A stretch of DNA of 64,000 nt. Origin: Gluconobacter albidus (lineage in GTDB: Bacteria > Pseudomonadota > Alphaproteobacteria > Acetobacterales > Acetobacteraceae). Location: NCBI RefSeq assembly GCF_002723915.1, contig NZ_BEWL01000001.1, positions 186,001-250,000 on the forward strand, written 5' to 3'. How positions within the stretch are numbered: position 1 is the first letter of the stretch; every line of letters starts with the position of its first letter. The notes below the pieces were generated by a model. That model did not search any database, had not been told where the DNA came from, and was given only the letters and a program-made list of their open reading frames with translations. Shown here piece after piece: positions 1-64,000 of this stretch. The translations under genes were made by a program, and so were the position numbers.

Positions 1-751
1 CCAGCCAGTTCCGGATGCTGTCCATGCTGACACCATCCGCAGGCAGTTCGCCCTGCTGTACAAGCACACGCCCCAGCGGCACATAGGCCTGTCCGTTGCG
101 TCCGTCATAGCTCACACGCACCTGCCCGCCATCCGGCAGGATCAACCGCCCCGAGCCCTGGATCTGCAAAAACGACAGATCTATCGGATTTTTTAGCCAG
201 GCGATTTCGAGCCCCTGCCCTTCCAGCGCACCGCCATCAATCGCGGCCCGGTCGTAATAGGGCTCAAACTGTCCGTTCACCCAGCGACCGCTGACCATCT
301 GGCCATTGGTCGCCTTCGCCCGGACGAGATCATGCGGACGGCCATAGACCGGCGTCTGATACTCACCGCCGCGTGTCAGGGAGGCAGGAATCTGCGGCTC
401 GAAATAACCGGTATAGAAGGCCTGAGTGCCGGTCTCGTATGGCTGGAACCACGTCTCCAGATACGTCTTTGCATCCGTTGCCGTAGCCAGCGCCGTGCAG
501 GCATTGCCCCAGTCAGCGGGATGACGGCCATAAGTGATGGCATCACTTCCACCGAGCAGCGTTTCGGGCGGCAACTGCGTCAGCCGGTGGCACTCCTCCC
601 GAAGCAGCGGCATCAGCGATGCAAAATCCTCCTGCCCCCATCCGGCAAGCGAATCATATCCCACGGGAGAAAGCGAAAATGATGATGGCGCCTCCGGCTG
701 CGTACAGCCACACAGCACGCCGAGCGTCATCAGGGTCAGCAGTTTTTTCAT
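1..751 (-). CDS. mltA: Membrane-bound lytic murein transglycosylase A (MltA), 3' end outside window
   Basis: The reading frame starts at ATG 751 and runs off the left edge of the window, so about 250 N-terminal residues are visible. The first 17 residues form a short hydrophobic signal ending in a lipobox-like Leu-Cys-Gly-Cys, so the product is probably an outer-membrane lipoprotein. Family motifs seen are a TGYFEP segment, a YQTPVYGRP segment and, nearer the C-terminal side, IQGSGRL followed by VSYDGRNGQAY, all typical of the MltA barrel. MltA cleaves peptidoglycan glycan strands to 1,6-anhydromuropeptides. The C-terminal 3D domain, which completes the active site, lies outside the window, so catalytic integrity cannot be judged. 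It follows the Tim44-like gene by 43 bases on the same strand, a pairing common in alphaproteobacteria. Confidence 0.92.
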   Translation of the reverse strand, partial: MKKLLTLMTLGVLCGCTQPEAPSSFSLSPVGYDSLAGWGQEDFASLMPLLREECHRLTQLPPETLLGGSDAITYGRHPADWGNACTALATATDAKTYLETWFQPYETGTQAFYTGYFEPQIPASLTRGGEYQTPVYGRPHDLVRAKATNGQMVSGRWVNGQFEPYYDRAAIDGGALEGQGLEIAWLKNPIDLSFLQIQGSGRLILPDGGQVRVSYDGRNGQAYVPLGRVLVQQGELPADGVSMDSIRNWL

Positions 752-794
752 CGGACAGGCAGAAAACTCGAACAGAAAAGAACTCGAAAAACGA

Positions 795-1592
795 TCAGGC
801 GGGGCAGGATGCCGCAAGGCGCCACCGCGCATCGGACTGTCCGACCACGCGCTCGAACAGCCACAGATCATGGAATTCGGTAACGGCTTCGGTCCCGAGC
901 ACAGGCTCTCCCTGACGATCGGTCAGGATATTTACCTGACGCGACACGACCCGGACTTCGATTCGGCCCGTCCGCACGCCATCTTCCGCAGACACCAGCA
1001 TCGCATCCAGAATAGACAAGCTCTCAACGCCGCGGAGATCGCTCCGCTGCGTTTCACCAGCCTGCGTCCGCGCGTCGATGGCCGCCGAAAAACCGTCCAG
1101 AGCGGCTGGCGTCAGCAGTTTCTCCAGCGCAGACCGATCACCGGCTGCAAAGGCCGGAACCACCTGCCGGAACGTATCTTCCGCATCTTTCAGGAAACCT
1201 GAAGGCGAAAAACCGGGAAATGCCCCCGCAATATCGGCCAGGACACCCCCGACGCGGGTCACGGGCGCAGGAATTTCATACTCGACTTCCGGCGCGGCGG
1301 CAGGAGCGAACACACCGTTGCCCCCTGTGGCCGAAGTCTGCCCCGGCAGTGGCGGCGGCGCACCCGGACGTGCCGTATCAGGAGCCCCGCCCTTCTGCGG
1401 GCCAAACCCGAAACGGCCACCGCCCGGACGTTCCTGTCGCACGCCCTGCATTCCGACGCGACGGCCGAGCACACGGTACAGCCTCACGCCCAGCACGACG
1501 GCGAGCACGAACAGGACCACGAGGTCCCAGGGGAAAGAATGGCCAGCATGTGCCATGAGGCCAGCGGGGAGATGAATGTCGTCAGAAGACAT
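795..1592 (-). CDS. Tim44-like domain protein (TimA-type membrane adaptor)
   Basis: A 265-residue protein with a single N-terminal membrane segment at about residues 22-40 (DLVVLFVLAVVLGVRLY), then a basic LGRR stretch, a Pro/Gly/Ala-rich low-complexity linker to about residue 105, and a C-terminal Tim44-like domain from about residue 120 to the end that finishes with the usual WLFER...WRLAA pattern. In alphaproteobacteria such proteins lie beside secB and mltA, as here, and are thought to act as membrane-associated adaptors related to mitochondrial Tim44. The substrate is not evident from the sequence. The start at ATG 1592 is plausible, but Met13 is an alternative. It is divergent from secB across a 207-base intergenic region. 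Confidence 0.85.
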   Translation of the reverse strand: MSSDDIHLPAGLMAHAGHSFPWDLVVLFVLAVVLGVRLYRVLGRRVGMQGVRQERPGGGRFGFGPQKGGAPDTARPGAPPPLPGQTSATGGNGVFAPAAAPEVEYEIPAPVTRVGGVLADIAGAFPGFSPSGFLKDAEDTFRQVVPAFAAGDRSALEKLLTPAALDGFSAAIDARTQAGETQRSDLRGVESLSILDAMLVSAEDGVRTGRIEVRVVSRQVNILTDRQGEPVLGTEAVTEFHDLWLFERVVGQSDARWRLAASCPA

Positions 1593-1799
1593 GAAGCTCT
1601 GTTTCTCACTGTCCGGACTTCGAAGTGTCCGGTTAAAGATCCGTTGCCCTACAGATAGGGTGCAATCCCTCTGATCTCAACCATCTGTCGGCCAGAAGCG
1701 TATCTTGGCGTTCAGCAGACATCATGCTACCGCCGAGGGATCGCAATCGTTTCAATCGATGTCCGCCATGGGGTTCGCCCCTGCGGAACCGGAGACCGC

Positions 1800-2321
1800 A
1801 TGTCAGAGAACACCGCCGACAACACCGTGATGGGTCAGGAAAACGTGCCGGCAATGCCGCTCGCCATCAACCTGCAATATACGAAGGATCTTTCCTTCGA
1901 AGTTCCGGCTGGCGCGTCCATTTTTGCAACGCTGCGCTCTGCCCCGCAGATTTCCGTGAACATCGACGTCCAGGCCAATCGTCTGGAAGAAGACCAGGCT
2001 GTCTATGAAGTCGCTCTGGCCGTCCGCGCCGAAGCCGCCGAGCCGCCCGCACAGGAAGGTGGACAGGCCGGTCGCACTGTGTTCATTGCTGAACTGACTT
2101 ATGCCGCTGTCGTGACGCTGACCAACCCGCCGCAGGAACTGGTCGAGCCGATCCTGCTGGTCGAAGTCCCGCGCCTGATCTTCCCGTATGTCCGCGCCAT
2201 CGTCAGCGATGTCACGCGTGACGGCGGCTTCCCGCCCGTCGTGCTCCAGCCGATCGACTTCGTTGCCCTGTGGCAGGCCAAGCGCGCCCAGCAGTTCCCG
2301 GAACCCGCCGGCGAAGCCTGA
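1800..2321 (+). CDS. secB: Protein-export chaperone SecB
   Basis: A 173-residue protein with the full SecB fold signature: FEVPAG in the N-terminal third, INIDVQA-like strand residues (here VNIDVQAN), the central EVALAV strand, and the C-terminal block ILLVEVPRLIFPYVR followed by GFPPVVLQPIDF. SecB is a cytosolic tetramer that holds preproteins unfolded and delivers them to SecA. There is an acidic N-terminal extension and an insert of about 12 residues (AEAAEPPAQEGGQAG) before the fourth strand, as in many alphaproteobacterial homologues. The gene ends exactly where convergent hemD ends, with no spacer between the two stop codons. Confidence 0.95.
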   Translation: MSENTADNTVMGQENVPAMPLAINLQYTKDLSFEVPAGASIFATLRSAPQISVNIDVQANRLEEDQAVYEVALAVRAEAAEPPAQEGGQAGRTVFIAELTYAAVVTLTNPPQELVEPILLVEVPRLIFPYVRAIVSDVTRDGGFPPVVLQPIDFVALWQAKRAQQFPEPAGEA

Positions 2322-2969
2322 TCACACTGCCGGCCCGAGCTGCTCCAGCGGATCGGGCCACGTTACCGCGCGCCATTCCCCGTGGTTCAGGCGCGCGGCA
2401 ATGGCCTCTGACAGACAGAGCGCCCGCACGGCCGACAGCGCCGTCACGTCTTCGGCTCCAAGCGCTTCCCGAAACGCTTCCGCCGTCTTCCCCGAATACA
2501 GCAGAACAGCCTCGACTCGCCCGCCCTGTAGCGCCTGAGCTGCTTCTGTAGCCAGAGCCTCGCGCTTGCAGGCCGCGTAGACTTCGACGCGTTGCACGCC
2601 CAGATCCCGCGCCAGCTCCACGCCATAGCCTTCGCCACTGGCCAGAAGCACATCTACGCCTGTAATGCCGCGCGCCCGACAGAATACGGCCAGCGCCCGC
2701 GCATCTCCTTCAGCCGCCTCGACATTCACGAACCCGGCCTGACGGGCCCGCGCAGCCGTCTGCGCACCCACTGCAACCACAAGCCGGTCTCTCGGCCAGT
2801 CCCGCAGCGCAGGCAGCGCATTTGCACTGGTTACCAGAACCGCACGGAAATTTTCCGGAGCCACTGCCGCCAGTGGCGTAATGTCCAGCATCGGACACGC
2901 CACCGCCTGCCAGCCCAGCGCCTGGACCTGCTCCATGGTGGCGGACAGTCCGGGCTCCGGCCGGGTCAC
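2322..2969 (-). CDS. hemD: Uroporphyrinogen-III synthase (HemD)
   Basis: A 215-residue protein opening with VTRPEPG, the usual HemD N-terminus, and containing LVTSANA and LLYSGKTAEAF, which match the family's two Rossmann-like lobes. It cyclises hydroxymethylbilane to uroporphyrinogen III in tetrapyrrole synthesis. Sequence conservation in HemD is weak generally, so the assignment rests on these motifs plus its position directly downstream of hemC. The chosen start is GTG at 2969, 26 bases after the hemC stop; no ATG is available upstream before an in-frame stop, and I see no strong ribosome-binding site, so the true start may lie slightly further upstream at a rarer codon. Confidence 0.85.
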   Translation of the reverse strand: MTRPEPGLSATMEQVQALGWQAVACPMLDITPLAAVAPENFRAVLVTSANALPALRDWPRDRLVVAVGAQTAARARQAGFVNVEAAEGDARALAVFCRARGITGVDVLLASGEGYGVELARDLGVQRVEVYAACKREALATEAAQALQGGRVEAVLLYSGKTAEAFREALGAEDVTALSAVRALCLSEAIAARLNHGEWRAVTWPDPLEQLGPAV

Positions 2970-2995
2970 CAGAACGATGCGGTCAGGTGGAAGCG

Positions 2996-4045
2996 TCAGG
3001 GACGCCTCATGTCTTCAAAAATGTTGGACGGCGTATCGCGACGCAGTTCGTCAGCAAGCTCAGTGCCCAAACGGGCAGCTTCAAGCGGCGCCCCTTCGAT
3101 GTCACGCTGCAACAGGAACGTCCCGTCCTCGCTTGCAATCATGCCCGTCAGCTTCAGCACGCCCTTCTCGATCCGGGCATAGCCTCCGATCGGCGTCCGG
3201 CAGGAGCCGTCAAGCTCCGCCAGAAGTGCGCGCTCAGCCGTCGAAACTGCCCGTGCTTCCGGATCTTCGATCGCAGACAGCAGTTCGCGCAGTTCCAGAT
3301 CACTCTCACGAACCGTTACGCCCACAATGCCCTGCCCCGAAGCCGGCAGCATCTGATGCGGCTCGAAAACCACATCCACACGGTCCTCCATGCCCAGACG
3401 GCGCAGCCCGGCCAGCGCCAGCAGCGTCGCGTCGCACGCTCCGGCCCGCAACTTGTCCAGACGCGTCTGCACGTTCCCGCGCAGCAGACCAAACCGCAGA
3501 TCCGGTCGCACATGCAGCATCTGCGCCTGACGCCGCACGGACGCACATCCGATCAGCGCCCCTTCAGGCAGACAGTCATAGGGGCGCTCCGGATCAATGG
3601 TTACGGTCCGGTCCCGCAGGATCAGCGCATCGCGCGCATCCTCGCGCTTGAGCGTACACGCCAGCACGAGACCCGGCGGCAGATTGGTTTCCAGATCCTT
3701 GAGGCTATGCACCGCGAAATCAATCCGCCCGGCCACCAGCGCTTCGTGGATTTCCTTGGCAAAGAGACCCTTACCGCCGATTTCTGCCAGGCGCTGCGCC
3801 TGATTACGATCGCCCTCGGTGCTGATCTGGTATTCCTGAAATGCGCCCATGTCGCGCAGGACCGGACAGAACCGCGTCAGACGCGTCAGGAAATTGCGCG
3901 TCTGGACCAGCGCCAGCGGAGACGCCCGCGACCCAACACGAAGAGGAAGCTTGCGGCCAGTCGGCGGCGCAGCGGCATGGGATCGGCGGACGGCTTCCGC
4001 GGCAACTCGCTGGAGCGCATCGGAAGGCAGGACGGGAGCATTCAT
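2996..4045 (-). CDS. hemC: Porphobilinogen deaminase / hydroxymethylbilane synthase (HemC)
   Basis: About 349 residues from ATG 4045; an in-frame GTG at 4069 would add eight residues. Clear motifs include LRVGSRASPLAL near the N-terminus, the SLKDL segment with the preceding DFAVH, GCASVRRQAQ, and the cofactor-attachment loop LDGSCRTPIGG, where the Cys carries the dipyrromethane cofactor. It polymerises four porphobilinogen molecules into hydroxymethylbilane. The protein carries roughly 30 extra N-terminal residues before the catalytic core. It is followed by hemD in the same direction and is divergent from tsaD; the short intergenic space contains a 17-bp inverted repeat at 4076-4092. Confidence 0.96.
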   Translation of the reverse strand: MNAPVLPSDALQRVAAEAVRRSHAAAPPTGRKLPLRVGSRASPLALVQTRNFLTRLTRFCPVLRDMGAFQEYQISTEGDRNQAQRLAEIGGKGLFAKEIHEALVAGRIDFAVHSLKDLETNLPPGLVLACTLKREDARDALILRDRTVTIDPERPYDCLPEGALIGCASVRRQAQMLHVRPDLRFGLLRGNVQTRLDKLRAGACDATLLALAGLRRLGMEDRVDVVFEPHQMLPASGQGIVGVTVRESDLELRELLSAIEDPEARAVSTAERALLAELDGSCRTPIGGYARIEKGVLKLTGMIASEDGTFLLQRDIEGAPLEAARLGTELADELRRDTPSNIFEDMRRP

Positions 4046-4075
4046 GAACGGCAGCTTTAGCCCATTCACACGGGA

Positions 4076-4092
4076 CTGTCATGATATGACAG
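4076..4092. promoter_or_regulatory. Perfect inverted repeat between hemC and tsaD
   Basis: CTGTCAT-GAT-ATGACAG is a perfect 7-3-7 inverted repeat lying between the divergent hemC and tsaD genes, 31 bases before the hemC ATG and 20 bases before the tsaD ATG at 4113. The symmetry and position suggest an operator for a dimeric regulator, but I cannot assign it to a known family. It overlaps a possible earlier tsaD start (ATG 4086), which is one reason to prefer 4113. Confidence 0.45.
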
Positions 4093-4112
4093 ACTCGGCC
4101 ATAATAAGAGCC

Positions 4113-5210
4113 ATGCCAGCCCCCGCCACACGCCCCTCCACATCCGTGCGCCCCCTTCTCGCGATCGAAACCTCCTGCGACGATACGGCCTGCGCCATCC
4201 TCGCTTATGATGGCACGATCCTGGCTGAAGGCGTGCTGTCCCAGACCGACCATGCCATTCTCGGCGGCGTCGTTCCGGAAATCGCGGCCCGCGCGCATCT
4301 GGATGCGCTACCGACACTCGTGTCGGAAGTCCTGAAAAAAGCCTCCCTGACGCTGGCCGACATCGACATCTTCGCGGGCACAACCGGCCCGGGCCTGATC
4401 GGCGGCCTAATTGTCGGCAGCTCCTATGCCAAGGGACTGGCCATGGCGCTGCACCGCCCCTTTGTGGCTGTGAACCATATCGAGGCCCACATCCTCACCC
4501 CGCGCCTCCCCAGCCTTGGTGCAGACCTGCACTTCCCCTACCTGACGATGCTGGTCTCGGGCGGCCACTGCCAGTGCGTCTCGGTCGAGGAAACGGGCCG
4601 ATATGTGCGCCTTGGTGGCACAATCGACGATGCCGCCGGAGAAGCCTTCGACAAGGTCGCCAAAATGCTTGGCCTGGGGTGGCCCGGCGGCCCCGCATTG
4701 GAAAAACTTGCCACCGAAGGGCAGGACGACGCGTATGCGCTCCCGCGCCCCCTCAAGGGCCGCGAGGGCTGCGATTTCTCGTTCTCGGGCCTTAAAACCG
4801 CCGTCAGCCGTCTGATCGACACACAGGACCCGACCGGCAGCCGCGACGCCCTTCCGCGTCAGTTCGCAGCAGATGTCGCCGCCTCCTTCCAGCGCGCCGT
4901 CGCAGACGTCATGGCCGACCGTGCCGAACATGCCCTGACCCTCAGCCCGAACGCCACGGCCCTCGTCGTCGCAGGCGGTGTCGCCGCCAACAAAACCCTC
5001 CGTCACGCCCTCGAACAGGTCGCCGCCGACCACGGCATCCCCTTCTTCGCCCCGCCTTTGCGCCTGTGTACGGACAATGCGGTCATGGTCGCCTGGGCCG
5101 CCCTCGAACGCCTCCATGCGGGCGAGACCCCCAACGAAATCGACACTGCCGCCCGCCCCCGCTGGCCCCTCTCAGAACGCACTCCCGCCATCCCGGAACA
5201 CGTCTCTTGA
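4113..5210 (+). CDS. tsaD: tRNA N6-adenosine threonylcarbamoyltransferase TsaD
   Basis: A 365-residue protein from ATG 4113. It opens the ASKHA fold with LAIETSCDDTACAIL and carries the metal-binding HIEAH motif (NHIEAHILTP), then MLVSGGHCQ, the GGTIDDAAGEAFDK block, FSFSGLKTA, VAGGVAANK and a closing CTDNAVMVAWA. TsaD transfers the threonylcarbamoyl group to A37 of ANN-decoding tRNAs, acting with TsaB and TsaE, which are not in this window. Earlier in-frame ATGs exist (4086 and further upstream inside hemC on the other strand), but the protein family begins just before LAIETS. It overlaps rlmJ by four bases. Confidence 0.95.
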   Translation: MPAPATRPSTSVRPLLAIETSCDDTACAILAYDGTILAEGVLSQTDHAILGGVVPEIAARAHLDALPTLVSEVLKKASLTLADIDIFAGTTGPGLIGGLIVGSSYAKGLAMALHRPFVAVNHIEAHILTPRLPSLGADLHFPYLTMLVSGGHCQCVSVEETGRYVRLGGTIDDAAGEAFDKVAKMLGLGWPGGPALEKLATEGQDDAYALPRPLKGREGCDFSFSGLKTAVSRLIDTQDPTGSRDALPRQFAADVAASFQRAVADVMADRAEHALTLSPNATALVVAGGVAANKTLRHALEQVAADHGIPFFAPPLRLCTDNAVMVAWAALERLHAGETPNEIDTAARPRWPLSERTPAIPEHVS

Positions 5211-6046
5211 ACTACCGCCACATCTACCACGCCGGAAACTTCGCCGACTGCATGAAGCACGCTTTGCTTCTCGCACTCATCAAGGCGCTCAAGCGCAAAC
5301 CCGCAGGTTTCGTCGTCCTCGACACTCATGCCGGATGCGGTCGCTACGACCTGTCTTCTGAAGAAGCCGAAAAAACCGGCGAATGGCGTGCAGGCATCGG
5401 TCAGCTCCTCAACAGCCCACCTGCGGCCGCCCTTGCGGATTATCTCGACGCCGTGCGACCCAACGTGCAGGAGCGGCACCGCTACCCCGGCTCCCCCGCT
5501 TTCGCCCGCGCCGAACTCCGCCCGCAGGACCAGCTCATCGCCTGCGAACTGCACCCCGAAGACGTCCGCCCCCTGCGTCGCCTCTTTCACGCCGATCCGC
5601 AGGCCGCTGTTCATCACCGTGACGGCTACGAAGCTCTCCGCGCGCTCCTGCCGCCCAAGGACTTCAAGCGCGGCCTCGTGCTCATCGACCCGCCATTTGA
5701 AAAAACGGACGATTTCGCCCGCTGCGCCGATGCCATTGCCCTGATCCGCAACCGTTTCCGCGCCGGGATCGTTGCCGTCTGGTACCCGATCAAGCACCGC
5801 ACCCCCGTCCGTACCTTCTACACGGCGCTTCAGGACGCAGGCATTCAGGACATGCTCGCCTGCGAATTCCTGCTGCGGCCGCCCGTTGATCCGTCCCGTC
5901 TGAACGGCTGCGGCCTGCTGGTCGTTAACGCCCCGTTCGGTTTTGAGGACGAGGCCAGCAATATCCTGCAAGCTCTCGCCACCGGCCTGCGTTCCCCTGA
6001 CGCCGAAGGCATCCAGATCAACATCGAACGACTGGCGGAAGAATAA
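5207..6046 (+). CDS. rlmJ: 23S rRNA (adenine-2030-N6)-methyltransferase RlmJ
   Basis: A 279-residue protein if started at TTG 5207, giving the canonical N-terminus MNYRHIYHAGNFADCMKH; length matches the E. coli enzyme (280). SAM-binding DTHAGCGRYDL and the catalytic DPPF motif (LVLIDPPFEKTDDF) are both present. RlmJ methylates N6 of A2030 in 23S rRNA. The TTG start overlaps the tsaD stop as TTGA, implying translational coupling; no ATG upstream would give the family N-terminus. gpsA follows after two bases. Confidence 0.93.
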   Translation: MNYRHIYHAGNFADCMKHALLLALIKALKRKPAGFVVLDTHAGCGRYDLSSEEAEKTGEWRAGIGQLLNSPPAAALADYLDAVRPNVQERHRYPGSPAFARAELRPQDQLIACELHPEDVRPLRRLFHADPQAAVHHRDGYEALRALLPPKDFKRGLVLIDPPFEKTDDFARCADAIALIRNRFRAGIVAVWYPIKHRTPVRTFYTALQDAGIQDMLACEFLLRPPVDPSRLNGCGLLVVNAPFGFEDEASNILQALATGLRSPDAEGIQINIERLAEE

Positions 6047-6048
6047 TC

Positions 6049-7023
6049 ATGACCACACGTCCGCATATCGCCGTCATCGGCGCCGGAGCCTGGGGCACAG
6101 CGCTGGCCTGCGCCACCGCAGCGACCGGCGCGGACGTGACACTCTGGATGCGCAATCCCGTCGTGCCCGAAACCCGCACTCTCCCGCGCCTGCCAGACAT
6201 CATCCTGCCCGAAAACGTCATCATCACCGGAGACTTTCCCCGTAGTGCTGACGTCGCCCTGCTCGTCACCCCGGTCCAGACCGCCCGCGACGTCTCCACG
6301 CGTCTTCAGTCCATCCTCGATCCCACAGTTCCAGTCGTGACCTGCTGCAAGGGACTGGAACAGACCACCTCCCTCCTGCCGCTCGACGTTCTGGCTGAAA
6401 CCATGCCGAACCGTCCGACAGGCGTCCTCTCCGGACCGAATTTTGCCATTGAAATCGCCAAAAGACTTCCCGCCGCCGCAACGCTTGCCTGCGCGGACCT
6501 CGTGCTCGCGCAGTCTCTCACAGCCCTGCTCAACACCTCAACGTTCCGACTCTACGCCAGTGATGACGCCGCGGGCGTCCAGCTTGCAGGGGCTGCAAAG
6601 AACGTCATTGCCATCGGCGCAGGGATCACGATCGGTGCAGGCCTGGGCGAAAACGCCCGCGCCGCTCTCATCACCCGCGCCGTTGCCGAAATCGGCCGCC
6701 TCGCCGAAGCTACAGGCGGCCGTGCCAGCACGCTTGCGGGCCTCGCAGGCATGGGCGACCTCATCCTGACCTGCACGGGACGCGGCTCGCGCAACTACAG
6801 TGTGGGGCTGGAACTCGGCGAAGGCCGCCCGCTCGCGGACATTCTCGCCTCACGCACAACTGTGGCGGAAGGCGTTCTGACGGCCCCCGCCATGCTCGCC
6901 CTCGCCCGCAGACACAACGTGCGGGTGCCGATCATCGAGACCGTGACCCGACTTCTCAACGAGGGTGTCTCGATCGAGGAAGCGCGCCACCTTCTGCTGG
7001 ACCGCCCCCCGACCCGGGAATAA
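6049..7023 (+). CDS. gpsA: Glycerol-3-phosphate dehydrogenase [NAD(P)+]
   Basis: A 324-residue protein with the N-terminal dinucleotide-binding IGAGAWGTALA, the CCKGLE segment, LSGPNFAIEIA, the conserved AGAAKNVIAIGAGI helix with catalytic Lys, the GLAGMGDLILTCTG motif and C-terminal RNYSVGLELG. It reduces dihydroxyacetone phosphate to sn-glycerol 3-phosphate for phospholipid synthesis. It starts two bases after rlmJ ends, as the third gene of the tsaD-rlmJ-gpsA operon. Length and all motifs are normal. Confidence 0.97.
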   Translation: MTTRPHIAVIGAGAWGTALACATAATGADVTLWMRNPVVPETRTLPRLPDIILPENVIITGDFPRSADVALLVTPVQTARDVSTRLQSILDPTVPVVTCCKGLEQTTSLLPLDVLAETMPNRPTGVLSGPNFAIEIAKRLPAAATLACADLVLAQSLTALLNTSTFRLYASDDAAGVQLAGAAKNVIAIGAGITIGAGLGENARAALITRAVAEIGRLAEATGGRASTLAGLAGMGDLILTCTGRGSRNYSVGLELGEGRPLADILASRTTVAEGVLTAPAMLALARRHNVRVPIIETVTRLLNEGVSIEEARHLLLDRPPTRE

Positions 7024-7033
7024 TGACGACGCC

Positions 7034-7558
7034 TCAGTGCAGAACGGCGCAGGCCACCCGGTCTCCCGAACCACCGATCGGCTGGGTCTGATAGTCATCC
7101 GGCTTGGCATGAACCACCACAGATGCTCCATCCGCGTCCATCAGCGCGGGCAAACCGTGGTCGCCTTTCAGTGATACCAAGGTGGAATAAAGCTCCACCG
7201 TCGCTGTCCCGTCGGCTCCTACATACAGGTTAGGAAGGTCGCCGGCATCATTCGCATCCGCCTTCAGCAAACCATGTACAACAGGCGTCACTGTATGGAC
7301 GTGCGCGCCCGCACTGGTGAATTTCGGAGCCGCACAGCTCCCTTTTTCATGGAAGTGAATCCCGTGCCAGCCGGGCGTCAGCCCCTGCACCTGAAGGCGC
7401 AACAAAACCCCCTTCGGTGCCCCGGTTACCGTCACGATCCCATGAGACGTGCCATCCGTCCCTTTCAGTTCTCCCGAAACACTGTCCGCAGCGCTGGCCA
7501 GCGCAGGAATGGCCATCACGGAGGCCAGAAGAAGGGTCAGAAATCCGGAACGACACAT
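7034..7558 (-). CDS. sodC: Periplasmic Cu/Zn superoxide dismutase (SodC) with an atypical zinc ligand
   Basis: A 174-residue protein with a Sec signal peptide cleaved about residue 23 (ALASA-AD). Copper ligands are visible at His68 and His70 (GIHFHE), His86 and His150 (VVVHAK), and the disulphide partners are Cys75 and Cys170. The guiding Arg is Arg167 in GGSGDRVAC. Zinc ligands should be His86, His95, a further His three residues before Asp107, and Asp107 itself. Here the segment reads NDAGDLPN rather than the usual H-x-GDLPN, so Asp104 occupies the position of the third His. The enzyme dismutates superoxide in the periplasm. It stands alone, convergent with gpsA, and an imperfect Fur-like palindrome lies upstream at 7586-7604. 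Confidence 0.93.
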   Translation of the reverse strand: MCRSGFLTLLLASVMAIPALASAADSVSGELKGTDGTSHGIVTVTGAPKGVLLRLQVQGLTPGWHGIHFHEKGSCAAPKFTSAGAHVHTVTPVVHGLLKADANDAGDLPNLYVGADGTATVELYSTLVSLKGDHGLPALMDADGASVVVHAKPDDYQTQPIGGSGDRVACAVLH

Positions 7559-7585
7559 GGTGAGCTCACAGTCTTTTAAAAATCA

Positions 7586-7604
7586 GATGATAATTATTCG
7601 CATC
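7586..7604 (-). promoter_or_regulatory. Fur-like imperfect palindrome upstream of sodC
   Basis: GATGATAAT-T-ATTCGCATC is a 9-1-9 inverted repeat with seven of nine positions paired, 28-46 bases upstream of the sodC ATG in an AT-rich stretch. It matches 12 of 19 positions of the enterobacterial Fur-box consensus. The identity of the binding protein (Fur, Mur, Irr or other) is inference. Confidence 0.35.
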
Positions 7605-7655
7605 TTACCCGAAACCAGCCTATCCCGTGATCAGAGATTCGTGATCCGCCAAAAA

Positions 7656-8861
7656 TCAGACGAACAGCCCCGCAATCACCGCACTCATCGCATTGGACAA
7701 CGTTCCGGCTACTACCGCTCGGACCGCAAGGGAGGCCACATCCGTCCGCCGGCGCGGCTCCGCACTTCCGAATGCGCCGATCAAAATCCCGATCGTCGAG
7801 ATATTCGCAAAGCCGCACAGCGCAAAAGACAGGATCGTGATTGTCCGCTGGGACAGCGCATGGGCGTGGATCAATGGGGACAGGTTCACATAGGCCACGA
7901 ACTCATTAAACGCGATCTTCTGCCCGAGCAGTCCACCGGCCACGATGCATTCATTCCAGGGCACGCCCAGAAGCCAGGCAAACGGCGCAAACACCATCCC
8001 CAGCATCCAGGACAGCGACAGCCCGACCGCACCAAGAAGCCCGTTCGCCAGCGCAATCAGCCCCACAAACGCAATCAGCACGGACCCCACCGCCACAGCG
8101 ATCTTGGCACCATTCATCGCACCATCGGCAATGGCCTCGAACATGCTGTGATGCCCGTGATCTGCGCCTGCAATCTGCGCATCAGACCGGCGTGGCCCCG
8201 GAAACAGGATGCGCGAAAACAGCAACCCGCCCGGAATCGCCATGAAGGACGCCGCCAGAAGGTTTTCCATCGGCACCCCCAGCGACGCATACCCCGCCAG
8301 CACGGACCCCGCGATGGAGGATGTTCCGCTGCACAGAACCGTCGCCAGCTCCCCTTCCGACATTTCCGCCAGACAGGTCTGAAGCGCGATCGGAATTTCG
8401 CTCTGCCCCAGAAAAATCGTCAGCACCGCCGCAAATGATTCCAGCCCCGTTGTTCCCAGAACCCGTGAGAGCGCCCCGCCAATCAGCTTCGAGAGGAACT
8501 GCAATACGCCCCAGTGCTGCAAAAGCCCCAGAAGTGCAGCCACATAAACGATTTCCGGCAACACCTTCAGCGCAAAAACGAACCCCTCATTGCCGAACAA
8601 CGCGTCCATTTTCGGCCCGACGAGACCACCAAACAGAAACGCACTGCCCACATCCCCGAAGGACAGAACCTTCGTCACCGCATCCGAGACAACGTGCAAT
8701 CCCTGCGCGCCCGCCGGCACCCACAGCACGACCGCCGCAATCAGCACCTGCAACAGCAGGGCCCGCCCCACCAGAGCCCAGTCGATGGCCCGGCGGTTGG
8801 TAGACAGAAGCGCCCCCAGAAACAGAAGACCGGCCATGCCGAAAAGGACGCGCAGGATCAC
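7656..8861 (-). CDS. Concentrative nucleoside transporter (CNT/NupC family)
   Basis: A 401-residue polytopic inner-membrane protein. Family markers are FGGLVG near residue 77, LGQSEIPIAL in the first re-entrant region, VLCSGTSSIAGSVL, and GQKIAFNEFVAY, which corresponds to the CNT signature with the NEFVAY core. CNT proteins import nucleosides with a sodium or proton gradient; which ion is used cannot be told here. The start is GTG 8861, supported by AGGAG nine bases upstream at 8871-8876; Met9 would otherwise be the first ATG and would truncate the first helix. It is transcribed divergently from the glutathione peroxidase gene. Confidence 0.92.
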   Translation of the reverse strand: MILRVLFGMAGLLFLGALLSTNRRAIDWALVGRALLLQVLIAAVVLWVPAGAQGLHVVSDAVTKVLSFGDVGSAFLFGGLVGPKMDALFGNEGFVFALKVLPEIVYVAALLGLLQHWGVLQFLSKLIGGALSRVLGTTGLESFAAVLTIFLGQSEIPIALQTCLAEMSEGELATVLCSGTSSIAGSVLAGYASLGVPMENLLAASFMAIPGGLLFSRILFPGPRRSDAQIAGADHGHHSMFEAIADGAMNGAKIAVAVGSVLIAFVGLIALANGLLGAVGLSLSWMLGMVFAPFAWLLGVPWNECIVAGGLLGQKIAFNEFVAYVNLSPLIHAHALSQRTITILSFALCGFANISTIGILIGAFGSAEPRRRTDVASLAVRAVVAGTLSNAMSAVIAGLFV

Positions 8862-9007
8862 TCAGGCAAACTCCTCACAAAAACAGGTAGAACTGAACCT
8901 GAAACGACCTGAACCTGTCCATCATGTCACGTTCTGTCCACCCCTCCTCTCTCGCCTGCACGGGCTCAAGCCGCTAGAATGCCGCCCGACTGATAGGGAA
9001 ACACCCC

Positions 9008-9502
9008 ATGACCTGTGCCTATGATTTCAGCCTCCCCGGCCTGTCCGGCGATACGATCGACCTTTCGGCCTATCGCGGACGACCGCTGCTGATCGTCAAC
9101 ACAGCCTCCAAATGCGGCTTTACCCCGCAGTATGAAGACCTCCAGCATGTCTGGTCCCGCTATGGTCGCGACACCTCCGACGGCCTGATGGTCATCGGCG
9201 TTCCCTCCAATGATTTTGGCGAGCAGGAACCCGGTTCCGCGGAAGACATCAAGACTTTCTGTTACCGCAACTACGGCGTCTCCTTTCCCATGGCCGCCAA
9301 ACAGCATGTCCGCGGCTCCGGAATCACACCGCTTTTTCAATGGCTTGATAAACAGGGAGGGTTCCTCGCCCGCCCGCGCTGGAATTTCTACAAATATCTG
9401 ATCGACCGCGACGGCAAGCTCACCAACTGGTTCACCCCACTGGTCAAACCCGCCTCAAACCGGGTCGAGGAAGCCATCCGCAAGGTCATCCTGAGCAACT
9501 GA
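9008..9502 (+). CDS. Glutathione peroxidase-family thiol peroxidase
   Basis: A 164-residue protein of the GPx/BtuE fold. NTASKCGFTPQY carries the peroxidatic Cys in place of selenocysteine, and RWNFYKYLID supplies the Trp-Asn of the catalytic tetrad. The Gln of the tetrad, normally in NQFG, is Asp here (SNDFGEQEPGS), a substitution I recall as typical of a proteobacterial subgroup. No signal peptide is present, so it acts in the cytosol, reducing hydroperoxides with glutathione or, more likely for a Cys enzyme, thioredoxin. A strong hairpin with a T6 tract overlaps its stop codon. Confidence 0.9.
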   Translation: MTCAYDFSLPGLSGDTIDLSAYRGRPLLIVNTASKCGFTPQYEDLQHVWSRYGRDTSDGLMVIGVPSNDFGEQEPGSAEDIKTFCYRNYGVSFPMAAKQHVRGSGITPLFQWLDKQGGFLARPRWNFYKYLIDRDGKLTNWFTPLVKPASNRVEEAIRKVILSN

Positions 9503-9546
9503 CGCGTCGCCCTCACGCAGGAGAGATGCGGAGGTGCGTCTTTTTT
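9501..9546 (+). terminator. Rho-independent terminator after the peroxidase gene
   Basis: A long stem formed by GACGC...CCTC-A-CGCA against TGCG-GAGG-T-GCGTC, immediately followed by six T residues at 9541-9546. It begins within the stop codon of the preceding gene. Confidence 0.8.
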
Positions 9547-9608
9547 CCTTGAATACCCGTATCGAAATCCGTCACAGTTCAAGTCAGAAATGTGACAGGA
9601 GATTCGTT

Positions 9609-9854
9609 ATGAAGGACTCACTACTCCGTCCGATCCTGCCCCTTCTGGTGGTCGCCGCCCTCGGTGCGCTGACCCCGGCCGTGGCGCATCACGTCACGAC
9701 ATTCCTCGGCCTGTCCGGCATTTTCTGGGCCAGTGCCATGCTGATGCTGGAAGTCACGCTTCTCTGCATCGGTCTCGCCGCGGTCCGCCCCAGCATGGGC
9801 CAGTCGCAGCGCACCACCACGACCCCGTACAACCGCGAAACGATCCTGCGCTGA
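9609..9854 (+). CDS. Small two-helix membrane protein, function unknown
   Basis: An 81-residue protein from ATG 9609, preceded by AGGAGA seven bases upstream, which fixes this start over longer in-frame possibilities. Two hydrophobic segments are evident (about residues 8-25 and 37-57), separated by a short loop with a His-His pair, and the tail is hydrophilic (SQRTTTTPYN). I do not recognise a family. It stands between a strong terminator and murJ, on the same strand as murJ with a 76-base gap, so it is probably its own transcription unit or the leader gene of murJ. Confidence 0.65.
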   Translation: MKDSLLRPILPLLVVAALGALTPAVAHHVTTFLGLSGIFWASAMLMLEVTLLCIGLAAVRPSMGQSQRTTTTPYNRETILR

Positions 9855-9930
9855 AGCCAATCCGCCACGGCGTGTTTTTCCTGTCACGGAGCATATGTCG
9901 CGGCGCTGAATGATAGGCTAGGATCAGGAA

Positions 9931-11487
9931 ATGCTTCGCAATTTCCTGACAGTCGGCAGCTGGACCATGCTTTCGCGTGTCCTCGGCCTCGTTCGTGACC
10001 AGATTCTCGCCGCGTTCCTGGGTGCTGGCCCCGTTCAGGACGCCTACCTGATCGCGCTTCGGCTGCCCAACATGTTCCGGCGCCTCTTCGGCGAAGGGGC
10101 GTTCAACGCCGCTTTCGTCCCGATGTTCACCGAGCGGTACGAAACAAAAGGCCCCCAGCCCGCTTTGCGTTTCGCGGGGCAGGCCCTGTCCGGGCTGATG
10201 CTCTGGCTGGCCCTGCTGACCGTTCTGGCCGAAATCTTCATGCCTCTGGTCGTAAGCTTCGTCGGTTGGGGCCTCAGCGGCACCCGTTTCGAAACCGCGG
10301 TGCATCTGTCACGAATCACTTTCCCCTACATGATGCTGATCTGCGGCGCCGCCCTCGTCTCTGGCATTCTCAACGGCCTCGGACGATTCACCGCAGCAGC
10401 AGCAGCCTATGTCACTTTTAACATCATCGGCATCGCGGCGATCCTCCTCGGCGCACTGGTCTGGCACAACACCGCCGTCGTCAGTGCCTGGGGCGTCACG
10501 CTCTCCGGTGTCGTGCAGTTCGGCGCGCTGTACTGGGCCGCCCACCGCGCGGGTATGGCGCCCCATCTGACATGGCCGAGCCTGTCCGCGGACATGCGCG
10601 CCCTGATGCGCCGCATGGGACCGGCCCTCGTCGGCTCCGGCGTCACCCAGATCAACCTGACCGTGGACATGATCATCGCAACCAAGCTCCCGGTCGGAAC
10701 GCCGTCGATCCTGTATTTCGCGGACCGCATCAACCAGCTTCCCCTCGGCGTTCTGGGCTCGGCCGCCGGGACGGCCCTGCTGCCGCTCCTGACCCGCCAT
10801 ATCGCGAACAACGACCGCGCTGCCGTCCATTCCAGCGTCAACCGCGCCATCGACTATACGCTGCTCCTGACGCTGCCGGCCATGATCGGCATGATGGTTC
10901 TTGCCTCCCCCATCATGGCCGCCCTTTTCAGCTACGGCCATTTCACCGTCGCGGATGCCATCCTTTCCGGTCAGTGCCTTCAGGCCTATGCGCTCGGACT
11001 GCCCGCTTTCGTCCTCATCAAGGTTCTCTCTCCGGCCTTCTTCGCGGAAGGCGACACCGTCACCCCCGTACGGATCGGCTTCTTCACGCTGGGGCTAAAC
11101 CTCATCATGAACCTCCTGCTCTACCGCCCGCTTGGCCATATCGGACCGCCGCTGGCCAGCACGATCGCCGCTTTAGTCAATTGCACGCTGCTCGTCGTGA
11201 TCCTGCACCGGCGCGGCCTCTTCATCGCAGATCCGCTCCTCAAAGGCCGCGCCCTGCGGATTACGGGCGCCGCCGTCATGATGGCGCTCTGGGTGGCAGC
11301 ATCAGAAAAACTCGCAGCGCCTGGCCTGCCGTTCTGGCAAGGCGCCTGGCGCTTTGGCATGCTGATGGCCCTGATCGTCTTTGGCATGCTGGTCTATGTC
11401 ATAACGCTCGACGCGCTGAAGGTGGTGCGCCTGCGCGACGTCGCCGTGGCTTTCCAGTCACGCCTGAACCGCAGACGCACCCGCTGA
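9931..11487 (+). CDS. murJ: Lipid II flippase MurJ (MviN)
   Basis: A 518-residue protein with about 14 predicted membrane helices. The N-terminal sequence (TVGSWTMLSRVLGLVRDQ), then LPNMFRRLFGEGAFNAAFVP, FPYMMLICGAALVSGILN and LSPAFFAEGDTVTPVRI are diagnostic of MurJ, including the conserved Arg of the central cavity (Arg in MFRRLFGEG). It flips lipid-linked peptidoglycan precursor across the inner membrane. An AGGA ribosome-binding site lies just upstream of ATG 9931. A hairpin separates it from mutS. Confidence 0.96.
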   Translation: MLRNFLTVGSWTMLSRVLGLVRDQILAAFLGAGPVQDAYLIALRLPNMFRRLFGEGAFNAAFVPMFTERYETKGPQPALRFAGQALSGLMLWLALLTVLAEIFMPLVVSFVGWGLSGTRFETAVHLSRITFPYMMLICGAALVSGILNGLGRFTAAAAAYVTFNIIGIAAILLGALVWHNTAVVSAWGVTLSGVVQFGALYWAAHRAGMAPHLTWPSLSADMRALMRRMGPALVGSGVTQINLTVDMIIATKLPVGTPSILYFADRINQLPLGVLGSAAGTALLPLLTRHIANNDRAAVHSSVNRAIDYTLLLTLPAMIGMMVLASPIMAALFSYGHFTVADAILSGQCLQAYALGLPAFVLIKVLSPAFFAEGDTVTPVRIGFFTLGLNLIMNLLLYRPLGHIGPPLASTIAALVNCTLLVVILHRRGLFIADPLLKGRALRITGAAVMMALWVAASEKLAAPGLPFWQGAWRFGMLMALIVFGMLVYVITLDALKVVRLRDVAVAFQSRLNRRRTR

Positions 11488-11493
11488 CCCCGC

Positions 11494-11517
11494 CCTGCCG
11501 GTTCACACACCGGCAGG
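11494..11517. terminator. GC-rich hairpin between murJ and mutS
   Basis: CCTGCCGG - TTCACACA - CCGGCAGG is a perfect 8-bp stem seven bases after the murJ stop codon. There is no clear T tract (the sequence continues AAGGCGTTATT), so it may be a weak terminator or an mRNA-stabilising 3' structure. Confidence 0.5.
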
Positions 11518-11592
11518 AAGGCGTTATTGCCAAAGCACTCCTTTCCCCTTCCCCGACCTGACAACCCGGAGACCGGACCCATCGGCACCTTC

Positions 11593-14235
11593 ATGCCCCT
11601 GCCTACCGCCGAAAACGCCAGCCCCGCGATGGCACAGTGGTTCGATCTCAAACACCGCGAACCCGACGCCCTGCTGTTTTTCCGTATGGGCGACTTCTAC
11701 GAGCTGTTCTTCGCCGATGCACAGGCGGCCGCCATGGCGCTCGACATCGCGCTCACGGCCCGCGGCACGCATCAGGGCGAGCCGATCCCCATGTGCGGCG
11801 TCCCGGTCGCGGCCGCCCCGGCCTATCTGTCCCGGCTGATCCGGCGCGGCTTTCGCGTCGCCGTCGCCGAACAGACGCAGGCACCCCCGAAAAAGGGCGA
11901 AAAACCCCTCAAAGGCCCGCTCTCCCGCGCCATCGTCCGCGTCGTCACCCCCGGCACCCTGACCGAAGACGAACTGCTCGAAGCCGGACGCGCCAATCTC
12001 CTGTTCGCCCTCGCCCGCAGCCCGGAAAAACGCGCAAAAACGATCGGCGCGGCCTGGATCGACATCTCCACCGGCGCTTTCGAAACAGCTTCGGTCAGCG
12101 ATGCCGCCCTGCCGGAGCTGATGGCACGGCTCGACCCTGCCGAAATCCTGTCCGAGCCCGACCTCATCGCGCCCGACTATGTGAACCGGCTGGCCCCCAT
12201 CGCCGTCCCGCCCACGCTCGACAGCGCCCGTACTCTCGTCGCCCGCGCCTATGGCGTCGCCCAGATCGATGCCCTCGGAGACTTCCCGCCCGAACAGGCC
12301 GTTGCCTGCGCCATCGCGCTGAACTACGTCCAGCGCAGTCAGGCCGGAGCGCTCCCGCGCCTCTCCCGCCCCATTCCGCAGGGCACGGACGGCGTTCTGG
12401 GCATCGACCCCGCTACCCGCGCCAGCCTCGACATCCTCCGCACCCGCGACGGCGAGACGAAACACAGCCTCCTCGGTGCCGTCACCCGCACTGCCACGGC
12501 TGCAGGCTCCCGCCTCCTCGCACAGTGGCTGGCCTCTCCGCTGACGGACGCCACCGCCATCACGGATCGCCAGAACGGCTGGCTCTGGCTGCAATCCATC
12601 CCCGGCCTGCCCAGCGCACTCGGCGACATTCTGCGTCGCACGCCCGATCCTGCCCGTTCCTTGGGCCGCATCTCCGCCGGACGTGGACAGCCGCGCGATC
12701 TCGCCGCCATCCGCGACACGCTGATCGCCGCCAACGACATCACCGCCCTGTTCCAGCCCGCCTGCGACCCGAACACACCCACGCTGATCCGCACGCTCAC
12801 CGCTGGTCTGTATGGACGCGCTGACACCCTGCTGGAACAGCTTCAGGCCGCCGTCGCTGAAACCCTTCCCGCCCGCATCGAAGACGGCGGCTTCATCGCC
12901 CCCGGCTACAACGCGGAACTGGACCGTTATCGCGGCCTGCGTGACGAAAGCCGCCGCATCATCGCCGCCATGCAGGGCGAACTGTCCGAAAAATTCGGCC
13001 TCTCGAACCTCAAGATCAAACACCACGCGCAACTCGGCTACGTCATCGAAGTCCCGTCTGCTGCCGGCACGAAACTGCGCGACAATCCCGAACTGTCTTT
13101 CCGGCAGGGCACGGCCAGCCTCGCCCGCTTCTCGACCGAAGAGCTTGCCGGTCTGGATCGCGCGATCCTCGAAGCCGCCGACAGAGCATCTGCGCTGGAA
13201 CGCCGCATTTTCGCCGAACTCTGCGCCCGCATTCTCCAAACCCCGGCCCTTGATGAGGTGGCGGAGTTCCTCGCCCTCGCCGACGTGTTGCGCTCCTGCG
13301 GCCTGCTCGCAGAAGGCGGCTCATGGTGCCGTCCCACCGTCACGGACGGCACGGATTTCAGCCTCGTCGCCTGCCGACACCCGGTCGTCGAAGCCGCCCT
13401 AGCCGAATCGGGAAGTGCGGATGCCCGTTTCATTCCCAATGACTGCGCCCTGCCGCCCGAACACCGCGCCATGCTGCTCACAGGCCCGAACATGGCGGGC
13501 AAATCCACCTTCCTGCGACAGACCGCACTCGCCGTCATTCTCGCTCAGGCGGGCCTTCCCGTTCCGGCAAAATCCGCCCAGATCGGCGTTGTGGACCGAC
13601 TGTTCTCCCGCGTCGGCGGCGCGGACGACCTCGCCCGGGGACGCTCGACCTTCATGGTCGAAATGACCGAGACCGCAGCGATTCTCAATCAGGCTGGTCC
13701 AAAATCTCTCGTGGTCGTGGACGAGATCGGACGAGGCACCGCAACCCTCGACGGTCTGTCCATCGCATGGGCCACGCTCGAAGCCCTTCACACACAGCTT
13801 GGCTCACGGACAATCTTTGCAACACACTTCCATGAACTCGGCGCGCTGACCGAGTTCCTTCCCCGCCTGGCGCCTTACACGATGGCCGTGAAAGAGTGGC
13901 GCGGCGAGGTCATCTTCCAGCACGAAGTCCGCCCCGGTGCCGCTCGCAAGAGTTGGGGCCTGCATGTTGCAAAACTGGCGGGAATCCCCGCCTCCGTTAT
14001 CAGCCGCGCCAGCCGCCTGCTGACCCAGTTCGAGCGCGAACAGGCCGATTCCCGCTCCTCCCTGCCCCTGTTTGAAGCGGTTGCGGAACCAGCGTCGCCC
14101 GCTCCCGCCGCGCCCATCGCCCCTACCCCGCTGGAAGACGCAATACACGCCATGAACCCCGATGATCTCTCTCCACGGGACGCGCTGGATGCGTTATACA
14201 ATCTGAAACGCCTTGCCTCAGGAAACGGCACTTGA
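11593..14235 (+). CDS. mutS: DNA mismatch repair protein MutS
   Basis: An 880-residue protein from ATG 11593; an in-frame TTG at 11527 would add 22 residues without family support. Domain I carries the mismatch-reading FRMGDFYELF (the Phe-x-Glu equivalent is FYE). The C-terminal ATPase has Walker A LTGPNMAGKSTFLRQ, the ABC-type STFMVEM, Walker B VVVDEIGRGTA and the ATHFHEL switch. It recognises mispairs and small loops and recruits MutL, which is not in this window. It overlaps glnD by four bases, an arrangement common in alphaproteobacteria. Confidence 0.97.
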   Translation: MPLPTAENASPAMAQWFDLKHREPDALLFFRMGDFYELFFADAQAAAMALDIALTARGTHQGEPIPMCGVPVAAAPAYLSRLIRRGFRVAVAEQTQAPPKKGEKPLKGPLSRAIVRVVTPGTLTEDELLEAGRANLLFALARSPEKRAKTIGAAWIDISTGAFETASVSDAALPELMARLDPAEILSEPDLIAPDYVNRLAPIAVPPTLDSARTLVARAYGVAQIDALGDFPPEQAVACAIALNYVQRSQAGALPRLSRPIPQGTDGVLGIDPATRASLDILRTRDGETKHSLLGAVTRTATAAGSRLLAQWLASPLTDATAITDRQNGWLWLQSIPGLPSALGDILRRTPDPARSLGRISAGRGQPRDLAAIRDTLIAANDITALFQPACDPNTPTLIRTLTAGLYGRADTLLEQLQAAVAETLPARIEDGGFIAPGYNAELDRYRGLRDESRRIIAAMQGELSEKFGLSNLKIKHHAQLGYVIEVPSAAGTKLRDNPELSFRQGTASLARFSTEELAGLDRAILEAADRASALERRIFAELCARILQTPALDEVAEFLALADVLRSCGLLAEGGSWCRPTVTDGTDFSLVACRHPVVEAALAESGSADARFIPNDCALPPEHRAMLLTGPNMAGKSTFLRQTALAVILAQAGLPVPAKSAQIGVVDRLFSRVGGADDLARGRSTFMVEMTETAAILNQAGPKSLVVVDEIGRGTATLDGLSIAWATLEALHTQLGSRTIFATHFHELGALTEFLPRLAPYTMAVKEWRGEVIFQHEVRPGAARKSWGLHVAKLAGIPASVISRASRLLTQFEREQADSRSSLPLFEAVAEPASPAPAAPIAPTPLEDAIHAMNPDDLSPRDALDALYNLKRLASGNGT

Positions 14236-17093
14236 AAGAAAACTCTTTCTGGGGCGAAACTCTCCCTCTTTCCTTCGCTGACGATACGGATAAGCCCCTG
14301 TCTGACCGAACCGCCCCCCTCCCGTATGACCCGGCCTCCTCCCTGCAGAGCGCTCTCGATACGGCCGCGGAACAGGGGCAGACGAGCCGCGAGGCCGTGC
14401 TTTCCATCCTTCGGCGGCATCTGGGCAGCGGAAACGCCTCAGTCCGTTACCAGTTCGAAAAGCGCAGGGTTTCGGGAATCGATGCTGCCCGCGCTCTTGC
14501 CCGTCAGGCCGACGACATGGTCTGCGCACTGGCCGACCTCGCGGCCAGCAAACACGAATCCCCCGCCTCGTCCCCTCAAGAATCCCTGTGTCTCTGTGCC
14601 ACCGGCGGCTATGGTGCGGGCCTGCTTGCCCCCTTCAGCGATATCGACATCCTGTTCCTGATCCCCGGCGATCCCTCCGCGGCCATGACGGCCCGGATCG
14701 AGTTTATTCTCTACGCCCTGTGGGATCTCGGCCTGCGCGTTGGCCACGCCACGCGCTCCATCGCCGAATGCGTCCGCGACGCCGATACCGATCTGACGAT
14801 CCGCACCGCCCTGCTGGACCTGCGCTTCCTCCACGGGGACCGCACACTGGCGCGAAACCTGCGCTGCGCCCTGGGCGCAGACCTTCAGAACGACCGCCTG
14901 TGCGAATTCGTCATGGGCAAGATCGGCGAACGCGAGCAGCGTCACCGCCGCTTCGGCGACAACCCCTACATGGTCGAGCCCAACATCAAGGAAGGCCGCG
15001 GCGGCCTGCGGGATCTGCAAACCCTGAACTGGATGGGCCGTGCGGCCCTCGGCTGCGCCGTCTCGACACCGGACCGCAACGGAGCACCCGCCGAAGCACC
15101 CCAGACCCCCTCCTTCGCGTCCTTCGGTCTGCTGACGGAACGCGAAGCACACCGTGCCCGTCGCTCATGGGACTTCCTGTGGACCGTCCGCCTGCACCTG
15201 CACTACATCACCGGCCGCGCCGAAGAACGCCTGACCTTCGACGTCCAGCCCGTCATCGGCGGTCGTATGGGCTATGCAACACACGGCCGTCAGCGTGGTG
15301 TTGAGCGCTTCATGCGGCATTATTTTCTGACCGCACGCGACGTCATGCGTCTTACCAGCGTGCTGCAACCCGTCGTTCTGATGCATCTTCAGGACCAGAC
15401 GACCGGCGAGCCACCCAAAATCGTTACCGGACCTGAAGAATTCCAGACGATCGCCGGGCGCATCTGTCCGATCGAGCCTGTCACCTTTGCGTCCCAGCCC
15501 CGCGAAATGTTTCGCCTGCTGGACTGCGGGCGGCGCCACGACCTACCCCTGCATCCCATCGCGATGCAGCAGATCATCCGCAACGAACGCCATGCCGTCG
15601 CCCTGCGTGATGATCCCGAAACCGCGAAAATCTTTCTGGATCTGCTCTGCGAGCCAAGTGCAGACGAAACCAAAGCTGTTCCGTTCTGGCTCCCGATCCT
15701 GAACGAAACCGGCCTTCTCGGCCGTCTCCTGCCGGACTGGTCCCGCGTTGTCGGGCAGATGCAGTTCGACAGCTATCATATCTATACGGTTGACGAGCAC
15801 ATCGTCGAAGCCGTGCGCATGATGGGCCAGATCGAAGCCGGTCGCATGGCGGACGAGATCCCCCTGGCCTACACGCTGGCCAGCGACCTGCGGTCCCGAC
15901 GTGCGCTTTACGTCGCCGTCCTGCTGCACGACATCGGCAAGGGACGCGGCGGCGACCATTCCGAAATCGGCGCCGACCTCGCGCTCACGATCTGCCCGCA
16001 GCTTGGCCTTGATCCCGAAGAAACCGATACCGTCTCCTGGCTGGTCCTGCATCATCTCCTGCTGTCTCAGACCGCCTTTACACGCGACATCGACGATCCC
16101 CGCACGATCCTGGACCTCGCCGACACCATCCAGTCCCCCGAACGCCTGCGTCTCCTCCTTCTCCTGACCATCGCCGATATGCGCGCCGTCAGCCCGAAGG
16201 TCTGGAACGCCTGGAAAGCCACCCTGCTCCGCGAGCTTTTCTCCCGTGTCGCCGAGGTGCTGGAAGGCGGACTGGCCGCCACCGAACGCGACAGCCGCGT
16301 CAACCACGCCCGAGACCTGGCCCGGGATGGCCTCACCGGCACCTTGCCCGAAAGCAGCATCGACCGCTTTCTGGACCTCGGCTATCCGAGCTACTGGCTC
16401 GGCTTCGACACCGACACTCAAATGCGCCATGCCCGCATGGTCCACGATTCGGACCGCTACCGTTCCCCCGTCACGGTCGAAGCCTTCCCGATCCCCGAAC
16501 GCGGCGTCACCGAACTCACCGTTCTCTGCGCCGACCATCCGGGCCTGTTTTCCCAGATCGCCGGTGCCCTCGCCGTCGCAGGCGCCTCCATCGTGGATGC
16601 CCGCATCCACACACTGAGCGACGGCATGGCGCTCGACACCTTCTGGGTGCAGGACGGCGAAGGCTGCTCCTTCGAGGAACCTCACCAACTGGGTCGCCTC
16701 AACCATCTCGTGGAACAGGCGCTTTCGGGCCGCCTCGACATCCGCAAAGGTATCGAGGACGCCAGCCACCACAGCACCTCGCGCCGGATGCGCGCAATTC
16801 ACGTTCCGCCCCGCGTTGTCATCGACAACACGGCCTCGGACCGTCACACCGTCATTGAAGTCAACGGACGCGACCGCCCCGGCCTGCTGCACGACATCAC
16901 ATCAACCCTCAGCAGCCAGTCTCTCCAGATTTCCTCGGCCCATATCACGACCTACGGCATGCGCGCCGTCGATGTGTTCTATGTTCGGGATCTGCTGGGC
17001 TTGAAAATCACCGATCCGATCCGTCTCGCCCGCCTGCGCGAAACCCTGCTGGCTTCTCTCACGAGCCCTCCGGTTCCTGCCCCCGCAAAGTAA
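14232..17093 (+). CDS. glnD: Bifunctional [protein-PII] uridylyltransferase/uridylyl-removing enzyme GlnD
   Basis: A 953-residue protein started at TTG 14232, overlapping the mutS stop as TTGA. Domains in order: nucleotidyltransferase with CATGGYGAGLLAPFSDIDILF (the Arg usual after GGYG is Ala here), a GlnD linker domain with NIKEGRGGLRDLQ, an HD phosphohydrolase domain with AVLLHDIGKGRGGDHSE, and two C-terminal ACT domains (starting at ELTVLCADHPGLFSQIA and VIEVNGRDRPGLLHDIT) that sense glutamine. GlnD uridylylates PII proteins when nitrogen is short and removes the group when glutamine is high. rpoN and gltBD elsewhere in this window belong to the same nitrogen network. The nearest later ATG would delete part of the catalytic domain, so TTG is favoured. 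Confidence 0.95.
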   Translation: MKENSFWGETLPLSFADDTDKPLSDRTAPLPYDPASSLQSALDTAAEQGQTSREAVLSILRRHLGSGNASVRYQFEKRRVSGIDAARALARQADDMVCALADLAASKHESPASSPQESLCLCATGGYGAGLLAPFSDIDILFLIPGDPSAAMTARIEFILYALWDLGLRVGHATRSIAECVRDADTDLTIRTALLDLRFLHGDRTLARNLRCALGADLQNDRLCEFVMGKIGEREQRHRRFGDNPYMVEPNIKEGRGGLRDLQTLNWMGRAALGCAVSTPDRNGAPAEAPQTPSFASFGLLTEREAHRARRSWDFLWTVRLHLHYITGRAEERLTFDVQPVIGGRMGYATHGRQRGVERFMRHYFLTARDVMRLTSVLQPVVLMHLQDQTTGEPPKIVTGPEEFQTIAGRICPIEPVTFASQPREMFRLLDCGRRHDLPLHPIAMQQIIRNERHAVALRDDPETAKIFLDLLCEPSADETKAVPFWLPILNETGLLGRLLPDWSRVVGQMQFDSYHIYTVDEHIVEAVRMMGQIEAGRMADEIPLAYTLASDLRSRRALYVAVLLHDIGKGRGGDHSEIGADLALTICPQLGLDPEETDTVSWLVLHHLLLSQTAFTRDIDDPRTILDLADTIQSPERLRLLLLLTIADMRAVSPKVWNAWKATLLRELFSRVAEVLEGGLAATERDSRVNHARDLARDGLTGTLPESSIDRFLDLGYPSYWLGFDTDTQMRHARMVHDSDRYRSPVTVEAFPIPERGVTELTVLCADHPGLFSQIAGALAVAGASIVDARIHTLSDGMALDTFWVQDGEGCSFEEPHQLGRLNHLVEQALSGRLDIRKGIEDASHHSTSRRMRAIHVPPRVVIDNTASDRHTVIEVNGRDRPGLLHDITSTLSSQSLQISSAHITTYGMRAVDVFYVRDLLGLKITDPIRLARLRETLLASLTSPPVPAPAK

Positions 17094-18756
17094 GCGCCAC
17101 CGCAACCTCCTGAAGAACAACCGTCCACCCTTTGGAAACATCTGCTCCGGCGGGCGGACGAAACTGATGGACATCCCGGTACCAGTCTACGTCTTTCCAG
17201 CGCCAGTCGCCCCCTTCCCGATTGAGCAGCCAGAGCGGCCGCCCCAGTGCGCCCGCCATATGCGCCACCAGCGTATCCACACTGATGACCAGTGCGCACA
17301 GCCCCACTTCCCGCGCCAGATCCAGCGGCGTCTTAAGAGACACCCGCTCCATCCAGTCCGGCGCATCACCAGGCTGAAGTGCCACAAAGCGGGCGCCTGA
17401 AACCTGCCGCAATATCTCCAGACATCCCACCGGAACCGAACGTCTGCGATCAAACCGGTAAGACGGATTTCCCGACCAGCAGACCCCAACCCGGTCTGCT
17501 TCAGGTGTCTCCCTAACCGCGAGATACGGCTCGGCTGAAGGCATTTCCCCCAGCCCCAGAACATTCGGCAGGCTCAGCAGACTAATCTCCGCCGCTACAG
17601 GCCCTTCGGGCGGCAAAATCCGGTCCTGATCCAGCCCGGGCATCAATCCCGCCAGTTCCGCTGTCCGAAACCGCAGACGCAACAGCCGAAGCCGCGCTGC
17701 CTGCTGCAGAAAGCGTAGAAACTGCACCTCATCGCCCAGTCCCTGCTCCCCTACAATGGCAACGGGGTCCTCTCCCGCTGAGCCATTCCATTGCGGGTTT
17801 TCCGAAACCAGCCCCAGAATCGTTCGGCGACTCTCGAAGTCCTGCCAGCCTTCCGCAAACTGCCCCTGGCCCAGCAGAATGGTTGCCCGGTTAAAACGTG
17901 CCCGCTCGGCTTCCTCTCCCGTTTCACGCCCCATGATCGTCCGGAAGAGAGTTGCAGCATCGTCTTCCCTTCCGATTTCCATCAGGATCGTGCCGAGATT
18001 ATTCGCAATCCGGGCATCCAAAGGCCGCAACTCCAGCGCCCGCCGCAATGTTTCGGCCGCCGCCGCAAGTTCGCCCCGCGCCATCTCCACGAGCCCCAGA
18101 CTGTTGAGCGTCTCCGCAGTCCCGGCTCCGAGTTCGCAGGCCCGCACCAGAACCCCGTGCGCCTCATCAAACGCATTCCCGGCAAAAAGTGCCGCCCCCA
18201 GATTTGCCAGTGCTGCTCCGTCACGAGGCCTGTGACGCACAACCCATCGAAACTCTCCGACAGCCAGCTCTACCAGACCGTCATCCAGAAAAAGTTCCCC
18301 GATTCGGGTTCTCACATTACTTTCATCCGCCAGCAGAGCCGCCGCGTTCTGCAAAGCCTCACGCGCCTGCCCACGACGCCCCAGCCCGACACACACCTCC
18401 GCCAGAGCGGCATGGGCTCGCGGATCGGCAGGCTGCAACAGCGCGGATACATGCAATGCCGCCCGTGCTGCCTCGAGATGTCCCTGCTCGGAAAGGGCCA
18501 ATCCCAGCGTCATATGCATCCGCGCCTTGCGATCGGAAGACACAGCCGGCTTCTGTAGGGCCCGTCCCACCAGTGCAATTGCCATGCCACTCTGCCCTCG
18601 GACGCGGGCAAGACATGCCATGCCGTGCAAAGCATCTGCCTGTCCCGGCTCCATCGCCAGAATGGCACGAAAGGCATCCTCAGCCCCCGAAAGATCTCCT
18701 GCATCGAAACAGGCGAAGGCGGATTCAGTGGGATCAGGGGCAAACGGCATAGTCAT
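17059..18756 (-). CDS. Tetratricopeptide-repeat protein with a C-terminal glycosyltransferase-like domain
   Basis: A 565-residue protein from ATG 18756 (GGAG lies 12 bases upstream; ATG 18750 is also possible). About residues 5-300 consist of TPR repeats with the usual Ala/Leu spacing (for example LGLVEMARGELAAAAETLRRAL). The C-terminal third resembles a GT-B fold of the heptosyltransferase type: VGVCWSGNPSYRFDRRRS, then FVALQPG and VISVDTLVAHMAGALGRPLW. Such TPR-GT proteins are widespread in alphaproteobacteria, but acceptors are mostly unknown. Its last 35 bases overlap the end of convergent glnD. No signal peptide is visible, so it is probably cytosolic. Confidence 0.75.
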   Translation of the reverse strand: MTMPFAPDPTESAFACFDAGDLSGAEDAFRAILAMEPGQADALHGMACLARVRGQSGMAIALVGRALQKPAVSSDRKARMHMTLGLALSEQGHLEAARAALHVSALLQPADPRAHAALAEVCVGLGRRGQAREALQNAAALLADESNVRTRIGELFLDDGLVELAVGEFRWVVRHRPRDGAALANLGAALFAGNAFDEAHGVLVRACELGAGTAETLNSLGLVEMARGELAAAAETLRRALELRPLDARIANNLGTILMEIGREDDAATLFRTIMGRETGEEAERARFNRATILLGQGQFAEGWQDFESRRTILGLVSENPQWNGSAGEDPVAIVGEQGLGDEVQFLRFLQQAARLRLLRLRFRTAELAGLMPGLDQDRILPPEGPVAAEISLLSLPNVLGLGEMPSAEPYLAVRETPEADRVGVCWSGNPSYRFDRRRSVPVGCLEILRQVSGARFVALQPGDAPDWMERVSLKTPLDLAREVGLCALVISVDTLVAHMAGALGRPLWLLNREGGDWRWKDVDWYRDVHQFRPPAGADVSKGWTVVLQEVAVALTLRGQEPEGS

Positions 18757-18870
18757 CAACTTTTCGTGCTCCAAAAAATCCTAAAAATCCACAAAGATGG
18801 TGTTAACGAAGTTTTCACGGTTCTTTGGTCAAAATCGTAAGTCCGAGACAGAAGCAGAGGTTTTTCAGCA

Positions 18871-19233
18871 ATGCATCTTGAGCAACGAACTGGCCCTGTG
18901 CCGGGCTTGGTGTACGCGACTGTCCGGCAGGGAATGACCACCCGTACATTTCCTATTGAAGTGCGCCGCACAGCTTCCGGACACTATATCTCCCGCATGC
19001 CCGACAATCGCTGGTCAATCGAATGCCTGACTGTCGAAGCCGCCCTGCTCATGCATGCCGCCGTCCTGTTCCCGATCGAACAGGAACTCTCTCCATGGCT
19101 TTCCAATCCGAAGCCTGCACCGTCCGCCCTCAGCAACGCAGCTGGACCGATAAAGAGCCCCATCGCTGACGGCCAGGGGCCCGTTCCAGCCCCTCAGAAA
19201 ACCCTCAAACAGAAAACCGACGCGAACTCCTGA
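18871..19233 (+). CDS. Hypothetical protein, family not recognised
   Basis: A 120-residue protein. The N-terminal two-thirds look folded, with alternating strands and a helix (VYATVRQGMTTRTFPIEVRR, then WSIECLTVEAALLMHAAVLFPIE), while the last 40 residues are Pro/Ala/Lys-rich and probably disordered. There is no signal peptide or membrane helix. It is divergent from the TPR protein across a 114-base region and lies 48 bases upstream of the MRJP-like gene, with a hairpin between. Confidence 0.6.
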   Translation: MHLEQRTGPVPGLVYATVRQGMTTRTFPIEVRRTASGHYISRMPDNRWSIECLTVEAALLMHAAVLFPIEQELSPWLSNPKPAPSALSNAAGPIKSPIADGQGPVPAPQKTLKQKTDANS

Positions 19234-19244
19234 GTCCACTTCAT

Positions 19245-19268
19245 CCTTGCCAAACAGCTCTGGCAAGG
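19245..19268. promoter_or_regulatory. Hairpin upstream of the MRJP-like gene
   Basis: CCTTGCCA - AACAGCTC - TGGCAAGG is a perfect 8-bp stem ending 13 bases before ATG 19282. It may terminate the preceding gene or fold the leader of the next; the AAGG at the end of its right arm is the only Shine-Dalgarno-like sequence nearby. No T tract follows. Confidence 0.45.
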
Positions 19269-19281
19269 CAATGTCAGTCTT

Positions 19282-20265
19282 ATGAAAACCCGTCTTCTGC
19301 ACGCCGCCGCCCTAACAGGCCTGGTGGCACTGGCCTGCACGGCCTCCCCCGCCAGAGCGGATCACCCCTGGCAGGACTCTCCCGCTCAGGCGTCCATCAC
19401 AGCCGACGCGGCACTTCCCGGCCTTCGAAGCACAACACTTTTAGCCGGCAAAAACGGAACTTATCTGGCCCTCGATAGCAGTGGACATCCCGTCCGGATC
19501 GATGCCACCAACACCTCGACTCCCCTGTCAGGTCCCGACGTTCCCACTGAGCCTCTGGTGTCCCTCACGGTATCAGGCAATGATCTCTGGGGGCTTTCGA
19601 CAGAAAAAATGCCCACGCTCATCCGCATGTCCATGGATGGAGCGGCCCAGTCTCGCCTCGCACTGACAGGCGCTACAGTTACGGGCAGCAATCTTGTCGC
19701 GCTCCAGATTCACGGCGCGCAGGCCTATCTGGCCGATGAAGGCAAGCCCGCCCTCGTCGTCGCTGACCTCAAGACTGGCACCGCAAAGCGCTTCCTGTCG
19801 TATGACATGTCCCTTATCGGTCGCCATCCGCTCCTGCGTGCCAGCGAGCCCCGGATGGGACCAGACGGACGCCCCATGGCTGGTGGCAATGTGCGCTTTC
19901 TGCTTCTGGACACAAAAGGTCAGTGGCTGTTCTATCAGCCCGCCTGCGGCCCGATGTCCCGCATTGACACCGCCCTGCTGACCGATACGGATTTCACCCC
20001 CGTCGAGCAGCTTGACGGCATCACCGAATGGCGGACTACCCCCAGCATTGGCGGGGAAACCCTGACCCCGGACAACATATTTTACCTGTCCGACATTACT
20101 GTCGGCAGCATCCTGAAATTCGGCAGTGACCGGATTCCCCTGCGGATCCTCCGGGACCCGCGCCTCTATGACGCAGGCGCCCCCGCGGTTCCCGACAGTC
20201 ACCAGATGGCCGTGCTGGCCACGGAAGATGGCACAACGCACATTCTTCGCATCGCCTTGCCCTGA
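19282..20265 (+). CDS. Secreted major royal jelly protein (MRJP/yellow)-like beta-propeller protein
   Basis: A 327-residue protein with a clear Sec signal peptide (basic MKTR, hydrophobic core, ASPARA cleavage near residue 26). The middle resembles bacterial MRJP-like proteins: LWGLSTEK, a PALVVADLKTG strand with a following RFLSYDMS, a region equivalent to G-LLLDTKGQWLFYQP and the Arg-Ile-Asp-Thr-Ala-Leu-Leu element after it, and an ITEW...LSDITVGSI block near the C-terminus. Bacterial MRJP-like proteins are exported propellers of mostly unknown substrate; some are likened to gluconolactonases. It is probably periplasmic. I infer the fold from these blocks and cannot give the ligand. Confidence 0.65.
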   Translation: MKTRLLHAAALTGLVALACTASPARADHPWQDSPAQASITADAALPGLRSTTLLAGKNGTYLALDSSGHPVRIDATNTSTPLSGPDVPTEPLVSLTVSGNDLWGLSTEKMPTLIRMSMDGAAQSRLALTGATVTGSNLVALQIHGAQAYLADEGKPALVVADLKTGTAKRFLSYDMSLIGRHPLLRASEPRMGPDGRPMAGGNVRFLLLDTKGQWLFYQPACGPMSRIDTALLTDTDFTPVEQLDGITEWRTTPSIGGETLTPDNIFYLSDITVGSILKFGSDRIPLRILRDPRLYDAGAPAVPDSHQMAVLATEDGTTHILRIALP

Positions 20266-20288
20266 CAGGACGTGATATAAATTTCCTT

Positions 20289-21689
20289 ATGCGCTACCGA
20301 TCGACCCGCGGCGAGCTGACCGCCGACGCCCCGAACTTTTCTGACATCCTTCTCGCCGGCCTTGCGGGAGATGGTGGTCTCTACATGCCGGAGAGCTGGC
20401 CGAAGATCAGCCCGCAGACCCTGCGCGAGTGGCGCACGCTCTCCTATCCGGACCTCGCCGCCGAAGTCATCGCCCTCTTCACCGAAGGCGCTATCGACGT
20501 CGACACTCTTCGCGACATGACCCGCGATGCCTATGCCGGTTTCGACCATGCCGCCGTGGTCCCCCTGATCGAAGTCGAGCAGGATCTCTACTCCCTCGAG
20601 CTGTTCCACGGCCCGACGCTCGCCTTCAAAGACATGGCGATGCAGATGCTCGGCCGCCTGTTCGATCACGTCCTGACCCAGCGCAACCGCCATGTCACGA
20701 TCGTCGGCGCGACTTCCGGCGACACTGGCTCGGCCGCCATCGAGGCCTGCCGTGGCCGCGAACGCCTCTCCGTCGTCATCCTGCACCCCAAGGGCCGCAC
20801 CTCGGACGTTCAGCGCCGCCAGATGACGACCGTTCAGGATGACAACATCCTCAACATTGCCGTCGAAGGCGATTTCGACACCTGTCAGGATCTGGTCAAG
20901 GCGATGTTCGCTGACCATGCCTTCCGTGACGAAGTCTCGCTCTCTGCCGTCAATTCTATCAACTGGGCCCGCATCGCAGCCCAGATCCCGTATTACGTCC
21001 GCGCAGCCCTCGCCCTCGGCGCGCCGGACCGCGAAGTCTCCTTCTCGGTCCCGACCGGCAATTTCGGCAACGTCCTCGCTGCCTGGGCTGCAAAGCAGAT
21101 GGGCCTACCTATCAAAAAGCTCTGCATAGGCTCCAACCGCAACGACATCCTCACGCGCTTCGTCATCGACAATGATATGAGCGTGCGTACGGTCGAGCCC
21201 AGCCTGTCACCGTCGATGGACATCCAAGTCTCGTCCAATTTCGAGCGTCTGCTATTCGAATTGCTGGACCGCAACGCCACACGCTGCGCCGCCATCATGC
21301 GCGAATTCCGCGAGACCGGCCGCATGGCCGTCCCGCATGACGCCTGGACCCGCATGAAGGACGTCTTCGAGGGCATGACCCTCACCGACGAGCAGAACAG
21401 CGAAGCCATGCGCCTGTTCTACAACGAGAGCCTCTATCTCGCGGACCCGCACACTGCGATCGGCCTCGCCGTCGGCAGGCGCTTCCAGGAACCCGGCACC
21501 CCCATGGTCGCGGCCGCCACGGCCCATCCCGCCAAGTTCCCGGATGCCGTGATTGCCGCCACCGGCATCCACCCCAAACTCCCGCCGCATCTGTCAGACT
21601 TGTTCGAACGCACCGAGCGTTACGAATGCATGGACAGCCAGATTGCAGGCCTTCAGGACGCCGTTCGCGCCCACATCAAGCGCGCCTGA
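20289..21689 (+). CDS. thrC: Threonine synthase
   Basis: A 466-residue PLP enzyme of the longer threonine synthase class. It begins MRYRSTRG, has LLAGLAGDGGLYMPE, the Schiff-base lysine in PTLAFKDMAMQ, the phosphate-binding ATSGDTGSAA and FSVPTGNFGNVLA. It converts O-phospho-L-homoserine to threonine. It lies 23 bases after the MRJP-like gene and is followed by a hairpin terminator and an M16 peptidase, a gene order widely conserved in alphaproteobacteria. Confidence 0.96.
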   Translation: MRYRSTRGELTADAPNFSDILLAGLAGDGGLYMPESWPKISPQTLREWRTLSYPDLAAEVIALFTEGAIDVDTLRDMTRDAYAGFDHAAVVPLIEVEQDLYSLELFHGPTLAFKDMAMQMLGRLFDHVLTQRNRHVTIVGATSGDTGSAAIEACRGRERLSVVILHPKGRTSDVQRRQMTTVQDDNILNIAVEGDFDTCQDLVKAMFADHAFRDEVSLSAVNSINWARIAAQIPYYVRAALALGAPDREVSFSVPTGNFGNVLAAWAAKQMGLPIKKLCIGSNRNDILTRFVIDNDMSVRTVEPSLSPSMDIQVSSNFERLLFELLDRNATRCAAIMREFRETGRMAVPHDAWTRMKDVFEGMTLTDEQNSEAMRLFYNESLYLADPHTAIGLAVGRRFQEPGTPMVAAATAHPAKFPDAVIAATGIHPKLPPHLSDLFERTERYECMDSQIAGLQDAVRAHIKRA

Positions 21690-21703
21690 TCTTCAGAAAA
21701 ACA

Positions 21704-21727
21704 CAGGCTTCCCATCCGGGAAGCCTG
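21704..21727 (+). terminator. Hairpin after thrC
   Basis: CAGGCTTCCC - ATCC - GGGAAGCCTG is a perfect 10-bp stem with a 4-base loop, 14 bases after the thrC stop. The following CCTTCCTTC is pyrimidine-rich but lacks a T run, so termination may be partial. Confidence 0.65.
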
Positions 21728-21752
21728 CCTTCCTTCGACATTACGGAACCTC

Positions 21753-23018
21753 ATGCCCGATACGATTGAAGTCACCAGACTCGATAACGGCCTGACCATC
21801 ATCACCGAACGAATGGACCGTGTTGAAACCGTGTCTTTCGGAGCCTATGTCTCCATCGGCACGCGCGACGAGACTGCCGCCAATAACGGCGTTTCCCACT
21901 TCCTCGAACACATGGCCTTCAAGGGCACCGAACGCCGCTCAGCGGCGCAGATCGCCGAAGACATCGAGAATGTTGGCGGCTATATCAACGCCTATACCGC
22001 CCGCGAAACCACAGCCTATTACGTCAAGCTGCTGAAGAACGACCTCGCCCTCGGCGTGGACATCATCGGCGACATCCTGACCCACAGCACGTTTCTGGAC
22101 GCCGAAATCGAGCGCGAACGTGGCGTGATTCTTCAGGAAATCGGTCAGGCCAACGACACCCCGGACGACATCATCTTCGACCAGTTCCAGGAACGCGCCT
22201 TCCCCGAACAGCCCATGGGCCGCCCCACGCTGGGCTCGGAAGACCTCGTCTCGACCATGACGCGCGACACGCTCATGTCCTACATGCGCGAGCACTACAC
22301 GACCCACAACATCACCATCGCCGCCGCCGGAAACCTGCACCATCAGGACGTCGTGGATCTGGTGAAGGAGCATTTCCGCGACCTTCCCTCCCATCAGACA
22401 CCCCGTCCCCGCGGCGCGGCCTATGAAGGCGGCGAACTTCGCACAACCCGCGAACTGGATCAGGCCCATCTCGTCATGGGCTTCCCGTCCGTTAGCTACA
22501 TGCATCCTGACCATTACGCGGTCATGATTCTCTCGACGCTCCTCGGCGGCGGCATGTCTTCGCGCCTGTTCCAGGAAATCCGTGAGCGCCGCGGTCTGGT
22601 CTACAGCGTCTATTCCTTCGCCTCCCCCTTCAGCGACAGCGGCCTGTTCGGCCTCTATGCTGGCACAGGCGAGGAGCAGGCTGCCGAACTCGTCCCCGTC
22701 ATGATCGACGAACTCAAGCGCCTTCAGGATGGCCTGAGCGAAGCGGAACTCTCCCGCGCCCGCGCCCAGCTCAAATCCTCACTCCTGATGTCGCTGGAAA
22801 GCACCGGCAGCCGCTGCGAACAGCTCGCCCGCCAGATCCAGGTCCATAACCGCCCGATCCCCACGGCCGAAACGGTCGGCAAGATTGATGCGGTGACGGA
22901 AGACGACATCCTGCGCGTCGCCCGCACCATTTTCTCCGGCACGCCGACCTTCACCGCCATCGGCCCCGTCGGCAACATGCCCTCCCTGGAGGACATCACA
23001 GCAAGGCTCGCCGCATGA
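21753..23018 (+). CDS. M16-family zinc metallopeptidase (processing-peptidase type)
   Basis: A 421-residue protein with the inverted zinc motif HFLEHMAFKGT and the downstream ERGVILQEI segment that supplies the third ligand. The C-terminal half has the inactive-repeat features, including the GGGMSSRLFQEIRE motif and VYSFASPFSDSGLF. It is the bacterial relative of mitochondrial processing peptidase beta. No signal peptide is seen, so it is probably cytosolic. It shares an ATGA overlap with pmbA, forming an operon of two proteolysis-related genes. Confidence 0.93.
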   Translation: MPDTIEVTRLDNGLTIITERMDRVETVSFGAYVSIGTRDETAANNGVSHFLEHMAFKGTERRSAAQIAEDIENVGGYINAYTARETTAYYVKLLKNDLALGVDIIGDILTHSTFLDAEIERERGVILQEIGQANDTPDDIIFDQFQERAFPEQPMGRPTLGSEDLVSTMTRDTLMSYMREHYTTHNITIAAAGNLHHQDVVDLVKEHFRDLPSHQTPRPRGAAYEGGELRTTRELDQAHLVMGFPSVSYMHPDHYAVMILSTLLGGGMSSRLFQEIRERRGLVYSVYSFASPFSDSGLFGLYAGTGEEQAAELVPVMIDELKRLQDGLSEAELSRARAQLKSSLLMSLESTGSRCEQLARQIQVHNRPIPTAETVGKIDAVTEDDILRVARTIFSGTPTFTAIGPVGNMPSLEDITARLAA

Positions 23019-24346
23019 CCACAACGCCCGTCGAAGCCCTCCTCGCCGCAGCCCGCCGCCACGGCGCAGACCATGCGGATGCCATTCTTGTCCGCGACGA
23101 GTCCGAATCCGCGCTCGTCCGCAAGGGCGTCCCCGAAGGTATCGAGCGCTCCGAAAGCGTCGCCCTCGGACTACGTGTCTTTCGCGGCAAACGCGCAGCG
23201 ACGGTTTCGACCAGCGTTCTGAACGAGGCCGAATTCGACCGTCTCGCCGAACAGGCCTGCGCCATGGCTCTCGTCATCCCCGAAGACCAGTATGCCGGCC
23301 TCGCCGAAGCCGCCCTTCAGGGCCGTTTCGACGCCGCCGGACTGGACATCGAATGCAGCTCCGCCCCAAGCATGGACGACCTGCTCGCCCGCGCCCGCGA
23401 AGCCGAGGATACCGCCCTGTCCTTTGAAGGCATCACCAACACCAACGGCGCCTCCGCCGGTCACGGCCGCACCTCGGTCGCACTCGGCACCTCGGCAGGC
23501 TTCTTCGGCGCCTACAGCCGCACCGCACACTCCACCAGCGCCAGCGTCCTCGCCGGCGAAGGTGCCACGATGCAGCGCGACTACGCCTATCGCAGCGCCG
23601 TGCATCTCGAAGACCTCGAAAGCGCGGACATTATCGGTCGTGAAGCCGCCGAGCGGGTGCTGGCACGCATCAATCCCGGCCGCCCCCGCACCGGCACTTA
23701 CAGCGTCATTTATGACCCGCGCGTCTCCGCATCTCTGCTCGGCCATCTGGTCGGCGCCATCAACGGTGCGGCCATCGCACGGGGCACATCTTTCCTCAAG
23801 GACAGCCTCGGCAAGCAGATCCTCTCCTCGGGCCTGACCGTGCATGACGATCCGCGCCGCATCCGGGGCGCGGCATCCCGCCCCTTCGACGCCGAAGGCT
23901 GTGCTGCTCTTCCGCTGGATCTGATCGCAAACGGCGTCCTCCAGACCTGGCTGCTCGACTCCCGCAGCGGCCGCCAGCTCAACATGCCCACGAACGGCCG
24001 CGCCAGCCGCGGCGTCGCCTCGCCGCCTTCCCCGAGTGTGACAAACCTTCATCTTGCAGCCGGAACCCTTTCTTCCGAGGCCCTGCGTTCCAATATTATT
24101 GAAGGGATTCTGATCACCGAACTCATGGGTTCATCGGTCAACATGCTGACTGGCGATTACAGCCGTGGCGCTTCGGGCTTCATGATCCGCAACGGCGAGA
24201 TCGCCGAGCCCGTCGCCGAACTCACGGTGGCAGGCAACCTGAAAGACATGTTTGCCCGCATGATTCCGGGCAGTGATCTAATGTTCCGGCAGAGCGTTAA
24301 TGCTCCGAGTATCCGGATCGACGGCATGAACATTGCAGGACTTTGA
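23015..24346 (+). CDS. pmbA: TldD/PmbA-family protein (PmbA)
   Basis: A 443-residue protein of the PmbA type (short form without the TldD HExxxH zinc motif). Marker segments are SVALGLRVFRGKRAA, IPEDQYAGLAE, GTYSVIYDPRVSASLLGHL, and the C-terminal GDYSRGASGFMIRNGEIAEPV. PmbA acts with TldD as a heterodimeric protease in processing of peptides such as microcin B17 and in CcdA turnover; tldD is not in this window. It overlaps both neighbours (ATGA upstream, TGATG downstream), so translation of the three genes is probably coupled. Confidence 0.92.
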   Translation: MTTTPVEALLAAARRHGADHADAILVRDESESALVRKGVPEGIERSESVALGLRVFRGKRAATVSTSVLNEAEFDRLAEQACAMALVIPEDQYAGLAEAALQGRFDAAGLDIECSSAPSMDDLLARAREAEDTALSFEGITNTNGASAGHGRTSVALGTSAGFFGAYSRTAHSTSASVLAGEGATMQRDYAYRSAVHLEDLESADIIGREAAERVLARINPGRPRTGTYSVIYDPRVSASLLGHLVGAINGAAIARGTSFLKDSLGKQILSSGLTVHDDPRRIRGAASRPFDAEGCAALPLDLIANGVLQTWLLDSRSGRQLNMPTNGRASRGVASPPSPSVTNLHLAAGTLSSEALRSNIIEGILITELMGSSVNMLTGDYSRGASGFMIRNGEIAEPVAELTVAGNLKDMFARMIPGSDLMFRQSVNAPSIRIDGMNIAGL

Positions 24347-25296
24347 TGCGTAATTTTCGACTTCTCCCGATCGCCTTTGCCTTTCTCTGCGTCCTCGGAA
24401 CCGCAGACGCACGGCCAGGCGGCGGCAGCTCCATCGGAAGCCGTGGCTCCCACACCTGGAGCGCGCCCCCGCGCACATCCATCACGCCCGGCTGGGCCCG
24501 CCCGATGGACCAGTCGGCCACCCCGCGTCCGTCGCCCAATTACGGCGCACCCGGCTATGCCTCTCCGGCCCGTCCTATGCCCAGTTACGGCGCTCCGGCA
24601 TACAGGCCCTCCTACCCTGTCCGCCATCCGTTCCTGAGCGGCTTCGCAGGTGGCTTTCTGGGCGCGGGCCTCTTCGGTCTGCTGAGCGGTCACGGCATGA
24701 TGGGCGGCATGACAGGCGGCACGTCCTTCTTTGGCTTCCTGTTTCAGGTCCTTATCATCGGTGGCCTGATCGCGTTCGTGCTTCGCATGTTCGGCAACCG
24801 CCGCCAGAACCAGATGAGCGGAAGCCCGATGGGCATGCCGTCATCTGCTGGCGCGGCACCGCCTTTCGGCAATAATGGCGGCAGCACCCCCGTGACGCTT
24901 ACCAACGACGACTACACGAGCTTCCAGAGGCTCCTGCTCGACATCCAGGCCGCCTGGAGCGCACAGAACATGCGCGCGCTCTCCAACATGGCCACTCCGG
25001 AAATGACGGGCTATTTCAACGCCCAGCTTTCCGATCTGGCGAGCCGTGGCGCACGGAACATCGTGTCCAACGTCCAGTTCCAGCGCGGAGACCTCTCCGA
25101 AGCCTGGCGCGAAGGTAACCTCACCTACGCAACCGTCGCCATGCGCTACTCCATGACGGACGTCACCACGGACTCCATGGGCAACGTCATCGACGGCAGT
25201 TCCACCGAGCCCGTCACCGTGACCGAACTCTGGACCTTCGTCCGCGCCGACGGCCGCGGCAACTGGATCCTCTCCGCCATCCAGCAGGCTGGCTGA
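24346..25296 (+). CDS. Tim44-like domain membrane protein with Gly/Pro-rich N-terminus
   Basis: About 316 residues from ATG 24346, overlapping the pmbA stop by one base. The N-terminus is a signal peptide (cleavage near ADARPGGGSS), followed by a Ser/Pro/Gly/Tyr-rich region to about residue 95, two hydrophobic segments (FLSGFAGGFLGAGLFGLLSG and FLFQVLIIGGLIAFVL), and a C-terminal Tim44/MRPL45-like domain ending VTELWTFVRADGRGNWILSAIQQ. This is the second Tim44-domain protein in the window. The family is common in proteobacteria and its role is unclear; here the domain probably lies on one side of the inner membrane next to a protease pair. Confidence 0.8.
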   Translation: MRNFRLLPIAFAFLCVLGTADARPGGGSSIGSRGSHTWSAPPRTSITPGWARPMDQSATPRPSPNYGAPGYASPARPMPSYGAPAYRPSYPVRHPFLSGFAGGFLGAGLFGLLSGHGMMGGMTGGTSFFGFLFQVLIIGGLIAFVLRMFGNRRQNQMSGSPMGMPSSAGAAPPFGNNGGSTPVTLTNDDYTSFQRLLLDIQAAWSAQNMRALSNMATPEMTGYFNAQLSDLASRGARNIVSNVQFQRGDLSEAWREGNLTYATVAMRYSMTDVTTDSMGNVIDGSSTEPVTVTELWTFVRADGRGNWILSAIQQAG

Positions 25297-25311
25297 CAAA
25301 CCCCAAAACAG

Positions 25312-25342
25312 AAAAAGGCCCGGGAAACCCCCGGGCCTTTTT
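25312..25342. terminator. Rho-independent terminator, possibly bidirectional
   Basis: GGCCCGGG - AAACC - CCCGGGCC, flanked by A5 on the left and T6 on the right, lies between the convergent Tim44 gene (+) and the ctaB operon (-). The A/T flanks allow it to work in both directions. Confidence 0.93.
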
Positions 25343-25359
25343 TATTGCCTGAACGCTTC

Positions 25360-25482
25360 TTAAAGCCGCGTCAGAGTAATCACATAAAAGATGACGGCCA
25401 GCAGCACCACGCCGCCAACAATCCCCGTAATCCGACTCAGTCGCCGTTTACGAGCCAGATCAATATCAGTGGTCATGCTCAT
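25360..25482 (-). CDS. 40-residue single-helix membrane protein, CoxF-like
   Basis: ATG 25482 overlaps the ctaB stop as ATGA and the frame ends at TAA 25360, giving 40 residues: a charged N-terminus (DIDLARKRRLSR) followed by one membrane helix (ITGIVGGVVLLAVIFYVITL) and TRL. Small proteins with the same pattern (basic KR segment, one helix ending in ITL-R) sit in alphaproteobacterial cytochrome oxidase clusters beside ctaB/ctaG and are called CoxF or oxidase assembly protein. The likeness is by topology and position only. Confidence 0.7.
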   Translation of the reverse strand: MSMTTDIDLARKRRLSRITGIVGGVVLLAVIFYVITLTRL

Positions 25483-26429
25483 CCGATCAGCACCCGGTCA
25501 ACCAGAAGCCCGCAGAACAGCAGGAACAGATAAGCGAGCGAATAGCGGAACGCGAACCGCGCCGGCTTGTCCTTCGTCAGGCTCACCCCTTCCGCATCCT
25601 GCTGGTCCGTCAGAACCCGGAACGCACACAGAATGAAGCCCAGATCCAGCAGGCTGGTCACAACCGTATAGGTCAGCCCGACTTCATGCACGAAGCTCGG
25701 CACCAGCGACACTGCCGCAAGAATGAACGTGTAGATCAGGATCTGCCAGCGCGTATGGCGTGCACCCTTCACGACCGGCAGCATCGGTATGCCCGCTTTG
25801 CCGTAATCCTTGCACGCATAGAGCGACAGAGACCAGAAATGCGGCGGCGTCCACAGGAACACGATCGCAAACATCGCCACCGGCAGCACGTCCATGGAAT
25901 TCATGGTTGCAGCCCAGCCGATCATCGGCGGAAACGCCCCCGCAGCCCCACCAATCACGATGTTCTGCGGCGTGCTTCGCTTGAGCCACATCGTGTAAAT
26001 GACGCTGTAGAAGAAAATCGAGAACGCCAGGATCCCGGCCGCCAGCGCATTCGTCGCCAGCCACAGCACAATCACGGACAGAACCGAGAGCACGACACCA
26101 TAAACCAGCGCCGCCTGCTCTGGCATCCGACCGTCGGGGATGGGGCGTACGACCGTCCGCTTCATAATCGCGTCAATGTCGCGGTCATACCACATGTTGA
26201 TCGCACCAGCGGCACCAGCCCCGATGCAGATGCACAGAATGGTAATCAGCCCGATGGGAATGGACGGCCAGCGCGGCGCCACGGCCATACCCGCAGCGCC
26301 CGTAAACACCACCAGCGAAATCACGCGCGGCTTGAGAAGCGCCAGCCATTCACGCAGGGAGGGATCACCATCCTTCCCCGGAATGGAAAAAACCCCCGAA
26401 GGGGCCAGAGGTGTCGCCGTATCGCTCAT
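25479..26429 (-). CDS. ctaB: Protohaem IX farnesyltransferase (haem O synthase)
   Basis: A 316-residue polytopic protein of the UbiA family. The prenyl-diphosphate site is NMWYDRDIDAIMKRTVVRPI, with the second Asp-rich loop later in the chain (YKDYGKAGIPMLPVV). It adds a farnesyl group to haem b to give haem O, needed for bo3-type ubiquinol oxidase or as precursor of haem A. It is linked on both sides by ATGA overlaps to the COX1-like gene upstream and the 40-residue protein downstream. cyoE would be an equivalent name. Confidence 0.95.
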   Translation of the reverse strand: MSDTATPLAPSGVFSIPGKDGDPSLREWLALLKPRVISLVVFTGAAGMAVAPRWPSIPIGLITILCICIGAGAAGAINMWYDRDIDAIMKRTVVRPIPDGRMPEQAALVYGVVLSVLSVIVLWLATNALAAGILAFSIFFYSVIYTMWLKRSTPQNIVIGGAAGAFPPMIGWAATMNSMDVLPVAMFAIVFLWTPPHFWSLSLYACKDYGKAGIPMLPVVKGARHTRWQILIYTFILAAVSLVPSFVHEVGLTYTVVTSLLDLGFILCAFRVLTDQQDAEGVSLTKDKPARFAFRYSLAYLFLLFCGLLVDRVLIG

Positions 26430-27604
26430 GCCGAGACCCGGGCACGCCCGGTCTCCCTCAACAGAAACAGCCCCACCAGCCCAAAGGCCAACAGGCTGAC
26501 ACCCATCAAAATCTCACCATAGATCATCACGCCCGGTACGATCGAACAGAACGCCCCCCCCAGCATGAGACCCGCATGAACCCGGCTCAGCAAAACAGGA
26601 ACACGACCGGGGAGAAGCCTCTCGACCCAGGCATAGAACCCGCCACACAACGCCATGATCCCGCCAAACGCCACGGCCGTATGATCGCCGGAATGCCCGG
26701 GCAACCCATCAGACAGCCAACCCGCAGCGAAGAGAAGAATGCTGCCAATCGCCCACAGCGCGGCGCCATCCAGATCGCGCTTCTGCTGCCACACATCCCG
26801 GCACAGCGCTCCAATCAGCACCACTGACGGCACGATCTGCGTCATCAGGACAAGGCTGGCCCCCACTCCGGACGCCAGAGAGCCATACAACCCGTCCATC
26901 CAGAACAGAGGTCCGCCAATCCCCATCACACCGAACACGTAAGGCGCAACCGTCCAAGACATTCCGCCACGAACCGTACGCGAGAGCAGCGCCGACGTGA
27001 CCAGCCCGAGTGCCGGGGTCAGCATCAGTGCCATTTCAGGCAGATGGAGCGTCTCAATCAGGACGTCGGTGGTCAGTCCGTCCATCATGCCGCGCGTGAC
27101 GACAGCAGCCAGAACAGGCGCGACCAGCACAACGCTGCACGCTGTGGCCAAAAGCGACCAGGCCAGCGGCGGCATGTCCCGGAAGCGGCAGGTGCGCCCT
27201 TCAAGGCAGGTAGTGATAACATCAATCGCTACCGCCAGAATACCGACCGACCAGAGCAGCAGTGCTACAAATGGCAGAACCGGTAACAGAACCACACCAG
27301 CTGACAGAAAACCGAAACCGGCCAGTGTCAGCCCCCGGAGCACCGTCTGGTCGGTCCCGAGGGCGACTGGCAGAAGCCACTGCCCGAAACCACCAAGCGC
27401 CGCAGGACACATGACGAAGAACGTCATGAGAATACCGTGGCAGAAGGCCTGCCCGCTCGTGGGGTGTGTCTGAAGAATTGGCAGGGCCAGCGACCCACCC
27501 AGCAGGCCCGCAAACAAGGCCAGCAGAATGAAGGATGTTCCGACTCGGCGGCCGGAGCGGGCCGAGGCAGTATCCGGAGCAGTATCGACGGCCTGATAAG
27601 TCAT
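26426..27604 (-). CDS. Degenerate cytochrome oxidase subunit I-like membrane protein
   Basis: A 392-residue protein with about 11-12 hydrophobic segments that aligns by eye with haem-copper oxidase subunit I (CtaD). The helix II block CHGILMTFFVMCPAALGGFG matches the family YHG-x-x-M-x-FF-x-x-x-P-x-x-x-GGFG and keeps the low-spin haem ligand as His56. The region equivalent to AHFHYV...FAIFAGFYFW reads GDHTAVAFGGIMALCGGFYAW, keeping the second low-spin ligand (His308) but not the high-spin haem ligand two residues before it. The HPEVY motif has become LPEMA (Leu188-Ala192), and the paired CuB histidines are replaced around Gly231-Pro232. At 392 residues it is much shorter than an active subunit I (over 500). 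It is encoded upstream of ctaB with an ATGA overlap. I infer that it cannot reduce oxygen; it might bind one haem, assist haem O use, or be a relic. Confidence 0.75.
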   Translation of the reverse strand: MTYQAVDTAPDTASARSGRRVGTSFILLALFAGLLGGSLALPILQTHPTSGQAFCHGILMTFFVMCPAALGGFGQWLLPVALGTDQTVLRGLTLAGFGFLSAGVVLLPVLPFVALLLWSVGILAVAIDVITTCLEGRTCRFRDMPPLAWSLLATACSVVLVAPVLAAVVTRGMMDGLTTDVLIETLHLPEMALMLTPALGLVTSALLSRTVRGGMSWTVAPYVFGVMGIGGPLFWMDGLYGSLASGVGASLVLMTQIVPSVVLIGALCRDVWQQKRDLDGAALWAIGSILLFAAGWLSDGLPGHSGDHTAVAFGGIMALCGGFYAWVERLLPGRVPVLLSRVHAGLMLGGAFCSIVPGVMIYGEILMGVSLLAFGLVGLFLLRETGRARVSA

Positions 27605-27690
27605 GATCGCGTAGTCGGTCCCTGAACTAGGAATACCGCAGCGAGCGTCGGAATACTCGGCGCCGACACACGTGCGGAACCAAACGCCGA

Positions 27691-28371
27691 TCAGGCGACC
27701 AGGGCTGCTGCGTCGCTTTTACTCTCGCATTGCGGCAATGTCACGAGTGTAAACAGCCCTGCAGGAGGAACCGGGGTCAGCGTGGCACGACGCAGATCTT
27801 CCGGCGGCAGAAGCGACTCAATGGCGAAATCCGGATGCCAGCCCAGCGAACGCGATGCCCGCGCCATTCCACGCTCAACAGACAGACGCACGCCACCGGT
27901 TGCCAGAAAATGATTGACGAACAGGATATGTCCACCGGGCTTCACAACACGCTTGAGCTCGGCCAGCAGGCGGTCAGGATGCGGAACAACGGAAGCCACA
28001 AACATCGCCACCGCAATGTCGAAACTGTCGTCTTCGAACGTCGTGGCTTCCGCATCCATTTCCAGCAGATCGTCCACGTTCGTCAGATGCTCCTGAAGCA
28101 CCCGCATCCGTGCACGCTCCAGCATGTCTTCGGAAAGATCGATTCCCGTGATGCGCTTGCTCTGGGAATAAGCCGGCAGAGCCAGCCCCGTCCCGACGCC
28201 GACCTCCAGAACCCTTTCTCCTGGCAGGGCATTGACTGCAGCCACTGCTCTCTTGCGCCCGTAACCCGAGATACCGCCAAAAACAGTATCATAAACACGG
28301 GCCCAACGACGATAAGCCGTTTTGACGGCTTCCGCGTCCAGTGCCGAACGCGGGGAAAGGGTTGAGGACAT
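27691..28371 (-). CDS. pmtA: Phosphatidylethanolamine N-methyltransferase (PmtA type)
   Basis: A 226-residue class I SAM methyltransferase. The N-terminal YRRWARVYDTVFGGIS is characteristic of the Rhodobacter/Acetobacter PmtA group; motif I is VLEVGVGTGLALP, followed by ITGIDLSEDML and the post-II LKRVVKPGGHILFVNHF. It methylates phosphatidylethanolamine stepwise to phosphatidylcholine, an important membrane lipid of acetic acid bacteria. It is a separate unit, 86 bases from the COX1-like start and divergent from a small membrane protein. Ubiquinone methyltransferases are related, but lack the YRRWA-YD opening. Confidence 0.85.
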   Translation of the reverse strand: MSSTLSPRSALDAEAVKTAYRRWARVYDTVFGGISGYGRKRAVAAVNALPGERVLEVGVGTGLALPAYSQSKRITGIDLSEDMLERARMRVLQEHLTNVDDLLEMDAEATTFEDDSFDIAVAMFVASVVPHPDRLLAELKRVVKPGGHILFVNHFLATGGVRLSVERGMARASRSLGWHPDFAIESLLPPEDLRRATLTPVPPAGLFTLVTLPQCESKSDAAALVA

Positions 28372-28534
28372 TGTGATATGCGACCTTCTTTGTCCGCCCG
28401 GCCTTCACAGGCCAGAGCTATCCGGAACATGTTCAATTCGCACCTTCTTGCCCTCCCCGATAGGCATCTGGCAAGACACGCAGTGTGCATGACGTTTCAA
28501 ACCCATGCCTCAAAACGGGCTCAGGAGAACAAAC

Positions 28535-28732
28535 GTGCTGATCTATTTCCTTGTTGCGGTCACTTTGGGCGCCTGGGGCGCCGTCTATTTCCTGTATTTC
28601 CGCATACCTCTTCAGGACTGGTTCGGTAATCGTTTCGGCCGGGAAAGCACTCCCGAAATAAAAGAACTTGCTCCGGATGAACCCCGGACATCGTTCGCCC
28701 ACATGCCTTCTTCAGACGAGGATACGCCCTGA
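28535..28732 (+). CDS. Small membrane protein, function unknown
   Basis: A 65-residue protein from GTG 28535, which has AGGAG at 28523-28527 with ideal spacing; an in-frame ATG at 28505 lacks any ribosome-binding site. One membrane helix (VLIYFLVAVTLGAWGAVYFLYF) is followed by a hydrophilic, acidic, Pro/Ser-rich tail that probably faces the cytosol. It is divergent from pmtA (163-base gap) and convergent with gshB. I do not recognise a family. Confidence 0.65.
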   Translation: MLIYFLVAVTLGAWGAVYFLYFRIPLQDWFGNRFGRESTPEIKELAPDEPRTSFAHMPSSDEDTP

Positions 28733-28735
28733 CAG

Positions 28736-28755
28736 GCCGCCCTTCCGGGCAGCCC
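28736..28755. terminator. Imperfect GC-rich hairpin between convergent genes
   Basis: GGCCGCCC - TTCC - GGGCAGCC forms a stem with one mismatch in the 37-base space between the small membrane protein and gshB. There is no T tract. Confidence 0.4.
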
Positions 28756-28769
28756 ATTACAACTTTCCC

Positions 28770-29747
28770 TCAGGCCAGAACGCGTCTTTCGATCGCATCC
28801 CAGATCAACCCCGCACTGTTGATTCCGTCAAAACGATCCAGTTCCTGCAAACCCGTTGGCGACGTGACATTGATTTCCGTCAGCCAGTTCCCGATCACGT
28901 CGATCCCGGTGAAAATCAGGCCATGTTCGCGCAGATAGGGCCCGATCGACTCACAGATCTCCCGATCACGCGCCGTCAGTTCGACGCTCATGGCCCTGCC
29001 TCCAACATGCATGTTCGAGCGCGCTTCTCCCGTTGCCGGCACCCGGTTAATCGCACCGATGGCCTCGCCATCCACCAGAATGATGCGCTTGTCGCCCTGA
29101 CGCACGGCCGGCTCATAACGCTGAATCATGAGCGGCTCACGCGAACGTGCGAAGTGCATCTCCAGCAGCGCCCCCAGATTCTCATCATCCGGCTTGATCC
29201 GGAAAATCCCCGCACCGCCATTGCCGAACAGCGGCTTGACGATAATGTCCTGATACTTCTCACGGAACGCCAGAATTTCGCGCGTATCCCATGTCACAAG
29301 TGTAGGCGGCATCAGATGCGGAAAATGCGTCACCAGAAGCTTTTCCGGCGCATTGCGCACAGCCACCGGATCGTTCACCACCAGCGAGCGACCTTCGCCC
29401 ACACCATGCACGTGCTCAAGCATATGCGTCGCCGTGATATATCCCATGTCGAACGGTGGATCCTGACGCATCAGGATCACATCCGTCTGCCCCAGATCCA
29501 GCACCTGCTCTTCACCAAACGTCGCGTGATTGCCACGCTCGCGCCGCACCTCGACCCGTCGCGCCCGTGCCTGCACACGGCCACCCTGACCCTGCCCTTC
29601 GACAAGGCTCAGCGTCGTCACCGGATAGACCCACAGCTCATAGCCGCGCGCCTGCGCTTCGAGCATCATCGCAAACGTGGAGTCGCCATCAATATTGACG
29701 TACTCCAGCGGGTCCATCTGAACAGCAACACGAAGAGAACGGGACAT
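28770..29747 (-). CDS. gshB: Glutathione synthetase
   Basis: A 325-residue protein from ATG 29747, which gives the canonical N-terminus RVAVQMDPLEYVNIDGDSTF; a longer in-frame extension upstream has no support. ATP-grasp features include RQDPPFDMGYITATH, IIVKPLFGNGGAGIFRI, EPLMIQRYEP and the C-terminal FTGIDVIGNWLTEINVTSPTG. It joins gamma-glutamylcysteine and glycine to make glutathione. gshA is not in the window. The product supports the peroxidase at 9.0 kb and other thiol systems. Confidence 0.95.
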   Translation of the reverse strand: MSRSLRVAVQMDPLEYVNIDGDSTFAMMLEAQARGYELWVYPVTTLSLVEGQGQGGRVQARARRVEVRRERGNHATFGEEQVLDLGQTDVILMRQDPPFDMGYITATHMLEHVHGVGEGRSLVVNDPVAVRNAPEKLLVTHFPHLMPPTLVTWDTREILAFREKYQDIIVKPLFGNGGAGIFRIKPDDENLGALLEMHFARSREPLMIQRYEPAVRQGDKRIILVDGEAIGAINRVPATGEARSNMHVGGRAMSVELTARDREICESIGPYLREHGLIFTGIDVIGNWLTEINVTSPTGLQELDRFDGINSAGLIWDAIERRVLA

Positions 29748-29840
29748 CGGAAAACTCCGGCAGGGAGAAAGGGGAGTGGTCCAGTCCTCTGTAACCGCAT
29801 GACCCGGTTTTTCAAAATCCCGCACCCCGGAGTTTCCTAA

Positions 29841-30305
29841 ATGACTACCCCACGTCGCGCTCCGTTTCAGGTTCTCGTCCTGCCGTTCCGCAAAACCGAT
29901 CGCGGCACCGAATACGCCCTCTTCCGCCGCAGCGATTCCGGGGACTGGCAACCCATCGCAGGCGGCGGTGACGACGGCGAAACACCCCTGCAAGCCGCCA
30001 GACGCGAAATGCAGGAAGAAAGCGGCCTCTCGGCCGACACACCCCTTTTTCCGCTACAGGCCAGCGCCACCATCCCGGTCAGCCATTTTGCAGCCCGCGC
30101 CACATGGTCACCGCGGCTCTACGCTATCCCGGAACACTGCTTCGCAGCCGATGCCACGGGTCAAACCCTGTCTCTTTCCGCCGAACACACAACCTGTGGC
30201 TGGTTTTCTTACGAAGACGCCCGCCAGCACCTGACCTGGGACTCCAACCGCACGGCACTCTGGGAAACAGCCGAACGCCTGCGCGACCGCACGCTCCTGC
30301 CATGA
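29841..30305 (+). CDS. Nudix hydrolase
   Basis: A 154-residue protein with a Nudix box spanning GGGDDGETPLQAARREMQEESG (G-x5-E-x7-REx2EExG). The flanking pattern (VLVLPFRK...YALFRRSDSGDWQPIAGG, and C-terminal TTCGWFSYEDARQHLTWDSN) resembles dihydroneopterin triphosphate diphosphatase NudB, but substrate cannot be fixed from sequence alone. It is divergent from gshB and converges with greB with only four bases between stops. Confidence 0.85.
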   Translation: MTTPRRAPFQVLVLPFRKTDRGTEYALFRRSDSGDWQPIAGGGDDGETPLQAARREMQEESGLSADTPLFPLQASATIPVSHFAARATWSPRLYAIPEHCFAADATGQTLSLSAEHTTCGWFSYEDARQHLTWDSNRTALWETAERLRDRTLLP

Positions 30306-30309
30306 GCAA

Positions 30310-30816
30310 TCAAGCCGCCGCCACCGCCATGGGATAGACAATCTTCAAAATCTCGATCTCAACCGGCCCGCGCGGCGTCTGCAACATCGCAACATCGCCC
30401 ACGCGCGTCCGCATCAGTGCCCGCGCCACCGGCGAGACCAGACTGACCTCGCCGCGCGCCAGATCGGACTCGTCCACGCCAAGGATCGTTACCGTATGCT
30501 CGACGTCATCCTCGTCCACATATGTCACGGTCGCGCCAAAAAACACGCGGTCCCGCGTCGTCTGACCGGCGGGATCGACGATCACCGCATTTTCCAGACG
30601 CTTGCCCAGAAACCGCATCCGCCGGTCGATTTCCCGCAGCCTGCGTTTGCCATACTGATAATCCGCGTTCTCCGAACGGTCCCCATTACTCGCCGCCCAG
30701 GACACGATCTCCACAATGCGCGGCCGTTCCTTCTGCGCGAGTTCCTTCAGTTCAGCGCGCATCACCGCCGCACCTTTCGGCGACAGATAATGCGAAAGCG
30801 GCGTCTTTTCAGCCAT
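30310..30816 (-). CDS. greB: Transcription elongation factor GreB
   Basis: A 168-residue protein from ATG 30816. The N-terminal coiled coil has the GreB form SNGDRSENADYQYGKRRLREIDRRMRFL, where Asp-Arg-Ser-Glu-Asn forms the acidic tip and the extended basic patch distinguishes GreB from GreA; the C-terminal FKBP-like domain follows (VFFGATVTYVDED...). It stimulates RNA polymerase to cleave backtracked transcripts. It begins one base after the uvrB stop, so the two are co-transcribed. Confidence 0.92.
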   Translation of the reverse strand: MAEKTPLSHYLSPKGAAVMRAELKELAQKERPRIVEIVSWAASNGDRSENADYQYGKRRLREIDRRMRFLGKRLENAVIVDPAGQTTRDRVFFGATVTYVDEDDVEHTVTILGVDESDLARGEVSLVSPVARALMRTRVGDVAMLQTPRGPVEIEILKIVYPMAVAAA

Positions 30817-30817
30817 A

Positions 30818-33034
30818 TCAGCGGCCTCCCCGACCGCGTTTCTTCTTGGCCGGATCATACCCGCCCCCACCCGGCCCCAAAGGCACAGGCGTCTTCGGAG
30901 CCTTACGCGCACCAGGTCTTCCAGCGGTCGAGTTGGCAATCGGCGGCGGCTCAAGCCCCATATCAATAGCTTCCAGGCGCTTGACCTCGTCACGCAACCG
31001 GGCTGCCTGCTCGAAGTCCAGATTGGCCGCGGCCTCCCGCATCCGCTTTTCCAGATCCTGAATCGTAGCAGGCAACGATTTGCCGACGAACTGTTCCGTA
31101 TCGCCAGAGCCATCCGGCGCCACGGTCACATAATCCTGCTCGAACACCGACGACAGCGCATCGCCAATCTTCGAGCGCACCGTCATCGGCGTAATCCCGT
31201 GCGCCTCGTTCCATTCCGTCTGCTTGGCCCGACGTCGCGCCGTCTCCTCGATCGCGTATTTCAGACTGTCCGTCATCTTGTCCGCATAAAGCAGCACACG
31301 CCCATCGACGTTACGCGCCGCACGCCCGATCGTCTGGATCAGCGAAGTTTTGGACCGCAGGAACCCTTCCTTGTCCGCATCGAGAATGGCCACGACCGAA
31401 CATTCCGGAATATCCAGCCCCTCACGCAGCAGGTTGATTCCCACCAGCACATCGAAGGCCCCAAGTCGCAGATCGCGGATGATTTCAATCCGCTCCAGCG
31501 TATCCACATCCGAGTGCAGATACCGGACTTTGACGCCCGCTTCGCCCAGATAATCCGTCAGATCCTCGGCCATCCGCTTGGTCAGCGTCGTGACCAGCAC
31601 ACGGCCGCCCTTGCTGATCGCATCCCGACATTCGTGCAGCAGATCATCCACCTGCCCCTCAACCGGGCGCACATCCGTCACCGGATCAATCAGCCCCGTC
31701 GGACGAATGATCTGCTCGGCAAACACACCGCCCGTTTGCTCCATTTCCCAGGGACCAGGCGTCGCGGAGACAAAAATCGACTGTGGCCGGAAGGCATTCC
31801 ACTCCCCAAATGCCAGCGGACGGTTGTCGATGCAGGACGGCAGACGGAACCCGTAATCCGAAAGCACGCTTTTACGCGCCCTGTCCCCCCGCTCCATCCC
31901 GCCAATCTGCGGCACCGTGACATGACTTTCATCCACGATCAGCAGCGCATCTTCCGGCAGATATTCAAACAACGTCGGCGGCGGATCACCGGGGCCACGC
32001 CCCGACAGATAGCGCGAGTAGTTCTCGATCCCCTTGCACGCACCCGTCGTCTCGATCATTTCCAGATCGAACGTGGTCCGCTGCGACAGACGTTCCGCCT
32101 CCAGCAGTTTGCCCTCTTCGGTAAACTGCGTCAGCCGCCCGCGAAGCTCGTTCTTGATCCCGATCATCGCCTGATTGAGCGTGGGACGAGGCGTCACGTA
32201 ATGCGAGTTCGCATAGACGCTGATTTCCGCCAGATCCGCCGTCTTGTTACCCGTCAGCGGATCAAATTCGACAATCTGGTCGATCTCATCGCCAAACAGC
32301 GACACACGCCAGGCCCGGTCCTCGTTCTGCACCGGGAAGATGTCGATCTGCTCACCCCGCACGCGGAACGTCCCGCGCTCGAACGCCGCGTCATTGCGCC
32401 GGTACTGCAACTCCACCAGCGCCTTGATCAGCCGTTCCCGGTCAATGGACCCGCCGACCTCAAGCCGCACCACCATTTTCGAATATGTCTCGACCGACCC
32501 GATACCGTAAATGCAGGAGACTGATGCAACGATGATGACGTCATTACGCTCCAGCAGCGCCTGTGTGGCGGCATGGCGCATCCGGTCGATCTGCTCGTTG
32601 ATCTGGCTGTCCTTCTCGATATACGTGTCCGACCGTGGCACATACGCCTCCGGCTGGTAGTAATCGTAGTAGGACACGAAATACTCGACCGCATTGTCCG
32701 GAAAGAACTGCTTCATCTCCCCGTAAAGCTGCGCCGCCAGCGTCTTGTTTGGCGCGAGGATAAGCGTCGGCTTCTGCGTTGCCTCGATCACCTTCGCCAT
32801 GCTGAACGTCTTACCAGACCCCGTAACGCCCAGCAGAACCTGATCCCGCTCGCCGCCCTCAACGCCCTGCACAAGCTCCGCAATCGCTGTCGGCTGATCG
32901 CCTGCCGGATCATAGTCCGACTTGACGACGAGTTTACGCGTCTTGGGTTTGACGGGCTGCCTCTCGGGAAGAAACTGCGTCAGGGGCATGGATGCGGCAT
33001 TGCGCACGGAAGAGGTCGGTTTTGTGGCCATCAT
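30818..33034 (-). CDS. uvrB: Excinuclease ABC subunit B (UvrB)
   Basis: A 738-residue protein from ATG 33034 (33031 also possible; an ATG at 33100 adds 22 residues without homology). Walker A is [11 protein letters not shown], the beta-hairpin region [21 protein letters not shown] is intact, the DEAD-like DESHV box and motif VI (QTIGRAARN) are present, and a C-terminal UVR domain ([21 protein letters not shown]) contacts UvrC. The last 45 residues are a Gly/Lys/Arg-rich tail. UvrB verifies DNA lesions in nucleotide excision repair. It is the first gene of a uvrB-greB operon. Confidence 0.97.
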
Positions 33035-33200
33035 CGCAAGATGGGAAACCCCGTGACACAGGGCAAGAGGCATCTGCACACACATCCGGACGGACAGCAT
33101 TCCGCCTACGTATCTTTATGACATTTTATTGCTGAAAGGGATGGAGAGACTCGCAGCCCGGCGGTATCAACAGCCATGTCTCTTTGAAGGAAAAACCGTC

Positions 33201-33614
33201 ATGGACGTCCAGACGATCGAGCAGACCTACACCCAGCTCCAGCAGCAGGCCCAGCAATCCGCGCAGGCGCTTCAGGCTCTCGGCTCCAAGATGCAGGTTG
33301 CTGCCCAGACCGGTGACATGCAGGCCCGCGAATGGTCTCTCGACCTGCGCGAACTCGCCCTCGCCTTTCAGGCTGAACAGCAGCAGGTCACGAACCTCCT
33401 GCAACAGCTCCACGCGGCCCTCGCCAACGCGCAGCCCGATTACGGCACACAAAACCCCTATCAGGCTCCGACGCAGCAGATCCCCGTCCAGCCGGTGCAG
33501 TCCGTGCCCGACAACAACTTCATCTCGAACATTCTCAATTCCGGCTTCGCCCGCTCTGTCGAAGCCGGTGCCGGATTCAGCATCGGCAACGATCTCATCA
33601 AGGAAATCTTCTGA
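33201..33614 (+). CDS. Hypothetical Gln-rich coiled-coil protein
   Basis: A 137-residue protein from ATG 33201, which follows a GAAGGA sequence with good spacing; an earlier ATG at 33129 in the same frame lacks one. Residues 1-75 are strongly helical and Gln/Ala-rich (for example QTYTQLQQQAQQSAQALQAL), consistent with a coiled coil. A Pro/Gln linker follows (PYQAPTQQIPVQPV), then a short conserved-looking tail with FISNILNSGFARSVEAG. There is no signal peptide. It is divergent from uvrB with a 166-base intergenic region and converges with ctlX. The family is not recognised. Confidence 0.6.
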   Translation: MDVQTIEQTYTQLQQQAQQSAQALQALGSKMQVAAQTGDMQAREWSLDLRELALAFQAEQQQVTNLLQQLHAALANAQPDYGTQNPYQAPTQQIPVQPVQSVPDNNFISNILNSGFARSVEAGAGFSIGNDLIKEIF

Positions 33615-33634
33615 TTTTCCTCAAGACCCTTCCC

Positions 33635-34564
33635 TCAGGGGCGCCGGGTCAGATGAATGCCCGCCATCATGCAGCGCACAGACCCACCGGCCAGTTCAAT
33701 GGTCGGTACGTCGAGCGGCAGAAGCGTGGCCGAACGTTCGATCGCCCGGATCTGCTGTGGCCGGAGCGCCGTCAGGGCGCGGCGTGACAACGCCAGAACG
33801 CGCCCTCCGGCGCCCGAAAGCTCCAGAGCATTTCCTGCAAAATCGTTGATCTGCCCAAGGGAAAGATCAACGATCTCCCGACCATTCTCTGCAAGCCTGT
33901 CATGCACCTCCCGACGGCGGACGGGATTACCGATCGTCTCCAGGCCGATCAGCGCAAACTCCGTTCCCACACACATCAGGACATTGGTGTGGTAAATGAG
34001 TCGTCCGCCCTCATCTGCGGCATCGAAAACGATCGGCTCGAAATTGAAATGCGTGCAAAAGCGCTCCATGGCCACTTCGTTGGTCCGGTTGGACTTCGCC
34101 GCATACGCAATCCGGCTGATATGATCGAGAACCATGGCCCCCGTTCCTTCCAGCGACAGGCCATCCTGCTCCAGCCCTGAATAATCAATGACATCCTGAA
34201 CGCGATACTGCTGCTTCAGCATCTCAATCACATCTGAACGCCGCTCCCGCCGCCGGTTCGGTGAAAACATCGGATAAATGGCGACGTGACCGCCCGCATG
34301 CGTCGAGAACCAGTTGTTCGGAAACACGGAATCAGGCGTCTCCCGGCCCTCATCCTCAAACAGATGAACCTGAACCCCCGCCTTTTCGAGGCTTTCCGCA
34401 GCCCGGCTGACCTCGGCATAAGCCTGCTCCGCAATCTCTACACCCGTCCGGGTGCCATCACGGGTCTGGAACAGATTGTCCCCTTCCGTCTCCGGATTGG
34501 GGTGGAAATGATGTGGCCGGATCATGACAACCGCTCTGGGGGCCTGAATTGAGAAAGACGTCAT
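33635..34564 (-). CDS. ctlX: Citrulline hydrolase-type amidinotransferase family protein (CtlX-like)
   Basis: A 309-residue protein of the guanidino-group-modifying superfamily. Segments matching CtlX are APRAVVMIRPHHFHPNPET, DSVFPNNWFSTHAGG, LEGTGAMVLDH, YHTNVLMCVG (catalytic His region) and the C-terminal ELAGGSVRCMMAGIHL with the nucleophilic Cys. CtlX proteins have been implicated in converting citrulline to ornithine. Its neighbour upstream is ornithine cyclodeaminase, so a citrulline to ornithine to proline route is a reasonable inference. The start is ATG 34564, with GTG 34567 just before it. Confidence 0.8.
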   Translation of the reverse strand: MTSFSIQAPRAVVMIRPHHFHPNPETEGDNLFQTRDGTRTGVEIAEQAYAEVSRAAESLEKAGVQVHLFEDEGRETPDSVFPNNWFSTHAGGHVAIYPMFSPNRRRERRSDVIEMLKQQYRVQDVIDYSGLEQDGLSLEGTGAMVLDHISRIAYAAKSNRTNEVAMERFCTHFNFEPIVFDAADEGGRLIYHTNVLMCVGTEFALIGLETIGNPVRRREVHDRLAENGREIVDLSLGQINDFAGNALELSGAGGRVLALSRRALTALRPQQIRAIERSATLLPLDVPTIELAGGSVRCMMAGIHLTRRP

Positions 34565-34591
34565 CACTGTATTCCCATGGACCAGAAAAAT

Positions 34592-35608
34592 TCAGTTTTG
34601 CTGCAAAAGACCAAACAGGTTCCGGGGATCTTCCGGTTCGGCCACAAGGTCGATCTCCGTATAGAATCCGGTTCCCTGAACCTTGTCGCGCAGATATCGC
34701 AGCGCCGAAAAATCTTCCGTAGCAAAGCCGACCGAATCAAAAATCGTGATCTCCTGACCAGACCGACGCCCCTCCGCCTCTCCGGTGATGACCTGCCACA
34801 GCTCCGTCACCGGAAAATCTTCCGGCATCTGCTGGATCTCGCCTTCGATGCGCGTCTGTTCAGGATATTCCACGAAAACACGCCCGCGCCTGAGAATATC
34901 TGCCTGAAGCTCCGTCTTGCCAGGACAGTCGCCTCCCACGGCGTTGATATGAACACCGGCGCCAATCATGTTGTCTGACAGGATGGTCGCCTTCAGCTTG
35001 TCGGCCGTCACGGTGGTAATCACATCTGCGCCCAGCACCGCCTCCTGACTGCTCCGCGCCACCAGAATTTCCAGCCCGCTTTCCGCCATGTTCTGGCAGA
35101 ATTTTTCAGCTGCAGCCGGATCGACATCATACACCCGCACATGTGTGATCCCCAGCAGCACCCTGAACGCCGTCGCCTGAAACTCGGATTGCGCGCCCAG
35201 TCCGATCATCGCCATCACTCTGCTGTCGGGGCGTGCAAGATAGCGCGCAGCCAGCGCAGACGTCGCCGCAGTCCGCAGGGCCGTCAGCAGCGTCATTTCC
35301 GACAGCAGCAGGGGATACCCCGACGCCACATCCGACAGCACCCCGAATGCCGTCACGGTCTGGAGACCCTGCCGCGTATTTCCGGGATGCCCGTTGACGT
35401 ATTTGAAGCCATAAAGCGCAGCATCAGCGGTCGGCATCAGTTCGATCACGCCTTCGGCAGAATGGCTGGCCACACGCGGCGTCTTGTCAAATTCCGGCCA
35501 GCGCCGGAAATCGTTTTCGATAAACCCGGCAAGTTCGCTCAAAAAGGTTTCTACCCCGACCGCACGCACCAGACTGATGAGGTTCCCGACACCGACATAC
35601 TGGACCAT
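34592..35608 (-). CDS. Ornithine cyclodeaminase / mu-crystallin family protein
   Basis: A 338-residue protein. The substrate-binding part contains ELMPTADAALYGFKYVNGHPGN and TALRTAATSALAARYLA; the Rossmann part carries MIGLGAQSEFQATAF and the VHINAVGGDCPGKTEL block, with Asp of the catalytic DCPGK segment as in ornithine cyclodeaminases. It would convert ornithine to proline and ammonia. It is the first gene of a two-gene unit with ctlX and is divergent from the Lrp-type regulator. Confidence 0.88.
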   Translation of the reverse strand: MVQYVGVGNLISLVRAVGVETFLSELAGFIENDFRRWPEFDKTPRVASHSAEGVIELMPTADAALYGFKYVNGHPGNTRQGLQTVTAFGVLSDVASGYPLLLSEMTLLTALRTAATSALAARYLARPDSRVMAMIGLGAQSEFQATAFRVLLGITHVRVYDVDPAAAEKFCQNMAESGLEILVARSSQEAVLGADVITTVTADKLKATILSDNMIGAGVHINAVGGDCPGKTELQADILRRGRVFVEYPEQTRIEGEIQQMPEDFPVTELWQVITGEAEGRRSGQEITIFDSVGFATEDFSALRYLRDKVQGTGFYTEIDLVAEPEDPRNLFGLLQQN

Positions 35609-35673
35609 GATCTCTCCTGCTTGCTGCTACAGGAAAATGGTGCCGTCACGAATAAGCGGTTTGAATGCACAAT

Positions 35674-35681
35674 CTGTACAG
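35674..35681. promoter_or_regulatory. Short palindrome in the ocd-lrp intergenic region
   Basis: CTGTACAG is an 8-bp perfect palindrome, 66 bases from the ornithine cyclodeaminase start and 53 bases from the regulator start, in an AT-richer 125-base divergent promoter region. It is a candidate half of an Lrp-type site, though short palindromes occur by chance. Confidence 0.25.
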
Positions 35682-35733
35682 TCTTTCAGGATTCTTATGA
35701 CAGATCGTCAATTCTGAAATATCATAATGTCAG

Positions 35734-36153
35734 ATGCATATTTTCGATGATCTCGACCGCAAACTGATTGCCGTCCTGCGAGAAGATGGCCGCGCGCCCG
35801 TCGCAAAACTCGCCACCATCGCGGGCGTGTCCCGTGCGACCATACAATCACGGCTGGATCGCCTGCTGCAAAGTGGTGCCATTCTGGGCTTCACAGTCCG
35901 AGCGCGCGAACATCACGACGAAATCCGCGCCATCATGCTGATCGAAGTCGCTGGAAAATCCACGACGGCGGTTATCCGCTCCCTGCGCGCCATCCCCGAG
36001 CTTCACGCCCTTCACACGACGAACGGCGCGTGGGACCTGATCGCCGAAATCCGCACAGATACACTTCAGAACTTCGACCGCGTTCTGCGCGACGTCCGCA
36101 TGACGGATGGCATTCTCAACTCAGAAACCAGCCTGCTCCTCAGCACCATCTGA
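35734..36153 (+). CDS. Lrp/AsnC family transcriptional regulator
   Basis: A 139-residue protein with an N-terminal winged helix (DLDRKLIAVLREDGRAPVAKLATIAGVSRATIQSRLDRL) and a C-terminal RAM ligand-binding domain (IMLIEVAGKSTT...LHTTNGAWDLIAEIRTD). Such proteins sense amino acids. Divergent placement beside the ornithine cyclodeaminase-ctlX pair suggests it controls that pair in response to ornithine, arginine or a related amino acid; this is inferred from position. Confidence 0.9.
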   Translation: MHIFDDLDRKLIAVLREDGRAPVAKLATIAGVSRATIQSRLDRLLQSGAILGFTVRAREHHDEIRAIMLIEVAGKSTTAVIRSLRAIPELHALHTTNGAWDLIAEIRTDTLQNFDRVLRDVRMTDGILNSETSLLLSTI

Positions 36154-36179
36154 ACAGCAGGAAGGTGGGCCGTTTTGCC

Positions 36180-37541
36180 TCAGAGCGAAGACAGCGCCGG
36201 AGGCACCTTCGCCTTCGCCAGAGCCTCTTTCTGCCGCGCTGCCAGCACATTCACATCGAAGCCCTCGATCAGTTCCTCGAACATATTGTGCCAGTTCAGC
36301 CGCGCCTCCAGGCGCAGGAACGCGCTGCCCAGTCCGATCGCGGAGCGGTCCATCAGCACAAACTCACGCGGCAGTTTCACACCTCCCGTGCGCTTGAGCC
36401 CGTCATAGACCTTCTCCAGAACCTGACGCGCTTCCGCCGGATCGTTGCTCTCCTGCATGGAGCAAACCCGGTCCGTCATCAGCGGACGATAGAAGAAGCG
36501 TGCCCATTCATTCAGAATACCCGCCGTCTCACGCGAGATTCCGACGAAGCCCCACTTGCTGTAGGCATGGAAGGCCATTTCCTCGTTATTCTCACGCAGG
36601 GCCGTGAACAGATCAATGATCCCCTCCACAAAACGCGGCGAGAAGATCCGCACAGCTCCGAAATCCAGCAGGTTCAGACCATAGTCGTCCCGCACGGTGA
36701 AGTTGCCCATATGCGGATCACCGTGAATGACACCATAGCGATAGACCGGCGTGTACCAGGCCTTGAACAGTGCCGTGGCCATCGCGTTGCGATCTTCCAG
36801 CGGCAGGTTTTCGCCCAGAACGGCCCGCATGCTTCGGCCGCTCACCCAATCCATCGTCAGCAGCCGTCCGGTGGACAGTTCCTCCACCGGCGCCGGAACC
36901 GTCACCTCGGACGTCTCGGAAAGCATGTCCCGATACAGCCGCAAATGGCTCGCTTCCCGCCGGTAATCCAGCTCTTCGCGCAGTCGGTCCGCGAGTTCTG
37001 TATAAACCTCATCCTGCCGGATCGTCGTCTCGAACTGCTTGTAAATGCCCAAAGCCGCCCGGAACTGCCGCAGATCCGAATCCACAGCAGCCTGCATATC
37101 CGGATACTGCAATTTGCACGCCACCTCGCGCCCATCGACCAGACGCGCCCGGTGCACCTGTCCGAGCGACGCTGCCGCCACGGCTTCATGGCTGAAGGAG
37201 CGGAAATGCTTTTCCCACCCCGCCCCAAGCTCCGCCTGCATCCGACGGCGCACAAAGCTCCAGCCCATCGGCGGGGCGTTGGACTGCAGATGCGCCAGTT
37301 CTTCCGCATATTCATCCGGAAGCGCACCCGGGATAGTGGAGAGAAGCTGGGCCGCCTTCATCAGCGGGCCCTTGAGGTTTCCCAACGCCGACTTCAGGCC
37401 CTCTGCATGAACGCCCTTGTCCGTCTTGAAGCCCAGACGGTTGCCCGCCATCCGCGCCGCAATACCGCCGACCGCGCCGGAAGTCCGCGCCATGCGACGC
37501 AGTTCCCCCATAAGGCCGGTGTTGTCGAGATCCCTCGCCAT
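36180..37541 (-). CDS. ABC1/UbiB-family atypical kinase
   Basis: A 453-residue protein of the ABC1 (COQ8/UbiB) family. The family N-terminal motif appears as LKGPLMKAAQLLSTIPGALPDEY (K-A-A-Q rather than KxGQ), followed by the Ala-rich loop AAASLGQVHRA, the ATP-binding lysine in VACKLQYP, the GVIHGDPHMGNF catalytic loop and LLDFGAVR for DFG. There are no C-terminal membrane helices as in UbiB, typical of the alphaproteobacterial AarF subgroup. Members aid ubiquinone synthesis or lipid metabolism as ATPases. It lies 8 bases downstream of oligoendopeptidase F. Confidence 0.88.
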   Translation of the reverse strand: MARDLDNTGLMGELRRMARTSGAVGGIAARMAGNRLGFKTDKGVHAEGLKSALGNLKGPLMKAAQLLSTIPGALPDEYAEELAHLQSNAPPMGWSFVRRRMQAELGAGWEKHFRSFSHEAVAAASLGQVHRARLVDGREVACKLQYPDMQAAVDSDLRQFRAALGIYKQFETTIRQDEVYTELADRLREELDYRREASHLRLYRDMLSETSEVTVPAPVEELSTGRLLTMDWVSGRSMRAVLGENLPLEDRNAMATALFKAWYTPVYRYGVIHGDPHMGNFTVRDDYGLNLLDFGAVRIFSPRFVEGIIDLFTALRENNEEMAFHAYSKWGFVGISRETAGILNEWARFFYRPLMTDRVCSMQESNDPAEARQVLEKVYDGLKRTGGVKLPREFVLMDRSAIGLGSAFLRLEARLNWHNMFEELIEGFDVNVLAARQKEALAKAKVPPALSSL

Positions 37542-37549
37542 GATGCTCC

Positions 37550-39364
37550 TCAGTCCTCCTGCTCGAGCTGATCAATCAGCCCCGAGATCACATCCAGTCC
37601 TTTACGCCAGAAACCCGGATCTGTCGCATCAAGTCCGAACGGCGCGAGCAGTTCCTTGTGTCGCAGCGTCCCGCCCGCTTCGAGCATGGTGCGGTATTTC
37701 GCAGCAAAACCCTCAGGCTTTTCCTGATAAACACCATAAAGCGCGTTCACCAGACAGTCCCCGAAAGCATACGCATAAACATAGAATGGGGAATGCACGA
37801 AATGCGGAATATACGACCAGTAGAGGTCATAATCCGGCGTGAAGTGGAACACGGGCCCCAGACTCCGCACCTGAACCTCCCGCCAGATTTCTCCCAGACG
37901 CTCTGGCGAAAGCTCACCCTTCGCCCGCTCGTCATGAACCTTCACTTCAAACTGATAGAATGCGATCTGCCGGACAACCGTGTTCAGCATATCCTCGACC
38001 TTCGCCGCCAGCATGTGACGACGGCGCTTCGGATCGCTCTCCGCATCCAGCAATGACTGGAACGTCAGCATCTCGCCAAACACCGACGCCGTCTCCGCCA
38101 GCGTGAGCGGCGTATCGGCGTTCAGATAGCCCTGCTTCTGCCCCGCCAGCGTCTGATGCACGCCATGTCCCAGCTCATGCGCCAGCGTCATGACATCCCG
38201 CGGCTGCCCGCGATAGTTCATCAGGATGTAGGGATGCACTGACGGCACGCAGGAATGCGAGAACGCCCCCGAAGACTTGCCCGCCACGGGTGCCGCATCA
38301 ATCCAAGGATGCGTCAGGAACCGGTTCACGATCTCGCCCAGACCCGGATCAAACCCGGCATAGGCCGTGCGCACAATCTCCTTGCCCTGTTCCCAGTCGA
38401 TCTTCCGCACCTCGACACCCGGCAACGGCGCATTGCGGTCCCAGTGCTCCAGCTTCTCAAGCCCGAGCCACTTGGCCTTGAGCGCATAATACCGGTGTGC
38501 CAGTCGCGGATAGGCCTCATCCACTGCGCCCACCAGCGCATCAACGACCTCGTCCTCAACCATGTTCGCCAGATTGCGCGAACTCGTCGGGCGCTGATAA
38601 CTCCGCAGCTTGTCCCCGATCGCCTTGTCCTTGGCGAGCGTGTTGGTAATCATCGTCAGCAGGCGCGAGTTCTCACCCAGAACCGCACTGATCTGCTGCG
38701 CCGCAGCCTCACGCTTGGCACGGTCCGCATTCGTCAGCAGGTTGAACGCCTCACCGAGCGGCTTTTCCTCACCGTCGATCGTGACGCTCAGCGTCGCCAT
38801 GGTTTCATCGAACAGCCGGTTCCAGGCATTTCGCCCCGTCACCGACTTGTCCATCAGCACCTGCTCGACCTCATCAGAAAGCTGATAGGGCCGGTACATC
38901 CGCAGATCCCGCAGATACGCATCCCATTTGCGCATTTCCGGCGCTTCGCAGATCTGTGCCAGATCCTCGTCCGCGATCCGGTTCAGCTCCAGCGTGAAGA
39001 ACATCAGGTCGGAGGCCACCTCCGTCATCCGCTCCTGCACACCCTGCGCGAACCGCCCCCAGACCGGATCGGTCGTATGCGCCGCAAAGCCAAGGCTGGA
39101 GAACGACCCGATCTTGCCTAGGCCCTCTTCAATCGCTTCATAGTCCGCGAAAGCTGCCGCGAGCTCCACACCACTCAGACTGTCCAGACGCCCCTTATAC
39201 GTCTCACAGAAACGGCGCGCCTCCCCCGCCCAGCGATCAAAATCCGCCGCCAGCACCGGATCTTCCGGCGAAGCATAGAGATCGGAGAGGTCCCAGCGGG
39301 GCGGCATCTGCTCCCCGGAGGACGAATTGGGCGTGCCGTCAGCGGCAGAAAAGAGCATGGTCAT
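37550..39364 (-). CDS. pepF: Oligoendopeptidase F-like M3 metallopeptidase
   Basis: A 604-residue cytosolic peptidase with the zinc motif LAHELGHGVHQ and, 25 residues later, the third ligand in TLAETASVFGE. The C-terminal part contains HFTPDYDLYWSYIPHFVHSPFYVYAYAFG, typical of bacterial PepF. The N-terminus (MPPRWDLSDLYASPEDP) matches the PepF class. It degrades short peptides. It is the first gene of a two-gene unit with the ABC1 kinase and divergent from the acyltransferase gene. Confidence 0.92.
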   Translation of the reverse strand: MTMLFSAADGTPNSSSGEQMPPRWDLSDLYASPEDPVLAADFDRWAGEARRFCETYKGRLDSLSGVELAAAFADYEAIEEGLGKIGSFSSLGFAAHTTDPVWGRFAQGVQERMTEVASDLMFFTLELNRIADEDLAQICEAPEMRKWDAYLRDLRMYRPYQLSDEVEQVLMDKSVTGRNAWNRLFDETMATLSVTIDGEEKPLGEAFNLLTNADRAKREAAAQQISAVLGENSRLLTMITNTLAKDKAIGDKLRSYQRPTSSRNLANMVEDEVVDALVGAVDEAYPRLAHRYYALKAKWLGLEKLEHWDRNAPLPGVEVRKIDWEQGKEIVRTAYAGFDPGLGEIVNRFLTHPWIDAAPVAGKSSGAFSHSCVPSVHPYILMNYRGQPRDVMTLAHELGHGVHQTLAGQKQGYLNADTPLTLAETASVFGEMLTFQSLLDAESDPKRRRHMLAAKVEDMLNTVVRQIAFYQFEVKVHDERAKGELSPERLGEIWREVQVRSLGPVFHFTPDYDLYWSYIPHFVHSPFYVYAYAFGDCLVNALYGVYQEKPEGFAAKYRTMLEAGGTLRHKELLAPFGLDATDPGFWRKGLDVISGLIDQLEQED

Positions 39365-39481
39365 ACCCTGACCTTAGAGCCACAATCCCCGCCGTCAAAC
39401 GGGATGTTGATGACAAATCCGTAGTGTAAAACCGCCGCCCAACCGCAACACAGCCCGCAACCCCGGATCTTCCGCCACTTC

Positions 39482-40621
39482 ATGCAGAAATACCCCCCCC
39501 AGGCATATGAGCGCCTGACATCCTTTGAAAATCTTCGGGAGCGAATCGCAGGCCCCGATCTGGTGCGCTCGGTCGCCATTCTCGATGTTCTGATCTGCCA
39601 CGACGGTAGCCTGTTTCTGGACTGGTGGCACCGCGCACTCCCGTTCCATCTTGCGGTGCTGGGCTTCTACGGCGTGATGCTGTTCTTCGTCCTCAGCGGC
39701 TTCCTGATCGGCACGATCATGCTGGACCTGCTGGAACGCGGAACCTCCCTGAAAGGCTGGGGCATTTTCCTTATCCGCCGATGGATGCGAACCCTCCCGG
39801 CCTATTATGTCTGGCTGTTCGTCCTGCTGATCCCGCTCGCTTATTTCGGCCCCTATGGCGTGGTCTGGGACGAAGCCCGCCGCGTCCTGCCCTGGTTCCT
39901 GACCCTGACGCAAAATCTCGGCTGGCCCATGGTCTCGAACTGGTATGGCGTCACATGGTCACTCTGCGTGGAGGAATGGTTCTACATCACCTTCCCCGCC
40001 CTGCTGCTCACCCTTCTCGCCTGCCGCGTCAAACCGGCCCTGGCCTTTGGAAGCACGCTTGCAGCCTTCTTCATCGTGCCGCTCTGCTGGCGGCTATCTC
40101 TGCCCGCAGACGTCAACTGGGACGAGGTCACCAGCAAGATCGTTCCCTGCCGTTTCGACTCGATTGCATGGGGCATTACTGCTACGTGCCTCACCCGATA
40201 CGCGAAAACCGTTTCCCGCCTGCACATCCCACTGGCCCTCATCGGCACGGGGATTGTCCTGACGACATGGCTGGCAGACCTTTTGCCCATCCCGCTCTGG
40301 ACACACCATTTTCAGACCATGGCGATTTTCGATGTCGTGGGCTTCGGCTACGCACTCTGCATGCCCGCGATGATGCGCCTGCGAACCCTGCCGCCCCTGA
40401 TCGGCCCGGCGGTCCGCAGCCTCAGCACCCACAGCTACGGGCTTTATCTGTGCCATCTCCCGCTGGTGATGATGGCTGGCGACCTTCAGGCCCGCTACGG
40501 CCTCGGCCGCAGACATGCCGTGATCTTCACGCTCCTCACCACGATCGGTGGCGCGATCCTGTCATGGCGCTTCGTGGAGCGCCCCTGCCTGAAAATCCGT
40601 CCCGTTCAGTCTCTAACTTAA
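39482..40621 (+). CDS. Acyltransferase 3 family membrane protein (OafA/YrhL-like)
   Basis: A 379-residue protein with about ten membrane helices. The family marks are GPDLVRSVAILDVLICHDG (Arg-Ser-x-Ala-x-x-x-V, where the catalytic His is represented by CHDG), FFVLSGFLIGTIM, FLIRRWMRTLPAYYVW, and WYGVTWSLCVEEWFY. Such enzymes O-acylate surface sugars at the inner membrane. No other polysaccharide genes adjoin it, so the acceptor is unknown. Its stop lies five bases from the stop of the convergent AT-rich gene. Confidence 0.88.
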   Translation: MQKYPPQAYERLTSFENLRERIAGPDLVRSVAILDVLICHDGSLFLDWWHRALPFHLAVLGFYGVMLFFVLSGFLIGTIMLDLLERGTSLKGWGIFLIRRWMRTLPAYYVWLFVLLIPLAYFGPYGVVWDEARRVLPWFLTLTQNLGWPMVSNWYGVTWSLCVEEWFYITFPALLLTLLACRVKPALAFGSTLAAFFIVPLCWRLSLPADVNWDEVTSKIVPCRFDSIAWGITATCLTRYAKTVSRLHIPLALIGTGIVLTTWLADLLPIPLWTHHFQTMAIFDVVGFGYALCMPAMMRLRTLPPLIGPAVRSLSTHSYGLYLCHLPLVMMAGDLQARYGLGRRHAVIFTLLTTIGGAILSWRFVERPCLKIRPVQSLT

Positions 40622-40626
40622 TCAGG

Positions 40627-40974
40627 TCAGAAGCCGGAATTTTTCCGATATTCAAGAATATAATTGTGAATTTTATCTTTTGTGATTTCAAAATCACAGG
40701 TTTCATAGTCGATGTATTTTTTGTAGGTTAAGTAAATGCCGAGAGCCATCTCTCCATGAAAAATACAACTACTTATTATTTTATAATCATCATTAGAGAA
40801 TATATTCGTATATTCTTTTTTATCTCCCATCATAAAAGAATATACCTTATTTGCCATTAATAATATTTCATTTGCGCCGAACATTCCCAGTATTGATATT
40901 TCAATACTATTAGAAAATTCAAAAACCGTTGCGATGAGATAACTCCTCAACGAAGCCATCTCATCACAGGTCAA
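40627..40974 (-). CDS. AT-rich orphan protein, probably acquired
   Basis: A 115-residue protein if started at TTG 40974, which follows AGGTGA with seven bases of spacing; ATG 40959 would give 110 residues. The stretch 40621-40920 is only about 28% G+C by my count, against roughly 60% around it. Codon use is dominated by A/T-ending codons (many ATA, AAA, TAT). The product is hydrophobic in part (ISILGMFGANEILLMANKVY) and rich in Ile, Lys, Tyr and Asn, with no motif I recognise. It lies after gltB on the same strand, 44 bases from its stop. The composition suggests recent horizontal arrival, but no mobile-element boundary is visible. Confidence 0.55.
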   Translation of the reverse strand: MTCDEMASLRSYLIATVFEFSNSIEISILGMFGANEILLMANKVYSFMMGDKKEYTNIFSNDDYKIISSCIFHGEMALGIYLTYKKYIDYETCDFEITKDKIHNYILEYRKNSGF

Positions 40975-41018
40975 CGTCAGATCACCTGAAGTATCAACTA
41001 TCTTCCTTACTCCCGTCT

Positions 41019-44000
41019 TCAGGCCGAAAGCTGGGACAGATCTTCCTGAACATAGCCGATGATCCGCGCATAATCGCGCGGCACGACGTGCCAGAAGCGC
41101 TCCAGCGTCCGCTCCCAGCAATGCAGCAGATCCTCGGCATAGGTGCTGCCGGTCTCCGCCACATGCCGCTCAACCAGCGCCCGAAGCTCCTGATCCCAGC
41201 GGCTGCCAGCCTGCACACGGCTCCAGATCACCGTATCGGGGTTGATCTGCGCCTCGAACCGCCCCTTCACGTCCAGCACATAAGCCATGCCCCCCGTGAA
41301 ACCGGCACCAAAATTGTCGCCCGTCTCCCCAAGGATCACGACCGTCCCGCCAGTCATGTATTCGCAGCCATTCGAGCCACAGCCTTCGACCACCGCCGTC
41401 GCACCCGAGTTTCGCACTGCAAAGCGCTCACCCGCCTGCCCGGCCGCAAACAGCGTCCCCGCCGTCGCTCCGTACAGAACCGTATTGCCGATGATCGCGC
41501 TCTGCTCGGACGCCCACTGCGCCGCCGGTGACTTGCGGACAACGATTGTCGCCCCCGAAAGCCCCTTGCCGACATAGTCGTTGGCATCGCCCTCGACTTC
41601 GATCTTGAGTCCCTGCACGCCGAATGCGCCCAGCGACTGCCCGGCAGACCCACGCAACGACAGCGTGAGCTGGCCTTCCGGAAGCTCCTTCATGCCGAAT
41701 TTGCGCGTGATCAGCCCCGAAACCCGCGTACCGATCGCACGATGGGTGTTCTGCACGGTGTAATGCAGGTGCAGCTTTTCGCGACGCTCGAACAGCGCGG
41801 TCGCATCCGGGATAATCTGCCCGTCCAGCGTCTCCGGCACTTCGTTACGCCCTTCACGGGTGCAGTAACGCGCATGCTCGCCCGGATCGGCCTGAACCAG
41901 CAGGGAATTCAGATCCAGATCATCCAGATAATCCGCACCCCGCGACACCTGGCGCAGCATATCCGTCCGTCCGATCACCTCTTCAAGCGACCGCACGCCC
42001 AGATCCGCCAGAATATGCCGGATGTCTTCCGCAATCAGCGTGAACAGGTTGATGACCTTCTCCGGCGATCCCCCGAACTTCTCGCGCAGCTTCTCGTCCT
42101 GCACACACACGCCCACCGGACAGGTGTTGGAGTGGCACTGGCGCACCATGATGCAACCCATCGCCACGAGTGCGGCCGTACCAATGCCGAACTCTTCCGC
42201 GCCCAGCATCGCCGCCATGACAACGTCGCGGCCAGTCTTGATGCCGCCATCCGTCCGCAGCACCAGACGATGACGCAGCCGGTTCAGCATCAGCACCTGA
42301 TGCGCCTCCGACAGCCCCATTTCCCACGGCAGACCCGCATAATGGATCGAAGACTGCGGGCTCGCACCCGTCCCTCCCGAATGGCCGGAAATCAGGATCG
42401 CATCCGCTTTGGCTTTCGCAACACCGGCCGCAATCGTGCCAATGCCCGTCCGCGCCACCAGCTTGACCGTGACGGTCGCCGTCGGATTGATCTGCTTGAG
42501 ATCGTAAATGAGCTGCGCCAGATCCTCGATCGAATAGATGTCGTGATGCGGCGGCGGCGAAATCAGTGTGACCCCCGGCGTCGCATGACGCAGACGCCCG
42601 ATCAGTTCCGTCACCTTAAAGCCCGGAAGCTGCCCGCCCTCGCCGGGCTTCGCACCCTGCGCCATCTTGATCTCGATCTCGCGGCAATCATTAAGATACT
42701 GCGCGGTCACGCCAAAACGCCCGGACGCCACCTGCTTGATGGCCGAAGACGCATTGTCCCCGTTCGGACGCGGCTTGGAGCGCTCGGCATCCTCGCCACC
42801 CTCACCGGAATCGGACTTCGCACCAATCCGGTTCATGGCAATCGCCAGCGTCTCATGCGCCTCGGGGCTCAGAGCGCCCAGCGAAATTCCCGGTGCCACC
42901 AGACGACGGCGGATCTGCGTGATGCTCTCCACTTCATCCACCGGAACCGGCGCATGAAGCGGCTTGAAATCCAGCAGATCACGTAGCGCCACCGGCGGCA
43001 TCTGACGCACCGCATCCGCGTAACGCCGGTACAGCGTAAAGCTGTTCGCCGTCACCGCACTCTGGAGCATGTGGACGAGCTGGCCGGAGAACGCATGCGT
43101 CTCACCCTGACGCCGCAGCTTGTAGCGTCCACCGACCGGCAGCGCCTCGACCTTCCGGTTCCACGCGGCCGCATGTGCGCCAAGAACATTCCGCGCAATT
43201 CCCGGCAGACCAATCCCCGAAATCCGCGACGGCATGCCCGGGAAGAACTCCGCCACCAGCGCACGGGACAGCCCGATTGCCTCGAAATTATATCCGCCAC
43301 GATAGGCCGAAATGATCGAAATGCCCGACTTGGACATGATCTTCAACAGACCCTTGTCCACGGCCTTGCGATACCGCTCCATCGCCTCACGCAGCGACAT
43401 CTTGCCGAACAGCCCGCGCCGCAGCCGGTCCGCCACGCAATACTGCGCCAGAGCCGGATTCACCGTCGTCGCACCCACACCGATCGTCACGGCAATCGCA
43501 TGAACATCAATCGCCCCGGACGTCCGCACGTTCAGCGACGTGAACGTCCGCAGCGAATTGCGCACCAGATGGATATGCACGGCCGCGGTGGCGAGGATCA
43601 TCGGAATCGCAACCCGCGTCGCATCCGTGTTGTCATCCGTCAGGAACAGATGCGTGCACCCGCCACGAACATGATCCTCAGCCTGCGCCCGGATGGACGC
43701 AATCGCCGCCCGCAGACCTTCCTCGCCCTCTTCAGCCGGAAAGGTGCAGTCGATCACGCCCGCATTCTCGCCGCAGACCTTCCGCAGCTCGTCGAACTCA
43801 CCAATCGTGAGCACAGGGCTCGGCAGCTGCAACAGATCGCACTGCTCCGGCGCCTGATCGAGGATGTTCCCCAGATTGCCCAGCCGCGTAATCAGGCTCA
43901 TCACCCGCGTCTCACGCAGGGAATCGATCGGCGGATTCGTGACCTGGCTGAACCCCTGACGGAAATAATGCGACAACCCGCGATAGATCTTCGACAGGAC

Positions 44001-45539
44001 CTGAAGCGGCGTATCATCACCCATCGAGCCCAGAGCCTCGGCCGCATTCTCCACCATCGGGTGCAGAATGGTCTCCAGTTCCTCATGCGTCAGACTGACC
44101 GCCACCTGATGCCGCCGCAGCACATCCGGGTCCAGCGCCTCAGGCTCCACAACATCGCGCACGATTGGCTCGATATCGCGGATGCGCTTCACCCAGCCCT
44201 GGAAATCCTGACGCGACGCCAGCATCTCGAGCAGCTCTTCAGACTGGTAAAGCCGCCCTTCCTTCAGATCGAGCGCCAGCGTCTGCCCCGGACCAAGCCG
44301 CCCGCGGCTTTTGACGCGCGCATCCGGCACCCGGACCATTCCCGTCTCGGAGCCCACGATGAGCAGACCATCCTGCGTGATGCTGTAACGCAGCGGACGC
44401 AGCCCGGCGCGATCCAGCCCGGCCACGACCCAACGTCCATCCGTCGCACACAGCGCCGCCGGACCGTCCCAGGGCTCGATCACCGCATTGCAGTACCGGA
44501 ACAGCGCCCGCGCCGCGTCAGACATCGCCGAATTCGCACCGCCAGAGGCCGGCACCAGCATCGTCTTCGCCATCGGCGCGTCCCGCCCGGCGAAGGTCAG
44601 AAGCTCGAACACATTGTCCAGAACCGCCGTATCGGAACCGGCAGCCTGCACCACAGGCTTCAGATCCGCCATGTACGGATCCAGTTCCGGATGCGCGAGC
44701 CGCGTCTCATGCGAACGCATCCAGTTCGTGTTGCCCGAAATCGTATTGATTTCGCCGTTATGCGCCACTTTCCGGAACGGCTGGGCCAGCTTCCAGGTCG
44801 GGAACGTATTGGTCGAATACCGCTGATGGTAGATCGCAAACCGCGACACAAACCGCTCATCCAGCAGATCCGGATAAAAATCCGTCAGGTTCTCGGCCAG
44901 GAACATGCCCTTGTAGATTACCGAGCGGCAAGACATCGAACACACATACAGATCAACCTGCTGTGCCGTCGCCTGCTTCTCGATCCGCCGGCGCAGAACG
45001 TACAGGTCGCGCTCGAACTCGTCCTCGGACCGGCCAAGCCGGTTACGGATCATGATCTGCTCGATTTCCGGCCGCGTCTGGTTGGCCTTCTCGCCAATGC
45101 ACGCCGTATCGATCGGCACCTGACGCCAGCCATAGATCCCGTAGCCGAAGTTCAGGATCTCCGTCTCGATGATCTGACGGCCGCGCTCCTGCGATCCCAG
45201 ATCGGTCTTGGGCAGGAACACCATGCCCACCGCAATGCGCCCGTCGATCGTGTCGTCGCTGGAGCCGTTATGGATCGCCTCGGCAAAGAAATCCTGCGGG
45301 ATTTCCACATGAATGCCCGCGCCATCGCCGGTCTTGCCGTCTGCATCCACCGCACCGCGATGCCAGATATTGCCCAGCGCCTCGATTCCCGCCTGAACCA
45401 CACTGCGCGACGGCTTGCCGTCCAGCGCCGCGACCAGACCCACACCACAGGAATCGCGCTCCTGCGACGGGTCATACAGCCCCTTCAGTCGCTCGACGTT
45501 CTCGGCATACTCGCGGATGAAATCGTTATTCTGTGTCAT
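41019..45539 (-). CDS. gltB: Glutamate synthase large (alpha) subunit
   Basis: A 1506-residue protein. The N-terminal class II amidotransferase domain begins after a propeptide of about 28 residues at Cys in ERDSCGVGLVAAL and includes RYSTNTFPTW. The FMN-binding synthase domain has AYRGGYNFEAIGLS and ISGHSGGTGASP, and the 3Fe-4S cluster ligands lie in CIMVRQCHSNTCPVGVC. The C-terminal GXGXG beta-helix domain ends the chain. It makes glutamate from 2-oxoglutarate and glutamine with GltD. Its ATG overlaps the gltD stop as ATGA. Confidence 0.97.
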   Translation of the reverse strand: MTQNNDFIREYAENVERLKGLYDPSQERDSCGVGLVAALDGKPSRSVVQAGIEALGNIWHRGAVDADGKTGDGAGIHVEIPQDFFAEAIHNGSSDDTIDGRIAVGMVFLPKTDLGSQERGRQIIETEILNFGYGIYGWRQVPIDTACIGEKANQTRPEIEQIMIRNRLGRSEDEFERDLYVLRRRIEKQATAQQVDLYVCSMSCRSVIYKGMFLAENLTDFYPDLLDERFVSRFAIYHQRYSTNTFPTWKLAQPFRKVAHNGEINTISGNTNWMRSHETRLAHPELDPYMADLKPVVQAAGSDTAVLDNVFELLTFAGRDAPMAKTMLVPASGGANSAMSDAARALFRYCNAVIEPWDGPAALCATDGRWVVAGLDRAGLRPLRYSITQDGLLIVGSETGMVRVPDARVKSRGRLGPGQTLALDLKEGRLYQSEELLEMLASRQDFQGWVKRIRDIEPIVRDVVEPEALDPDVLRRHQVAVSLTHEELETILHPMVENAAEALGSMGDDTPLQVLSKIYRGLSHYFRQGFSQVTNPPIDSLRETRVMSLITRLGNLGNILDQAPEQCDLLQLPSPVLTIGEFDELRKVCGENAGVIDCTFPAEEGEEGLRAAIASIRAQAEDHVRGGCTHLFLTDDNTDATRVAIPMILATAAVHIHLVRNSLRTFTSLNVRTSGAIDVHAIAVTIGVGATTVNPALAQYCVADRLRRGLFGKMSLREAMERYRKAVDKGLLKIMSKSGISIISAYRGGYNFEAIGLSRALVAEFFPGMPSRISGIGLPGIARNVLGAHAAAWNRKVEALPVGGRYKLRRQGETHAFSGQLVHMLQSAVTANSFTLYRRYADAVRQMPPVALRDLLDFKPLHAPVPVDEVESITQIRRRLVAPGISLGALSPEAHETLAIAMNRIGAKSDSGEGGEDAERSKPRPNGDNASSAIKQVASGRFGVTAQYLNDCREIEIKMAQGAKPGEGGQLPGFKVTELIGRLRHATPGVTLISPPPHHDIYSIEDLAQLIYDLKQINPTATVTVKLVARTGIGTIAAGVAKAKADAILISGHSGGTGASPQSSIHYAGLPWEMGLSEAHQVLMLNRLRHRLVLRTDGGIKTGRDVVMAAMLGAEEFGIGTAALVAMGCIMVRQCHSNTCPVGVCVQDEKLREKFGGSPEKVINLFTLIAEDIRHILADLGVRSLEEVIGRTDMLRQVSRGADYLDDLDLNSLLVQADPGEHARYCTREGRNEVPETLDGQIIPDATALFERREKLHLHYTVQNTHRAIGTRVSGLITRKFGMKELPEGQLTLSLRGSAGQSLGAFGVQGLKIEVEGDANDYVGKGLSGATIVVRKSPAAQWASEQSAIIGNTVLYGATAGTLFAAGQAGERFAVRNSGATAVVEGCGSNGCEYMTGGTVVILGETGDNFGAGFTGGMAYVLDVKGRFEAQINPDTVIWSRVQAGSRWDQELRALVERHVAETGSTYAEDLLHCWERTLERFWHVVPRDYARIIGYVQEDLSQLSA

Positions 45540-46993
45540 TCCGCGGCCTCCAGAGAACCGGTTACTGTTTCAGTCAGATGATGATGGATCGCATCGGCCG
45601 CATCCCGGCCGTCCTTGATCGCCCAGACAACAAGGCTCGCTCCGCGCACAATATCGCCCCCGGCGAACACACCTGGCAGGCTCGTCTCAAAGCCCCCCGG
45701 CGGCACCGTCAGCGTGCCCCAGCGCGTCACGGCCAGCTCAGGCGTGTTGAACTGCCCCGGCAGATCCTCGGGATCAAAGCCAAGAGCCTTGATGACCAGA
45801 TCGCCCTCGATCACGTCATGCTGCCCCGTGCCCTCGATGGACCGGCGCCCCGATGCATCCGGAGAACCCAGACGCATCTTCAGCACCCGTACACCCGACA
45901 CGCTGCCATCGCCCAGAAACGCTTCCGGCGAGGCCAGCCATTCGAAATGCGCGCCTTCTTCCTCGGCATTGTAAACTTCCTGTCGCGACCCCGGCATATT
46001 CGCCCGGTCCCGACGGTAAACGCATGTCACACGCTCGGCACCCTGACGGATCGACGTGCGCACGCAGTCCATGGCCGTGTCACCACCGCCAATCACCACG
46101 ACCCGACGCCCCTTCGCATGAAGCGCCGCGTCCTCGCCCGGATCCTCATCATAGCCCCGACGGTTGGATGCCGTCAGGAAGTCGATCGCATCGACAACAC
46201 CCTCAAGCCCGGCCCCCGGCACCTTCACATCACGCGAGCGATACACGCCTGTTGCGAGAAATACCGCATCATGCCGCGCCCGCAGATCCTCAAGCGCCGT
46301 CTCGCCCTCGCCCGAACCAACAGGCGTGGAGAGGTGGAACACGATCCCCTGCGCCTCCAGCAGCGCGTGACGCCGAGCCATGACATGCTTTTCCAGCTTG
46401 AAGCTCGGAATACCGTACGTCATGAGCCCGCCCACACGGTCCTGACGCTCATAGACATGAACCTCATAACCCTGCGCCCGCAGCCGCTCCGCACAGGCCA
46501 GCCCCGCAGGCCCCGACCCCACGATTCCGACACTGCGCCCGAGTTCACGATCCGGGAGCGCCGGCTTCACCCAGCCCTGCTCGAACGCATTTTCGGTAAT
46601 GAACCGCTCGACAGCGCCAATGGTGACGCTCTCAAAGCCTTTGTTGATGACGCAGTTGCCTTCGCACAGCCGGTCCTGCGGACAGATCCGCCCGCAGATC
46701 TCCGGAAACGTATTCGTCGCAGACGACATCTCATACGCTTCCTCAAGCCGGTCTTCCGCCGTCAGCTTCAGCCAGTCGGGAATGTTGTTCCCCAGCGGAC
46801 AATGCACGGAGCAGAACGGAATCCCGCACTGCGAGCAACGCGACGCCTGCTCTTCCGCCCGGCTGCGCGCGAACCCACGATAAATCTCCCCGAAGTCCTG
46901 ACGGCGTTCAGCCGCGTCGCGCTTCTCCGGAAGCACCTGGGGGTGGGTGACGAACTGCAACATCCGTTCGGCCATGCGTCGTGTCTCCTGCAA
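45536..46993 (-). CDS. gltD: Glutamate synthase small (beta) subunit
   Basis: A 485-residue protein with N-terminal 4Fe-4S cysteines in ASRCSQCGIPFCSVHCPLGN and a second set in CGRICPQDRLCEGNC, FAD-binding VGIVGSGPAGLACAE, NADPH-binding VVVIGGGDTAMDC and the C-terminal FAGGDIVRGASLVVWAI. It passes electrons from NADPH to GltB. It is the promoter-proximal gene of gltD-gltB; the more usual order is gltB first. The region 46994-47130 upstream contains no gene. Confidence 0.97.
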   Translation of the reverse strand: MQETRRMAERMLQFVTHPQVLPEKRDAAERRQDFGEIYRGFARSRAEEQASRCSQCGIPFCSVHCPLGNNIPDWLKLTAEDRLEEAYEMSSATNTFPEICGRICPQDRLCEGNCVINKGFESVTIGAVERFITENAFEQGWVKPALPDRELGRSVGIVGSGPAGLACAERLRAQGYEVHVYERQDRVGGLMTYGIPSFKLEKHVMARRHALLEAQGIVFHLSTPVGSGEGETALEDLRARHDAVFLATGVYRSRDVKVPGAGLEGVVDAIDFLTASNRRGYDEDPGEDAALHAKGRRVVVIGGGDTAMDCVRTSIRQGAERVTCVYRRDRANMPGSRQEVYNAEEEGAHFEWLASPEAFLGDGSVSGVRVLKMRLGSPDASGRRSIEGTGQHDVIEGDLVIKALGFDPEDLPGQFNTPELAVTRWGTLTVPPGGFETSLPGVFAGGDIVRGASLVVWAIKDGRDAADAIHHHLTETVTGSLEAAE

Positions 46994-47130
46994 ACATGCG
47001 AGTGAGAATGCAGCTATTCCGTCACTTTATCCAATAACAGTCAGTGATACTGACCTTTCGCATGAAATGGCCCATCTATTCGCTCCATGAGCCATTTTTC
47101 ACACAAATTTTTAGGACCGAAACGGACCAT

Positions 47131-48129
47131 TTATTTCCGGAACCGCCTCCAGCTCTCACAAACACTCCCCCTTAGATAGTCCGGAACGATACTCCGCATC
47201 GCCGCAGGCCTGATCCCCAGCGCCTGAAGATCAGCCATTCCCGGCTGCACCACATTGTCCACGCCCATCATCGCAACCTGATCGCGCGTCAGCAGATGCC
47301 CCGGCAACGCCTCAAGAATGCCCGCCTCCAGCTTCGCTACCCATCCCGGCACCGGCAACAGAATTCGACGGCGCCCAGACGCTTCCAGAACGAACGCCAT
47401 CAACTCCTTCATATTCAGAACATCCGGCCCACCCGCCTCAACCGTCATACCCTCATACCCCGGCTCCACAAGCGCGATGATCGCCCGCGCCACATCGCCC
47501 ACATAGACCGGTTGAAACAGAGTCTCGGGCGCAAACACCGGCAGAACCGGCGAGAGCTTCGCAATCAGCGCGAACATGTTGAAGAAACTGTCCTGCGGCC
47601 CGAAAATCACCGAAGGTCGCAGCAACGCCGCCTCCGGGAACACCTCCCGCACCGCACGTTCAGCCAACCCCTTGCTCCGCCCGTAATTCCCCGGCGACGT
47701 CAGCGACGCCCCAATGGCCGACATGTGCAGGTACTGCTCCACTCCCTGACGCCGCGCCATGAGCGCCGCCAGCCGCGCGCCCTCCACATTGACCCGATGC
47801 ATCGCCCGCACATCCGGCGACATGATCGACACCAGGTTGATCCCCACATCCGCGCTGGCGAACACACGCTCCAGCGAAGCCGCGTCATTCACGGATGCCT
47901 TGATAAATTCCACACGTCCGTCACCCGGAAACCGCGCCAGTGCCTGATCGCCTTCGGGATTCCGGCTTCCCACACGCACGACATGCCCCAGGGCCACGAG
48001 CCGGCCAACAAGTTCGCGCCCGACAAACCCTCCGCCGCCTAAAACCGCCACCACCTTTGGGCCGTGGCCCGTTCCAGCGTCATTTCCAGCTCCGCCACCA
48101 GTTCCGTCCACGGAAAAATTTCTACGCAT
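47131..48129 (-). CDS. NDUFA9-like NAD(P)-dependent epimerase/dehydratase
   Basis: A 332-residue protein from ATG 48129. The frame stays open upstream to 48495, but that extension crosses a tRNA gene on the other strand, so the shorter start is correct. It has the extended-SDR nucleotide motif VAVLGGGGFVGRELV, followed by VRVGSRNPEG, then LHMSAIGASLTSPGNYGRSKGLAE, where the Tyr-x-x-x-Lys is YGRSK, and AALLRPSVIFGPQDSFFNMF. This is the bacterial relative of the complex I accessory subunit NDUFA9. Whether it associates with complex I in this organism is unknown. A Gly-rich segment precedes the fold. Confidence 0.85.
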   Translation of the reverse strand: MRRNFSVDGTGGGAGNDAGTGHGPKVVAVLGGGGFVGRELVGRLVALGHVVRVGSRNPEGDQALARFPGDGRVEFIKASVNDAASLERVFASADVGINLVSIMSPDVRAMHRVNVEGARLAALMARRQGVEQYLHMSAIGASLTSPGNYGRSKGLAERAVREVFPEAALLRPSVIFGPQDSFFNMFALIAKLSPVLPVFAPETLFQPVYVGDVARAIIALVEPGYEGMTVEAGGPDVLNMKELMAFVLEASGRRRILLPVPGWVAKLEAGILEALPGHLLTRDQVAMMGVDNVVQPGMADLQALGIRPAAMRSIVPDYLRGSVCESWRRFRK

Positions 48130-48238
48130 TTTCGCTTTTCTTTCAGTTTGGCTGTTGACGCCCCGTACGTGCAGGGGTAAACGCCTCTTCACCGAGCCGG
48201 GATGCCTCAGGAAACTGAAAAAACCCGGTGCTTTCTGA

Positions 48239-48325
48239 GCCCAGATGGCGGAATTGGTAGACGCGCAGGTTTCAGGTACCTGTGTCCGAAAGGACGTGGA
48301 AGTTCGAGTCTTCTTCTGGGCACCA
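48239..48325 (+). tRNA. tRNA-Leu, anticodon CAG
   Basis: An 87-base gene including encoded CCA. The acceptor stem pairs GCCCAGA with TCTGGGC. The D arm has GCGGAATTGGTAGACGC with the class II Leu form; the anticodon stem is CAGGT/ACCTG around loop TTCAGGT (anticodon CAG at 48273-48275). A long variable arm (TGTCCGAAAGGACGT) and T loop GTTCGAGTC follow. It reads CUG codons. It lies in the divergent region between the NDUFA9-like gene and RNase D. Confidence 0.97.
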
Positions 48326-48330
48326 CAGAC

Positions 48331-48355
48331 GATCAGGCAGCATACTGCCTCGATC
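48331..48355 (+). terminator. Hairpin just after tRNA-Leu
   Basis: GATC-AGGCAG - CATA - CTGCCT-c-GATC forms a stem of ten pairs with one bulge, starting six bases after the tRNA CCA. An A/T-rich tract (AAAAAAATTT at 48365-48374) follows at some distance. It could be a terminator or a processing signal, since the RNase D gene starts 33 bases later. Confidence 0.5.
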
Positions 48356-48387
48356 CTCTGGTGATCAAAAAAATTTGGTGACGACAA

Positions 48388-49032
48388 ATGAGTTCGCAGA
48401 ACGCCATCCATCTTCATGACGGCGATCTGCCGGATGACTTTGATCTTGGCCCTGTCGTTGCCATTGATACCGAGACCATGGGTCTCAATCCCCATCGTGA
48501 CCGCCTCTGCCTCGTCCAGCTTTCAGCTGGTGATGGCGAAGCCCATCTCGTGCAGATCAAACCGGTCTCCATGAGCGGCCGCGGCTATGACTGCCCCAAC
48601 CTTAAAGCGCTCCTGACAGACGATTCCGTCACCAAGCTGATGCATTTCGCACGCTTTGACGTCGCAGTCCTGCAGAACGCTTTCAATATTACGATCCCAT
48701 CTGTCATCTGCACCAAAATCGCCGCCCGACTGGTCTATACGTTCACCGACCGTCACGGTCTGGCCTATCTGTGCCGGGATCTTCTCGGCGTTGAAATCTC
48801 CAAACACCAGCAGAGTTCTGACTGGGGCGCCGAGACCCTCACCCCCGATCAGCTCCGCTACGCCGCATCGGACGTGCTGCATCTCCACGCGTTGTGGGAT
48901 AAGCTCGAAGCCATGCTGATCCGTGAAAACCGCCGCGACCTCGCGCAGTCCTGCTACGATTTCCTCCCGGCCCGCTGCCGCCTCGATCTGCTGGGCTACG
49001 ACGAAGCCGACATTTTCTCGCATCGCGCCTGA
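48388..49032 (+). CDS. rnd: Ribonuclease D-like 3'-5' exonuclease, short form
   Basis: A 214-residue DEDDy exonuclease: motif I VVAIDTETMGL, motif II LMHFARFDVAVL, and motif III YAASDVLHLHAL with the active Tyr. It lacks the C-terminal HRDC domains of E. coli RNase D, which is usual in this alphaproteobacterial subgroup. It trims tRNA and other small RNA 3' ends. It lies directly downstream of a tRNA gene, though that may be incidental, and 18 bases upstream of kdsD. Confidence 0.9.
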   Translation: MSSQNAIHLHDGDLPDDFDLGPVVAIDTETMGLNPHRDRLCLVQLSAGDGEAHLVQIKPVSMSGRGYDCPNLKALLTDDSVTKLMHFARFDVAVLQNAFNITIPSVICTKIAARLVYTFTDRHGLAYLCRDLLGVEISKHQQSSDWGAETLTPDQLRYAASDVLHLHALWDKLEAMLIRENRRDLAQSCYDFLPARCRLDLLGYDEADIFSHRA

Positions 49033-49050
49033 ATTCCGGCCCGGCTGATC

Positions 49051-50049
49051 ATGCACCGCCCGTCGCCCGGTTTTTCCCGTACCGCTCTGGAATCGGCCCT
49101 TCAGACCGTCTCCATAGAGCGCAAAGGACTGGAAGCGCTCGAACATGCTTTCTCCGGTCCGCTCGGAATGGCTTTCCGCGAGGCCGTCGACCGCATCGCC
49201 GAAAGTCATGCGCGTCTGATCGTGACCGGAATCGGCAAATCCGGTCATATCGCCCGCAAAATTCAGGCGACCCTCGCCTCTACGGGCACACCGTCGCTGT
49301 TCCTGCACCCCGCGGAAGCCGCCCATGGCGATCTGGGCATGGTCGCCCCCGGTGACTTGATCCTCGCTTTCTCCAATTCCGGCGAAACCGCCGAACTTGC
49401 CACGATTCTGGCCTATGCCGCCCGGCAGAATCACTGCGTGATCGCTGTGACCGCTGTCGGCACCTCTGCTCTCGCGCGTGCCGCGCAGATCCCACTGGTT
49501 CTGCCTACGAGCACCGAAGCCTGCCCGATGGGGCTGGCGCCCACGACGAGCACCCTGCTGCAACTGGCTCTGGGCGATGCGCTCGCCATTGCTTTGCTGG
49601 AAAAGCGCGGGTTCACCGCCCGCGATTTCGGCGTTTTTCACCCCGGCGGCCTCCTCGGCGCACGGCTGCGCCCCATCAGCGACCTCATGCACACCGGCGA
49701 CGCCCTGCCTCTTGGACAGGGCAGCCTCCCGCTCCGCTCCGTCATTCTCGAGATGACACGCAAGTCATTCGGGTGCATGGGTGTCATTGATGACAATGGT
49801 GAACTTCAGGGCCTCATCACAGACGCCGATCTGCGACGCGCGCTCTCCGGCGACCTCGACACGACCACGGCGGCGGACGTCATGAACCCCGCCCCCGTCA
49901 CCGCGCGCGCCGACACCTTGGCGCAGGACGTGATGCACCTCATGAACCAGCGCGAACGCCCCATCACGAGCCTCTTCATCGTGGACGCGGCACACCGCCC
50001 CGCGGGAATCGTCCATATTCACGACCTCCTGCGAGCCGGCCTGTCATGA
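49051..50049 (+). CDS. kdsD: Arabinose-5-phosphate isomerase (KpsF/GutQ family)
   Basis: A 332-residue protein with an N-terminal SIS domain (TGIGKSGHIARKIQATLASTGTP, LHPAEAAHGDLGMV, FSNSGETAEL) and two C-terminal CBS domains (VILEMTRKSFGCMGVIDDNG and the segment ending PAGIVHIHDLLRAG). It interconverts ribulose 5-phosphate and arabinose 5-phosphate, the first step to Kdo of lipopolysaccharide. It overlaps lptC as ATGA and heads the kdsD-lptC-lptA-lptB cluster. Confidence 0.94.
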   Translation: MHRPSPGFSRTALESALQTVSIERKGLEALEHAFSGPLGMAFREAVDRIAESHARLIVTGIGKSGHIARKIQATLASTGTPSLFLHPAEAAHGDLGMVAPGDLILAFSNSGETAELATILAYAARQNHCVIAVTAVGTSALARAAQIPLVLPTSTEACPMGLAPTTSTLLQLALGDALAIALLEKRGFTARDFGVFHPGGLLGARLRPISDLMHTGDALPLGQGSLPLRSVILEMTRKSFGCMGVIDDNGELQGLITDADLRRALSGDLDTTTAADVMNPAPVTARADTLAQDVMHLMNQRERPITSLFIVDAAHRPAGIVHIHDLLRAGLS

Positions 50050-50822
50050 ACACCCCCACGCCCGATAATGGCGAACACCGCATTCGCCGGGAAGATTTCG
50101 ACCCCAACCGGACCGAAAGCCTCGCCCGTCTCGACAATCTGCGCCGCGCGGCCTTCCAGCGGATCCGTCAGGCTCCCAATGCTCAGGAACTCGCCCGACG
50201 TCGCTCGCTTCTGGGTTTCGCCAAATGGGCGCTGCCAGGACTGGCTCTCGTTCTTCTCAGCTCCATCGCGGCCTGGCCCGAGATTTCCCATCTCATGAAC
50301 CAGAACCGCGCCGCGCTGAAGGAAATGGCCCGTCTGCGCGTGGAAAGCGGCAATATGGAACAGGCCACCTATCGCGGCCTCGACGCCCACGATCATCTCT
50401 ATATGATCACAGCCCGCACCACCCACCAGCAGGGTCCGGACCGCGTGGACCTTGTCGATCCGGTCGCCGATATCCAGCTTTCCGGCAATTCCTGGGCGCA
50501 TATCAAGGCTGATCGCGGCGTCTACATGCAGCACGAACAGACCCTCGATCTCGACGACAACGTCGTGCTCTACCGTGACGACGGCTTTCTCCTGAACGGT
50601 CCTTCCGCAGATCTGGACCTCAAGGCAGACGTCATCGCCTCGCGGGACTGGGTCCATGCGGAAGGACCCTTCGGTACGCAGGACGCCCAAGGCTATTTTC
50701 TGGACCAGCATGCGGGTATCATGCAGTTTACGGGGCCGGGACTGACGGTCCGCAACGATGACAACGGCCCTCCGAGTGCGGCGGCCCGCCTGCACCTGCA
50801 AGGACTGAAGACAGAGAAATGA
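50046..50822 (+). CDS. lptC: Lipopolysaccharide export protein LptC
   Basis: A 258-residue protein with an N-terminal cytosolic part of about 60 residues, a single membrane helix near residues 62-80 (WALPGLALVLLSSIAAWPEI) and a periplasmic LptC/OstA-like beta-jellyroll (TYRGLDAHDHLYMITARTTHQ, LSGNSWAHIKADRGVY, LDLDDNVVLYRDDGF). LptC bridges the LptBFG transporter and LptA. Family sequence conservation is low; identification also rests on position between kdsD and lptA. The cytosolic extension is longer than that of E. coli LptC. ATGA overlaps link it to both neighbours. Confidence 0.88.
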   Translation: MNTPTPDNGEHRIRREDFDPNRTESLARLDNLRRAAFQRIRQAPNAQELARRRSLLGFAKWALPGLALVLLSSIAAWPEISHLMNQNRAALKEMARLRVESGNMEQATYRGLDAHDHLYMITARTTHQQGPDRVDLVDPVADIQLSGNSWAHIKADRGVYMQHEQTLDLDDNVVLYRDDGFLLNGPSADLDLKADVIASRDWVHAEGPFGTQDAQGYFLDQHAGIMQFTGPGLTVRNDDNGPPSAAARLHLQGLKTEK

Positions 50823-51778
50823 CCCGCCGTTCCGCAGCCTTCCTTCCCCTCCTGATCGCCCTTCCTCTGGCCTTCCCCTCCGCTCCTGCCCACGCGGACG
50901 GACTGGACATGTCCCACGGTGAAGCGGTGCAGCTCTTCTGGAAAAAGGAAGAGGTCTACGATCGCAATGCCCAGACCGTGACGCTCACGGGTGGGGCGCG
51001 GGCTGTGCGCGGGGATACGACGGTCGATGCGGATACGCTGATCGGATATCTGCGCAAGAAAGCGCCCGCTCCCGGACAGTCCGCTCCTGCGCCAACACCG
51101 GCCGATGGCAAAAGCGCGAGCAGCGGCGATCCGATGGGCGGCTCCCTCGAGCTGTACCGGATCGAAGCGCGCGGCAACGTCCATATCTACAACCAGACCG
51201 ATCAGGGCTGGGGCGATCACGCGCTGTACGACATGGATCAGGGCGTCATGGTCATGACCGGCAAGCATCTGAAACTGACCACGCCGCAGGACGTTCTGAC
51301 GGCCCGCGACGTCATGGAATATCACTCCAAGACGCGCATGTCGGTTGGCCGGGGCGATGCGACTGTCACGACCAATGATGGCAAGCAGGTCAAGGCGGAC
51401 GTGCTGGTCTCGTTCAGCAAACCCAGCGATGCGCCAGCTCCGGGACAGTCTGAGAAACCGGGACAGGCGGCCGCAGATTCGTCCAATCCGATGGGCGGCG
51501 GTTCCTCGAAGCTCGACCGGGCCTATGGCTGGGGGCATGTCGTTCTGCGCACCCCGACCCAGACTGCCACGGGCGATCGTGGCGTCTATGTTTTCGATAC
51601 CCAGATTGCCCGCCTGATCGGACATGTGCATGTCACGCAGGGGCAGAACCAGAACAATGGCTCGCAGGCCATCGTGAACATGAAGACCGGCATCGCAACC
51701 ATGTTGCCGGGCACGGATTCCCCCATCCAGGGGCTCGTCGTGCCAAACGAGGCCAACAGCAGCCAGGCACCCAAGTGA
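50819..51778 (+). CDS. lptA: Lipopolysaccharide transport protein LptA with two Pro/Ala-rich inserts
   Basis: A 319-residue protein, compared with 185 in E. coli. A Sec signal peptide ends near residue 26 (SAPAHA-D). The OstA fold is visible in VQLFWKKEEVYDRNAQTVTLTGGARAVRG-type strands, GNVHIYNQTDQGWGDHALYDMDQGVMVMTG and the C-terminal GVYVFDTQIARLIGHVHVTQG. Two inserts interrupt it at residues 81-109 and 201-231, each beginning APAPGQS and ending PMGG before a Lys/Glu-Leu strand. LptA carries lipopolysaccharide across the periplasm. It overlaps lptC (ATGA) and lptB (GTGA). Confidence 0.9.
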   Translation: MTRRSAAFLPLLIALPLAFPSAPAHADGLDMSHGEAVQLFWKKEEVYDRNAQTVTLTGGARAVRGDTTVDADTLIGYLRKKAPAPGQSAPAPTPADGKSASSGDPMGGSLELYRIEARGNVHIYNQTDQGWGDHALYDMDQGVMVMTGKHLKLTTPQDVLTARDVMEYHSKTRMSVGRGDATVTTNDGKQVKADVLVSFSKPSDAPAPGQSEKPGQAAADSSNPMGGGSSKLDRAYGWGHVVLRTPTQTATGDRGVYVFDTQIARLIGHVHVTQGQNQNNGSQAIVNMKTGIATMLPGTDSPIQGLVVPNEANSSQAPK

Positions 51779-52530
51779 CAGACAGCCATATCCCCTCCCA
51801 GCCCCCTGCAACCGGTCTGGTCGCAAGCGGCATCGGCAAGTCCTACAAGAAGCGTGCCGTCGTCAAAAACGTCTCGCTTCAGGTGCAGCGCGGCGAGGCG
51901 GTCGGTCTCCTCGGCCCGAACGGCGCGGGGAAGACGACCAGCTTCTACATGATCGTCGGACTCGTTCAGCCCGACACCGGCACCATCACGCTGGACGGTG
52001 CGGACATCACACAGCTTCCGATGTATCGCCGCGCCCGCCTCGGCGTCGGTTACCTCCCACAGGAAGCCAGCATTTTCCGTGGCCTGAACGTCGAACAGAA
52101 CATCATGGCTGCTCTTGAGGTCGTCGAGCCCGACCCGGAAAAGCGCGACCTGATGCTCAACGGCCTTCTGGCCGAATTCGGCATCACCCATCTGCGCCGC
52201 TCCCCCTCTCTGGCGCTGTCGGGTGGTGAACGCCGCCGTCTGGAAATCGCCCGTGCGCTGGCCAGTCAGCCGAACTACATCCTGCTCGACGAACCGCTGG
52301 CCGGCATCGACCCGATCGCAGTCGGGGAGATCCGCGATCTCGTCTCACATCTGAAGGATCGTGGCATCGGCGTGCTGATTACGGACCATAACGTCCGCGA
52401 AACGCTCGAAGTCATCGACCGCGCCTACATCATGCACGGTGGGCAGGTGCTGATGGAAGGCACGCCCGAAGCCATTGTTGCGAACGAAGATGTCCGCCGG
52501 GTCTATCTCGGAGAGAATTTCTCGCTGTAA
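51775..52530 (+). CDS. lptB: Lipopolysaccharide export ABC transporter ATPase LptB
   Basis: A 251-residue protein started at GTG 51775, overlapping the lptA stop as GTGA. Walker A is LLGPNGAGKTTSFYMI, the Q-loop region contains VGYLPQEASIFRGLNVEQN, the signature is LSGGERRRLEIARAL, Walker B is YILLDEPLAGIDP, and the H-loop is LITDHNV. All are standard for LptB. It powers LPS extraction with LptF and LptG, which are not in this window. rpoN follows nine bases later. Confidence 0.96.
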   Translation: MTDSHIPSQPPATGLVASGIGKSYKKRAVVKNVSLQVQRGEAVGLLGPNGAGKTTSFYMIVGLVQPDTGTITLDGADITQLPMYRRARLGVGYLPQEASIFRGLNVEQNIMAALEVVEPDPEKRDLMLNGLLAEFGITHLRRSPSLALSGGERRRLEIARALASQPNYILLDEPLAGIDPIAVGEIRDLVSHLKDRGIGVLITDHNVRETLEVIDRAYIMHGGQVLMEGTPEAIVANEDVRRVYLGENFSL

Positions 52531-52539
52531 CATGCCGGG

Positions 52540-53856
52540 ATGCTTGTCCCGGGCCTGATCCAGCGTCAGTCGCAGTCTCTCGTCATGACGCCCCAGCTGC
52601 GTCAGGCGATTGCACTGCTGCAATACACGCAGATCGACCTCGCCCAGCACCTGCGGCAGATCTGCGAAGCCAATCCGCTTCTTATTCTGGAGCCCGGCGA
52701 GACCGCGGCCGATCCCGCCCCCGCTCCGGAAGAGTTTCACGACGACGACCCGGACCGCTTCACCAGTGCTTCTGAACGCCCGGAAGCAGCGGCACCACCT
52801 CCGTCCACCCGGGATGATCTGATCCTCCAGATCCGCCTGTCTTTTCCTGCGGACGAACAGGATGCGGCACTGCATCTTCTGGACAGTCTGGACGAAAGTG
52901 GCCGCCTTCCCGTTTCAGTAGCGGATCTTGCAGGCGACCTTCGCATGGAGGTCGCAAGGCTCGAAGCGATCCGCCAGAGTCTCATGCATCTTGAACCTGT
53001 CGGGCTTTTCGCCCGATCGCTTGAAGAATGTCTGGCGGCGCAACTCCGCGCCCGCAACCGCCTTGATCCCGCGATGCAGACCCTCCTCGACAATCTGGAC
53101 CTTCTCGCCCGGCGCGACTGGCGCAGGCTGCGCGAAAAATGCGCTCTTGGGCAGGACGACCTGCTGGAGATGCTCGCCGAAATCCAGGCGCTCGATCCGC
53201 GTCCCGGCCTGACCCCGCCACCGCCTGAGCCCCCCATCGAACCCGATCTGATCGTTCGCTTCAACGGCGCCGGCTTCCGTCTGACCCTCAACACGCGCCT
53301 GCTGCCGAAACTCCGGCTTGATGACACGATGCGCGCGCAGCTTGATGGACGCACGGATCCCGGCAGGACGCTTCTTGCCTGTGCGGCAGAGGCCACGGCC
53401 CTGATCCGCGCGATGGACAGCCGCAAACAGTCCCTGCTCGCGGTTGGCCGCGCGATTGTGCAGCATCAGGCCGATTTCCTGCGCGATGGTCCCGCCGCCC
53501 TGCGCCCGCTGACCATGCGCGACATCGCCGAGCGCACGGAGTTGCACGAAAGCACCATCAGCCGCATCGTCAGCAGCAAATATATCGACACGCCACAGGG
53601 CACCGTCCCGCTCAGGCTGTTTTTCTCCACAGCCCTGACGTCCGAAGACGGTACGCCCCAGAGCGCTCACGCGATCCAGCATCGTCTACAGGCGCTCGTC
53701 TCGGCCGAAGGAGACAACGTCCTGTCCGACGATGCCCTGACGGTCCTTTTGCAAAAGGAAGGCTTCTCCATCCAGCGCCGCACGGTTGCGAAATATCGCG
53801 AGGGGTTGGGTATTGCGAAATCCAGCCAGCGCAAGCGGCTGCGCCGTACGGCCTGA
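52540..53856 (+). CDS. rpoN: RNA polymerase sigma-54 factor (RpoN)
   Basis: A 438-residue protein. Region I is QSQSLVMTPQLRQAIALLQYTQ, an acidic and Pro-rich region II follows, then the core-binding domain, the helix-turn-helix (MRDIAERTELHESTISRIVSSKYIDTPQG) and the RpoN box in QRRTVAKYREGLGI at the end. Sigma-54 directs activator-dependent promoters, typically of nitrogen metabolism. Its place right after lptB is the common proteobacterial order. I saw no convincing -24/-12 promoter in this window. Confidence 0.95.
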   Translation: MLVPGLIQRQSQSLVMTPQLRQAIALLQYTQIDLAQHLRQICEANPLLILEPGETAADPAPAPEEFHDDDPDRFTSASERPEAAAPPPSTRDDLILQIRLSFPADEQDAALHLLDSLDESGRLPVSVADLAGDLRMEVARLEAIRQSLMHLEPVGLFARSLEECLAAQLRARNRLDPAMQTLLDNLDLLARRDWRRLREKCALGQDDLLEMLAEIQALDPRPGLTPPPPEPPIEPDLIVRFNGAGFRLTLNTRLLPKLRLDDTMRAQLDGRTDPGRTLLACAAEATALIRAMDSRKQSLLAVGRAIVQHQADFLRDGPAALRPLTMRDIAERTELHESTISRIVSSKYIDTPQGTVPLRLFFSTALTSEDGTPQSAHAIQHRLQALVSAEGDNVLSDDALTVLLQKEGFSIQRRTVAKYREGLGIAKSSQRKRLRRTA

Positions 53857-53905
53857 GGACTCCAGGGCTTTGACAGGCTGACAGAATTTCCCTTACGGAG
53901 CCTGA

Positions 53906-55237
53906 ATGTCCCGCGCTCCGCTGCCTTTCACTGAAATTCCCTGGAGACCTCCCGAACAGGCGCTTTCCGCCATGGACTCCGCCCCCTGGGCCGCGTTTCT
54001 CGATAGCGGAGGCCCGGACACGGACGACCGCGCCCGCTGGTCCTTTCTGTGCCTGTCTCCTGCTGAAACCCTCGACTGGCACGCGGGGAGCCTTCGCAGG
54101 AATGGCATATCCATACAGGGTGATGTCTGGACGCATCTGCGCGATATGGCCGCCGCCTCGACCCGTTGCCCCGAAGCAGAGGATATCATCCCCTTCACCG
54201 GCGGGGTGATCGGTATGATGAGCTATGAAGCGGGCATGGCGCTTGAAAAAGTTCCATCCCGCCATGTTTCTTCTGCGCCCAGACTGGTGGCGGCCTCTTT
54301 TGAAGACGTGCTGGCGTTCGACCGGCATGAAGAACGCTGCTGGTGGATCAGCCGGAGGGGACATCCCACACCCGAATTAACCTCGCCGACGATCTGCCCC
54401 GCCCCCTCCCTGCGTTTTCGGCCTGAACAGCCGCGAGACATCTGGATGGATGCGGTTCGCAGCATCATCGCCTTCATCCGGGCCGGGGATATTTTTCAGG
54501 CCAATCTGACGATGCGCTGGGTTGCGGAGTGTGCTGACGGTTTCGATGAGCTGGCTGCCTATCGGACACTGCGCCAGACCTCCCCGGCTCCGTTCGGGGC
54601 CTATCTGAAGACGCCGGATTTTTCGCTGCTCAGCGCCTCCGTGGAACGTTTCATTTCGCTTTCGCGGGGCGGGCTGATCGAGACGCGCCCCATCAAGGGC
54701 ACCATTTCCCTTGGACACACGCCCGAAGAAACAGCCCGGAACAGCCGGACACTGGCTGCGGACGAAAAAGAACGCGCCGAAAACCTGATGATTACGGATC
54801 TGATGCGAAACGACATCGGTCGTGTCTCACAGATCGGCTCTGTTCGCGTTCCCCAGCTGTCGAAGGTTGAGCAGTTTCCCCACGTCCTGCATCTGGTCTC
54901 GGTCGTTCAGGCGCAACTCCGTCACGAACTGGACGCCATTGATCTGCTTCAGGCCACGCTTCCGCCGGGTTCCGTCACAGGGGCACCGAAAAAACGCGCC
55001 ATGGAGATCATCGACCTTCTGGAAGCCTCTGCCCGTGGGGCCTATTGCGGCAGCCTGTTCCGCATCGGCAAGGATGGGGCCATGGACAGTTCCGTCATCA
55101 TCCGCAGCATGGCGCGATCGGGCGACACCCTTTCCGTCGGTGCGGGAGGCGGCATTACCGTGCTGTCCGATCCAATGCGGGAATATGAGGAAATGCTTCT
55201 GAAAGTCTCCCCGATTCTGAAGGCGTTTGAGGCATGA
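53906..55237 (+). CDS. pabB: Aminodeoxychorismate synthase component I (PabB)
   Basis: A 443-residue chorismate-utilising enzyme. The C-terminal catalytic domain has GDIFQANLTMRW, ETRPIKGTISLG (the PIKGT lysine marks PabB; TrpE has Ala), DEKERAENLMITDLMRNDIGRV and LPPGSVTGAPKKRAMEIID. It makes 4-amino-4-deoxychorismate for folate with the glutaminase PabA, which is not nearby. It overlaps pabC by ATGA. No fused amidotransferase domain is present. The stretch 53857-53905 before it holds no gene. Confidence 0.93.
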   Translation: MSRAPLPFTEIPWRPPEQALSAMDSAPWAAFLDSGGPDTDDRARWSFLCLSPAETLDWHAGSLRRNGISIQGDVWTHLRDMAAASTRCPEAEDIIPFTGGVIGMMSYEAGMALEKVPSRHVSSAPRLVAASFEDVLAFDRHEERCWWISRRGHPTPELTSPTICPAPSLRFRPEQPRDIWMDAVRSIIAFIRAGDIFQANLTMRWVAECADGFDELAAYRTLRQTSPAPFGAYLKTPDFSLLSASVERFISLSRGGLIETRPIKGTISLGHTPEETARNSRTLAADEKERAENLMITDLMRNDIGRVSQIGSVRVPQLSKVEQFPHVLHLVSVVQAQLRHELDAIDLLQATLPPGSVTGAPKKRAMEIIDLLEASARGAYCGSLFRIGKDGAMDSSVIIRSMARSGDTLSVGAGGGITVLSDPMREYEEMLLKVSPILKAFEA

Positions 55238-56040
55238 GCACTCCTGTCTGGCTCAATGGCCGTCTCCTGGACGCGACAGACGCGCATATTGCTCCGAACG
55301 ACCGGGGATTTCTGCTCTCTGATGGGCTGTTTGAAACAATCCGCGTCGCCAACGGACAGGCGCCACATCTGGCACGGCATCTGGCACGGCTGGAGGAAGG
55401 ATGCACGATCCTCCGTCTGCCCACGCCGGACCCGACACTGCTGACACAGGCCGTTTCCGATCTGCTGCATGCTACGGGGCTGTCAGACGGATCGCTGCGC
55501 CTGACGGTCACGCGCGGCACCGGGCCACGCGGTCTGGTACCGCCTGTTACGCCGCAACCCACAGTCCTGATTCAGGCGACTGCTTCCGCGCTGGCCGTGC
55601 CTGCCCCCGTCAGGCTGGGGCTTGGCCGCTACCGGCGCGATGGGGGCTCTCCTCTGGCGCGCGTGAAATCGCTTGCCTGTCTGCCATCCATCATGAGCCG
55701 CATGGAAGCCGTCGCAGCCGGGCTGGATGATGCGCTTCTTCTGGGAATGACGGGGGCTGTTGCCGAAGCCAGCGCTGCGAACATCCTGTTCCTGCGGGAA
55801 GGGCGCCTGCAGACGCCTCCCATTCATGACGGCGCATTGCCGGGAACGTCCCGCGCTCGACTGCTGGAAGGGGGCTTCTGTACCGAAGGCCGTCTTTTGC
55901 CGCAGGATCTCAAAACGGTGACAGGCGTGTGGCTGGTCAATGCATTATCGCTGACCGCCGTATCAGACATCGACAATTATGAGCTGCCCCTGCACCCCGA
56001 ACGGGACAGGCGGCTGAGAGAGTTTCTGTTCTCTGTCTGA
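55234..56040 (+). CDS. pabC: Aminodeoxychorismate lyase / class IV aminotransferase family (PabC)
   Basis: A 268-residue fold-type IV PLP enzyme. The catalytic lysine is in ARVKSLACLP, with upstream DRGFLLSDGLFETIRV and the phosphate-cup segments AEASAANILFL and LPGTSRARLLE. The overlap with pabB (ATGA) supports a role as 4-amino-4-deoxychorismate lyase yielding p-aminobenzoate; branched-chain or D-amino-acid aminotransferases are close relatives. It is followed by a bidirectional terminator. Confidence 0.85.
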   Translation: MSTPVWLNGRLLDATDAHIAPNDRGFLLSDGLFETIRVANGQAPHLARHLARLEEGCTILRLPTPDPTLLTQAVSDLLHATGLSDGSLRLTVTRGTGPRGLVPPVTPQPTVLIQATASALAVPAPVRLGLGRYRRDGGSPLARVKSLACLPSIMSRMEAVAAGLDDALLLGMTGAVAEASAANILFLREGRLQTPPIHDGALPGTSRARLLEGGFCTEGRLLPQDLKTVTGVWLVNALSLTAVSDIDNYELPLHPERDRRLREFLFSV

Positions 56041-56060
56041 ACCGGCTCTTGCCGCCACAA

Positions 56061-56094
56061 AAAAAGCCGCCTTCCCGATGGAAAGACGGCTTTT
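56061..56094. terminator. Bidirectional terminator between pabC and ridA-like gene
   Basis: AAAAAGCCG-c-CTTTCC-type stem: the left arm AAAAGCCGCCTTCC pairs with GGAAAGACGGCTTTT around CGAT, with A tract to the left and T4 to the right. It serves convergent genes on both strands. Confidence 0.88.
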
Positions 56095-56114
56095 CAGCAT
56101 TCAGCAGCAGGCTC

Positions 56115-56477
56115 TTATTTCAGCGCAGCAATCGCCGTCATTTCCACGCGCCATTCCGGAACGGCCAGCTTGGCTTCAACCGTAGCGCGGGCCGGTTTGC
56201 TGTCCGTGTCCAGCCATGCATCCCAGGCCCGGTTCATCGCCCCGATTTCCGCGATATCCGTCAGGAAAATCTGCACCGACAGGATCCGGCTCTTATCCGT
56301 TCCCAGCGAGGCCAGAAGCGCGTCGATCTGACGCAGGATGTCGACCGTCTGCCCTTCCGTATCGAGGGTGGCATCGTCCGCGACCTGACCGGCCAGATAG
56401 GCCAGCCCGTTATGGACGACGACGCCCGCAAGGCGCTGCTCTTCAAGGTGACGGGAAATATCGGCGTTTTTGCTCAC
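56115..56477 (-). CDS. RidA-family (YjgF/YER057c) protein
   Basis: A 120-residue protein. The family pattern is seen in LAYLAGQVADD, QTVDILRQIDALLASLGTDKSRILSVQIFLTDI, and the C-terminal PARATVEAKLAVPEWRVEM, where the Arg in the ARATVEA motif is the substrate-binding residue of true imine deaminases. RidA hydrolyses reactive enamines/imines from PLP enzymes. This one is closer to the YoaB-like subgroup by its shorter N-terminus. It is the last gene of the hsp20-DUF1150 unit. Confidence 0.88.
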   Translation of the reverse strand: MSKNADISRHLEEQRLAGVVVHNGLAYLAGQVADDATLDTEGQTVDILRQIDALLASLGTDKSRILSVQIFLTDIAEIGAMNRAWDAWLDTDSKPARATVEAKLAVPEWRVEMTAIAALK

Positions 56478-56516
56478 GGGCGTGGACTTTCTGACGTCGG
56501 TTACTGAGGCGGGAGG

Positions 56517-56768
56517 TTACTGAAGCAGGGTCGGGATCATTTCATGTTCGAGGATGGCATCGAGCGCGCTTTCCTCGTCTTCCGCAACGGCCATGGGCGT
56601 GCCGTCGGCAGCATGGATGGCCACGAGCATTTCACCCTCATGCATGACGGATCTGACATAGGCGAGGCGGGACATACCCAGCGTCAGAAGCTGCGGCCCC
56701 GTGATGCGGCGCAGATCCGCCGGCAGTTTTTCGTCCGAACGATCACCGTTTTCGAAGGGATTGTTCAA
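56517..56768 (-). CDS. DUF1150 family protein
   Basis: An 83-residue protein. The DUF1150 pattern covers LRRITGPQLLTLGMSRLAYVRSV and the end AVAEDEESALDAILEHEMIP. In alphaproteobacteria it regularly follows an Hsp20 gene, as here, and its function is unknown. Co-transcription with hsp20 suggests a stress-related role. The gap between it and hsp20 is 82 bases. Confidence 0.85.
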   Translation of the reverse strand: MNNPFENGDRSDEKLPADLRRITGPQLLTLGMSRLAYVRSVMHEGEMLVAIHAADGTPMAVAEDEESALDAILEHEMIPTLLQ

Positions 56769-56850
56769 TTCCGTTTCCTTTTGGAGCCGCAGCGGCTTCT
56801 GCCGCCCAGCCTTGGGTTGATTCTGTAAAATTGTAAGCGCGCGACCGGTC

Positions 56851-57363
56851 TTATTCGTCGTCGATATCGCGCGCAGGACGCGTTGCGCGTCGGGTCTTCA
56901 CGACAGGCGGCACCACTTCGTGGTGAACCGTTGGAGCCGGTGCCGGGCTTCGCCGCCCCTGCGAAATCGCAATCCGCTTGACCCGAACTTCAGGCTCGGG
57001 ACGTAGAAGATCGATATGCAGCAGGCCGTTATCAAGCCATGCTCCACCGATTTCGATGCCTTCTGCCAGCACGAAGGCTTTGTGGAACTGCCGCGCCGCA
57101 ATGCCGCGATGCAGAAAAATGCGCCCCTGACTGTCATCGGTCTGACGCCCGCGAATCACAAGCTGGTTGTCTTCCTGCGTGATCTGAAGGTCGTCCATGA
57201 CAAAGCCCGCAACCGCCAGCGTAATCCGCAGGGCCGTGGAGCTGAGCTGCTCGATATTATAGGGGGGATAGCCGTCGGACGTCGATTTGGCAGCACGCTC
57301 AAGCATCTGCTCGAGGTGATCGAAGCCGAGGAACATCGGGGACGTGAACAGGCGACCGGACAT
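56851..57363 (-). CDS. Hsp20-family small heat shock protein
   Basis: A 170-residue protein from ATG 57363, which has GGAGGAGG about ten bases upstream; an ATG 60 bases further up gives an unlikely extension. The alpha-crystallin domain includes PPYNIEQLSSTALRITLAVAG, QLVIRGRQ, FLHRGIAARQFHKAFVLAEGIEI and GLLHIDL. The N-terminus SPMFLGFDHLEQML matches alphaproteobacterial Hsp20. It holds unfolding proteins until ATP-driven chaperones act. The C-terminal 40 residues are basic and Pro-rich. A candidate sigma-32 promoter lies upstream at 57439-57466. Confidence 0.93.
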   Translation of the reverse strand: MSGRLFTSPMFLGFDHLEQMLERAAKSTSDGYPPYNIEQLSSTALRITLAVAGFVMDDLQITQEDNQLVIRGRQTDDSQGRIFLHRGIAARQFHKAFVLAEGIEIGGAWLDNGLLHIDLLRPEPEVRVKRIAISQGRRSPAPAPTVHHEVVPPVVKTRRATRPARDIDDE

Positions 57364-57438
57364 AGGGCGAGAGCCTCCTCCATGAGCGAGACGTAAAACA
57401 GAGCCAGTCCCATTCTGCGGCAACTGGCTGGTCCTACG

Positions 57439-57466
57439 ATATGGTGACCACCCCTAGGGATGCAAG
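57439..57466 (-). promoter_or_regulatory. Candidate heat-shock (sigma-32) promoter of hsp20
   Basis: On the minus strand CTTGCA at 57466-57461 and CACCATAT at 57446-57439 are separated by 14 bases. They match the sigma-32 elements CTTGAA and CCCCATNT at 5 of 6 and 7 of 8 positions (N included). This would give a leader of about 70 bases. Confidence 0.55.
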
Positions 57467-57553
57467 CTCTGCTCCCGACCAAGCGCATGCAAAACCGACG
57501 TTCATGGCATGTTACACTGGCATTTGACGCCCGCGCTCGCTACATCGCAGGGC

Positions 57554-58108
57554 ATGAGCGAATTCGATTTCCTGTCCGGCATCGACGATGTGCCCCCTAC
57601 CCCGATCCTGATCGCCCCCCAGCCCGTGCTGCGGGAGGTCGCCCGTGAGGTCCGCCCCGAGGATATCGCCTTTATCCGCGATCAGCTTCCGGGCATGTTT
57701 TCCGCCATGTACAAGGCCCCCGGCATCGGCCTCGCCGCGCCGCAGGTCGGTCTTGGCATGCGCTTTGCTCTGGTGGACGTGGCCGAAGAAGACGCGCCGC
57801 GTGAGCCCATGCTGCTGATCAATCCGGAAATCGTTACGGATTCAGAGCAGATGGCGGCTCGCGAGGAAGGCTGCCTTTCGTTGCCGAACCAGTATGCCGA
57901 AGTCGTCCGCCCCGAATCGATCCGTGTGCGCTATCGCAACCTCGCGGGAGAAACGATCGAGCGTGATGCATCGGGCCTGCTCGCCACCTGCATCCAGCAT
58001 GAGATGGACCATCTCAACGGTATCCTGTTCGTCGATCATCTCTCGACGCTCAAGCGCAACATGATCATGCGCCGCCTTGCCAAAGAGCAGAAGCTCGGAA
58101 GGCGCTGA
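57554..58108 (+). CDS. def: Peptide deformylase
   Basis: A 184-residue protein from ATG 57554; an in-frame ATG at 57509 adds 15 residues of no family likeness. All three motifs are present: GIGLAAPQVG, EEGCLSLP and QHEMDHLNGILF, giving Cys and two His as metal ligands and Glu as base. It removes formyl groups from nascent proteins. fmt follows six bases later, the usual def-fmt arrangement. Confidence 0.96.
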   Translation: MSEFDFLSGIDDVPPTPILIAPQPVLREVAREVRPEDIAFIRDQLPGMFSAMYKAPGIGLAAPQVGLGMRFALVDVAEEDAPREPMLLINPEIVTDSEQMAAREEGCLSLPNQYAEVVRPESIRVRYRNLAGETIERDASGLLATCIQHEMDHLNGILFVDHLSTLKRNMIMRRLAKEQKLGRR

Positions 58109-58114
58109 TCCCCG

Positions 58115-59029
58115 ATGCGGCTGATTTTCATGGGAACGCCGGACTTTTCGGTCCCGGCGCTGCACGCTCTGCTCGACGCCGGTCACGAGGTGGTTGCGGT
58201 CTACACGCAGCCGCCGCGACCGGCAGGACGTGGCAAAGCGCTGCGTCGTTCGCCAGTTCATGAAGCGGCCGAAGCGGCCGGGATCGAGGTACGGACGCCC
58301 GCCCACGTTCGTCGGGACACGACGGAGCACGCCGCTTTTGCTGCCCTGAATGCCGACGCCGCCGTGGTCGCCGCCTATGGCCTCATTCTGCCCAAAGAGA
58401 TGCTGGACGCCCCGCGTCTGGGGTGTCTGAACATCCATGCCAGCCTTCTGCCGCGCTGGCGTGGGGCCTCGCCCATCCAGTCCTCCATCCTCGCAGGCGA
58501 CACCCAAAGCGGCGTTTCCATTATGCAGATGGATGAGGGCCTCGACACCGGCGCGGTTCTGCTGGAGGAGGCTACGCCCATTAGCGCGACCGATACCGCC
58601 AGCACACTGCATGACCGTTTGTCGGAGATCGGCGGCCGTCTGGTCGTTCGTGCGCTGGCCGAGCGTCCGACACCCGTGCCGCAGCCCACAGACGGCGTGA
58701 CCTATGCCGAACGCCTGACCCGCGATAATGGCCGTATCGACTGGACGCGCACGGCAGCCGAGATCGATCGCCAGATCCGCGGCCTCACGCCTTGGCCCGG
58801 CGCATTTACGACGCTTGACGGTATAGTGCTGAAAATCGGCACGGCCACTCCGCTGCCGGACGCAGTCCCCAACGCCTCCCCCGGCACCACGCTCGACGAC
58901 GCTCTGACGATCGCCTGTGGCACCGGTGCGATTCGCATCGACCGCGTTCAGAAGCCGGGGCGCAGCATGATGTCCGCCGCCGATTTCCTGCGCGGTCAGC
59001 CCGTGCCGAAAGGGATGGGACTTGTCTGA
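58115..59029 (+). CDS. fmt: Methionyl-tRNA formyltransferase
   Basis: A 304-residue protein with the RLIFMGTPDFSVPAL opening, the YTQPPRPAGRG loop, LNIHASLLPRWRGASPIQ, and MQMDEGLDTGAVL, all standard. The C-terminal OB-like domain contains IDWTRTAAEIDRQIRGLTPWPGAF. It formylates initiator Met-tRNA. It overlaps truA by eight bases. Confidence 0.96.
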   Translation: MRLIFMGTPDFSVPALHALLDAGHEVVAVYTQPPRPAGRGKALRRSPVHEAAEAAGIEVRTPAHVRRDTTEHAAFAALNADAAVVAAYGLILPKEMLDAPRLGCLNIHASLLPRWRGASPIQSSILAGDTQSGVSIMQMDEGLDTGAVLLEEATPISATDTASTLHDRLSEIGGRLVVRALAERPTPVPQPTDGVTYAERLTRDNGRIDWTRTAAEIDRQIRGLTPWPGAFTTLDGIVLKIGTATPLPDAVPNASPGTTLDDALTIACGTGAIRIDRVQKPGRSMMSAADFLRGQPVPKGMGLV

Positions 59030-59831
59030 CGCACAGGCTCAGGACCATGAGCCTTCTGGCCTGAACCGCTGGGCTTTACGCATCGAATATGACGGCACCG
59101 GCTATCTGGGCTGGCAGAAGCAGAATGACGGCGTCTCCATTCAGAGCCTGATCGAAGCTGCCGCCTCGAAACTGGTCCGTAATCGTCCCGTGCCCAGCAT
59201 CACTGCCGGACGCACGGATGCAGGCGTCCATGCCGCTGGAATGGTCATCCATCTCGACTTCCCGGATGACGCCCCGATCGACGCCCGCCAGATCCGTGAC
59301 GGCATGGGATATCATCTCAAGCCCCACCGCGTTGTCGTACTCGAAGCCGCGCAAGTCGGGCCAGAGTGGAATGCGCGTTTCTCCGCCACATGGCGCAGCT
59401 ACCGCTACACGATCCTCAACCGCCCTGCCCGTCCGGGTCTGATGGAAAACCGGGTGTGGCACATCAAGCGCCCGCTGAATGTGGATCTCATGCAGCAGGC
59501 CGCGAACCATCTTCTCGGGCCGCATGATTTCACATCTTTCCGTGCGGTCGCCTGTCAGGCCAGAAGTCCCGTTCGCACGCTGGATATTCTGACCATCCGT
59601 CGCGAGGGCGAACTGGTCATGATCGACACGAAGGCGCGCTCCTTCCTGCATCATCAGGTCCGCAACATGGCCGGAACACTGATGATGATCGGCGCGGGCC
59701 TGTGGCCGGTCGAAAAAATGATTGAGATTCTGGAAGCGAAAGACCGCTGCGCCGCAGGACAGACGGCCCCGCCGGAAGGGCTCTGTCTGATGGATGTCGG
59801 CTATCCCGACAATCCGTTCAACAGGACTTAA
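59022..59831 (+). CDS. truA: tRNA pseudouridine synthase A
   Basis: A 269-residue protein if started at TTG 59022. The core opens at LRIEYDGTGYLGWQKQ; the catalytic Asp is in TAGRTDAGVHAAG, followed by FSATWRSYRY, GPHDFTSFRA and FLHHQVRNMAGTL. It isomerises uridines 38-40 of tRNA. No in-frame ATG lies between the fmt stop and the core, so TTG is likely, although the first 15 residues are dispensable. The def-fmt-truA order is well known. Confidence 0.95.
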   Translation: MSDAQAQDHEPSGLNRWALRIEYDGTGYLGWQKQNDGVSIQSLIEAAASKLVRNRPVPSITAGRTDAGVHAAGMVIHLDFPDDAPIDARQIRDGMGYHLKPHRVVVLEAAQVGPEWNARFSATWRSYRYTILNRPARPGLMENRVWHIKRPLNVDLMQQAANHLLGPHDFTSFRAVACQARSPVRTLDILTIRREGELVMIDTKARSFLHHQVRNMAGTLMMIGAGLWPVEKMIEILEAKDRCAAGQTAPPEGLCLMDVGYPDNPFNRT

Positions 59832-60451
59832 AACGAGATCCCGAGCAGATCCACCATCGCATTGTAATGCGGCGGTAAAAGCCACAGAATCCAGAGAAAT
59901 GCGGCAACCGGCAGGGTCTGAAGAATCGTCATGACGAAGGCCTGCCACCCTGTCGTCAGAAGGCCGACTTTCGTGACGTACCAGGTCAGCCACAGCGTAT
60001 AAAGCTGTGCCCCGAAGGCGAGACCGGCCAGCGCCTGACCGGAGGCCGCAGCCCCCGGAATTACGAGATGCAGCACACCCTGCGCCACAATAAGCATGAC
60101 CAGCGGTAGCCAGCCACACCATAAAGAAGCGGTTGCGTAGCGCGTCCACAGCCCCTTGCGGCTCAGAAAAACCGTGTAAAGCTCTGACACCACAAGCTGC
60201 AACAGCGTGCAGACCAGCGGCACCACCGCCCGTACCAGCCCCATGACCCGTTCGGCAGGAGGCAGCATAAAGGCCATCCACACACCGATGAGCGCCAGCG
60301 CGATCGTGGGTGCCAAAGCCGCGAACAACGCACCTGCTCCCGGAGCGAAGCAGTTGATCCCTTCGGAGCGCCCGCGCCCCAGAAGCCACACGCCCAGCGG
60401 GATGGCTATGTTTCCGGAAGGAGGAAACGAACCCTGCCGTCCGGAATTCAC
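59828..60451 (-). CDS. Hypothetical polytopic membrane protein (Yip1-like topology)
   Basis: A 207-residue protein with a short soluble N-terminus and about five membrane helices (for example AALAPTIALALIGVWMAFM, VPLVCTLLQLVVSELY, WLPLVMLIVAQGVLHLVI, AFVMTILQTLPVAAFLWILWLL). Its stop codon overlaps that of convergent truA. It starts inside the end of dapE (ATGA overlap), so it is the third gene of dapD-dapE. A link to diaminopimelate or wall metabolism is only suggested by position. I compare it to Yip1-domain proteins on topology alone. Confidence 0.65.
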   Translation of the reverse strand: MNSGRQGSFPPSGNIAIPLGVWLLGRGRSEGINCFAPGAGALFAALAPTIALALIGVWMAFMLPPAERVMGLVRAVVPLVCTLLQLVVSELYTVFLSRKGLWTRYATASLWCGWLPLVMLIVAQGVLHLVIPGAAASGQALAGLAFGAQLYTLWLTWYVTKVGLLTTGWQAFVMTILQTLPVAAFLWILWLLPPHYNAMVDLLGISF

Positions 60452-61593
60452 AGCCCGTATCCTTCCATGAACGCCAGATAGATCCGCGTCAGATCCTCCA
60501 GCGTTTCAAGTCCCACATGCTCGTCCCGTTTGTGCATGGTCGCCCCCACAAGACCGAACTCCGCAACCTCGCAATAGCGCGAAATGAAGCGTGCATCGGA
60601 CGTACCGCCGCCGGTATCGAGCCGGGGCGTACGCCCCGTCACCTGACGCACGGCATCCGAGAGGCACGTTACGGCCTCTCCGGGCTGCGTCAGAAAAGCC
60701 TCGCCACTGATGGACACCTGTACGTCCGCTGAAGGCGCATGACGCCGGACCACATCCTCGATCCACGCCGTTAGAGCGGATCCGATGTGAAGGTCATTGA
60801 AGCGGATATTCAGCCGCCCGACGGCCTGCGCCGGAATGACATTGGTCGCGGAATTGCCCACGTCGATACTGGTCACCTGAAGCGAAGACGGGTCAAACCA
60901 CTCGCTGCCCGCATCCAGCTCCCGCGCCATCAGTTCGGAAAACGCTGCCAGAAGACGGTGAACCGGATTATCCGCCAGATGCGGATACGCCACATGCCCT
61001 TGGGTGCCCTGCACCGTCACAACTGCGTTCATGCTGCCGCGTCGGCCGATCTTGATAACATCGCCCAGAGCCTCGGGGTTCGTGGGCTCACCCAGCAGGC
61101 AGAAATCCGGAAGCTCCTTCCGTTCCGCCAGCCATTCGATGACCGGTTTCGTCCCGAAATGCGCGGGGCCTTCCTCGTCTCCCGTGATCAGCAGGGAGAC
61201 GGAGCCTTTCAATGGCCCCTGCTCCAGACGCCGCGCCACAGCAGCGACGAAACAGGCCACGCCGCCTTTCATGTCCGCAATGCCGCGTCCATAAAGCCGA
61301 CCGTCCTGAACCACGGCTGCAAACGGATCATGCGCCCAGCCTTCGCCGGGCGGCACGACATCCGTATGGCCCGCAAAACAGAGCGTGGGGCGCCCCGTAC
61401 CCAGCCGGGCATATAGATTGGGCGTCGGGGCCTCCGCGGGGCCGAAAGGAAGATGGACTGTCTCAAAACCCATCCCCTCCAGCACACCTGCCAGAAGCAT
61501 CTGCGCGCCCCCGTCGGCCGGGGTCACGGACGGACAACGCAGCAGATCCCGTGCCAGTGTCACGGGATCTGTCGGCAGGTGTGATCCGCTCAC
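60448..61593 (-). CDS. dapE: Succinyl-diaminopimelate desuccinylase
   Basis: A 381-residue M20-family enzyme. Metal ligands and catalytic residues are visible in CFAGHTDVVPPGEGWAHDPF, GRGIADMKGG, TGDEEGPAHFGT, LLGEPTN and the C-terminal TGGGTSDARFI. It releases succinate from N-succinyl-LL-diaminopimelate. It begins five bases after dapD, forming the dapD-dapE pair of the succinylase branch of lysine and peptidoglycan precursor synthesis. Confidence 0.96.
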   Translation of the reverse strand: MSGSHLPTDPVTLARDLLRCPSVTPADGGAQMLLAGVLEGMGFETVHLPFGPAEAPTPNLYARLGTGRPTLCFAGHTDVVPPGEGWAHDPFAAVVQDGRLYGRGIADMKGGVACFVAAVARRLEQGPLKGSVSLLITGDEEGPAHFGTKPVIEWLAERKELPDFCLLGEPTNPEALGDVIKIGRRGSMNAVVTVQGTQGHVAYPHLADNPVHRLLAAFSELMARELDAGSEWFDPSSLQVTSIDVGNSATNVIPAQAVGRLNIRFNDLHIGSALTAWIEDVVRRHAPSADVQVSISGEAFLTQPGEAVTCLSDAVRQVTGRTPRLDTGGGTSDARFISRYCEVAEFGLVGATMHKRDEHVGLETLEDLTRIYLAFMEGYGL

Positions 61594-61598
61594 GACAC

Positions 61599-62429
61599 TC
61601 AGTCGCGCAGGAGGTCGTTGATGGAGGTCTTGGAGCGGGTCCGCTCATCCACGCGCTTGACGATCACCGCACAGGCCAGCGACGGCATGCCCGGCTCTTT
61701 CGGCGGCAGCGTACCCGGAATGACGACGGAATAGGCCGGGACGCGGCCCATGAAAATTTCGCCCGTCGCACGGTCCACGATCTTGGTGGACGCACCAAGG
61801 AACACACCCATGGAGAGGACAGAGCCCTTCTCGACTACAACGCCTTCGGCCACTTCCGAACGCGCACCGATGAAGCAGTCATCCTCGATGATGACCGGCG
61901 CAGCCTGCAGCGGCTCCAGAACGCCACCGATCCCCGCACCACCGCTGATGTGGCAGTTTTTGCCGATCTGGGCACAGGAACCGACGGTTGCCCAGGTATC
62001 GATCATCGTGCCGCTGTCGACGCGTGCGCCAACGTTCACGAAGCTCGGCATCAGCACGACATTGGGCGCGATGAACGCGGAACGGCGCACAATCGCACCC
62101 GGAACGGCACGGAAACCGGCTTCGGCGAAACGGAACTGGTCCCAGCCGTCAAACTTCAGGGGCACTTTGTCGAAGGCCGGCTCGCCACCGCAACCGCGTT
62201 CCATGACACGGCTGTCGTTCAGACGGAACGAGAGCAGGACGGCCTTCTTCAGCCATTCGTGAACGATCCAGCCGTTTTCGGAAGGCTCGGCGACGCGCAG
62301 GGTGCCGGCATCAAGCGCGGACAGGGCTTTTTCCACGATGTCGCGGTCTTCGCCTTCCGTACGGGCGCTGAGAGTCGTACGACGCTCCCACAGGGCTTCG
62401 ATGGCAGTACGAAGAGGTGCATTCGGCAT
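61599..62429 (-). CDS. dapD: 2,3,4,5-tetrahydropyridine-2,6-dicarboxylate N-succinyltransferase
   Basis: A 276-residue left-handed beta-helix enzyme from ATG 62429, matching the usual length; an upstream in-frame ATG at 62489 gives 20 extra residues without support. Hexapeptide repeats run through [20 protein letters not shown] and [18 protein letters not shown], and the active-site loop and succinyl-CoA region [17 protein letters not shown] are present. It commits tetrahydrodipicolinate to the succinyl branch. It heads the dapD-dapE-membrane protein unit and is divergent from the PAS/GGDEF gene. Confidence 0.96.
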
Positions 62430-62618
62430 CAGGTCGGTCCGGTCAGAAAAGCAGAAATCCGCCGGAACATGCGGTTCCCGACGGTGCATGTCAACGGATC
62501 TTTACCTCCGATTCCGACCTGCACAGTTTCGTGCGTTGTTCATGACTTCTTAACCCGCCACGCTTATGAAAACGGAGGGCTTTGACTGGCTGGCCCGACC
62601 TCGAGCTTTCTGCGGGAT

Positions 62619-63980
62619 ATGTCACCCTTGCCTGATATGCGTTCCCTGTTGTCCCAGTTCATGAACCCGTCCGCACCCGACAGGAGTCCGCAGGATCTGC
62701 GGAACATGCTGGCGTCCACGCTGGAAAGCCGCGAACGCTGGCGGTCCCTGCTTTATCAGGCCGTGGATCTAGTCTTCGAAACAGATAGTCGCGGTCGGAT
62801 CATCCTCATTTCCCCGGACACCTGGCTCGGGCAGCCGACCACATCCCTGATCGGGCACCCCTTCAGCGCATTATGCGACTCTGTAGACATCCTGCAGCCC
62901 CATGCGGGCACGGCGGCTACCATCACGACGCCACAGGGCGAGCCTCTGACGGTGATCCTCTCTTCTCGCCCGTTCCATGATGACGAGGGACAGATCACCG
63001 GAACACGTGGCACCCTCAAAGCTGTTTCGGAGCCGTTATCCGCGTCTGCATGCGGGACGGCCTCGCCTGCAGACCACGATGGGATTGCCATCCTTGCCGA
63101 CGTGACGACCGCTCTGCGTAAGGCCATCGTCCCCCGACTGGCCGCCGCTGCTGCCATGGAAGCCCTGCTGGAGCCGCTCGGCGCCGAAGGAGCCCTGCTT
63201 GATACGGCGGCTCCAGATACACTCCTGTACAGTTCTTCAAGCCTGACAGACGACATTCAGGCCGTTCTCTCCGCCAGCCCCTCGCAGACAGGGACGATCG
63301 TTTTCCGAGCCGGTACGCGTCATGCCATGATCTGCCGCGAGAACATCCGCAGTCTCGAACAGATGTGTCTTATCGTCTGGCGAGCCACCTCATGGTCACC
63401 GCAGGAGCAAAAGCTGTGTCAGGCCGTGTGTTCGCTGCTGGCGGGTTTCTGGGAACTGGACAGCATTCATCGCCGGATCCTGTTCGACTCCGACTATGAC
63501 ATTTCGTCCAATCTTCTGAACTGGAAAGGGCTGAAGGCGGAAATAGAACGCCGTACCCGCCGTCTCGATCAGGAGGTCATGCCTGCGACCCTGATCATCG
63601 CGCGCGTTCCCGGTCTGACGGAACTGTCAAAAACACGGGGATTCGAAGCCGGTGAGGAAGCCCTCCGGCAATGCGTTGCCCTCCTCCGCAAGGCAGTTCG
63701 TCCGACGGATGCCATCGGTCGCATCGGCAATAATATCTTCGGACTCTGGATGGATGGCGGCGACCGCTTCGCAGCGGCCGAACGGGCCGAGCGCATGACG
63801 GCGCACGGAATCCCCATCCTGATCGACCCGCCTGTCCATCTTCCATTGCAACTCGGCCTCGTCTCCCGCGAAGCCAATGCAGAGGAAACGCCCGAGACCC
63901 TGCTGGAGCGCGGAATGCTGGCATTGCAGGAAGGGCTGGTTGAAAACAGATTATGGCGCTTCTCACACGAAGCGCCATAA
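62619..63980 (+). CDS. PAS-domain protein with a degenerate GGDEF domain
   Basis: A 453-residue soluble protein. Residues about 35-140 form a PAS-like domain (LYQAVDLVFETDSRGRIILISPD, then GHPFSAL). A middle region of about 150 residues could be GAF-like. The C-terminal 160 residues align with a diguanylate cyclase: LNWKGLKAEIERR, LIIARVPGLTELSKTRGFEAGEEALRQCVALLRKAVRPTDAIGRIGNNIFGLWM. The catalytic signature GGDEF is replaced by GNNIF at about residues 370-374, so cyclase activity is unlikely. No EAL domain is present. Its last codons lie inside a perfect 17-bp hairpin. It may act as a sensor or a c-di-GMP/GTP-binding effector. Confidence 0.75.
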   Translation: MSPLPDMRSLLSQFMNPSAPDRSPQDLRNMLASTLESRERWRSLLYQAVDLVFETDSRGRIILISPDTWLGQPTTSLIGHPFSALCDSVDILQPHAGTAATITTPQGEPLTVILSSRPFHDDEGQITGTRGTLKAVSEPLSASACGTASPADHDGIAILADVTTALRKAIVPRLAAAAAMEALLEPLGAEGALLDTAAPDTLLYSSSSLTDDIQAVLSASPSQTGTIVFRAGTRHAMICRENIRSLEQMCLIVWRATSWSPQEQKLCQAVCSLLAGFWELDSIHRRILFDSDYDISSNLLNWKGLKAEIERRTRRLDQEVMPATLIIARVPGLTELSKTRGFEAGEEALRQCVALLRKAVRPTDAIGRIGNNIFGLWMDGGDRFAAAERAERMTAHGIPILIDPPVHLPLQLGLVSREANAEETPETLLERGMLALQEGLVENRLWRFSHEAP

Positions 63981-63985
63981 TCTGT
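63946..63985. repeat. Perfect 17-bp inverted repeat spanning a stop codon
   Basis: ACAGATTATGGCGCTTC (63946-63962) and its exact reverse complement (63969-63985) flank a 6-base loop TCACAC. The stop codon of the PAS/GGDEF gene (63978-63980) sits in the right arm. It could be a terminator or a 3' end stabiliser; there is no T tract in the bases that remain in the window. Confidence 0.7.
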
Positions 63986-64000
63986 AGTCCGGTCTGAACA

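Follow-up and report, generated by a model that had tools for sequence, protein, structure and literature searches.

Why should a bacterium keep, directly before its haem O synthase gene, a gene for a relative of cytochrome oxidase subunit I from which the oxygen-reducing center is missing? The question is raised by a locus of Gluconobacter albidus, analyzed here within a stretch of 64,000 nucleotides (the window). The genes at this locus are as follows.

25360 to 25482, minus strand: 40-aa frame 3′ of ctaB, with one hydrophobic stretch by eye
25479 to 26429, minus strand: ctaB, for haem O synthase (320.4 bits with TIGR01473, cut-off 210.3)
26426 to 27604, minus strand: ctaD-like (COX1-derived) membrane protein of 392 aa with 12 predicted long helices (open reading frame, Pfam, phmmer, AlphaFold2, Foldseek)
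27691 to 28371, minus strand: class I methyltransferase (highest-scoring NCBIfam family PmtA, with 154.7 bits and thus short of the cut-off of 390)

Family membership and ligand pattern of the protein

The original prediction of a COX1-like protein of 392 residues at 26426 to 27604 was borne out on the minus strand, where the open frame runs from 27604 to 26426; the plus strand of this interval contains stops. The protein matched Pfam COX1 (PF00115) with 49.7 bits (E = 3.5e-13; gathering cut-off 34.8). At E-values up to 1, COX1 was the sole Pfam match and Surf1 (PF02104) did not appear; neither Pfam nor the structural model predicted a soluble signalling domain. In a phmmer search of PDB sequences, subunit I of the R. 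sphaeroides aa3 oxidase came out at the top, and His56 and His308 fell opposite two histidines that we take to be its low-spin haem a ligands. An AlphaFold2 model, generated with 50 relatives (L076 and L086, for which no start codon was located, were omitted from this 50-row alignment, A2), had a mean pLDDT of 92.4 and twelve long helices. When this model was compared with the PDB using Foldseek, the 50 matches listed had a best E-value of 4.2e-10 and TM-scores by query length of 0.71 to 0.79, and each was a chain from a cytochrome oxidase, a quinol oxidase, or a supercomplex containing one. The structural match to COX1, on which the original prediction depended, is thus significant; its alignment to subunit I held, but not the restriction to helices II to XI, as the model has all twelve.

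By descent and fold, the protein belongs to haem-copper oxidase subunit I. It does not belong to the CtaD_CoxA equivalog: against the NCBIfam model TIGR02891 it scored 36.8 bits, compared to a cut-off of 670.75, and is therefore a relative rather than a member by the NCBI rule. What was kept and what was lost became clear from an alignment of 87 copies, 52 of which were less than 85% identical (mean pairwise identity 29%, lowest 15%). Two copies were excluded, one identical to the window (L021) and one at a contig end, without helix X (L088); two intact controls (L089 and L090) and the copy of genome G214 were also held outside the 87, and inspection of the G214 protein by eye found both histidines present. 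The positions that matter most are the following.

27437 to 27439, minus strand: codon of His56, low-spin haem ligand position in helix II, invariant in 87/87
27158 to 27160, minus strand: codon of Trp149, aligned to Trp208 of the intact COX1 L089, invariant in 87/87
27029 to 27043, minus strand: LPEMA (residues 188 to 192) replacing HPEVY in the alignment, with the CuB His and the cross-linked Tyr gone
26900 to 26902, minus strand: codon of Trp235, the Trp of the WAHHM motif (His-His pair gone here), invariant in 87/87
26681 to 26683, minus strand: codon of His308, low-spin haem ligand position in helix X, invariant in 87/87

When the 392 columns were ranked over the 52 non-redundant copies, only Met1, His56, His308, Trp149, and Trp235 were invariant. 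Both low-spin haem histidines of subunit I, which the original prediction had expected to be kept and to be conserved among homologues, were present in every one of the 87 copies. A chance alignment of His308 was ruled out by the helix that comes after it, which the near-invariant Tyr324 (50/52) and Trp326 (49/52) anchor in the alignment.

The oxygen center, on the other hand, is gone, as predicted in each particular. The CuB histidine of HPEVY, which reads LPEMA in the window, was found in none of the 87 copies. The columns of the CuB His-His pair held histidine in 29 and 7 copies, respectively, but never both together, and the window copy has Asp237-Gly238. The column of the high-spin haem histidine held histidine in a single copy, and the window copy has Gly306. 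The protein therefore lacks what makes subunit I an enzyme, namely three CuB histidines and a high-spin haem histidine. It also lacks the marks of the A family: judging from the eight commonest residues of each column, 51 of the 52 copies have no Tyr at the equivalent of Tyr288 (Ala192 in the window) and 51 of the 52 have no Lys at the equivalent of the K-channel Lys362 (Leu263 in the window). The Arg-Arg loop, which presumably holds the haem propionates in oxidases, is deleted in 51 of the 52 copies, so any bound haem would sit differently. An Arg position that we take to contact the haem A formyl group in the bovine oxidase was poorly kept (Arg in 6/52). With the ligand pair kept and the binuclear ligands gone, the loss is confined to the oxygen center and its surroundings.

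Compared to CtaD/CoxA, the A-family subunit I of aa3 oxidases, the ctaD-like protein shares the locus (methyltransferase upstream, ctaB downstream), the 12-helix fold, the low-spin histidine pair, and the Trp of WAHHM, but not the CuB ligand set, the cross-linked Tyr, the high-spin histidine, the K-channel Lys (in the window), or the Arg-Arg loop. It is also shorter, with 390 to 478 aa in the 52 copies compared versus 537 to 639 aa in 16 intact neighbors. In those neighbors, which are ctaB-linked COX1 frames of more than 520 aa from other Acetobacteraceae, the four motifs tested were intact in 16 of 16.

A gene of this kind has been described before. A passage of PMC10715153, citing Matsutani 2014, reports a 'deranged' ctaD beside ctaB that is without all cofactor ligands, and a passage of PMC5158111 reports that ctaB (APT_01774) and ctaD (APT_01775) are conserved in three A. 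pasteurianus genomes. By description, the 'deranged COX1-like protein' of Acetobacter is the same gene, adjoining ctaB and with the same loss of oxidase function. However, the published protein is described as having no ligands, whereas here both low-spin ligands are invariant in 87 of 87 copies and purifying selection acts on the gene. The present data confirm the published gene and its place, and the alignment contradicts the published loss of all ligands. Our literature search found no report of conserved low-spin ligands, and such a report may still exist. The main text of an RNA-seq study of G. oxydans 621H (PMC5756330) never mentions ctaB, ctaD, or heme and offers no expression evidence. 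Related literature includes passages of PMC6431628, PMC9171043, and PMC4013037.

Distribution, selection, and descent

Of 299 Acetobacteraceae genomes, at least 69 carry the ctaD-like gene, and these carriers span 21 genera; a protein search gave at least 68 of them, and a profile search added G214, which the single-protein search had missed. The species collection contributed 20 Gluconobacter loci with the gene. Judging by the literature and by how they group with Gluconobacter, the carriers are probably the acetic acid bacteria, which are grown industrially and among which Gluconobacter is commonly used in the laboratory. Among 115 genomes of the class, which are a sample and no census, the short form occurred only in the window genome (G000) and G040, both members of this same group. 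Other long matches in these genomes were to longer frames of COX1 or CyoB size, the exceptions being contig-end pieces, pieces split over matches, and one frame with a stop.

The gene has remained under constraint. The median dN/dS was 0.082 for the ctaD-like gene versus 0.034 for ctaB (from the 82 Gluconobacter pairs, out of 210, whose dS lay inside the limits), and no internal stop was found in any copy among the matches listed.

How the short gene arose was approached with two gene trees. In the ctaB tree (121 rows, 90 after merging those more than 96% identical), 57 of 58 rows labelled as short fell into a single clade, supported at 99/92, that included no intact ctaD. This clade also held L094, where ctaB lies at the edge of the stretch and no upstream gene is visible. 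The 58th row, L113, lies outside the clade and is the 111-aa end of an edge-cut COX1 that is 84.5% identical to the intact L089. In the UvrB tree (30 rows), by contrast, G086, which has an intact ctaD, joined the carriers G056 and G071 (support 95/89). Because of this conflict, either one gene tree is wrong at G086 or the gene was rebuilt twice. A single origin of the short gene is likely rather than certain; if there were two origins, the low-spin pair was kept twice.

The neighborhood points to descent in situ. The same methyltransferase that lies before the short gene, as a conserved upstream neighbor, also lies upstream of intact ctaD-ctaB (L089 and L090, genes in between aside). The short gene is therefore best read as derived from ctaD by vertical inheritance, without a change of position. 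Its retention was not automatic: at locus L106 ctaB comes straight after the methyltransferase and the available stretch contains no COX1 gene, and it seems that ctaD was removed from the same place in this other Acetobacteraceae lineage.

Genomic company and possible function

In all 87 loci (L001 to L087), the ctaD-like gene lay directly 5′ of ctaB, with a gap of −16 to +16 nt; 60 of them had a 4-nt overlap, and these gap counts depend on the start codons picked by our script. In the window the stop of the ctaD-like gene overlaps the ctaB start (26429 to 25479, minus strand) as ATGA, just as had been predicted for the haem O synthase gene. The association extends to the bo3 ubiquinol oxidase, as both ctaB and the bo3 subunit I gene (cyoB) were present in 69 of the 69 carriers found. 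In five genomes (G029, G066, G070, G116, and G210), no match to the ctaD-like gene, CyoB, or CtaA was found, and the ctaB matches were weak and of the UbiA type; these are small genomes of 1.7 to 2.1 Mb. In the UvrB tree, four of the five fell with the carriers G101, G032, and G061 (100/100) and G210 fell with carriers of its own genus (87/76). As these genomes group with carriers, the gene, ctaB, and CyoB were lost jointly, and at least twice. Loss together with ctaB is in part what any operon predicts. In the window genome, however, cyoB lies about 55 kb from ctaB, so the co-loss was not one small deletion.

Other partners did not follow the gene. First, the haem A synthase CtaA was present in 36 of 69 carriers and absent from 33, so haem A is no general need; with the formyl-group Arg kept in 6 of 52 copies, a link to haem A was rejected as general. 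A passage of PMC9145763 describes CtaA-CtaB complexes in which CtaB pairs with a membrane haem protein. CtaA resembles what is proposed for the ctaD-like protein, a membrane haem protein partnering CtaB, but it belongs to a different family (PF02628) and is missing from those 33 carriers. Second, bc1 cytochrome b (PF00032) was matched in 56 of 69 carriers and in 4 of the 5 gene-less genomes, leaving 13 carriers with no match. A link to bc1 or cytochrome c was unsupported, as the presence of the ctaD-like gene was independent of the bc1 complex. Third, Surf1 (PF02104), a haem chaperone according to a passage of PMC5249081, was matched in none of 74 genomes of the group. Its work is of the kind proposed here, keeping hold of haem that is to be inserted into subunit I, but it is of an unrelated family. 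It was found in 16 of 16 tested genomes with an intact ctaB-linked ctaD and in 0 of 5 with ctaB alone; the argument from Surf1 is weak because these five ctaB-only genomes also do without it.

Collectively, the conserved ligand pair, the purifying selection, and the fixed place before ctaB point to a working protein with one low-spin haem, and with a tie to ctaB and bo3 and none to haem A or bc1, haem handling for bo3 is favored over electron transfer to or from cytochrome c. Among the roles listed in the original prediction, which also included a sensor and a decaying relic, the gene partner and the co-loss with ctaB and bo3 speak most for a haem-binding assembly or carrier factor. Our preferred reading, to which we give nearly but not quite an even chance, is a bis-histidine single-haem membrane protein that handles haem b or haem o between CtaB and the assembly of bo3. 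At this locus, the acetic acid bacteria lineage would have lost the aa3 cytochrome c oxidase, with reliance shifting to the bo3 ubiquinol oxidase, and the old ctaD beside ctaB may have been kept and rebuilt as a smaller protein, with the 12-helix COX1 scaffold and its bis-histidine low-spin site (His56 and His308) retained and the CuB-haem oxygen center gone. The site would then most likely bind one haem, b or o, and scarcely haem A where haem A synthase is missing, as it is from 33 of 69 genomes. Next to CtaB, the protein may hold haem where haem O is made or pass it to bo3 subunit I. What we infer is haem occupancy of the site, contact between the protein and CtaB, and the direction in which haem would move. 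A more specific form, in which the protein is a dedicated carrier of a single haem, picking up haem b or new haem O at CtaB and loading the bo3 oxidase, is offered tentatively, as a possibility on which we would not rely.

If the protein is indeed a conserved single-haem protein, it is a respiratory subunit that was stripped of catalysis and reused, and it is a candidate for how hydrophobic, membrane-made haems reach oxidase subunit I without Surf1. If the carrier reading is true, a subunit I that no longer touches oxygen has become assembly machinery for another oxidase.

Alternatively, the role could be purely structural: the protein would stabilize CtaB in the membrane, any haem would only aid its folding, and no haem would be transferred. 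Section 16 of PMC10715153 suggests that the ctaD-like protein was kept with CtaB and probably stabilizes it, and the tight operon in 87 of 87 loci fits this. However, a pure scaffold leaves it unexplained why two of the four invariant columns, Met1 aside, are haem-ligand histidines. Furthermore, five Acetobacteraceae genomes outside the group (G001, G053, G179, G249, and G077) have ctaB with no COX1-like frame in about 1.4 kb upstream (loci L106, L107, L117, L109, and L115, for G179, G249, G053 of genus g54, G001, and G077). These genomes also count against our preferred reading, as does the E. coli bo3 oxidase, for which, according to a passage of PMC9145763, haem O synthase is the one assembly protein known; CtaB and bo3 thus need no such partner in general. 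We consider this structural role unlikely, if still a serious competitor.

A different role would be that of a b-type cytochrome that is merely co-transcribed with ctaB and that either carries electrons supplied by quinol or cytochrome c or acts as a sensor of haem, oxygen, or redox state. A bis-histidine low-spin haem is the usual electron-transfer site in the haem-copper oxidase superfamily, so that the kept ligand pair would suit it. An outlet for cytochrome c may also be wanted, as a passage of PMC5112900 describes Bombella as having bc1 and cytochrome c and no cytochrome c oxidase genes. The gene does not track bc1, however, since 13 of 69 carriers are without cytochrome b and 4 of 5 gene-less genomes have one. 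At least 14 of 69 carriers own a separate subunit I frame of at least 548 aa, scoring 400.9 to 440.4 bits against the CyoB model; 4 of the 14 were inspected, and their His-His and HFHY motifs were intact. The Arg-Arg loop is gone as well, and no soluble signalling domain is predicted. Nothing observed speaks positively for a sensor. A redox or sensing function is rather doubtful on these grounds.

It is improbable that the histidine pair holds a non-haem cargo or is structural, for example as a metal site, in a helper protein of CtaB and bo3. The deletion in 51 of 52 copies of the Arg-Arg loop, the presumed holder of propionates, would suit such a site, and haem binding is itself deduced; but both histidines occupy the two positions that ligate haem a in this same fold, and the gene sits next to that for haem O synthase.

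Finally, the function of ctaD in Acetobacter has reportedly been lost through accumulated mutations, a view ascribed to Matsutani in 2014, and the translational overlap with ctaB in 60 of 87 loci could keep a decaying relic in place because its translation leads into ctaB; yet simple decay is ruled out by the dN/dS of 0.082, the intact frames of all copies among the matches listed, and two haem-ligand histidines and two tryptophans that are invariant in 87 of 87, and given also the high-confidence fold and the L106 lineage, in which the methyltransferase comes directly before ctaB with ctaD gone, we regard the relic as hardly credible. With the oxygen center gone and both low-spin clamps kept, this looks like a working haem-binding protein and no dying gene.

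Neighboring frames and fragments

The 40-residue protein that had been predicted next to ctaB was recovered as a frame from 25482 to 25360, but not as a CoxF-like protein, as Pfam and NCBIfam searches gave no family match. Its identity across the 20 Gluconobacter loci ranged from 58 to 100%, and blastp over the scanned loci detected it in Gluconobacter only and in no other genus; possibly it is a small membrane protein that evolves rapidly.

In genome G013, a second, broken ctaB-like piece (C1:1446335-1446472; 54% identity, three internal stops) lies just 3′ of the intact ctaB. The same contig holds a UvrB-like piece (C1:1441114-1441326; 73% identity, residues 477 to 548) near the ctaD-like gene and apart from the full-length UvrB. 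Together, these two pieces hint at a local duplication.

Three plus-strand genes of the window, at 24343 to 25296, 23015 to 24346, and 21753 to 23018, converge on the ctaD-like gene and ctaB; we take them to encode a Tim44-like protein, a TldD-like protein, and an M16-peptidase-like protein, respectively. This convergent three-gene arrangement is kept in most loci of the group that are at least 7 kb long.
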